This document shows positions 1 through 37,785 of a stretch of 37,785 bases of DNA, one piece after another. The notes below the pieces were generated by a model. It was given only the letters and a program-made list of their open reading frames with translations, was not told the DNA's origin and did not search any database. A program made the position numbers and the translations under genes. How positions within the stretch are numbered: the first letter of the stretch is position 1; the number at the start of each line of letters is the position of its first letter. Location: the NCBI GenBank assembly GCA_945868485.1, contig CAMBLS010000004.1:1-37785 (forward strand), read 5' to 3'. This DNA is from an uncultured Lachnospiraceae bacterium (GTDB lineage Bacteria; Bacillota; Clostridia; Lachnospirales; Lachnospiraceae).

Positions 1-2
1 AA

Positions 3-266
3 TATAGAATGATTCCTTATATTCTTGCAGAGAACCCCGGATTAAGCTCTAAAGGGGTATTTGCACGTAGCAAGGCCATGATGAAGGGAGAAAAATGGAA
101 TGCCTTTGTTTTAGATCTTTCCTTCCTTGGATGGTATCTGCTTGGCACAATTACCTGTTGCATCTTAAATATATTCTATGTAAGTCCTTACTATTATCTC
201 ACTTTTGCTGAATTATATGCTGTATTAAAGCAAAAGGTTGATAGCACTCCTGTAGATGCTGTTTAA
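3..266 (+). CDS. DUF975 family membrane protein, C-terminal part (5' end outside window)
   Basis: Frame is open to the left edge (YRMIPYILAENPGLSSKGVFARSKAMMKGEKWNAFVLDLSFLGWYLLG...), which resembles the DUF975 C-terminal motif. Confidence 0.75.
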   Translation, partial: YRMIPYILAENPGLSSKGVFARSKAMMKGEKWNAFVLDLSFLGWYLLGTITCCILNIFYVSPYYYLTFAELYAVLKQKVDSTPVDAV

Positions 267-281
267 AAGGTAAACGATAGT

Positions 282-318
282 GAAATGACGTCATGGTTTC
301 ATGACGTCGTTTCTTTTA
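282..318. terminator. Hairpin terminator between convergent genes
   Basis: GACGTCATG-GTTT-CATGACGTC stem flanked by GAAA/TTTC and followed by TTCTTTTATTT. It overlaps the last codons of the AI-2E gene. Confidence 0.75.
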
Positions 319-1448
319 TTTACATCCTCTTTAAGAAGCATATAAACAGTTGATAATAATGGGATAAATATAAGCATTCCGAAAACTCCCATAAGACTTC
401 CCCCTATTGTTACTGCTGCAAGCACCCAGATAGATGGCAATCCCACTGAGTTACCCACCACATGGGGATAAATTAAGTTCCCTTCTATCTGTTGAAGCAC
501 AATGAACAGAACCAAAAACCAAAGTGCTTTAACAGGATCGTCCACCAACATCAGAAATGCTCCTACAAAACACCCGATAAAAGCCCCCACAATCGGAATC
601 AATGCCGTAAATGCAATGAGAACACCTACCATAACTGCATAATCAAATCCAAAAACAGTCATTGTAATCACGAACATCATTCCCAGTATTACCGCTTCCG
701 TACACTGCCCAGTAATAAAATTACTGAAATTTCTGTTCAGGAGACCAAATACTTTCATTGTACCGGTATAGAGCTTAGGACTTGCATATGCTTTCAGAAC
801 TCTTTCAAACTGATTTCCCAGCTTTTCCTTTTGCATCAAAATATAAACAGAAAATACAAGGGCAATAAAGAAATTTACAGTGTTACTAATGATACTGCTT
901 GCAACCGTCACTGTTGAGGTAAGCATATTCCCCATTCCGTTTCCAAGAAAACTTATAATTGTTTCAATTGTCTTCTTCCAATCAATTTCTGGTATCTTTA
1001 TACTTTCAACCTGCTTCAGCAATTCTGGATTCTCAACCAAAAGAATCTCCAACTGTCCCATCACATTTGACCAGAAAACAGGAATTTTATTGGCAAGTTC
1101 CCTGACGGTGGCTGCCAACTGGGGAATAATCGTAAGAATCACCAGCGTAATTACAAGAAAAACAGCCAGAAATGCCAGCACAAGGCTAATCCCACGCTTA
1201 CATTTTAAAAGCCACTTTACCTTACTCTTTTCCAGCCTTTCTTCATGAAAAAGCATGCTTTCAAAAAACTTCATAGGAATGTTAATGACAAAGGCAATCA
1301 TCCCTCCTACAATGAAAGGTTGCAAAATACTCAGTAAAAACAAAAGACCCTCCCAGAGCAGATCAATCTTCATCAGTGCCAGAATCACTATTGCTGCAAA
1401 CAGCATAAGTCCTCTGATTTTTCTTATGTTCTTCCTGTTTAAATTCAT
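291..1448 (-). CDS. AI-2E family transporter (PF01594-like)
   Basis: 385 aa multi-TM protein with a typical ...GNLIYPHVVGNSVGLPSIWVLAAVTIGGSLMGVFGMLIFIPLLST... C-terminal region. Confidence 0.9.
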   Translation of the reverse strand: MNLNRKNIRKIRGLMLFAAIVILALMKIDLLWEGLLFLLSILQPFIVGGMIAFVINIPMKFFESMLFHEERLEKSKVKWLLKCKRGISLVLAFLAVFLVITLVILTIIPQLAATVRELANKIPVFWSNVMGQLEILLVENPELLKQVESIKIPEIDWKKTIETIISFLGNGMGNMLTSTVTVASSIISNTVNFFIALVFSVYILMQKEKLGNQFERVLKAYASPKLYTGTMKVFGLLNRNFSNFITGQCTEAVILGMMFVITMTVFGFDYAVMVGVLIAFTALIPIVGAFIGCFVGAFLMLVDDPVKALWFLVLFIVLQQIEGNLIYPHVVGNSVGLPSIWVLAAVTIGGSLMGVFGMLIFIPLLSTVYMLLKEDVNKRNDVMKP

Positions 1449-1469
1449 AAATTTTCTCCTTTTTCAAGT

Positions 1470-2969
1470 CTATAAGGCTTCTAACAGCTTTAAGAGAAAT
1501 TTCCAGACTCTTTCTGTAGATGAAATACTTAACTCCTCTTCTGCAGTATGGATATTCTTCATATTGGGTCCTATAGAGACACAATCGAGTCCTGGGATCT
1601 TGTCTGCCAAAAGTCCACACTCTACCCCCGCATGAATCGCCTTAATTACCGGTTCTTCATGATATAGTTCACGATATACCTCTATCATCTTATCCCTAAG
1701 TGGCGACTCCTTTCGATATGTCCATCCCGGATATTCCCCAGTCACTTCTGTCTCTGCACCAGCCAGATGTGCAAGACTTAAGAGCTTTCCTATCAATGCC
1801 CTCTTAGCCCCTTCCAAAGAGCTTCGCACAGAAATACCGATTCCTGCTATTCCATCCTTCATATATAGAAGTCCCGGATTTAAAGAGGTTTCTACCAACC
1901 CTGGCATAGCGCTGCTCATTGCCTGAACCCCATAAGGTAACGTATTTATTAGGCTAATCAGCCTCCCTGCTTCCTCTTCCTCTATAACATCCATTTCTTC
2001 CACTTGCATGGCACTTACTTCTATTCGAACGCCTCGATCCTTATCCGCAAGTTCCTGCTTTAATTCGCTTTCCAGCTTATCACATGTATGCTTAAGGAGA
2101 GCAACACACTCCTGTTCCGAGAACTCTCCCTGTTGCATTTTTTGTCTTCCGTTCTTATTCTCATAGCCTGTGACCAGAATATGGGCTTTTACACTGCTTG
2201 GAATCGCATTATCAGCAACTCCACCTTCTATATCTGCGATACAGAGGTCCATTTTCCGCAAAAGCTTATTAAGTACCCTTCCCATAAGGCAGATTGCATT
2301 TCCTCTTTCCTTGTGTATCTCTTCCCCTGAATGTCCGCCCTGTAGACCACATACATTGATTTCAAAAGAAAATCCTCTGCGCTTTTTCTGTACATAGGGA
2401 TAGTTGATGTTCACTCTTGCACCCCCTGCACAACCGAAAAGAAAAATTCCTTCTTCCTCCGAGTCAAGATTGACCAGGCGCTTCGCCTTGAGTGGCGAAA
2501 CATCAAGGGCCCTTGCACCATTCATTCCAACTTCCTCATCCACAGTAATCACAAGTTCTATTTTGGGATGTGAATAACGATTGCTATCCAAAAGTGCCAA
2601 TCCATATGCTACTGCAATGCCATCGTCTCCTCCCAAACTGGTATCCTCTGCCATCAGACGATCACCGTCTATCTTAAGTCTGAGTCCCTCTTTTTTCATA
2701 TCTATAGAAGCATCCGGCTTTTTTACCGCTACCATATCCATATGCCCTTGAAGCATAACCGGTTCATGATCACTATACCCTTGTGATGCCTCCTTAATGA
2801 TTATGACATTGCCATATTCATCCTGATAATATTCTAAATTTCTCTCCCCTGCAAATTTCACTAAATAGTCACTAATCTTGCCTGTGTTTCCTGAGCCGTG
2901 TGGAATTTTACTTATTTCTTCAAAGTAATAAAATACATCTTGGGGTTCTAAATTTTTTAATACTCTCAT
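1470..2969 (-). CDS. pepD: Aminoacyl-histidine dipeptidase (M20 family)
   Basis: 499 aa; VMLQGHMDMVAVK, EDTSLGGDDGIAVAYGLALL and VTVDEEVGMNGA metal-site motifs. Confidence 0.92.
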   Translation of the reverse strand: MRVLKNLEPQDVFYYFEEISKIPHGSGNTGKISDYLVKFAGERNLEYYQDEYGNVIIIKEASQGYSDHEPVMLQGHMDMVAVKKPDASIDMKKEGLRLKIDGDRLMAEDTSLGGDDGIAVAYGLALLDSNRYSHPKIELVITVDEEVGMNGARALDVSPLKAKRLVNLDSEEEGIFLFGCAGGARVNINYPYVQKKRRGFSFEINVCGLQGGHSGEEIHKERGNAICLMGRVLNKLLRKMDLCIADIEGGVADNAIPSSVKAHILVTGYENKNGRQKMQQGEFSEQECVALLKHTCDKLESELKQELADKDRGVRIEVSAMQVEEMDVIEEEEAGRLISLINTLPYGVQAMSSAMPGLVETSLNPGLLYMKDGIAGIGISVRSSLEGAKRALIGKLLSLAHLAGAETEVTGEYPGWTYRKESPLRDKMIEVYRELYHEEPVIKAIHAGVECGLLADKIPGLDCVSIGPNMKNIHTAEEELSISSTERVWKFLLKLLEAL

Positions 2970-3021
2970 CTCTGACCTCTCTGACTTTTTGCATACCTAA
3001 ATCATATCACAGGAATATAAT

Positions 3022-3054
3022 AGAAAAAAGACCTTATTCAGTAATAAGGTCTTT
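3022..3054 (-). terminator. Intrinsic terminator after rplT
   Basis: Minus strand AAAGACCTTATT-ACTG-AATAAGGTCTTT followed by TTT; 12 bp perfect stem. Confidence 0.88.
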
Positions 3055-3064
3055 GGTTCATTTA

Positions 3065-3421
3065 TTATGCAATTTTGCTTTTTGCAAGTTCTGCCAGTGT
3101 CTTGAAGCCTTCTGCATCATTAACTGCCATTTCTGCAAGCATCTTTCTGTTAATATCAACTTCTGCAAGCTTAAGACCATACATAAACTTGCTGTAAGAT
3201 AATCCGTTTAATCTTGCAGCTGCATTGATACGTGCGATCCAAAGCTGTCTAAACTGACGCTTTTTCTCTTTACGTCCTGCATATGAAGAAGCTAACGCTC
3301 TCATTACGGACTGCTTTGCTACTCTATACTGTTTGCTTCTGGCTCCTCTGTAGCCTTTTGCAAGCTTTAATACTCTGTTATGTTTTTTCTTGGCATTCAT
3401 ACCGCCTTTAATTCTTGCCAT
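3065..3421 (-). CDS. rplT: 50S ribosomal protein L20
   Basis: [37 protein letters not shown], canonical L20. Confidence 0.99.
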
Positions 3422-3469
3422 GTCTTATATCCTCCTTATGACATCTAATATATCCTGCTACTGTTCTTC

Positions 3470-3667
3470 TTATAAATAAGGTAAAATCTTCTTCATATTC
3501 TTAACATTTGTCTTGTCTGTAATTGCAGGCTGTCTTAAATTCCTCTTTCTCTTAGTGGTCTTCTTGGTTAAGATATGGCTCTTATAAGCTTTACTTCTCT
3601 TTAATTTACCTGTTCCTGTAGCTTTAAAACGCTTTGCAGCAGCTTTGCTTGTTTTCATTTTTGGCAT
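3470..3667 (-). CDS. rpmI: 50S ribosomal protein L35
   Basis: [45 protein letters not shown], canonical L35. Confidence 0.98.
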
Positions 3668-3743
3668 AACTGATTCCTCCTATATACTTTAATATTCTGC
3701 CGACGTAAGGCTCGTCCTTTCGTCATCTATTTTAACTGGCAGG

Positions 3744-4250
3744 CTAACGCTTTTCAGTTAAAAACATTGTCATACTTCTTCCTTCCACTTTGGGAGCTTT
3801 TTCAACTACACACACATCTGAAAGTGCTTCCGCAAAATCGTCCAAGATATGCTTGCTACTTGCCATGTGTGCCATTTCACGTCCTCGAAATCTGAGCGTT
3901 ACCTTCACCCTGTCTCCCTTGGCAAGAAACTTTCTTGCTGAATTTACCTTTGTGTTAAGGTCATTGGTATCAATATTGGGTGATAAGCGAATTTCTTTAA
4001 TCTCAATTGTTTTCTGCTTCTTTTTTGCTTCCTTTTCCTTGCGTGTCTGCTCGTATTTGTACTTACCATAATCTACAAGCTTACACACTGGCGGCTTCGC
4101 TGTAGGAGCAATCTTTACAAGGTCAACTCCCGCCTCTTCTGCCATCTGTAATGCTTCTCTTGAAGACATGATTCCTAACTGCTCTCCGTCTTCCCCAATC
4201 ACACGTACTTCCTTGTCTCTGATCTGTTCGTTAATGAATAATTCGCTAAT
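3744..4250 (-). CDS. infC: Translation initiation factor IF-3, probable ATT start
   Basis: FINEQIRDKEVRVIGEDGEQLGIMSSREAL... IF3. AGGGAGGA lies 6-7 nt upstream of ATT at 4250-4248 (ISELFINEQ...). The ORF-track ATG at 4316 lies inside the leader terminator. Confidence 0.9.
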   Translation of the reverse strand: MSELFINEQIRDKEVRVIGEDGEQLGIMSSREALQMAEEAGVDLVKIAPTAKPPVCKLVDYGKYKYEQTRKEKEAKKKQKTIEIKEIRLSPNIDTNDLNTKVNSARKFLAKGDRVKVTLRFRGREMAHMASSKHILDDFAEALSDVCVVEKAPKVEGRSMTMFLTEKR

Positions 4251-4252
4251 GG

Positions 4253-4453
4253 CTGTGTCCTCCCTACATAAAAAGTGCTGCATCCGCACAAAAAAATGGA
4301 TAGCATAACTATCCACTTAAGTTCAATCTGCTTCTGCCCATGCAGGTTCATGAAGACCTGACATAAAGGCTTCCGTCTATGAACACCTGTAAGCCCTATT
4401 GCCACAGGGTGAGAGTGGATACTCTGCTTGATTGTATATGCGATTACCGCATG
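4253..4453 (-). ncRNA. infC/L20-type ribosomal leader (transcription attenuator)
   Basis: ~200 nt structured leader between a consensus promoter and infC. Contains a terminator hairpin and an upstream segment able to pair with it. Confidence 0.72.
4291..4315 (-). terminator. Attenuator terminator in the infC leader
   Basis: Minus strand TGGATAG-TTATG-CTATCCA followed by TTTTTT (plus 4297-4303 and 4309-4315). Confidence 0.82.
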
Positions 4454-4460
4454 CTCATAT

Positions 4461-4489
4461 ACTTTAACATTTAAAATTATAAATGTCAA
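4461..4489 (-). promoter_or_regulatory. Sigma-A-type promoter for infC-rpmI-rplT
   Basis: Minus strand TTGACA (4489-4484), 17 nt spacer, TAAAGT (4466-4461). Confidence 0.75.
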
Positions 4490-4523
4490 CATTTATTTAA
4501 AAAAAATAATTTTCATTTTTGCT

Positions 4524-5147
4524 CTATTTACTTTGGGCAAGGCTTACCTCTTCTTCTCTTACCAGACGTATTTCTCCATCAGATATTTCAAAATCAGCCA
4601 TCAGCTCATCATCTGACATCTGGCTATAGGTAATGGTATAAGTGTTCTTTGCGAGAATCAGATAAGCAAGCTGTTCTATTTCTTTGTCACCCACAGCATA
4701 AGAACTCCGTATCTTATACCCCGGAACTCCCTCCATATCAATTTCTTCGAAGGATTCTATATTCAGATCAACTTTCTGTCCCGATTCCTCATATGCTTCT
4801 TCCAATGTTTCCTCATAAGCCTCACGGGTCAATGTGTCAGATACTACGCCGTCACCGCTTCCCTCTGACACTGTATAATAGATGTTAGAGGAATCCAATG
4901 GATTCCGTTCATGCAGATACATTCCGGGAATTTCTTCTGATTCCTGATAATCCTCCGGAATCAGGACCGCGCAGTAACTAACCTCTTCCCCGCCACTGTC
5001 CTTACTTTGTTCCTTAATCTCAAATTCCTGAATTTCTATGTATAAGTCTTCCTGATCCTCTGAAACAATACCTGCAACTGTAACTACCTGTCCACAGCCT
5101 GTTAAAAGGATGCTAAGGAGCAATAAAACAATCAAACACCTTTTCAT
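4524..5147 (-). CDS. Lipoprotein of unknown function
   Basis: 207 aa; MKRCLIVLLLLSILLTGCGQ lipobox signal, acidic extracellular body. Confidence 0.75.
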   Translation of the reverse strand: MKRCLIVLLLLSILLTGCGQVVTVAGIVSEDQEDLYIEIQEFEIKEQSKDSGGEEVSYCAVLIPEDYQESEEIPGMYLHERNPLDSSNIYYTVSEGSGDGVVSDTLTREAYEETLEEAYEESGQKVDLNIESFEEIDMEGVPGYKIRSSYAVGDKEIEQLAYLILAKNTYTITYSQMSDDELMADFEISDGEIRLVREEEVSLAQSK

Positions 5148-5219
5148 TTAAACAGCTTCCTCTAAAAACAAACCTTACACCCACCATTATTAATTTAACC
5201 ATAAGTTTCTCAATTAATC

Positions 5220-5264
5220 AAGTGCCTGCTTTTCATCAATCTTTTGAAAAACAGGCACTTTTTC
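5220..5264. terminator. Long hairpin, probable terminator
   Basis: AAGTGCCTG (5220-5228)/CAGGCACTT (5252-5260) with additional TTTTCA/TTGAAAA pairing. T-run is on the plus side; it lies downstream of the minus-strand DUF1540 gene. Confidence 0.55.
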
Positions 5265-5271
5265 CCATAAG

Positions 5272-5592
5272 CTATTTCTCAGTAAATGTTGCACATGCTG
5301 TTTCCCTACAGTCACAAGCGCCACAACCCTTAATATCAATATGCTCAGCAGTACATTTGTAATTACTGTTATAAATACATTTCACAGCTTCACAGTCAAT
5401 ACTGATCATTTTGCTTGGATGCTCTAATGCACTGGTAACATGATCTTTTCCTTCCTGTGCAAAGCTTTCGCAGCAGGTATCATCCTTGTTTTCAGCATGC
5501 TTACCGCCTACAAGGATATCACCTTTACAGCAACACTCACTTTTGTTGTATACACAGTTTTCTACAGAACATTTTAAATCAGTCATCATCAT
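5272..5592 (-). CDS. DUF1540 domain-containing Cys-rich protein (two CxxxxCxYN repeats)
   Basis: LKCSVENCVYNKSECCCKGDI and IDCEAVKCIYNSNYKCTAEHIDI repeats. Confidence 0.85.
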   Translation of the reverse strand: MMMTDLKCSVENCVYNKSECCCKGDILVGGKHAENKDDTCCESFAQEGKDHVTSALEHPSKMISIDCEAVKCIYNSNYKCTAEHIDIKGCGACDCRETACATFTEK

Positions 5593-5673
5593 ACCTCCTT
5601 AATCATTATAGCAGTAATTAGTATGACTGTTATTGTTCCACTCTATTCACATTTTAATAAAAATACAGTATCA

Positions 5674-7260
5674 CTATTTTTCTGTAATTTTATAAATATT
5701 AAACCAGTATCTTTCAACCATCACACTGGTAGTTTCTTCCACCTTCATTCCAGCATCTTTCCATTTTTCCAAAATTTCTTCTCTGGCATTTCCGCTTCCT
5801 AAGAACCAGATTTTTCCATTTTCTTTTAAAAGCTCCTGCAGCCTTAAAATTCCTGCTTCATCCGTAAATTCACCTTCAACAAGTGCATGAACACTGGGAT
5901 ACATTTCCTGTATCAAAGCTTCCGGCTCTCCATACCATAAATAGGTGTGGTTATTGAAATAGCATGATACAACTGCCTGTGCCTGATCAAAATTAAAGAC
6001 CACCACATCCTTCTCATCGATCTGTGCAAGTGCCTCCATGGCATCTTCCATCTGTACCCTCTTCCACATTTCTTCCCCATAAAAAGCACGATAGTTCCTA
6101 AGTCCCAGTACAACAAGTAATCCCATCACAGGGATCATAAGAAATCTCTGACTACATTTTATGCTTTTTAACTCTGTAACAAGGATTGCAAAGGCAAGCC
6201 AGAACACACCAAGTGCCGGCAGCATATATCGATATACAAAAATCGGACGAATCAGAAAAGAGGCAAGAAATCCAAATAAAACAATTCCTGCCAGAACACT
6301 GACGCAGCCCACCACAAAAAAGTACTTACTCTCTCCTTCTTCACTTACTGCATTTGACGCCTTTCCCTTTCTGCCCTTCCAAAGCCTTACTGCTACAAGG
6401 GAAAACAAAACGATATATAATAGGAACAGAAGGACTGCCAACACTCCATTTACTATCTCATTGGCAAAAAAGGGCTTAAACAGGAATTTCACGCACCCGC
6501 CCAGACTGCGCCATGTAAGAGGCTGAATCCAGTAATTTTCCTTTACCTGACCCACCTGAAAAACTACCACCGAAATAAGCCACGGAAGATAAGCCGCTGC
6601 ACAACATGCGCCGCTGATCAGATAAGCTTTCATTTCTTCCTTAATCCTATGCTCTTTCCACAGTGCAATCAACAAATACAGATATACCATGCACGCTGCA
6701 ACACATGCAAAATAGTGAGTATAACAAGCCGCCAATGCATAGAACGTCAACGCAAACCAATTTACATAACTTTTCTTTTCCTGCACCAATTCATAAGCAT
6801 GGAGCATCGCTGCGGTAATAAAGAACAAGGCATAGCCATACATTCTTATTTCCACGGTGTAGTCTGCGATCTGCGGCATGGAAAGAAGCAGAAAACTAAA
6901 CAATCCTGCAGTCAGCATTCCAAAGTTCCTTCGCACCATAGTCACTGCATAAATCAGGCATAAAAGGAAGGGAAAAACCGAAGCCAGTTTGGCAATCGCC
7001 ACCTGAGAAATTCCTGTTCCAATTATCTCTGTAACACTCACAAACAACTTTACAATCAAAAAATAAAGAGGTGGATGAACATCTCTGGCAGTAATGGAAA
7101 TCAGTTTTCCAAAAGGCTGATTAATCAGTCCCATGGTAAACAACTCATCATACCAGATGTCATCGCTAAAGCTCAGAAACACTGAAATACACAAAAAACA
7201 AACGCTAACTGTCACAAAAAGTATTCCTATGATTTCATCCCACTTAAGCTTTCGGTTCAT
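5674..7260 (-). CDS. Glycosyltransferase family 39-like membrane protein
   Basis: 528 aa; multi-TM, DDIWYDELFTMGLI and ITARDVHPPLYFLIVKLF motifs typical of PMT/ArnT-like proteins. Confidence 0.78.
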   Translation of the reverse strand: MNRKLKWDEIIGILFVTVSVCFLCISVFLSFSDDIWYDELFTMGLINQPFGKLISITARDVHPPLYFLIVKLFVSVTEIIGTGISQVAIAKLASVFPFLLCLIYAVTMVRRNFGMLTAGLFSFLLLSMPQIADYTVEIRMYGYALFFITAAMLHAYELVQEKKSYVNWFALTFYALAACYTHYFACVAACMVYLYLLIALWKEHRIKEEMKAYLISGACCAAAYLPWLISVVVFQVGQVKENYWIQPLTWRSLGGCVKFLFKPFFANEIVNGVLAVLLFLLYIVLFSLVAVRLWKGRKGKASNAVSEEGESKYFFVVGCVSVLAGIVLFGFLASFLIRPIFVYRYMLPALGVFWLAFAILVTELKSIKCSQRFLMIPVMGLLVVLGLRNYRAFYGEEMWKRVQMEDAMEALAQIDEKDVVVFNFDQAQAVVSCYFNNHTYLWYGEPEALIQEMYPSVHALVEGEFTDEAGILRLQELLKENGKIWFLGSGNAREEILEKWKDAGMKVEETTSVMVERYWFNIYKITEK

Positions 7261-7289
7261 CCTTACCTCTTTCTAATTGTTTCCTTTGT

Positions 7290-9254
7290 TTACTTCTTTT
7301 CTTCTTTCACTTCTTCCTTGCGGATTTCCTTGGTTCTGATTTCCTTGCAGATCTGGTCAATAAATTCTCCAAGAGGCTTCACACCCTCATCCCCTGCAAA
7401 ACGACTCCTTACAGATATCGTACCGTCAGCTTCCTCCTGCTGACCTACTACCAGCATATAAGGAACTCTTGAAAGTCTCGCCTCGCGGATCTTAAATCCA
7501 ATCTTTTCAGAACGATTGTCCACTTCTACAAGAACACCGTTTTTCTTAAGCTCCGCCCTTACCTTCTCTGCATACGCCTCATATTTATCGGAAATAGGAA
7601 GCACCTTTACCTGTACAGGACACAGCCAGGTAGGGAACTTGCCCTCATACTTTTCAATCAACCATGCCAGCGTTCTCTCATAACATCCAAGGGAGGTTCT
7701 GTGAATAATATAAGGTCTTACCTTTTCGCCATTCTGGTCAATAAAATACATATCAAACTGCTCTGCCAAAAGGGCATCCCACTGAACAGTAATCATGGTG
7801 TCTTCCTTACCATATACATTTCTTGCATTAATATCTACTTTAGGTCCGTAGAATGCAGCTTCTCCTACATCTTCCACGAAAGGGAGCTCCAGTTCTGTCA
7901 AAATATCACGGATATGCTGCTCTGTCTGTTCCCAGACTTCAGGTTCTCCAATGTACTTTTCTCTGTTATTGGGATCCCATTTGGAAAGATGCCAGGTAAT
8001 ATCATCCTGCAGTCCAAGAGTTGTCATAACATGCTTTGCAAGTGCAATACATCCTTTAAACTCCTCTACCATCTGATCAGGGCGAACAATCAAATGTCCC
8101 TCAGAAATTGTAAACTGACGCACTCTGGTAAGACCATGCATTTCACCGGAGTCCTCATTTCTGAAAAGTGTGGAGGTTTCTCCATAGCGAATAGGCAGAT
8201 CCCTGTAGGAATGCTGGGTTGCCTTATATACATAATACTGGAAAGGACAGGTCATAGGACGAAGTGCAAATACCTCTTTATCCTTCTCTTCATCTCCTAG
8301 GACGAACATTCCATCCTGATAATGATCCCAGTGTCCAGAAATCTTGTAAAGATCACTCTTGGCCATCAGAGGAGTTTTGGTTCTCACATAGCCCCACTCA
8401 TTATCCTCCAAATCCTCAATCCAGCGCTGCAATGTCTGAACCATCTTCGTTCCCTTGGGCATCAGAAGCGGAAGCCCCTGTCCAATTACATCAACAGTGG
8501 TAAACAACTCCATCTCACGTCCAAGCTTGTTATGATCACGCAGCTTAATATTTTCCAAATATTCCAGGTATTCAGCAAGTTCTTCTTTCTTATTGAAAGC
8601 TGTTCCATAAATTCTCTGAAGCATAGCATTGTCGGAATTACCTCTCCAATAAGCACCTGATGATGAAGTCAGCTTAAATGCCTTGATCCCCTTGGTACTC
8701 ATCAGATGTGGACCTGCACAAAGATCGGTAAATTCTCCCTGACTGTAGAAGGAAATTTCAGCATCCTCCGGCAGATCTCTAATCAGCTCTACCTTGTAAG
8801 GCTCGCCCTTTTCCTCCATAAATTTGATTGCTTCTTCTCTGGGGAGGGTAAATTTCTCCAGCTTGTTGCCTTCCTTGATGATCTTTTTCATCTCTGCTTC
8901 AATCTTATCAAGATCCTCTCTTGAAAAGGGTGCATGGTCAAAATCATAGTAATATCCAGTATCAATGCTGGGGCCAATTGCCAGCTTAGCATCCGGGAAA
9001 ACCCTCTTTACCGCTTCTGCCATGACATGAGAACAGGTATGTCTTACTACCCTTAAGCCCTCAGGATCATTAGCGGTTAGTATATTTAAAGTACAGTCCT
9101 GATTGATGGTAGTTCTAAGATCTACCACTTCGCCGTCAATTTCACCGGCGCAGGCTGCTCTTGCAAGTCCTTCACTTAAATCTGCTGCGATTTCATAAAC
9201 GCTTTTAGCACTGTCATATTCTTTGACAGAACCGTCTTTTAATGTGATTTTCAT
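7290..9254 (-). CDS. thrS: Threonyl-tRNA synthetase
   Basis: 654 aa with TGS, HTCSHVMAEAVKRVFP, PMTCPFQYYVYK and class II motifs. Confidence 0.98.
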   Translation of the reverse strand: MKITLKDGSVKEYDSAKSVYEIAADLSEGLARAACAGEIDGEVVDLRTTINQDCTLNILTANDPEGLRVVRHTCSHVMAEAVKRVFPDAKLAIGPSIDTGYYYDFDHAPFSREDLDKIEAEMKKIIKEGNKLEKFTLPREEAIKFMEEKGEPYKVELIRDLPEDAEISFYSQGEFTDLCAGPHLMSTKGIKAFKLTSSSGAYWRGNSDNAMLQRIYGTAFNKKEELAEYLEYLENIKLRDHNKLGREMELFTTVDVIGQGLPLLMPKGTKMVQTLQRWIEDLEDNEWGYVRTKTPLMAKSDLYKISGHWDHYQDGMFVLGDEEKDKEVFALRPMTCPFQYYVYKATQHSYRDLPIRYGETSTLFRNEDSGEMHGLTRVRQFTISEGHLIVRPDQMVEEFKGCIALAKHVMTTLGLQDDITWHLSKWDPNNREKYIGEPEVWEQTEQHIRDILTELELPFVEDVGEAAFYGPKVDINARNVYGKEDTMITVQWDALLAEQFDMYFIDQNGEKVRPYIIHRTSLGCYERTLAWLIEKYEGKFPTWLCPVQVKVLPISDKYEAYAEKVRAELKKNGVLVEVDNRSEKIGFKIREARLSRVPYMLVVGQQEEADGTISVRSRFAGDEGVKPLGEFIDQICKEIRTKEIRKEEVKEEKK

Positions 9255-9272
9255 TTCTCTTCTCTCCTTCTT

Positions 9273-9515
9273 TTAATCTTCTTCCTCTATCCAATCTGCA
9301 AACTCGTCCGTCTCTCCGATATCCTTGCCTGCAAGATTTCCCTTGTTGTTATTCCCATTATTGCTGCCTATTACCATTGTCTTTTTGGGCGAAAACAGCA
9401 TTCCAAACACAATGCCTCCTAAAATACAAACAGCAATTGTAAGGAGAAATTCTCTCTTACTCATAGAAGTGACATCTGTTAATGAAGCTTTAAAAGTTTC
9501 CCATTTTTCTTTCAT
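9273..9515 (-). CDS. Small single-TM protein between the T-box and thrS
   Basis: Internal Met start gives MKEKWETFKASLTDVTSMSKREFLLTIAVCILGGIVFGMLFSPKK...; the upstream part of the listed ORF overlaps the T-box terminator. Confidence 0.65.
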   Translation of the reverse strand: MKEKWETFKASLTDVTSMSKREFLLTIAVCILGGIVFGMLFSPKKTMVIGSNNGNNNKGNLAGKDIGETDEFADWIEEED

Positions 9516-9585
9516 ATTATCTATTCTCCTTTCAATTAATAAAATATGCACTGCAACTTTTGCTCCACAGAAATTTACTGCAAAA

Positions 9586-9621
9586 TAGAAAAACCCATGC
9601 ACTACTTTCGTAATGCATGGG
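9586..9621 (-). terminator. T-box terminator
   Basis: CCCATGCA (plus 9594-9601)/TGCATGGG (9614-9621) followed by a T-run on the minus strand. Confidence 0.88.
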
Positions 9622-9885
9622 ACGTAAATTACGCGGTTCCACCCTGCTTGCTTCCTGCGCCTGCGACGTCTTACGGAAACCCCTCATTTGCCTGTAACGT
9701 AGGCAATACGGACCGGATTGGGGTCACTCAGAGTTAGTTTTCAGATGCTTCCTGCAAGAACATTTTCAGCACAGCGCCCCTGGGGCATCTACCTGCAGGC
9801 TTCGCCGATGTTCCTCTCTGCTGCATTTCACAGCTTACTCTTCTCGTCAACGTGTTCTCTGTTCATTAATCTACAGCTTATTTTA
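9586..9885 (-). ncRNA. T-box leader (threonine, thrS operon)
   Basis: Minus strand AGGGTGGAACCGCG T-box motif near 9632-9645, followed by a CCCATGCA...TGCATGGG-TTTTT terminator. Candidate specifier ACT at 9738-9736 (GAAAACTAAC). Confidence 0.92.
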
Positions 9886-9924
9886 AGCCACTTTTTTTAT
9901 TCTGTAAAGATGATTTTCAAAAAA

Positions 9925-10431
9925 TCAGCCTTTCTTTCCACAACATTTCTTGTATTTCTTACCACTTCCGCATGGACACGGGTCATTAGGATATACCTTA
10001 TCCGGTTTAACAACCGTAGTGGAAGATTTCTGCTCTCTGTAGAGTGCCTTGCGCTTGTCCTCATCAAAGATTTCTTCCCATTCCGGCAATTCATACAGCC
10101 AGTCTGCCCCTGCTCCTACCATATTTTTATAAAGAAGCTCCTTGTCAAATCCAAGATTTACCTGAGTGTCTTCCTCCATTTCCTCAATAGGATTTGCTTC
10201 CTTCAAGCTGTCGTTGATTCCATCTAAGAATCCTGTCATAGTCATAATATCAATGCCATATTTTTCAGATAGTTCTTTCACCGTACCGGTTACAACTTCA
10301 TCAGGGTTCTTTAAAAGTTCTGCATATATATCTTTTTCCTTCTGGAAATAGTCAGCCCAGAATCTCTGTAAATCTCCTTTATTGGCTGTTTCTGAATAAG
10401 CCACATCACGCCATTTTTTAAGCAGTGCCAT
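9925..10431 (-). CDS. SEC-C motif (SecA-like zinc-binding) protein
   Basis: C-terminal [26 protein letters not shown] motif. Confidence 0.88.
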
Positions 10432-10563
10432 AATTATTCCTCCTTATCAACACACTTTCGTGCTTTTCGCTGTTACACCCAAAGCAAATGCCACTTTCTG
10501 CATCAGTTTGTTTTCACATGCGCCTATTATATACTATCTTTCAAAAAAAGTAAATTTTTTTAT

Positions 10564-11118
10564 TTAGAATGAATAAGGTCTGATTTTTTGAGCAATAATA
10601 CTAATAATCAATGGATCCCCCTCCTTTGATAACGTGGAACCTCCACGGCGGGAAACCACGATACAACAGATAAATAAATACTTATCCTCCCCTAAAAAGC
10701 CCCCGGACTGCAAAGACGCAGGTTCGGGGGCTTTGTACCAGTTTTGCGCCGAAAGCTGGCAGACTGTATGATCATCCAATTCTATTATACAGACATCTTC
10801 TTTTTCACAACTCATGGCACAGGAAATTTTATACATATTTTTTCTGCTGATTGCACCAATCTCTTCTAACAGATTGATCATGCGGTATACCGTTGCTGTA
10901 CCAATTGAAGAATCTATGGAGGATGCCCTGTAATAGATTTCCTTGCAGCTGGAACATTCCTCCTGCAAAATCACATCAAGGAGCATCTGTCTCTGTTTGG
11001 TGATTCTGCATCCTCTTTCTCTCAGTCTTTGAAGCACTATTTCTTTCTTCATTTTGGTTCTATGAAATTTCATAATATCCTTGTCATGTCTATTATCGTT
11101 TGTCAAACTCCGGGACAT
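10564..11118 (-). CDS. Fur family transcriptional regulator, atypical C-terminus
   Basis: GCRITKQRQMLLDVIL...SSIGTATVYRMINLLEEIGAISRKNMYKISC winged helix of Fur. Sequence after SAQNWYK is non-canonical. Confidence 0.8.
   Translation of the reverse strand: MSRSLTNDNRHDKDIMKFHRTKMKKEIVLQRLRERGCRITKQRQMLLDVILQEECSSCKEIYYRASSIDSSIGTATVYRMINLLEEIGAISRKNMYKISCAMSCEKEDVCIIELDDHTVCQLSAQNWYKAPEPASLQSGGFLGEDKYLFICCIVVSRRGGSTLSKEGDPLIISIIAQKIRPYSF
10694..10734 (-). terminator. Strong intrinsic-terminator-like hairpin inside the fur ORF
   Basis: Minus strand AAAGCCCCCGaacCTGC-GTCTTT-GCAGtcCGGGGGCTTTTT. Confidence 0.85.
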
Positions 11119-11130
11119 TTTTCCCCCTTT

Positions 11131-11268
11131 TTAGTGGCAATGACCTCCGCAATTACTGCAGTTGCCACCGCACTGTAATGATTTACCTTTTTTCTTATCA
11201 TGCATCATGCTTCTGATTATTTGTATAACAACACCAATCAGCACTGCTCCTACTAAAAATGTTGCCAT
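11131..11268 (-). CDS. FeoB-associated Cys-rich membrane protein (45 aa)
   Basis: My translation of the feoB-fur gap: MATFLVGAVLIGVVIQIIRSMMHDKKKGKSLQCGGNCSNCGGHCH*, preceded by GAGAGGAG. Absent from the supplied ORF track because of its size. Confidence 0.9.
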   Translation of the reverse strand: MATFLVGAVLIGVVIQIIRSMMHDKKKGKSLQCGGNCSNCGGHCH

Positions 11269-11280
11269 TTAATCTCCTCT

Positions 11281-13443
11281 CTATTCTCTTGCCAAACCTT
11301 TAACACTGGTATTTAACGTCCTGCTCTCCTTGTAGGGTCTGAACAAAAGATATAACATTCCAATTACAAACAGGATTGCAACAATAGTTCCTATTCCAAA
11401 TGCGCCGGTAGTGATCAATGTACCAATCTGATAGATGCACATGGATACTATATAAGCCAGCACACACTGGTAACTGATTGCAAACCAGAACCACTTTGCA
11501 TTGTTCATCTCTCTCTTAATGGCTCCCATTGCAGCAAAGCAGGGGGCGCAGAGAAGATTAAATACCAGAAAACCATAGGAGGCAATGGGAGTCATAACAC
11601 TTGCTAGGCTTCCCCAGATTTCAGCTCCATCCTCAGCAACTTCCGCAAAGCCAAACAGAAGTCCGAAAGTTGCTACTACATTCTCCTTTGCAATCAGGCC
11701 GGTCACAGCTGCTACCGCCATCTTCCAGCCTTCGCCTGCCTGCGTCCATCCAAGAGGTGCAAAAATCCATGCAATGGCATTCCCAATCACTGCCAGAATG
11801 CTCTCATTTAACTGTTCTGCCTCCAGCATGCCAAATCCGCTCTCCGTCCATCCAAAGCTCATTAAGAACCAAAGGACAATCGTGGATAACAGGATAATGG
11901 TTCCTGCCTTTTTGATGAAGGACCAGCCACGTTCCCACATGCTACGAAGCACATTACCCACAGTAGGCCAGTGATAAGCAGGAAGCTCCATAACAAAGGG
12001 AGCCGGGTCACCTGCAAACATTTTTGTTTTCTTTAAAATAATACCGGAACAAATGATTGCTGCTACTCCAACAAAATAAGCACTCCATGATACCCACCCC
12101 GCATTGTCAAAGAAGGCACCCGCAATCAACGCAATAATGGGGAGCTTTGCACCACACGGAATGAAGGTGGTGGTCATAATAGTCATCTTACGATCGCGGT
12201 CATTTTCAATGGTACGGGATGCCATAATCCCTGGGACGCCACAGCCGCTGCTAATCAACATGGGAATGAAAGACTTACCTGAAAGTCCAAATTTTCGGAA
12301 GATACGATCCATGATAAATGCCACACGCGCCATATATCCGCAGCTTTCCAAAAACGCCAGAAAGAGAAACAATACCAGCATCTGGGGTACGAATCCAAGC
12401 ACAGCACCCACTCCTGAAACAATACCGTCTACAATCAACCCGGTAAGCCAGTCAGCGCAACCAATGCCTTCAAAGAAACTCTGCGCACCCGGCACAATCC
12501 ATTCTCCAAACAAAGTATCATTGGTCCAGCCAGTAAGCCAGTCACCTACAGTAGTAACTGAAACATAATATACGACAAACATTATCAACGCAAAAATGGG
12601 AAGTGCTGCCCATCTGTTAGTAACGATCTGGTCGATCTTATCGGAAGTTGTCAGCTTTTCCTTTCTGGATTTGGTTACACACTCCCCAATAATAGATGAA
12701 ATGTAAACATATCTTTCATTGGTAATAATACTCTCTGTATCATCGTCAAAAGCCTCTTCCATCTGTCTAATTTCTTCCGATACGTCTGGAACAGCCTTCA
12801 TCTGGTTCTGGATCTTATCGTCCTTTTCCAATAGCTTGATTGCAAAGAAACGCTTCTGTTCCTCCGGCACAGTATTTCCAAGCTTACTCTCCACTGCACA
12901 AATAATCTTTTCTGCTTCGGATGAGAAAGTATGTACCGGTGCAGATGATGCCTTGCGCTGTGCAAGAGCCACTGCTTTTTCTGCCGCATTTTGAATACCC
13001 GTTCCCTTTAATGCAGAAATTTCCACCACCTCACAACCCAACTTCTTGCTGAGTTTATCTACATGAATCTTGTCTCCTGTCTTTGCCAGAATATCCACCA
13101 TATTAACTGCCATCACAACAGGAATGCCAAGCTCCATAATCTGAGTAGAGAGATAAAGGTTTCTCTCAATGTTCGTACCGTCCACGATATTGATAATAGC
13201 ATCCGGTCTTTCGCTAATCAGATAATTTCTGGCAACCACTTCCTCCAAAGTGTATGGGGAGAGGGAATAAATACCAGGCAAATCCATGATGACAACATCC
13301 TTATTACCTTTTAATTTGCCTTCTTTTTTTTCTACAGTTACACCCGGCCAGTTACCAACGAACTGATTGGAACCGGTCAATGCATTAAACAAAGTTGTTT
13401 TACCACTATTAGGATTGCCTGCAAGTGCAATTTTTATTGACAT
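11281..13443 (-). CDS. feoB: Ferrous iron transport protein B
   Basis: MSIKIALAGNPNSGKTTLFNALTGSNQFVGNWPGVTVEKKEG; 720 aa. Confidence 0.98.
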   Translation of the reverse strand: MSIKIALAGNPNSGKTTLFNALTGSNQFVGNWPGVTVEKKEGKLKGNKDVVIMDLPGIYSLSPYTLEEVVARNYLISERPDAIINIVDGTNIERNLYLSTQIMELGIPVVMAVNMVDILAKTGDKIHVDKLSKKLGCEVVEISALKGTGIQNAAEKAVALAQRKASSAPVHTFSSEAEKIICAVESKLGNTVPEEQKRFFAIKLLEKDDKIQNQMKAVPDVSEEIRQMEEAFDDDTESIITNERYVYISSIIGECVTKSRKEKLTTSDKIDQIVTNRWAALPIFALIMFVVYYVSVTTVGDWLTGWTNDTLFGEWIVPGAQSFFEGIGCADWLTGLIVDGIVSGVGAVLGFVPQMLVLFLFLAFLESCGYMARVAFIMDRIFRKFGLSGKSFIPMLISSGCGVPGIMASRTIENDRDRKMTIMTTTFIPCGAKLPIIALIAGAFFDNAGWVSWSAYFVGVAAIICSGIILKKTKMFAGDPAPFVMELPAYHWPTVGNVLRSMWERGWSFIKKAGTIILLSTIVLWFLMSFGWTESGFGMLEAEQLNESILAVIGNAIAWIFAPLGWTQAGEGWKMAVAAVTGLIAKENVVATFGLLFGFAEVAEDGAEIWGSLASVMTPIASYGFLVFNLLCAPCFAAMGAIKREMNNAKWFWFAISYQCVLAYIVSMCIYQIGTLITTGAFGIGTIVAILFVIGMLYLLFRPYKESRTLNTSVKGLARE

Positions 13444-13467
13444 ATTTTTTCTCCTTTAATTATATTT

Positions 13468-13485
13468 GGTTAGTCTTTGCTAACC
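13468..13485. promoter_or_regulatory. Palindrome GGTTAG-TCTTTG-CTAACC upstream of feoB
   Basis: 6 bp arms, 6 nt spacer; same arm/spacer architecture as the site at 14019-14034. Confidence 0.55.
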
Positions 13486-13501
13486 ATCGAGCAAAAAAAA
13501 A

Positions 13502-13723
13502 TTATTCCACAATAATCATTTCCGCATCAGCTTTTCTTATAGACAATTCATACCCCCGGACAGTTACCTCAATTGGGTCTCCCAAGGGTGCTACCTTTCT
13601 TACAAAAACATCTACTCCCTTGGTAATGCCCATATCCATAATCCTTCTTTTGACAGGCCCCTCTCCAGTAAGTTTTTGCACCTTCACTGTCTGTCCACAG
13701 GAAATTTCCTTCAACGTCTTCAT
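13502..13723 (-). CDS. feoA: FeoA domain protein
   Basis: 73 aa SH3-like: ISCGQTVKVQKLTGEGPVKRRIMDMGITKGVDVFVRKVAPLGDPIEVTVRGYELSIRKADAEMI. Confidence 0.92.
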   Translation of the reverse strand: MKTLKEISCGQTVKVQKLTGEGPVKRRIMDMGITKGVDVFVRKVAPLGDPIEVTVRGYELSIRKADAEMIIVE

Positions 13724-13764
13724 TTTTTTGTTTCCTTTCTCGTTATAAGGGTTCTTATTAATTT

Positions 13765-14001
13765 CTAAACCATAATCTTGTTTGCCATATCTTTTCCTAT
13801 GGCAACTCTTGAATCCTTCACATTCACAATCAGGTTGCCTCCCGTATCAGATACGACTGTAACAGCACTGCCTGCAACAAAGCCGAGGTTCTCCAAAAAT
13901 TTCCTGACTTCTTCCTTTCCTCCGACTTTTTTGATGGTATTTTCTTCTCCAGCTCTCATCATTGTCAGTGGCATCATATCACCCCTTCTCTCATATTGCA
14001 T
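13765..14001 (-). CDS. feoA: FeoA domain protein (second copy)
   Basis: 78 aa: GGKEEVRKFLENLGFVAGSAVTVVSDTGGNLIVNVKDSRVAIGKDMANKIMV. Confidence 0.9.
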   Translation of the reverse strand: MQYERRGDMMPLTMMRAGEENTIKKVGGKEEVRKFLENLGFVAGSAVTVVSDTGGNLIVNVKDSRVAIGKDMANKIMV

Positions 14002-14018
14002 TAGTAATTATTTCAATA

Positions 14019-14050
14019 GTTAGTATATTCTAACATATATTAGTTGTCAA
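14019..14050 (-). promoter_or_regulatory. feo promoter with overlapping operator candidate
   Basis: Minus strand TTGACA (14050-14045), 17 nt, TATACT (14027-14022). GTTAGAATATACTAAC (14034-14019) covers the -10 box. Confidence 0.75.
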
Positions 14051-14085
14051 TTATATTATTGATAATCTTTCTCAATAATATAATT
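14049..14085. repeat. 14-bp perfect AT-rich inverted repeat
   Basis: AATTATATTATTGA (14049-14062), 9 nt, TCAATAATATAATT (14072-14085); sits between the cob operon end and the feo promoter. Confidence 0.85.
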
Positions 14086-14108
14086 CATATTTTCATCTAC
14101 TTTTCTTA

Positions 14109-14381
14109 TTACTTAGGCATTTTACTGAATTCCCCATTTGTTTTACCTCTCTTCAAAATCTGCACAACCTTTTCATAATTTTCCGGCTGATGTGGAAACG
14201 TACATCTTGTACAAACCTTTACTACTCGTCCTTCTTTCTCTACCAACTTGGGATTTCCCGGACAATTCTCCTGGTGATATAAGGGACAATAGCAGAACAG
14301 ACAGTTGATATCTTCCAAACCCTTATGGCAGGGAAAATATTTACACTCTTTATTTTCAAAAAATCGATGTGAATTTTTCAT
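14109..14381 (-). CDS. Cysteine-rich small domain protein (PF04071-like)
   Basis: 90 aa: HRFFENKECKYFPCHKGLEDINCLFCYCPLYHQENCPGN...VKVCTRCTFPHQPENY. Confidence 0.82.
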   Translation of the reverse strand: MKNSHRFFENKECKYFPCHKGLEDINCLFCYCPLYHQENCPGNPKLVEKEGRVVKVCTRCTFPHQPENYEKVVQILKRGKTNGEFSKMPK

Positions 14382-15770
14382 TTATGTAAACCCCTTCACT
14401 TCCTTATATTTTTCTGCCTTTTTTACAAAGCTTTCTGCAAAAAAAGGATTCGATGGATAATAAAGATGTGGAAAGCCCATCCAATAGTTTTCTCCTTCAA
14501 TCACACAGGAATACTCTCTGCCTGTGATTGGCTTTGTCACAATGCAACAATCTCCATTATCGGTACTGTCAAAATAATGGAACTCATGTCCTTTTATAAG
14601 CTGCCCCTCCTGCAAAAAGAAACTCTTTTTTTCCCTTATTTCTACATAACCAAAACGTACTAGTTTTCCTTTATAACTACAAGCTGCCGGAATTACACCA
14701 ACCATTGTATGACTTACCCCATTCTTATCTGTCATCGTATCATGCAAATACATGAAACCACCACACTCAGCCACAATAGGCATTCCATTTTCAAATGCCT
14801 GATTGATTGCATTACGCATACTAACATTCCTGCTCAGCTTATCTGCATACAATTCTGGGTATCCACCACCAATTAACAGTGCATCGCAACCATCCGGCAA
14901 TTTTGTGTCATGTAAGGGAGAAAAATATGCTATTTTGGCACCATTTTCCTGCAGCATGAATAAATTATCTTCATAATAAAAGCAAAAAGCTTCGTCCTTT
15001 GCAACTGCAATTACCGGTCTGCTACTTCCTTTATTATCACAACTATTTACGTTCATCTGCTTCTGCGTAGTCAAGAACTCTTTTGCCTGCTCTGCTATAT
15101 GCTCTATTGCTTCCACATCTACAGTCTTTTCAAGTTTTTCTGAAACAACTTGCAGTTGCTTATGAATATCTTCTAGCTCATTTGGCATTACAAGACCTAA
15201 ATGCCTGCTTTCTATATGAATATTTTTCTGCTCCGGAAAATATCCAAGTACCCTTATACTTAATTCAGCTTCTATCAGCGGTTTTATGATTTCATAATAA
15301 GATGTTGACATCTTATTTAAAATTACCCCTTGAATAAGATGCTCCTTATCATATGCCAGAAAACCAGCAATCATAGGTATGACAGAGCGCCCCATTCCCT
15401 TTGCATCGATTACCAATGCAATCGGTGTCTCTGTCACTTTTGCCAGATGATAGGAGCTCCCTTCTTCGCTGATTCCCCCAAGTCCATCAAAAAGCCCCAT
15501 TACCCCTTCCATCACAACAAAGTCTTTTTCTGTCCTGTTCTGCAGAAAAAGCTCCCTGGTTGCATCTTCCCCGGTGAAAAAAGTATCCAGATTCTTGGAT
15601 GGAATACCGATTACCTTCTCATGAAACATGGGATCTATATAATCCGGTCCGCATTTATAAGAAACTATTTGCTCTCCTCTATTTTTTAGTGCCTTTAACA
15701 AAGCGCAGGTAATCGTTGTCTTGCCGCTTCCGCTCCCCGATGCTGCAATCATAATTCGTTTTAGTTTCAT
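14382..15770 (-). CDS. cbiA: Cobyrinate a,c-diamide synthase
   Basis: MKLKRIMIAASGSGSGKTTITCALLKALK; C-terminal LLIGGGYPELYADKL and MPIVAECGGFMYL amidotransferase motif. Internal start at 15770 preferred. Confidence 0.96.
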   Translation of the reverse strand: MKLKRIMIAASGSGSGKTTITCALLKALKNRGEQIVSYKCGPDYIDPMFHEKVIGIPSKNLDTFFTGEDATRELFLQNRTEKDFVVMEGVMGLFDGLGGISEEGSSYHLAKVTETPIALVIDAKGMGRSVIPMIAGFLAYDKEHLIQGVILNKMSTSYYEIIKPLIEAELSIRVLGYFPEQKNIHIESRHLGLVMPNELEDIHKQLQVVSEKLEKTVDVEAIEHIAEQAKEFLTTQKQMNVNSCDNKGSSRPVIAVAKDEAFCFYYEDNLFMLQENGAKIAYFSPLHDTKLPDGCDALLIGGGYPELYADKLSRNVSMRNAINQAFENGMPIVAECGGFMYLHDTMTDKNGVSHTMVGVIPAACSYKGKLVRFGYVEIREKKSFFLQEGQLIKGHEFHYFDSTDNGDCCIVTKPITGREYSCVIEGENYWMGFPHLYYPSNPFFAESFVKKAEKYKEVKGFT

Positions 15771-15778
15771 ATAAGCCC

Positions 15779-16008
15779 TCACTCCTTATGAAAGTCAAAT
15801 GAATAGATCCATACCGGGTTTTCTGCCTGCACTAAATGATACTTTCCTGCTTCTTTTGCCCTGTTGACCTGTATTTGCACAATTTCCCCATTTTCCATCG
15901 GATACAACGTCAGTATTTCTTTTATTTCACAAATTGTTTCCATGCTAATCGCATTGATGACAACTCGCATATTCGGATTCATTTCATACAGTGCCTGTAA
16001 TATTTCTT
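15779..16008 (-). pseudogene. cbiT: CbiT C-terminal fragment, out of frame with the upstream CbiJ-CbiE-CbiT ORF
   Basis: LKEILQALYEMNPNMRVVINAISMETICEIKEIL... is a CbiT C-terminus in the -1 frame relative to 16009-17787. Confidence 0.78.
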
Positions 16009-17787
16009 TTAAATAAGCGCATGTGTTGCTTTCGGTAGGTCCTGTAATCCTTCCGGTGCCTTTGCCTCTATCACAGTTACATTCTCAAGCTGAAACTTCT
16101 CCCTATTCCGCCAAATGAGTGACACAGCTTCTTTCTTCTGTTCAATGGCATATACCTGTATATCCGGGGAAAGCCCTGCTATCTCCATTGCAATAGAGCC
16201 TGTTCCGCTGCCAATATCATAAACAACTGCCTCTTGATACAATTTTAGTTTACAAATACTGACTTCTCTTACTTCTTCCTTTGTCATAGGAACCTTGTCC
16301 CTGATAAATTCTCCGTCAGCAATGCCATGGGTCAGCTTTTTTTTCATTGCATTGGGATTCTTTACAAAACAGGTATATAACCCTTCCTCTTTCAGTTCTA
16401 TGCACTCACTCGGTGCCCTTTTTATAATCTGTTGCTCTGCATAAGACAATTGATAACCTGTAATAATTTCGCATTCATTCATTCCTGCTTTTATGAGAGA
16501 TTTTCCCAGCCTGTTTACATCTTTCACACCGGACATAATCAGAAATGTCTTTTGTTCTGTTTGGATTCTGCGAGCAATATTGTATATTTCTTTTCCATGC
16601 ATACTGTAAACAGCCGCATCCTGATAGCTTTCCCCAATACAAGATGCCAGAAAAGCCACCGAAGAAATTCCCGGCATAATATGAATTTCCGCTTTTAGCT
16701 GTCCTGCATCTATTTCTTCTTGTAAAGCATGATATAATGACTGACACCCACTATAAAAACCACTGTCCCCAGAGAGCAAAACGACCACTTTCAAACTCTC
16801 CATAGGATGTTTCATCTGAACTTCGAGCAAATACGGAATAATCTGTTTCGCCAGATAAAACGGTTTTTTCTCCATTCTTGGCTTATAAGGCTCCAGCATT
16901 CTCTCTGCCCCAAGCAAAATATCTGCTTTCTCTATCTTCTCACAAACTTCTTTCGTCAGGCAATTCCGGCTTCCCATACCAATCCCAGCAAGCGTAATTT
17001 CCATCTCACTTTTTATTTGTATTTTTTGTTGACAAATTTTCTCTAATTCATTGCACACCTCAAGGAAAGAATATCCCGCATCTTCCCCCGAATGCCCAAT
17101 AGCAAACACTGAAATTCCTGTTTTCTTTGCAGCCGCTAACTTTTCAAAATAACCACCGGATGCACCACTTTGTTTGGTGACCAAGCATGAAATTCCATAC
17201 TGCCGAATCATAGCTTCATTCATTTCGATTGAAAATGGTCCCTGCATTGCTATAATCTGTTTTCCTTTGATTCCCTGCTCTATACAAAGTGACAGACTTT
17301 CAAGCCCTGGAAGAACTCTTACAAAAAGCCTGCTTTTTATATTCTCAGAAACACAATACTTTACCAGTTCCTTGCTTCCAGTAGTAAGCAGAATATTTCC
17401 CTGCATTTTTTCTAATGCGTTTGCACACGCTTCATTTGATTCAAAATAAAATACATTGTCTTCTTTCTGTGAAAGATCCATCTCTCTTTTTAAACGCAAA
17501 TATGGTATCTTCATTCCTTCCATTGCCGTCTTGATATTCTCGGTAACAATATCAGCATAAGGATGCGTTGCGTCCACTACTGCCTCAAATTTACAGTTCT
17601 GAATAAATCCCTTTATTTGGTCTTCATTCATTCTTCCACGATGAACAGTCATAAAAGGATTCTCTTTTAATACAATCTTTCCATATTCCGTTGCAACACA
17701 GATTGTATGATAAATCCCGGAGGCAGCCAGACACTCAGACAATTTTCTTCCTTCAGTTGTACCCGCAAATATTAGTATCTCGTTCAA
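16009..17787 (-). CDS. Fusion: precorrin-6x reductase (CbiJ/CobK) - CbiE methyltransferase - CbiT N-terminal part (frameshift-truncated)
   Basis: MNEILIFAGTTEGRKLSECLAASG (CbiJ); ITLAGIGMGSRNCLTKEV...LLSGDSGFYSG (CbiE); VYDIGSGTGSIAMEIA (CbiT), ending THALI*. Confidence 0.9.
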   Translation of the reverse strand: MNEILIFAGTTEGRKLSECLAASGIYHTICVATEYGKIVLKENPFMTVHRGRMNEDQIKGFIQNCKFEAVVDATHPYADIVTENIKTAMEGMKIPYLRLKREMDLSQKEDNVFYFESNEACANALEKMQGNILLTTGSKELVKYCVSENIKSRLFVRVLPGLESLSLCIEQGIKGKQIIAMQGPFSIEMNEAMIRQYGISCLVTKQSGASGGYFEKLAAAKKTGISVFAIGHSGEDAGYSFLEVCNELEKICQQKIQIKSEMEITLAGIGMGSRNCLTKEVCEKIEKADILLGAERMLEPYKPRMEKKPFYLAKQIIPYLLEVQMKHPMESLKVVVLLSGDSGFYSGCQSLYHALQEEIDAGQLKAEIHIMPGISSVAFLASCIGESYQDAAVYSMHGKEIYNIARRIQTEQKTFLIMSGVKDVNRLGKSLIKAGMNECEIITGYQLSYAEQQIIKRAPSECIELKEEGLYTCFVKNPNAMKKKLTHGIADGEFIRDKVPMTKEEVREVSICKLKLYQEAVVYDIGSGTGSIAMEIAGLSPDIQVYAIEQKKEAVSLIWRNREKFQLENVTVIEAKAPEGLQDLPKATHALI

Positions 17788-18514
17788 TCTGGTAACCTCG
17801 CTTTGTAATCAGCTTATCGTTTATAATTTCACTCCCCGCATTTCCAACAAACACCGTAGTAAACATATTTACTTCTTTATCTCTTAATTCTTTCAAGGTA
17901 CAAGTCACAGCCTTTGTTCCTTCTCTTCCAATGTTCTCCACATAACCGCAGGCTCTTTCCTCTTCCAGAAACGCAAGCAAGATATCACAGGCTCTCTGTA
18001 AATAGTCCTTCCTCTTATGACTGGATGGATTATAAATTGCTATTGCAAAATCCCCTTCTGCAGCTGCAATCAGCCTTTTTTCAATTTTCTCCCACGGTGT
18101 CAGAAGGTCACTCAGACTAATCACACAAAAATCATGATTTAATGGTGCCCCAAGTACTGCTGCTCCACTGCTTGCTGCCGTAATACCCGGAATTACTTCA
18201 ATGTCTATGTCAGGATAGTTCTTCCCGATTTCATATATAAGCGATGCCATCCCATAAATGCCGGCATCGCCACTGCATATTAAGGCTACCTTTTTCCCCT
18301 TCTTTGCTTCTTCAAAAGCGAGCCTGCACCTTTCTGTTTCCTGTCGCATAGGAGTGGACATCTTTTCTTTCTCTTGAAAACGTTCTCCAAGTAATTGCAG
18401 GTAAACGGTATAGCCAATAAGCACATCTGCCTGATCTAATACAGACAGTGCCTCTCCCGTCATCATTTCTTCCTTCCCCGGTCCCATTCCGACCACATAT
18501 ATTTTATTCTTCAT
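17753..18514 (-). CDS. cbiH: Precorrin-3B C17-methyltransferase (anaerobic)
   Basis: KIYVVGMGPGKEEMMTGEALSVLDQADVLIGYTVY...ICSGDAGIYGMASLIYE. Confidence 0.95.
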   Translation of the reverse strand: MKNKIYVVGMGPGKEEMMTGEALSVLDQADVLIGYTVYLQLLGERFQEKEKMSTPMRQETERCRLAFEEAKKGKKVALICSGDAGIYGMASLIYEIGKNYPDIDIEVIPGITAASSGAAVLGAPLNHDFCVISLSDLLTPWEKIEKRLIAAAEGDFAIAIYNPSSHKRKDYLQRACDILLAFLEEERACGYVENIGREGTKAVTCTLKELRDKEVNMFTTVFVGNAGSEIINDKLITKRGYQIERDTNICGYN

Positions 18515-19574
18515 CAAAGTACACTCTCCATTCTCTTCTTGCAATGGCAATCGTCATTCCATCCTCTGCATGCTTTTCATAGATTAATCTCCCCCCTGGT
18601 TCGCACATTTTCATTGCTGCTCTCTCGCAGACATTATCTACTCCAACCTGTTCCTTTACAAACTCTGACCTATGAAAATCTCCCTTTACAGACCTTAATT
18701 CCTCTGCTGTATATGTAATAAACGGGATCTTTTCCCTTTTGCTCCATGCAAGAAGTCCCTGCTCATCCCGTTTTACATCAATGGTTGCCATCCCAAATAC
18801 TTGCATCGGAATAATTCCGGCTCTTTGCAAATGACTCATAATAAAGTCTTCTATTTTTTCTGTTTCTTTTCCCTTTTTACATCCAATTCCAACTGCATAT
18901 TCCTTTGGCCCAAGAAGCAGCATTGTATCAAATTTCCTATTTTCAGAAGAGATCACAACATCAACCTTCTTTAAGGGTGGATATTCTACCAGTTCTATTT
19001 CTCTTGGTAGCTTACAATTTTTTTCAAAATGCTCCTGCTCAATTGACATGGTAATAGGCTTTCCTGATAATACCTTTGATGATACCTTTGCAATGCCATC
19101 TTTATTCACAATAGTGAGTCCATTTTTCTTTGCAAATAAATCGATTGCAAATTGATTATGAATATCCGTTGCTGTGGTAATAATCGGCTTAGCTCCCATT
19201 TTCTCTGCTAAAGAAACCGCAAGCTCATTGGCACCACCCACATGACCGGACAGTATCGGAATCACATATTCTCCTTTTTCATCCATTACCAGAACCGGAC
19301 TGTCGTGGAGTTTATCCGTAATATGAGGCGCAATCGCTCTGACTGCAATTCCACAGGCTCCAATAAACAGTAGGGCATTTCTTTCTTCAAACTGCTCTTT
19401 TGCCCATTCTCCGATGCTTTGAGTGACAAATCGTACTGTCTGTTCTTCCTGACAACAGGCCTTATATTTGGTATATAATGTATATTCTATTCCATCCAAT
19501 AGCTTCGCAATATTTTTAGAAAGCACTATTCCATTTTGAGTAAAGCTGATGATGCTTAACTTCATATTCTTCAC
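18504..19574 (-). CDS. cbiG: Cobalt-precorrin 5A hydrolase
   Basis: LLFIGACGIAVRAIAPHITDKLHDSPVLVMDEKGEYVIPILSGHVGGANELA. Confidence 0.96.
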   Translation of the reverse strand: MKNMKLSIISFTQNGIVLSKNIAKLLDGIEYTLYTKYKACCQEEQTVRFVTQSIGEWAKEQFEERNALLFIGACGIAVRAIAPHITDKLHDSPVLVMDEKGEYVIPILSGHVGGANELAVSLAEKMGAKPIITTATDIHNQFAIDLFAKKNGLTIVNKDGIAKVSSKVLSGKPITMSIEQEHFEKNCKLPREIELVEYPPLKKVDVVISSENRKFDTMLLLGPKEYAVGIGCKKGKETEKIEDFIMSHLQRAGIIPMQVFGMATIDVKRDEQGLLAWSKREKIPFITYTAEELRSVKGDFHRSEFVKEQVGVDNVCERAAMKMCEPGGRLIYEKHAEDGMTIAIARREWRVYFDEE

Positions 19575-20332
19575 ATTTCCTTTGCCTGTCTAAATTCTGT
19601 AGAAAAATCAGCCGCATATAATCTTGATTTTTTATAGTTTTGATGCGTAATAACCTCTCCTACTAAAACAAGTGCTGTCTTTGTGATTCCATGCTCTTTT
19701 GCTGTATCATAAAGGGTTTCAATTGTACAAATATACGCTTTCTCCTCCGGCCACGTTGCCTTATAGACAAGTGCCGCAGGTGCCTCTTTGCGATATCCAC
19801 CAGCCACTAATTTTTCACTTAACTCTTTCAGCATTCCTGTACTAAGATAAATTGCCATTGATGCCTGATGTGTGGCAAAGCTTTCGATACTTTCTCTTTC
19901 CGGTACCTTCGTTCTTCCTTCCATTCGCGTAATAATCAATGATTGGGAGATTCCCGGCAGAGTATATTCCAAATTTAAGGATGCCGCTGCTCCAAAACAG
20001 GCACTCACACCCGGGCAACTTTCGTAAGAAATTCCAAGTCTGTCCAGTTCGTCCATTTGTTCCCTGACTGCTCCATAGATACTCGGCTCCCCTGTATGCA
20101 ATCTTACCGTTAATTTCCCATCCGCTTCTGCTTTTTGCATGACTGTCAGGACTTCTTCTAAAGTCAGCTTTGCACTATCATGAATTACGCAATCTTTTTT
20201 CGCATATTGTAACAGTTCCGGGTTTACCAAAGAACCGGCATAAATAATCACATCTGCCTGCTCTAATAAATGCATTCCCCTTACTGTAATCAAATCTACT
20301 GCACCTGTTCCTGCTCCAACAAAGTAAACCAT
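19571..20332 (-). CDS. cbiF: Cobalt-precorrin-4 C11-methyltransferase
   Basis: VYFVGAGTGAVDLITVRGMHLLEQADVIIYAGSLVNPELL...LHTGEPSIYGAVREQMDEL. Confidence 0.97.
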   Translation of the reverse strand: MVYFVGAGTGAVDLITVRGMHLLEQADVIIYAGSLVNPELLQYAKKDCVIHDSAKLTLEEVLTVMQKAEADGKLTVRLHTGEPSIYGAVREQMDELDRLGISYESCPGVSACFGAAASLNLEYTLPGISQSLIITRMEGRTKVPERESIESFATHQASMAIYLSTGMLKELSEKLVAGGYRKEAPAALVYKATWPEEKAYICTIETLYDTAKEHGITKTALVLVGEVITHQNYKKSRLYAADFSTEFRQAKEM

Positions 20333-21435
20333 TTTACTGCCTCCTTACTTTTTGCCAGTTCTCCAAATTCATTCGAATATAAAATACAATCAATCTGAAG
20401 CTTTCCTTTGGCACGCTTCTCTAAATAAAAGCAAATACGCTCTACTATCGTTTCCATAATCGTTTGTAATTTTCCGCTGTCTTTCAGAATATAAATCGCT
20501 TCTTCTGTGGTAACACAATCTAATACCTGATGGATTTTTTCTGTCTCCACCCCCACTTTCACAGAAAACGCTGCCAATAACTCCATTCTGCAATCTGCCT
20601 CTTTGGAGTGGGTATTCATAATTCCACCGGCAACTTTTATCAGTTTCCCGATATGTCCGGTAAGAAGCATTTTCTTAAACCCCAACTCTACCGCCATATC
20701 AATGGTATCTCCGATGAAATTACTGCATTTCACACTTCTGTCCAAATCATAACCATAGGTCTTTTTCATAAAATCAAGTCCATAGTTCCCCGGCGAAACA
20801 GCCACATAATCAAACCCTTGTACTCTTCTTTGGTTTAACTCTACCCGGATGGTATCAAGAATCGCCTGATTACTCATAGGCTCTACAATCCCGCTGGTTC
20901 CTAGGATGGAAATGCCTCCCACAATTCCAAGCCTTGGATTAAAAGTCTGCTGAGCCAGCTTTTCTCCGTTCGGCACTGATATTTCCACCAGTAAGCTGCC
21001 TTTATAGTCTACCAGCTGACATACCTGTATCACTTCTTTTTCGATCATCTCTCTCGGAACATGATTGATTGCTGCGTTCCCTACAGGCTGATCCAATCCG
21101 GGCTTTGTCACTCTTCCAACACCTTTGCCGCCGTCAATCTTTATTACCGTTTCTTTCCCATTTCCGATATCTGTCCCGGCATCATTCTTTCCAAAGGAAA
21201 CCCTGGCATAAATGAAAGCTCCCGTTGTAGTATCAGGATCATCTCCGCCATCCTTTTCTACTGCACAACTGACTTCTCTTTCTTTGCGACTAATATCCAC
21301 AAGCTTTGCTGTGTATGGGATGCCTTTTGGAGTCTCTATTGTAATTTCCCTTTTCAATTTTCCTGTCAGAAGCATATATGCTGCCGCTTTTGCTGCTGCC
21401 GCTGCACAGCTTCCTGTGGTAAATCCATATCGCAT
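20296..21435 (-). CDS. cbiD: Cobalt-precorrin-5B C1-methyltransferase
   Basis: MRYGFTTGSCAAAAAKAA...GILGTSGIVEPMS-type motif (ISILGTSGIVEPMSNQA). Confidence 0.97.
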   Translation of the reverse strand: MRYGFTTGSCAAAAAKAAAYMLLTGKLKREITIETPKGIPYTAKLVDISRKEREVSCAVEKDGGDDPDTTTGAFIYARVSFGKNDAGTDIGNGKETVIKIDGGKGVGRVTKPGLDQPVGNAAINHVPREMIEKEVIQVCQLVDYKGSLLVEISVPNGEKLAQQTFNPRLGIVGGISILGTSGIVEPMSNQAILDTIRVELNQRRVQGFDYVAVSPGNYGLDFMKKTYGYDLDRSVKCSNFIGDTIDMAVELGFKKMLLTGHIGKLIKVAGGIMNTHSKEADCRMELLAAFSVKVGVETEKIHQVLDCVTTEEAIYILKDSGKLQTIMETIVERICFYLEKRAKGKLQIDCILYSNEFGELAKSKEAVKWFTLLEQEQVQ

Positions 21436-21444
21436 AAAAGTCCT

Positions 21445-22089
21445 CTATCTTGTCAGTTCATACAAAAGTGCATTACATATGGCAGCAGCAACATTACTGC
21501 CACCTTTTCTTCCCCTATTTATGATGTATGGTACATCCGTTTCCATAATCAACTCTTTTGCAGCCTCCACATTCACAAAACCTACCGGAACACCAATCAC
21601 AAATGCCGGATGCCAGTTGCCTTCCTGCATCATCTCATACAGCCTAATCAATGCTGTCGGCGCATTTCCCACTGCAAAAACAACAGGCTTTTCGATGTTC
21701 CTAGCTTTCTCCATGCTTACAACGGCTCTTGTGACTCCCCTTTTCTTTGCAATCCTCGCCACATCCTCATCTGCCATAAAACAATGGACCTGTCCCCCCA
21801 GCTTCGATAATGCTTTCTTGCTGATTCCGGCAAACGCCATATTGGTATCTGTTACAATGTCTGCTCCATTTTTCAAAAGTTCTTTTGCAATAGATACCGC
21901 ATCTTTTGAATAGACAAGCGTATCAGCATAGTCAAAATCTGCACTAGTATGTATCACTCTTTTTGTAATTTTCCCCTGTTCTTCCGAAAGTGAAATTCCT
22001 CTTTTCTCAAGTTCTTCCGTAATAATTTCAAAACTTCTCTGTTCAATTTCTTCCGGAAGCAAATATTCTATTTTACTTTTCAGTTCCAC
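21445..22089 (-). CDS. cbiC: Precorrin-8X methylmutase
   Basis: VIHTSADFDYADTLVYS...VFAVGNAPTALIRLYEM...IGVPVGFVNVEAAKELI. Confidence 0.97.
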   Translation of the reverse strand: MELKSKIEYLLPEEIEQRSFEIITEELEKRGISLSEEQGKITKRVIHTSADFDYADTLVYSKDAVSIAKELLKNGADIVTDTNMAFAGISKKALSKLGGQVHCFMADEDVARIAKKRGVTRAVVSMEKARNIEKPVVFAVGNAPTALIRLYEMMQEGNWHPAFVIGVPVGFVNVEAAKELIMETDVPYIINRGRKGGSNVAAAICNALLYELTR

Positions 22090-23120
22090 TTGATTTCTCC
22101 TATCGTTCTTAATAAAGCCTCGTTTTCTTTCCTGCTCTTTACTGCAATTCTGTAAAATCCCTTTGACAATCCTCTGAAATTTTCACAGTCACGAATTAGT
22201 ATCCCTTTTTCTAACAATCTGTCATATAAAGGATGTTCACAATAGATCAGGAGAAAATTTGCTTTTCCCGTGAACACTTGATAGCCTGCCTGTCTTAATC
22301 CAGACTCTAAAAATTGTCTTTCTTTTTTAATATATGCAACTGTTTTTTCTACAAATGCTGTCTGCATGGCACATTCATATCCTGCTGCCTGTGCAAAACT
22401 GGAAAGATTCCACTCCGGTAACTGCCTGCCAATTTTTTCTGATAACGATGGATTACTGCAGACCAGATATCCCAGACGAACTCCGGGAATCGCAAATATT
22501 TTCGTAAATGCTCTGACAAGTATCAGATTTGGAAAACAATCAATTTCCTGTAGCATGGAACACTCTTTGTCACAAAACTCTATAAAGCATTCATCCAGAA
22601 CCACATAAATTTCCTTATTTCTGCAATGGTCAAGCACATTGATTAACTCTTTTCGTTTCATCAATGTACCTGTAGGATTATTGGGATTGGCAAGAAACAA
22701 AAGATCAACATCTTCTGTCAGCACGGAAAAGAAATCCTTTTGTAAGCAGAAATCATTCTCTTCCTTTGTTTCATAATATACGATTTCTCCCTCTGCGGTC
22801 TTGGCAGCATATTCGTATCCATAAAAGGACGGAGTCTGAATCACTGTTTTTTTCGGTTTGATTCCATGGATAATCGCCATAAAGAGCTCAGATGCACCAT
22901 TTCCAAAAAGCAAACTCTCCATTGGCACATGCAGCATCCCACTCACTGCCTTCTTTAACCTTTCTGCTGATATGTCCGGATATTTACTACAGTTCTCTAT
23001 TGCTTCATATAAAGCCGCTTCTACTGCTTCCGGTATGCCAAATGGATTCACATTTACAGAGAAATCCACTTTCACATGATTTCTGTAAATATCGCCTCCA
23101 TGAATTCCTTTCATCTTCAT
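22080..23120 (-). CDS. cobD: Threonine-phosphate decarboxylase / class I aminotransferase (CobD-like)
   Basis: MKGIHGGDIYRNHVKVDFSVNVNPFG...FLANPNNPTGTLMKRKEL. Start at 23120 forms an ATGA overlap with the cbiB stop. Confidence 0.9.
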   Translation of the reverse strand: MKMKGIHGGDIYRNHVKVDFSVNVNPFGIPEAVEAALYEAIENCSKYPDISAERLKKAVSGMLHVPMESLLFGNGASELFMAIIHGIKPKKTVIQTPSFYGYEYAAKTAEGEIVYYETKEENDFCLQKDFFSVLTEDVDLLFLANPNNPTGTLMKRKELINVLDHCRNKEIYVVLDECFIEFCDKECSMLQEIDCFPNLILVRAFTKIFAIPGVRLGYLVCSNPSLSEKIGRQLPEWNLSSFAQAAGYECAMQTAFVEKTVAYIKKERQFLESGLRQAGYQVFTGKANFLLIYCEHPLYDRLLEKGILIRDCENFRGLSKGFYRIAVKSRKENEALLRTIGEIKWN

Positions 23121-24109
23121 CAGACCTTTCCTGCCTGCAGCACGCATATCAGTCCCATATAAAACAGGCATATAATTTCACTTATCCATGCTGTCAGATA
23201 CATTAAATGATTCACCCTTTTAATATCTTCGTACTCTACTTCCCTTATACGGTCTCCGATATATGGCTTCTTCACTACTTTTCCAAAATAACTGGCATCT
23301 CCAGCAAGCTGAATTCCCAGCGCCCCTGCACATACGCTTTCCGTCTGTGCAGAATTAGGGCTTGCATGATTTCTGTTATCTCTTTTGTAAATATAATAGG
23401 CTCTTTTCCCCGAAAAGCACTGCCCGCCAAAAAAAGATGCTGCTATCATCATATAGGCACTGATTCTGGCAGGTATAAAATTTACGAAATCGTCCAGTTT
23501 AGCGGCAGCTCGTCCAAAATACAAATATTTTTCATTCTTATAACCAATCATGGAGTCCATCGTATTCACTGCTTTATATAAAAATCCTAAGATTGGACCT
23601 CCCAATGCTGTATATAACATCGGTGCAATTACCCCATCTGAGGTATTTTCCGCCACCGTCTCAATTGCTGCCTTTGCAACCCCTTCTTCATTTAAGACTT
23701 CCGTATCCCTTCCAACAATCATTGAAACAGCCTTTCTCGCTTCCGATAATGTATGACTTATCAGGCAACAATAGACCTTCATGCTCTCAACCTTTAGACA
23801 TTTTATTGCTAAAATCTGATACGTCATGATTGTCTCTATTACCATTCCAAGATAGCAATTTATGTAATAAGCTAGGAACAGGATAAGGGTGGTAACTATC
23901 AACGTACAAAATAGTACAATAACCACCGTGAAAACTCCCTGTCGTAGCTCCTTTTTTTCATCTCGCTCTCTATTCTTTCCTAAAAAACACTTTTCTACTT
24001 TTGCAATCAAGTTTCCAATCAGCCGGATAGGATGTGGCAGTAGGTAAGGATCACCAAACAGCATATCCAATAGAAAGCCTGCGAAAAATGCTATGATATG
24101 ATATTCCAT
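23120..24109 (-). CDS. cbiB: Adenosylcobinamide-phosphate synthase
   Basis: FFAGFLLDMLFGDPYLLPHPIRLIGNLI...VAENTSDGVIAPMLYTALGGPILGFLYKAVNTMDSMIGYKNEKY. Confidence 0.97.
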   Translation of the reverse strand: MEYHIIAFFAGFLLDMLFGDPYLLPHPIRLIGNLIAKVEKCFLGKNRERDEKKELRQGVFTVVIVLFCTLIVTTLILFLAYYINCYLGMVIETIMTYQILAIKCLKVESMKVYCCLISHTLSEARKAVSMIVGRDTEVLNEEGVAKAAIETVAENTSDGVIAPMLYTALGGPILGFLYKAVNTMDSMIGYKNEKYLYFGRAAAKLDDFVNFIPARISAYMMIAASFFGGQCFSGKRAYYIYKRDNRNHASPNSAQTESVCAGALGIQLAGDASYFGKVVKKPYIGDRIREVEYEDIKRVNHLMYLTAWISEIICLFYMGLICVLQAGKV

Positions 24110-24126
24110 ATTCCAAATATCTCCTG

Positions 24127-24744
24127 CTATATCTTTTTCAGTTCCATAATTTCCGGCTCTGCATCAAAGTGATTCATGGTACAGATAAATCCCTTTCCAT
24201 TTGGAACCTGATAATCAAAATACTCTCCTTCGCAATACTTACTTAGTAGTGCCATAATGGTGCCGCCATGTACAATTATTCCAACTGTTTTATGTCCTTC
24301 TTTTTTTATTGGTTTTAATTTCTCTATCATTTTCTGAAAGCCTCTGTCACATCGTGCGATAAAGACTTCTCTGCTTTCTCCCTCTGAAAAAGGAAGTGTA
24401 CCATTACTGTCAATCCATTCCTGATACCGTTTATCTCTTTGAAGTTCTAAATAATTTTTTCCTTCGAATATGCCGAAATCTATCTCTTTCCATTCTTCGA
24501 TTTCCACAAGTTTTGACTCCGGATATAAAATTTCTGCGGTCTGAATACATCGTTTCATAGGACTACTAAACAAAAAATCAACTTTCGGAAAGAAACACAT
24601 TTTTTTATATTCTAATAACTTCGTTTCACCTTCTTTGGAAAGCTCTTCATCCGTTTTTCCCAAATATCGGTGTTCATTATTGGCTTTTGTTGCCCAATGT
24701 CTAATCAGAACAAGTGTTATTTGATTTTCTGACCTATTCCGCAT
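24127..24744 (-). CDS. cobC: Histidine phosphatase family protein (alpha-ribazole phosphatase-like)
   Basis: LVLIRHWATKANNEHRYLGKTDEELSKEGETKLL...VGIIVHGGTIMALLSKY. Canonical RHG reads RHW. Confidence 0.85.
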   Translation of the reverse strand: MRNRSENQITLVLIRHWATKANNEHRYLGKTDEELSKEGETKLLEYKKMCFFPKVDFLFSSPMKRCIQTAEILYPESKLVEIEEWKEIDFGIFEGKNYLELQRDKRYQEWIDSNGTLPFSEGESREVFIARCDRGFQKMIEKLKPIKKEGHKTVGIIVHGGTIMALLSKYCEGEYFDYQVPNGKGFICTMNHFDAEPEIMELKKI

Positions 24745-25100
24745 ATTACTCGCTCCACTTCTTCTGCCTTTTTTGCAAGCTCCACAAGCATTCTTCCTGT
24801 TCGCTCCCTATATTCTCTTTCGAATGCTTCTATGGGTATAATACCATTCCCCACCTCATCACTGATAATTACGCAATCTGGATAATTCTCTACAAAGGCA
24901 AAAATTTCTTCCTCCGGGCATCCACCCTTGGCAATTCTTGACTTAATCCAATGATGAAGATGGTTGATAACTACAATATCTTTTTGCTCGTCCTTATCCT
25001 TAGGTATTTCACCATCCCAAATTTTGCTTATTTTTATATCATTTTTTTGAAGCACGTAGTTTAATTTTCCCTGTGCATATCCTCCAATTATCAGTTTCAT
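24717..25100 (-). CDS. Short CobU-like protein (adenosylcobinamide kinase family paralog)
   Basis: 127 aa; MKLIIGGYAQGKLNYVL... C-terminal DCVIISDEVGNGIIPIEAFEREYRERTGRMLVELAKKAEEVERVICGIGQKIK. Confidence 0.75.
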   Translation of the reverse strand: MKLIIGGYAQGKLNYVLQKNDIKISKIWDGEIPKDKDEQKDIVVINHLHHWIKSRIAKGGCPEEEIFAFVENYPDCVIISDEVGNGIIPIEAFEREYRERTGRMLVELAKKAEEVERVICGIGQKIK

Positions 25101-25112
25101 TTTCTACCTCCA

Positions 25113-25898
25113 TCACATCAAAAGATTGATTCCCGCCACCGTAATCATCATACACGCCTCACAAATAAGAACAAAATAGCCTGCGGTATCTCCTGTTATT
25201 CCGCCAAACTCCTTTTTCGTCCTGTAATAGTAATACAAAAATACCAGAAATGCAGCTGCCACCACGAGAATACCCGCATACAGCGATTGCCGGAGCATAA
25301 AACAAATACAAGATATCCCTTGCAGATATAAGGACCATTTCACAATCGCTTTCTGAGAACTGCTTGCAAAAAGATAAAGTATACCGTCTTTCTTCGCTGC
25401 TGGAAAGGAAACAATACTGATTCCACTGAGACAGCGTGCCAGAAAGAAACCACCACATACAATCTTTAACAAGTTTCTGTCTTCTATTTCGGAAAATGCT
25501 CCTATATAAATAATTCCATACATAGCAAGCATTATGACAGCAAATGCTCCAATATGAGAATCCTTTAATATTTCCAATTTCTTCTCCCGTGGTCTATAAG
25601 AATGAAATGCATCCATTGTGTCCATGAAACCATCTACATGGAATCCCCCGGTAATCATTAGCGGAATTGCTGCCCCTATCAGGACATGACATATTTCTCC
25701 AACATCAAATATTCCACACAAGTAACTCCATAAATAAACAAATCCACCAATGACTGCTCCGATCGATGGAAAAAAACAAAGCATATATTTCATGTCCTCT
25801 TCCTTCCACTCAAATTGTGGAACCGGAATCTTGGAATAGATAGAAAACGCAATCGCAATTGACTTTAAAATATGCATCCTGTTTATCCTTTCTACCAT
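25113..25898 (-). CDS. cobS: Adenosylcobinamide-GDP ribazoletransferase
   Basis: FSIYSKIPVPQFEW...PLMITGGFHVDGFMDTMDAFHSYRPREKKLEILKDSHIGAFAV. Confidence 0.96.
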   Translation of the reverse strand: MVERINRMHILKSIAIAFSIYSKIPVPQFEWKEEDMKYMLCFFPSIGAVIGGFVYLWSYLCGIFDVGEICHVLIGAAIPLMITGGFHVDGFMDTMDAFHSYRPREKKLEILKDSHIGAFAVIMLAMYGIIYIGAFSEIEDRNLLKIVCGGFFLARCLSGISIVSFPAAKKDGILYLFASSSQKAIVKWSLYLQGISCICFMLRQSLYAGILVVAAAFLVFLYYYYRTKKEFGGITGDTAGYFVLICEACMMITVAGINLLM

Positions 25899-25899
25899 T

Positions 25900-26442
25900 C
25901 TAAATTTGTTTTGTCTTAATCACTAATGGAATTCCAACTACTACTTCTACAACTTCGTCTGCCAGCTCTGCCAGCTTTTGATTAATCTGTCCCATTGCCC
26001 GAATATATGCCATCGTTGTATTATCATACACTTTTCCATCTTCAAAGACATTGTTGCTCACGATAACAAGGTGATCCAATTTCTTGTTCAATGATGCTAT
26101 CCCACTAACTATTTTTTCTGTTATCACTTCTTCTGTTCCCTGTACTTCTTCTGAAAACATCTCATTAGCTGTAAGATTAGAGATACATTCCAATAGCGCA
26201 GTCCTTTCTCCAGCTTTCATTTTCTCCAATGCTTTTCCAATATCTACAGGCTGTTCAATCGTAGAAAAACCCTTGCCACTTCTCAGCATCCGATGTCTTT
26301 GAATTTTCTTTTCGCCTTCTTCATCATAAATTTTCATAGTAGCTATATAGTATTTCTTCCTTTTTTCTGAAAGAGAAAAAATGTAATCTTCTGCATACGC
26401 AGATTTTCCACTGCCGCTTCCCCCAATAATTAATGTCATCAT
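25900..26442 (-). CDS. cobU: Adenosylcobinamide kinase / adenosylcobinamide-P guanylyltransferase
   Basis: [54 protein letters not shown]. Confidence 0.93.
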   Translation of the reverse strand: MMTLIIGGSGSGKSAYAEDYIFSLSEKRKKYYIATMKIYDEEGEKKIQRHRMLRSGKGFSTIEQPVDIGKALEKMKAGERTALLECISNLTANEMFSEEVQGTEEVITEKIVSGIASLNKKLDHLVIVSNNVFEDGKVYDNTTMAYIRAMGQINQKLAELADEVVEVVVGIPLVIKTKQI

Positions 26443-27539
26443 TTATGTGAAAACCTTTCATACTGCTCTATATTTATATCTGAAAAAGTGGTTCTGTTCT
26501 GATATACACTGAGTGCTATATCAAGAAGTGTAAACATCATAACAGCTCCGGTGCCTTCCCCTAATGCCATGTTTCCATCGATAACAGGTTCTACATTCAA
26601 TTCCTTTGCTAATCTTTCTATTGCGGGCTCCTTTCCCTTGTGGGACGGAAGCAGATAATCCTTTGTTCCGGGAACAATTCTCTCTGCCACTAAAGCTGCC
26701 ACCATACTGATAACGCCATCCAGAACAATAGGGACATGATGTAATGCACCACCTATACACACTCCGGCAAGACCTGCAATGTCAAATCCTCCAACGGTTT
26801 CAAGTATGCGTAATGCATCTGCATCTTTTAATCCATACCCGTCTATTGCTTCTGTGATAATTTTTTGCTTATGTATAAGCTTCTCGTCACTGAGTCCCGC
26901 TCCTCTTCCGGTAACCTCTGTTGCTTCACAATGCAGTAATGCTGCAGCTACCGCACTGCTGGTTGTTGTATTTCCTATCCCCATTTCTCCTGTTGCAAGA
27001 ATTTTGTAACCTTTCTCTTTACAGTCAGACACCATTTCTATTCCGGTAAATATTGCCCTGATTGCTTCTTCCTCTGTCATAGCCGGTTCATTTCTAAAAT
27101 TTCTGGTTCCGGGACGTATTTTCTTATCCAATATGCCTGGTATTTTACCGTTATGATTCATACCAATATCTACCGGAATCGTATCCACTCCGATAGTTTC
27201 TGCCATTTTTCCTACAGAAGTTTTCCTTTCTGCCATTTTTTTCACAATAGCAAGTGTCACTTCCTGTCCTGACTGGCTGATGCCCTCCGCAACAATTCCG
27301 TTATCAGCACACATGATAATAACCGCTTTTCTGGAAATATCAATCTTTTCCGTTCCCTGAATAGCTCCAATCTGTGCTGCTAATGCTTCGAATTTCCCCA
27401 AACCGTCAAGTGGTTTTGCCACGTAATCCAAGTTTCTTAATACCTTTTTTCGAATCTCTTCCTCCGGCGCTTTGACAGTCAGCTTTTCCAGTTCTTCTCT
27501 CGTATACCTATTCCAAACGTGCTTCTCTAAGCATTCCAT
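26439..27539 (-). CDS. cobT: Nicotinate-nucleotide-dimethylbenzimidazole phosphoribosyltransferase
   Basis: [20 protein letters not shown]...[18 protein letters not shown]...[10 protein letters not shown]...GEGTGAVM. Confidence 0.97.
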
Positions 27540-28989
27540 AGATTTCCTCCATATTCAGATGCTCCCTTAGGGTATCTGCCAATTTATCATACTGCTTTTC
27601 TTTAAAGCTCCGATAATCTTCAAAAGCTCCTTCTTCTATCAAAATTCCCTTCTTTTTGGCCAAAGCCTGCACTAATGCCGTGGCAATGCAGCCTCTATCA
27701 AAAATTCCATGCACATAGGTTCCGTACACATTTTTATCTCTGCCAGATACAATAATATTTTTTTCATACAATCCATCATTTCTGATTTTCGTTTTTCCCA
27801 TATGAATTTCATATCCTGCAAATTCAAGTTCAGAAAGGTTAGAGAAAACTCCATCCAATTCAGGAAGCCTACCCTCAATTTGACATCGAACCTTTTCTTC
27901 CCCCAGTTCCGTAACAACCGGAAGCAGTTCCATTCCCCGCAGAGCACCTCCGCCTTCCACTCCTGTAGGATCAGCAATTTGTTCCCCAAGCATCTGATAA
28001 CCGCCACATATTCCAAACACAGGAATATCCTCCGCGATTTTTTTTACCGCTGCCTCAAGACCGTTTTGACGCATCCATTTTAAATCACCCATAGTATTTT
28101 TGCTTCCGGGCAATATGACCATATCCGGTTGATGAAGCTCTGATACAGAAGTTACATATCGTACAGATACTTCTTTCATCTGTTCAAATATATTGAAATC
28201 TGTAAAGTTAGAGATTCTCGGATAACGGATGACAGCAATGTCGATACAGCTTTCTTCTTTTTTATCAAAGCGTTCTGTCAGGCTGTCCTCGTCCTCCAAT
28301 GCCAACTCCATGTAAGGGACCACACCAGCTACAGGAACCTTTCCCTTTTCCTCTAACATTACAATACCGGAATCAAGTATTGTCTTATCACCTCTAAATT
28401 TATTGATAACAAGCCCCTTTACTCTTTTCTTTTCTTCCTCTGAAAGTAACATGAGTGTTCCTAAAAGCTGTGCAAATACTCCACCTCTGTCAATATCACC
28501 TGCCAATAATACAGGTGCATCAACCATTTCCGCCATGCCCATGTTGACAATATCATTTTCTCTCAGATTAATTTCTGCCGGACTTCCTGCACCTTCTATC
28601 ACAATAATATCTGCATATTCTTCCAATTTCCGAAAAGCCTTCTGAATATCCGGAATAAGCTGTTTTTTATATGCAAAATATTCTCTTGCACTCATATCCC
28701 TGAGCACTTCTCCGTTCACAATAACCTGCGAGCTGGTATGATTGGTCGGCTTTATTAAAATGGGGTTCATACAGACCATTGGTTTTATACCGGCTGCTTC
28801 TGCTTGCATGACCTGTGCTCTGCCCATCTCCAGCCCTTCCTCCGTAATAAAAGAATTCAGCGCCATATTTTGTGATTTAAACGGAGCTACCCTGTACCCA
28901 TCCTGCTTCATTATTCTGCAAAGTCCTGCCACAAGAAAACTCTTTCCTGCACCTGACATCGTTCCCTGAATCATAATGACTTTTGCCAT
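27508..28989 (-). CDS. cbiP: Cobyric acid synthase
   Basis: [63 protein letters not shown]. Confidence 0.97.
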
Positions 28990-30103
28990 ACGAACCAAGC
29001 CTTTCTGTTATCTCTACTTCTTTTCCATTCTGTCTTGCATATTCAAGAAGCTTTTTATTTGCTGTTTCCAGACTTCCAAATTCTTTTCTGCAACATATCA
29101 CTTTACTGCAGGAATCAATCGCTTTCTGTGCCTGCTCTAAAATAACCTTATTCACAGGTTCAAATGCTTTCACTGCAATCAGTTCTGCCGCCAAAGCTCT
29201 AGCGACAGGAAAATCCAAATCATTCTCATAGATAATTCCTGTTATAAAGGTTTTTCTTTCCCGTTGCAATTTGCGGTATATGCTTCTTCCACTGCCTCCA
29301 CCCGCAATCACAAATATGTCCGCTTTTCCCTTTGCCGGCTCAAGCTCCATACTTCCGTTTTCTTCATCAAAGTTTCCTGTCTCTATTCCAAAAAGTGATT
29401 TAATATAGCCTGCCTGAAAAATCTCTTCCGGATTACCAAAGCGATCCACATATGCTCCATTAATGCATAAAATTTTATCCGAAACCTTCTCTGCCAGCTC
29501 CAGCTCATGAATCGACATGATGACCGTGAGCCCCTTTCTAATCCGTAATTCCTGCAGCACTGATAAGAACTCCAGCTTATATTTCACATCCAAAAAGGAC
29601 GTAGGTTCATCCAGTATGATAATCTCCGGCTCCTGACAGATTGCTCTGGCAAGCATCACTCGCTGCCTTTGTCCGTCACTGATTTTGATAAAATCCTGAT
29701 TCCTGATTTCTGACACATGGACTAACTCCATTGCTTCATCAATGATGGCATGATCTTTTTTTGATAATATGCCAAAATGTCCGGTATAAGGATATCTGCC
29801 CGTAGCAACCACATCTTCACAGGTCATTAACTCTGTCTTTATTTTTTCTGTAAATACGACAGCCATTTTCTGCGAAAGTTCCATACCAGACATATGATGC
29901 AATTCTTTTTTATCCAGATAAACTAATCCACTGATAAGTTTTAACTGTTTTGCAATGCTCTTTAATATCGTTGATTTACCAGCTCCGTTTGGACCAATCA
30001 GGGTCAATATCTCTCCTTTATAAAGACCAATCTCTATATCATGAATCAGAGTTTCACCTTGATAACCAACGCTCATTTGCTGTGTTTTAAAATAGTATTC
30101 CAT
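28877..30103 (-). CDS. btuD: Corrinoid ABC transporter ATPase with C-terminal extension
   Basis: [21 protein letters not shown], Walker [14 protein letters not shown]; ~130 aa extension starting around [21 protein letters not shown]. Confidence 0.85.
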
Positions 30104-31125
30104 TACACGGTCCTCTCTTTTCTATGCGTCGCCATAACCCATAAAACAACTGGAGCCCCGAAAATTGCTGTAACCGTACTGATATTCAGTTCCGTTGGCG
30201 CAAGGATCGTTCTTGCAAGTAAATCACAAAGCAAACAAAATACGCTTCCGCCCAGGAAACAGGCAGGTATCATCAAAAGAGGCTTTGTTGTCCCAATTAT
30301 TTTTTTTACCAAGTGAGGTGTTGCAATTCCAACGAAAGATATCGGCCCTGCAAAAGCCACAATACATGCCGATAAAATACTGGACAAAATCACAAGGCAT
30401 ATTCTTAAGTATCGAATATTTACTCCCATATTCTGCGCATACACTTCACCAAGCTGATATGCCGAAAGGGGCTTTGATAACAGGAAAACTGCTATAAATG
30501 TAACAGTAACAACAATTGTCATAACCTTCACATGCTCCCATGTCATTCCTGAAAAACTACCCTGTGACCAGTTATGAAGATTTACAATATCTGCATCATC
30601 CGCAAAAGCTACAACCAACTCCGTTATCGCTGAGCAAATATATCCAATCATAACACCGCTAACTACCAGCATTGACATTCCTTTTACTCTTCGTGATAAC
30701 AGCAGTACAAATGCCATAGACAACATTGCCCCCACAAATGCAGCTACAATCATATCTGCCGAGGTAATTCTGATTGCTCTTCCCATAAAAAAAACCATTA
30801 CCAATGCCACCACCATTTTTGCTCCTGATGAGATACCAAGGACAAACGGACCAGCTATGGGATTATGAAAAAAAGTCTGTAGAAGATATCCCGCAAGTGA
30901 AAGTGCCCCGCCAAGTATGATAACTGCCAGTGTTCTCGGCAGTCGTATATCCCACAAAATTCTTGATAACGTTTCATTATTCTCTTGTTTTGCCATTGTT
31001 CCTAAGATATCTAATAATGTAATACTTACACTTCCAATACAGATATTGAGAGCCAAAAAGATCACAACTCCTATACCAAGAAAAATGAATGCCGTAATAT
31101 ATCTGTATTTTCTGCTTTTTTGCAT
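30103..31125 (-). CDS. btuC: FecCD/BtuC-family ABC permease
   Basis: RILWDIRLPRTLAVIILGGALSLAGYLLQTFFHNPIAGPFVLGISSGA; GPISFVGIATPHLVKKIIG. Confidence 0.92.
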   Translation of the reverse strand: MQKSRKYRYITAFIFLGIGVVIFLALNICIGSVSITLLDILGTMAKQENNETLSRILWDIRLPRTLAVIILGGALSLAGYLLQTFFHNPIAGPFVLGISSGAKMVVALVMVFFMGRAIRITSADMIVAAFVGAMLSMAFVLLLSRRVKGMSMLVVSGVMIGYICSAITELVVAFADDADIVNLHNWSQGSFSGMTWEHVKVMTIVVTVTFIAVFLLSKPLSAYQLGEVYAQNMGVNIRYLRICLVILSSILSACIVAFAGPISFVGIATPHLVKKIIGTTKPLLMIPACFLGGSVFCLLCDLLARTILAPTELNISTVTAIFGAPVVLWVMATHRKERTV

Positions 31126-31147
31126 AGTACTCACATCGCCTTCCTTT

Positions 31148-32320
31148 TTATTCCAAGCGGAAAAGATAGTGCATATTATCTTCCTCTTCACCTGACAGCA
31201 TGGCATGCATATCTTTAATTAAGTATCCAATTGACAAGGACTGCTGATACATGTCGTTTGTAGTACACCAGACATTCCCTTCCTGAACTGCTTTAAAATC
31301 TGCCAAAACCTCACATTTATCAAGAAGCTCCTCTCTGGTGGAAACCCCTCCGTCAATGGAACTGTTATAGATCAGGAAATCTGCATTCATTGCACTATTA
31401 TAAAACTCCTCCACCTGCATATTCATGGTAGAACGTTTCGCTTCGGCATCCCCTAAATTTTCAAAAATATACTTTCCACCTGCAAGTTCTATCATCTTTG
31501 GTACATAATCAGAAGATTGTCGCACCTGCACCAGTCCATTTGATGTAATAAAAAAGAAGGCAACTGTTTGATCCATCTTTTTGTCAGCTGATACCATGTC
31601 TAAAATTGCTGTCTGATTTTCAAATATCCTCTCTGCCTCATCTTCTTTTCCCAATAAAGCACCAAAAAACTTAATCCATTCTACTCTTCCTAATGGATGT
31701 GATTCATAACTGGAATATTCAATCATAACCGGTATTCCAAAATCTTCCAGTTTTTCAATAACTTCTGGCGAATGTGAAATCATTCTATTTTCTATTGCAA
31801 GCGTACACCCTTCTGAAACAAGCAATTCATAATCTGGCTTGCTATATTTACCTGCATAGAGCATATTTCCATTTGCCATTGCTTCTTTTGCTTCTTCAAT
31901 ATACCAGCTTTCTTCCTTCTGCCCTGAAAATGTAATAGTATTCAAACCATTCAATTCACGAAACATATCCATAACAGCAGATGCAACCAGATATAAATCC
32001 TTCATTGGACGCTGTAATACTACGATATCTTCTTCCATATTTTCCGGTATTTCTTTTCCTTCCGGAATAACCAGAAACCTTTGTCCATCCATTGTTGTTG
32101 TCAGCATTGTATAGCCGCCTTTATAGTAGTCTACCGAAAAATTTTCAGCATATTGAAGTTCCATACTACTTTCATAAACAAGCGTACCTTCTGTTTCCTT
32201 GTCCTGCAAATTGTCTGCATAATAATTGCTATCATAATTGGAGGAAGGACTGCCACAGCCGTGCAGCCCCAGCAGTCCTGTCAAAAACAGACATATTGCA
32301 ATGATTGTCTTTCTTCTCAT
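31148..32320 (-). CDS. btuF: ABC transporter substrate-binding lipoprotein (BtuF-like)
   Basis: Lipobox GLHGCG; periplasmic-binding fold motifs (ALLGKEDEAERIFENQTAILDMVS, NLGDAEAKRSTMNMQVEEFYNSAMNADFLIYN). Confidence 0.8.
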   Translation of the reverse strand: MRRKTIIAICLFLTGLLGLHGCGSPSSNYDSNYYADNLQDKETEGTLVYESSMELQYAENFSVDYYKGGYTMLTTTMDGQRFLVIPEGKEIPENMEEDIVVLQRPMKDLYLVASAVMDMFRELNGLNTITFSGQKEESWYIEEAKEAMANGNMLYAGKYSKPDYELLVSEGCTLAIENRMISHSPEVIEKLEDFGIPVMIEYSSYESHPLGRVEWIKFFGALLGKEDEAERIFENQTAILDMVSADKKMDQTVAFFFITSNGLVQVRQSSDYVPKMIELAGGKYIFENLGDAEAKRSTMNMQVEEFYNSAMNADFLIYNSSIDGGVSTREELLDKCEVLADFKAVQEGNVWCTTNDMYQQSLSIGYLIKDMHAMLSGEEEDNMHYLFRLE

Positions 32321-32333
32321 CCCAAAGTACCTC

Positions 32334-33248
32334 TTATTCTGCCGGTTTCATCGTATCAGAATAAAATGTGATAGTATACTCAATTTCATGTGGTGTACTC
32401 ATTGCCACAGTATCTCCAATGATATTCATCGGTTTATCAAAAAATAGAACAGGAATCTCAAATACTGAATCTCCTTCTGTATTGATTGGCAGATACTTTT
32501 CTCCATCTACAATCACATAATCATAATTGGGACTGCTCCATTGAATCGTTGCAGTCGCGTTTTCTCCTGATACTGTAACTGTTGCTGGAGATAAAACCTT
32601 TGCTTTACCACTTCCTCCTTCAAAGGCAAGATCAATCGTATAAGTGCCATCCTCCATCTGAAAAATATTTTCAGTCTGTGTTTCTTCCTCCAGTGGCTCC
32701 AGATTGGAGACTCTGACTTTATGGTCATACCATGTTCCCTTTGTACCAATGAGTGCCAGATCAAATTCCTCCTCCAGCACCGGAACCGGCACATCGAAAC
32801 CATAGACCTCCTCTGTCAATCCATCGCTGTAAGTAACCGTATCCTCTGTCGGCATAAGGAGCTCTGCATCGTCTTTCTCAGCATCCTCCGCAAGCCCCAG
32901 ATAAAGATTTATAATCTTTTTTGACATCAGAGAAATATGGAGGGTCATTTCTCCGTTTTCAACTGTCAGTATTCCTTGTCCGTCACATGCTTCGCTTACA
33001 TGAAACATGCTACTGTCCGTATCAAAATCTGCCTTGTAAATTCCGTCCGGAATGGCAGCCTTTTCTTCTTCCGCTACAATTTCATTCTGTGCAGAAGTTT
33101 CCTCTATTTCTGTATCAACGGAGGATTCTGACGCAGGAATTTCTTCATTTATATCGTTTTCCTGTACACTGTTTTTATCGGCACAACCACAAAATAGGGA
33201 ACAAACTACCAACAACGTACTAAAAATTGTAATAAGTTTTCTTTTCAT
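32334..33248 (-). CDS. Secreted lipoprotein with two NEAT-like/beta-sandwich domains
   Basis: Lipobox SLFCGCA; two segments both opening with DGxY (IPDGIYKADFD..., MEDGTYTIDLAFEGGSGKAKVLSPATVTVSGENATATIQW). Confidence 0.55.
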   Translation of the reverse strand: MKRKLITIFSTLLVVCSLFCGCADKNSVQENDINEEIPASESSVDTEIEETSAQNEIVAEEEKAAIPDGIYKADFDTDSSMFHVSEACDGQGILTVENGEMTLHISLMSKKIINLYLGLAEDAEKDDAELLMPTEDTVTYSDGLTEEVYGFDVPVPVLEEEFDLALIGTKGTWYDHKVRVSNLEPLEEETQTENIFQMEDGTYTIDLAFEGGSGKAKVLSPATVTVSGENATATIQWSSPNYDYVIVDGEKYLPINTEGDSVFEIPVLFFDKPMNIIGDTVAMSTPHEIEYTITFYSDTMKPAE

Positions 33249-33257
33249 CGTTATCCT

Positions 33258-34511
33258 CTATTCATTTATTACGTCTTTCGTATGTGCCACATAAAGCTGC
33301 TGAATGGCATCGATAGATCCAAGACCTGTAATCTGTGTATCCACACTGTCAAACTTGCCGGATGCAGTAAACATACTCTTCCACGAATCCTCATCATCCC
33401 CGGCCATATCATTGTTTGCATGATCTCCCGCAACCACCATCAGTGGACGAAGTATCACTTTCGTATATCCAGCCTGTGCTACAGCATCAATCACTGCCTC
33501 ACACGCAGTCTCTTCCGGTTCTCCTTCTACTGTTCCAATAAATACGTTGTCATAGCCAAGTTCGCCCATCTGTGTCTGCATCTGGCTGTATGATACTTTT
33601 GCAGTATGAGAGGTTCCATGTCCCATAAATACAAATGCAACACCATCTTCTTTTGCTGCATCCAGACTGTCATAGCCGGCATCATTCACCGCTTCTGTGG
33701 TAATCGCCTCTGCAACAACTGCTTTATCTGCATTGATTACAGTTGCATCTGTTCCCACCTCTCCAAGCAGTGGCTCTGCAACTTTTACAGTTTCAAACTG
33801 ATCCTGATATGCCTCTACTGCTTCCATCAGCTCATCATACTCTGCTCCATGCATTAAATGCGTAGGCTGAATTATAAGATTCTTGACGCCATTCGCCACC
33901 GCACGATCCAAGGCCTGATCCATATTGTCAATATACTCACCATCACGCGCCTGCACATGATTAATAATAATCTGAGCTGTAAATGCCCTTCTCACAGACC
34001 AGTCTGGATAAGCTTCCTGCAAGGCATCTTCAATTCCCTTAATGTCAGCTACACGACTGTCATTAAATGAAGTACCAAAGCTCACAACCAAAATCTCATT
34101 TTCACCGATTTCATCTTGATTACGTGGGTCATCCTTTGATGCATCACCGGTATCTCTTCCAAAATAATCCGGATCTGCATTTTCACCCTCTACCAGCTCT
34201 TTCTGCGCATCTGTCAATGCGTCCCATGCAGCCTTGGCATCAGCACACTGCTTATCTGTCTCATCTGTTCTTTTCTGCACATAAATCGCATCAATCAGTG
34301 CCGCTACTTCATCGGCTGCTTTTTGATCAGCATCTTCCTCCGTTTCTGCATTGTCAGTTTCTTCTTTTTCAATCTGCGTTTTCTCTTCTCCCACTTCGCT
34401 GCCTGCTTCTACAGAACTCTCTACCACTGTTTCCTTACTGTTTCCACATCCTGTCATACAGAATGTTCCCATCAATGCTGCCATTAATAACGCTACTACT
34501 CTTTTTTTCAT
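33258..34511 (-). CDS. cbiK: Sirohydrochlorin cobaltochelatase (CbiK-type), lipoprotein form
   Basis: MKKRVVALLMAALMGTFCMTGCGNSKE lipobox; NEILVVSFGTSFNDSRVADIKGIEDALQEAYPDWSVRRAFTAQIIINHVQARDG; VAFVFMGHGTSHTAKVSY; RPLMVVAGDHANNDMAGDDEDSW. Confidence 0.93.
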   Translation of the reverse strand: MKKRVVALLMAALMGTFCMTGCGNSKETVVESSVEAGSEVGEEKTQIEKEETDNAETEEDADQKAADEVAALIDAIYVQKRTDETDKQCADAKAAWDALTDAQKELVEGENADPDYFGRDTGDASKDDPRNQDEIGENEILVVSFGTSFNDSRVADIKGIEDALQEAYPDWSVRRAFTAQIIINHVQARDGEYIDNMDQALDRAVANGVKNLIIQPTHLMHGAEYDELMEAVEAYQDQFETVKVAEPLLGEVGTDATVINADKAVVAEAITTEAVNDAGYDSLDAAKEDGVAFVFMGHGTSHTAKVSYSQMQTQMGELGYDNVFIGTVEGEPEETACEAVIDAVAQAGYTKVILRPLMVVAGDHANNDMAGDDEDSWKSMFTASGKFDSVDTQITGLGSIDAIQQLYVAHTKDVINE

Positions 34512-34589
34512 GTTTCCTCCTTCGACAGTTTCACCTGCCATTATATTTATCTTAAATATGTACGTCAGAAACAATATTTTGGCAACACA

Positions 34590-34626
34590 AAATAAAAAAC
34601 CCTTTTCCTAAACAGGTAAAGGGTTT
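34590..34626 (-). terminator. Riboswitch expression-platform terminator
   Basis: Minus strand AAACCCTTT-ACCTGTTTAGGA-AAAGGGTTT followed by TTTATTTT. Confidence 0.82.
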
Positions 34627-34734
34627 GTACACAAAAGAAACATATAGGAAAATCATAGACAAACAACTTTCCCATACTCTTTTAAACGTACAACCAGTTA
34701 CTCGTGGTTTGAAACTATCGTTTCTGTACAGCAA

Positions 34735-34915
34735 TCAGGCAGGTCTCCCGGCTTGAAAATCATCGCATCCGCCATCTTCCCAGGAAAGGATTTCCTTGTT
34801 TCCCAGTGATATATCGGCTTCAGCTCCCTAATTACGGTGACGAGTTCGCACAGGACTTACACCTGTTTCCCTTTTCACCAGAGCCAATTATACAAATTGC
34901 TCTGACACCTGACTA
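34735..34915 (-). ncRNA. Cobalamin riboswitch (aptamer)
   Basis: Minus strand CAGGTGTC...GGTGAAAAGGGAAACAGGTGTAAGTCCTGTGCGAACTCGTCACCGTAA...GAAGCCGGGAGACCTGCC (B12 box). Confidence 0.96.
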
Positions 34916-34935
34916 CTTCATATTCAATTCGCATT

Positions 34936-34964
34936 ATTTTATCATAACTTTATAAGGAATTCAA
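34936..34964 (-). promoter_or_regulatory. Promoter of the cobalamin operon
   Basis: Minus strand TTGAAT (34964-34959), 17 nt, TAAAAT (34941-34936), just upstream of the riboswitch. Confidence 0.7.
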
Positions 34965-34978
34965 TGTTTTTTAGGAAT

Positions 34979-35875
34979 CTAAGTTTTGGAAACCTCATAT
35001 AAAATCCTCTGTTCTAATTCAGAAGCTGCAATACTTAACGAAATGCCTCTCCGTTTCAGAAGACAAATATTTCTGGCAGGGATATCTGGTGCCATGTTGA
35101 GGATAACCAGATTTTCCCTGTTTTCCTTTTCCAGGAAATCCATTGGTACATAGCCAATGCCCAGATCGGATTTAATCATCGGTAAAATCTGGTCTGCTGT
35201 AGCAGCCTCCACATCTGGCGTAAAGGACATTCCCATTCTGCCGAAAACATCTGAATAAAAGCGAAAAGAAGCTGTTTGCTCCCCAAGTCCAATCAATGGA
35301 TAATTTTTTATCTGTTCTTCAGTAAGAGTAGTACCTGTAGAAAGAGAAAATGCTGTGCTGCAAACCGGCACTTCACGAATGCTTCTAAGCACCTGTGAAC
35401 CAAGCCCAATGGGAAGGTCAAAAGGTTCTGTTACAATTGCAAAATCTGCCAGTCCTTTTTTCAGCACATCAATTGCCTGTGGCGTAGATTGGTTTAGTAT
35501 TCTGATACGGATACCGGGATAATTCTTTCGGAATGTTTTCAAAACAGAAAGCAATACACAATGGAGTGCAATTTCGCTGGCTGCTACCGTAACTATCCCT
35601 GACTGCAGGCTTTTATCCCTGGCTATTTCTTCCTCTCCACACAGGATATGTTCAAAAGCAATGGAGATATGGGCATACAGTTTTTCTCCTTCCGGAGTCA
35701 GTATAATACCATGCCGCTGCCTTACAAACAATGTGCACCCCAATTCCTCTTCCAGTTTTTTCATCATCCTGGTAATGTTAGGCTGGTTATTAAGAAGTGC
35801 TTTGGCAGCTCCGGTAAAACTCTTGTATTTTGCAACATAATAAAAGACTCTGTAATAGTCATAGCTGATGTTCAT
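34979..35875 (-). CDS. LysR family transcriptional regulator
   Basis: YYRVFYYVAKYKSFTGAAKALLNNQPNITRMMKKLEEELGCTLFVRQRHGIILTPEGEKL. Confidence 0.95.
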   Translation of the reverse strand: MNISYDYYRVFYYVAKYKSFTGAAKALLNNQPNITRMMKKLEEELGCTLFVRQRHGIILTPEGEKLYAHISIAFEHILCGEEEIARDKSLQSGIVTVAASEIALHCVLLSVLKTFRKNYPGIRIRILNQSTPQAIDVLKKGLADFAIVTEPFDLPIGLGSQVLRSIREVPVCSTAFSLSTGTTLTEEQIKNYPLIGLGEQTASFRFYSDVFGRMGMSFTPDVEAATADQILPMIKSDLGIGYVPMDFLEKENRENLVILNMAPDIPARNICLLKRRGISLSIAASELEQRILYEVSKT

Positions 35876-35995
35876 TGCAGTTCCTCACATATCAATTTCA
35901 TATATCTAAATATTATAATTAATATTTTACACATATCTTATAAGGAATTATAATACTGCCGATAAGAAAAAACAATCTAATTTATACAGAAAGAG

Positions 35996-36625
35996 GTGGC
36001 ATATATGCAGAATATCATTTGCATTGGCAGACAGTATGGGAGCGATGGACGAGAGATTGGGGAAAAGCTATCAAGAGTGCTTGGCATTCCTTGTTACGAT
36101 AAGCTTCTGATCAAAAAAGCATCATTGGAGTCTGGACTAAGCGAGGAATTTATAGAAAGGACAGAAGAGTCTCCCATTAACAGTATCCAGTTTTTGAGTG
36201 GAAATCCTTATGCCGATATAGCAGGTATTGGAAATACCTTTTATTCTGAAAGTCAGCAGGCATACAATGCCGAGCAAAATGTAATCGAACAGATTGTAAA
36301 ACAGAGTCCCTGTGTCATAATTGGGCGCTGTGCCTCATCTATCCTTCCAAAAGAAAAACGTCTTTCAGTATTCATATATGCAGACGAAGAAGATAAAACA
36401 AAACGTATCATGGAAAGGAACCAGATTGACGAAAAAAGAGCCCGTCACAGAATCAAGCATATCAACAGAATGCGAAAGCAATTCTTTGATTTCTATTCCG
36501 ATACTGAGTGGGAACAACCGGAAAGCTATGATATGATGCTATCCAGTAGCCGTTTCGGCATAGACGGATGTGTCAGTCTGATTATCGACTGTTTAAAAGA
36601 AAAGGAGGCGTCTGGGAATGAATAA
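35996..36625 (+). CDS. Cytidylate kinase-like family protein
   Basis: IICIGRQYGSDGREIGEKLSRVLGIPCYDKLLIKKAS...PCVIIGRCASSILPKEKRLSVFIYA. Confidence 0.9.
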   Translation: MAYMQNIICIGRQYGSDGREIGEKLSRVLGIPCYDKLLIKKASLESGLSEEFIERTEESPINSIQFLSGNPYADIAGIGNTFYSESQQAYNAEQNVIEQIVKQSPCVIIGRCASSILPKEKRLSVFIYADEEDKTKRIMERNQIDEKRARHRIKHINRMRKQFFDFYSDTEWEQPESYDMMLSSSRFGIDGCVSLIIDCLKEKEASGNE

Positions 36626-37785
36626 AGATCTGACCGTGGGAAAACCACAAACCGTACTGTGGAAATTCTGTATGCCTTTGTTTGGAAGTCTTATTTTTCA
36701 GCAGCTCTATAATATAGCTGACAGTCTGGTAGCTGGAAAGTTTATAGGAGAAAATGCTTTAGCTGCCGTTGGAAACAGTTATGAAATCACCTTGATTTTT
36801 ATTGCCTTTGCCTTTGGATGTAACATGGGCTGTTCCGTTGTCGTTTCCAAGCTGTTTGGAGCCAGAAATTATAAGGAAATGAAAACTGCCGTTTACACTG
36901 CCTGTATTTTCAGTGGTTTTGTTTGTGTCCTGTTAATGCTCATCGGAATAGCAGGCTCCGGCATGCTGCTTCGGTTGATTAAAACCCCGGAAGAAGTATT
37001 TGCGGATTCAAAACTGTATCTGGATATTTATGCATGGGGATTACCATTTGTCTTTTTCTACAATATTGCTACCGGTATCTTCTCTGCACTCGGAGATTCC
37101 AAAACACCATTTTACTTTCTGGCGATATCTTCTATGTCCAATATCGCAGTAGATATCTGGTTTGTAAAGGCATTCCACATGGGGGTAGCCGGCGTAGCGT
37201 GGGCAACATTTCTCTGTCAGGGAATCAGCTGCATTCTGGCAATGATTGTAGTATTCAAGAGACTTTCCAAAATCGAAGGAAAAGAAAAAGCTCCTCTATT
37301 TGATTTACAGCTTTTAAAACAGATTGTAGTGATTGCCATTCCAAGTACTTTGCAGCAAAGCTTTATTTCCATAGGTAACATTATTATCCAGAGTATTATC
37401 AACGGTTTCGGAGCCCCTGTCATGGCCGGATATTCCGCTGCTGTAAAACTGAATAATCTGGTGATTACTTCCTTTACAACACTTGGAAATGGAATTTCCA
37501 ACTATACGGCACAGAATCTTGGTGCCATGAAGCTTGAACGAATAAAACAGGGCTTTGGTGTTGGCATCAAATTAGTATGGGTGCTTAGCCTCCCACTGTT
37601 CCTACTTTACTTCTTTGGCGGGAATATCGTATTAAAACTCTTTATGGACAATCCAACTGAACTAGCCATGCAGACAGGTATCACCTATCTGAAAATCCTC
37701 TCGCCTTTCTATTTCGTGGTTTCTACAAAGTTAGTAGCAGATGGAATGTTGAGGGGAGCCGGTATGATGAAAAAATTTATGATAG
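36618..37785 (+). CDS. MATE family efflux transporter (3' end outside window)
   Basis: My translation: MNKDLTVGKPQTVLWKFCMPLFGSLIFQQLYNIADSLVAGKFIGENALAAVGNSYEITLIF...; open to the right edge, 8 bp overlap with the upstream CDS. Confidence 0.92.
   Translation, partial: MNKDLTVGKPQTVLWKFCMPLFGSLIFQQLYNIADSLVAGKFIGENALAAVGNSYEITLIFIAFAFGCNMGCSVVVSKLFGARNYKEMKTAVYTACIFSGFVCVLLMLIGIAGSGMLLRLIKTPEEVFADSKLYLDIYAWGLPFVFFYNIATGIFSALGDSKTPFYFLAISSMSNIAVDIWFVKAFHMGVAGVAWATFLCQGISCILAMIVVFKRLSKIEGKEKAPLFDLQLLKQIVVIAIPSTLQQSFISIGNIIIQSIINGFGAPVMAGYSAAVKLNNLVITSFTTLGNGISNYTAQNLGAMKLERIKQGFGVGIKLVWVLSLPLFLLYFFGGNIVLKLFMDNPTELAMQTGITYLKILSPFYFVVSTKLVADGMLRGAGMMKKFMI

Follow-up and report, generated by a model that had tools for sequence, protein, structure and literature searches.

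A conserved candidate small RNA gene on the strand opposite a truncated fur reading frame in an uncultured Lachnospiraceae bacterium

The terminator-like hairpin that lies within the fur open reading frame (ORF) of this bacterium is very probably the terminator of a separate gene on the + strand, a candidate small RNA (sRNA), to which a deletion or rearrangement has fused the 3' part of fur. The sequence of the window (the whole stretch of 37,785 nucleotides analysed) and of related genomes directly shows where the junction lies, that the element is conserved, and what promoter motif, hairpins and synteny it has; the remaining steps we infer. Coordinates are collected in Table 1.

Table 1. Features at and around the fur/sRNA junction, in window positions
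Feature	Position	Strand	Remarks
SEC-C motif protein	9925..10431	-	NF004088 / SEC-C; divergent partner of the candidate sRNA
SEC-C promoter, sigma-A type	10554-10526	-	TTTACT-17-TATAAT
fur ORF tail, out-of-family	10564..10734	-	putative antisense reading of the sRNA gene; 55 codons
Putative sRNA promoter, sigma-F/sigma-G type	10570..10603	+	TGAATA 10570-10575, spacer, AGCAATAATACTA 10591-10603
Candidate sRNA, long form, ~130 nt	10607..10736	+	start and end inferred; z-score, alignment, presence in 32/38 genomes
5' hairpin ATCAATGGA-TCCCCC-TCCTTTGAT	10607..10630	+	C-rich loop; invariant stem, outermost pair with compensatory change
Invariant core AATACTTATCCTCCCCT	10677..10693	+	alignment; exact in at least 119 contigs
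Bidirectional terminator hairpin, native (empty-site) type	10694..10736	both	+ strand U-tract cut to UUU
Rearrangement junction, sRNA terminator / fur 3' part	10734..10735	both	sRNA-locus similarity starts at 10734, G023 fur similarity ends at 10735
Retained feo-linked Fur-like part	10735..11118	-	codons 1 to about 128; winged-helix domain residues 34-96
Cys-rich small protein, feo operon	11134-11268		between feoB and fur
feoB	11281..13443	-	upstream of fur, same operon
Two FeoA-like genes, feo operon	13502-14001

The fur reading frame and its 3' end

The fur ORF encodes 184 aa (11118-10564, - strand), and beyond Lys129 its C-terminus is unrelated to the Fur family. Across the break the translation reads ...ELDDHTVCQLSAQNWYK|APEPASLQSGGFLGEDKY... 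(QLSAQNWYK, then APEPASLQSGG...), at the point where Fur relatives go on with ...WYRVISEGLKMCGYVKNQK.... The Pfam FUR match (PF01475, 4e-12) is confined to residues 34-96, which hold the winged-helix DNA-binding domain; the C-terminal dimerisation/metal domain is missing, since no residue past 96 is matched and the native C-terminus is gone. The closest homologue, that of genome G023 (73%), continues VISEGLKMCGYVKNQKVRNVTADPCANDCFC-stop and finishes ...LSAHDWYRVISEGLKMCGYVKNQKVRNVTADPCANDCFC-stop, and the ends of other relatives resemble it. Similarity at the DNA level between the window and the G023 gene stops exactly at 10735. From this limit and from the G023 C-terminus, fur appears to have lost its last 25-30 or so codons, its stop codon and its 3' region with its own terminator, as in the suggestion of an earlier note on this DNA that a 3' rearrangement or deletion had replaced the normal C-terminus. 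The alignment with Fur homologues proposed in the same note bears this out. Orthologues end normally or otherwise, and a terminator within the ORF is not conserved among them.

The out-of-family tail is most readily taken as antisense sRNA sequence and not as protein-coding, because its frame is interrupted by TAG, TAA or TGA in relatives G018, G035, G015 and G034 and the DNA is conserved as a separate element. Elsewhere in the genus the C-terminus of the feo-linked Fur has been altered repeatedly, by an in-frame deletion in G003 (L005), a fusion to an HD domain in G034 (L007) and an early stop in G011 (L009). Since these losses or changes are independent, the region past the DNA-binding domain seems dispensable in the genus.

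The hairpin within fur

The earlier note was correct in describing an intrinsic terminator inside the ORF along with the atypical C-terminus. A strong G+C-rich hairpin, AAAGCCCCCG...CGGGGGCTTT, lies at 10734-10697 and is followed on the fur strand by a T-run, TTTTT at 10698-10694; the smaller hairpin that the note also mentions, CGTGGA-GGT-TCCACG, is at 10647-10633. A terminator scan detects the hairpin at 10734-10694, and a 211-nt fold on the fur strand is modestly better than shuffles (z -2.1). As the scan total is at chance level (4 against 3.8 expected), the hairpin is held to be real because of its conservation; the stretch from 10734 leftwards shows 66-91% identity in related genomes. 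It had also been proposed that the hairpin regulates fur output, a reading at odds with its genomic context: in every relative fetched the hairpin is part of an element beside a SEC-C gene, never beside fur, and for that reason its origin is best placed in that element, as its terminator. Where a genome holds both fur and the element (G003, G015, G020, G034 and G036), the two lie apart.

A candidate sRNA gene on the opposite strand

What the earlier note had overlooked is that the hairpin, with all the sequence to its left, makes up a conserved gene of the opposite strand. Including its promoter, with the pattern TGAATA-N15/17-AATA, the whole candidate element spans about 10570-10736 (+). A 138-nt RNA of the + strand folds far better than shuffles (z -4.65, 0/200), and four relatives give similar results. 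In an alignment of 25 copies two blocks are invariant, TCAAYGGA-CCCCC-TCCTTTGA and GATAAA..AATACTTATCCTCCCCTAA, and the order is a stem (TCAAYGGA/TCCTTTGA) closing a CCCCC loop, a variable hairpin region, the GATAAA..AATACTTATCCTCCCCTAA block and a terminator hairpin that carries compensatory changes. The arrangement is that of a C-rich sRNA, the C-rich motifs being in a loop or single-stranded and, together with the terminator, more conserved than the rest.

All 27 genus copies (27/27) have a GNATA box upstream, and in every copy except one a T stands before it. A spacer of 15-17 nt separates the box from a -10 region of the AATA type, which is AATACTA in most. The U-tract of the window terminator is UUUUU on the fur side and UUU on the sRNA side, as compared with UUUU on the sRNA side in G018; the sRNA-side tract is only UUU because the fur junction cut the tail.

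Distribution of the element

A search of the genus recovers the element in 32/38 genomes, of which the core pattern confirms 30 and the other two have an inserted repeat. Identity to the window copy is 91% in G018, 79% in G036 and 66-67% in G035, G004 and G009, where the element stands directly upstream of the SEC-C gene; that gene is beside the sRNA in 28/28 full genus loci fetched. In G036 tandem copies of AACAAACGCYGCCGCGCTTCGCRAGTCAGCTTATTGTA separate the SEC-C gene from the sRNA promoter (L029 about 1200-1450, G036:C20). When 392 genomes of the order were searched with a model, 18 proved to have the element, all of one family, and SEC-C was nearby in 14/17 of these loci outside the window.

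A scan of 85,000 species genomes for exact AATACTTATCCTCCCCT returned at least 119 contigs or stretches, nearly all of them Lachnospiraceae among the matches listed, with carriers including Hungatella, Lacrimispora, Kineothrix, Lactonifactor, Anaerocolumna, Roseburia hominis and Lachnoclostridium phytofermentans. The strict promoter TGNATA-N-AATA precedes the core in 86/112 of the distinct loci listed, against 3.2 in shuffles and 1/112 on the reverse strand; a looser sigma-F form does so in 104/112 (9.3 in shuffles). Directly after the core comes a stable hairpin in every one of the 112 loci listed (112/112; mean -29.7 against -16.6 kcal/mol for shuffles). Two forms differ in how far the core lies past the -10 region, 20-27 nt in the short one and 38-155 nt in the long one; the window copy is of the long form. 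SEC-C lies within the fetched stretch at 44/83 core loci and is no neighbour at 39/83. Some genomes have two copies, e.g. Hungatella effluvii and 1XD21-29. At loci L114, L197/L143, L097 and L098, from Hungatella and others, two or more close copies occur, some not adjoining SEC-C, which points to a paralogous family.

No family matched the element in an Rfam 15 scan at gathering score; the only known element or riboswitch at that score in the window is a distant cobalamin riboswitch (RF00174, 107 bits, 34721-34927, - strand), and none is credible at E<=10. A comparison for plasmid or phage origin of the element gave no match. Literature searches found no paper on the element and, among the papers searched, no report of a forespore sRNA in Lachnospiraceae.

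Sigma factors and sporulation

Control of the sRNA by sigma-F/sigma-G is likely. SigF, SigG, SigE, SigK and SigH are all encoded in the window genome, as is a small acid-soluble spore protein (SASP) whose upstream -10 region, GTTAATACTATGAA, is almost the same as in several sRNA copies. Beyond the genus, the core is associated with spoIIR (18/24 against 28/107 Lachnospiraceae; odds ratio 8.5, Fisher 2e-5, relatedness being ignored). SpoIIR (PF09551) was found in 0/38 genomes of the window's own genus, and forespore expression is therefore less certain there than in its relatives. Because the five sigma factors and the SASP gene are present, this absence alone is not read as a lack of sporulation.

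An integration site at the sRNA 3' end

In many relatives a gene for a 417-aa tyrosine integrase ends about 200 bp beyond the sRNA terminator. Half copies, consisting of CATACTTATCCTCCCCTAA plus terminator, occur elsewhere in G016, G015 and G033, some of them on other contigs; that of G016 is 42-45 kb from the sRNA (L084, G016:C51:138000-148000; also L083, L085, L086, L090). A repeat, TGTTGCCAAGTGTTGCCAA, precedes the half copies and also stands on the integrase side. Terminators are of two types, the native window-like type on half copies and another on the integrase-adjacent sRNA. This pattern fits a mobile element that would integrate at the core and swap terminators, and the sRNA 3' end in many relatives appears to be its integration site, of which the window copy would be an empty example. 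The suggestion that the hairpin region is a mobile repeat thus stands in part: in its own genome the element is single-copy and not a mobile repeat, and in relatives the terminator region is where integration takes place.

Comparison with known sRNAs and integration sites

CsfG of Bacillus subtilis is a sigma-F/sigma-G sRNA, CU-rich in its loops and between helices, with a strong terminator; it lies divergent to a protein gene and was initially misread as other-strand sequence, RF00516 ('ylbH') having been drawn on the opposite strand (PMC3574147, PMC8216469). The window sRNA likewise has a sigma-F/sigma-G promoter, as a sequence motif, together with a C-rich loop, a strong terminator and a divergent protein gene. 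It differs in its CU-rich motif (TTTCTCCTCTCCC in the CsfG consensus, TTATCCTCCCC here), in having SEC-C as its neighbour whereas CsfG lies between ylbG and ylbH, and in belonging to a family that is often multi-copy and so far restricted to Lachnospiraceae. RF00516 gives no match at E<=10 in 10380-10850 and none above cut-off in the genome. A match elsewhere (L062, 24.5 bits) is below cut-off and was judged to be chance, control genomes matching equally. By architecture a CsfG-like, C-rich candidate forespore sRNA is the closest known kind; since RF00516 does not match and neighbours and motif differ, membership of CsfG itself is not claimed.

The C-rich regions of RoxS/RsaE and FsrA in Bacilli have been proposed to pair with ribosome-binding sites (PMC8216469). 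These sRNAs differ in their promoters (ResD, Fur), and the Rfam scan gave no match for the window sRNA. As with mobile elements at the 3' ends of tRNA, tmRNA and sRNA genes, a tyrosine integrase lies just past the sRNA 3' end in many relatives. Unlike in those systems the target here is a C-rich sRNA and the element would bring a different terminator, the window copy representing the empty site.

Proposed account of the junction

An imprecise deletion in the window lineage would have joined fur to the sRNA terminator, so that the fur frame runs for 55 codons antisense to the sRNA. Transcription of feo-fur would then end at the bidirectional terminator, and the transcript probably terminates without a stop codon, as the earlier note expected, giving mostly stop-less fur mRNA. 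The Fur product would be of about 130 aa, having the DNA-binding domain but not the native end, and would be released, or tagged through trans-translation; the 184-aa protein would be made by read-through only. On the other strand, the sRNA may be transcribed by sigma-F/sigma-G RNA polymerase in the forespore, and its C-rich loop and UUAUCCUCCCC core could pair with Shine-Dalgarno regions, like the C-rich sRNAs of Bacillus. With its shortened U-tract, some sRNA transcripts may run antisense into fur. Among the ribosome-binding sites of the window genome no site is fully complementary to the core. A target search with the core complement gave 12 sites at <=1 mismatch, equal to the reversed control, and no convincing ribosome-binding site.

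Alternative explanations

That the junction is an assembly or binning chimera, the real fur being intact elsewhere, is unlikely. In its favour, the junction is known from this draft genome only (330 contigs, 3% contamination), no second genome with it was found, and fur and the sRNA are never adjacent in relatives. Against it, the contig of 37.8 kb extends to both sides of the junction, into the feo genes one way and the SEC-C gene the other; the two sides of the breakpoint have only about 3 bases (TTT) in common, too little for a repeat that could misguide assembly; and the genus has the other C-terminal losses of fur described above (G003, G034, G011). Another reading is that the terminator was selected to keep Fur low through non-stop mRNA. 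The brfA gene of Bacillus carries a terminator of transcription inside its reading frame and is expressed from non-stop mRNA (PMC8874680), and the window fur transcript, like those of brfA/arfA, should stop within the ORF; purifying selection also acts on the retained fur codons (dN 0.09, dS 2.6 over 110 codons against G023). A selected device of this sort is nonetheless very unlikely. The arrangement is confined to a single genome, the hairpin is conserved as a component of a different gene, and the purifying selection mostly reflects history older than the fusion; unlike in brfA/arfA, termination within the ORF here appears to be an accident of gene fusion.

The element might instead belong to the SEC-C gene on the - strand, as its 5' leader or as some unrelated cis element, given that SEC-C always adjoins it in the genus. 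This is highly improbable, as the element lies outside any leader (the SEC-C promoter is downstream of it), the promoter motif is on the + strand (86/112 of the loci listed, against 1/112 for the reverse complement) and 39/83 core loci are without a SEC-C neighbour. It is scarcely credible that the fused tail is a functional new C-terminal domain of Fur. An open frame does extend 55 codons past the junction, but the frame is interrupted in several relatives, its sequence is conserved as RNA, and the terminator precedes most of it. Fusion of fur to the terminator of an independent sRNA gene is accordingly the account that we retain.

Significance

Lachnospiraceae are major gut spore formers. 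The element probably represents an undescribed and often multi-copy family of C-rich sRNAs, with the invariant core AAUACUUAUCCUCCCCU, that is transcribed under forespore sigma factors, occurs widely in Lachnospiraceae, lies beside SEC-C, is a counterpart of CsfG and has a 3' end that serves as an integration site. At the level of annotation, a strange C-terminus combined with a terminator inside an ORF can betray a gene on the other strand. In Bacillus, CsfG is not known to have a target. A second, independent family, whose 17-nt core is invariant, would permit a comparative test of the role of C-rich sRNAs in the forespore, and the presence of that core in cultured species (Hungatella, Lacrimispora, Kineothrix, Lachnoclostridium phytofermentans) makes such a comparison feasible.
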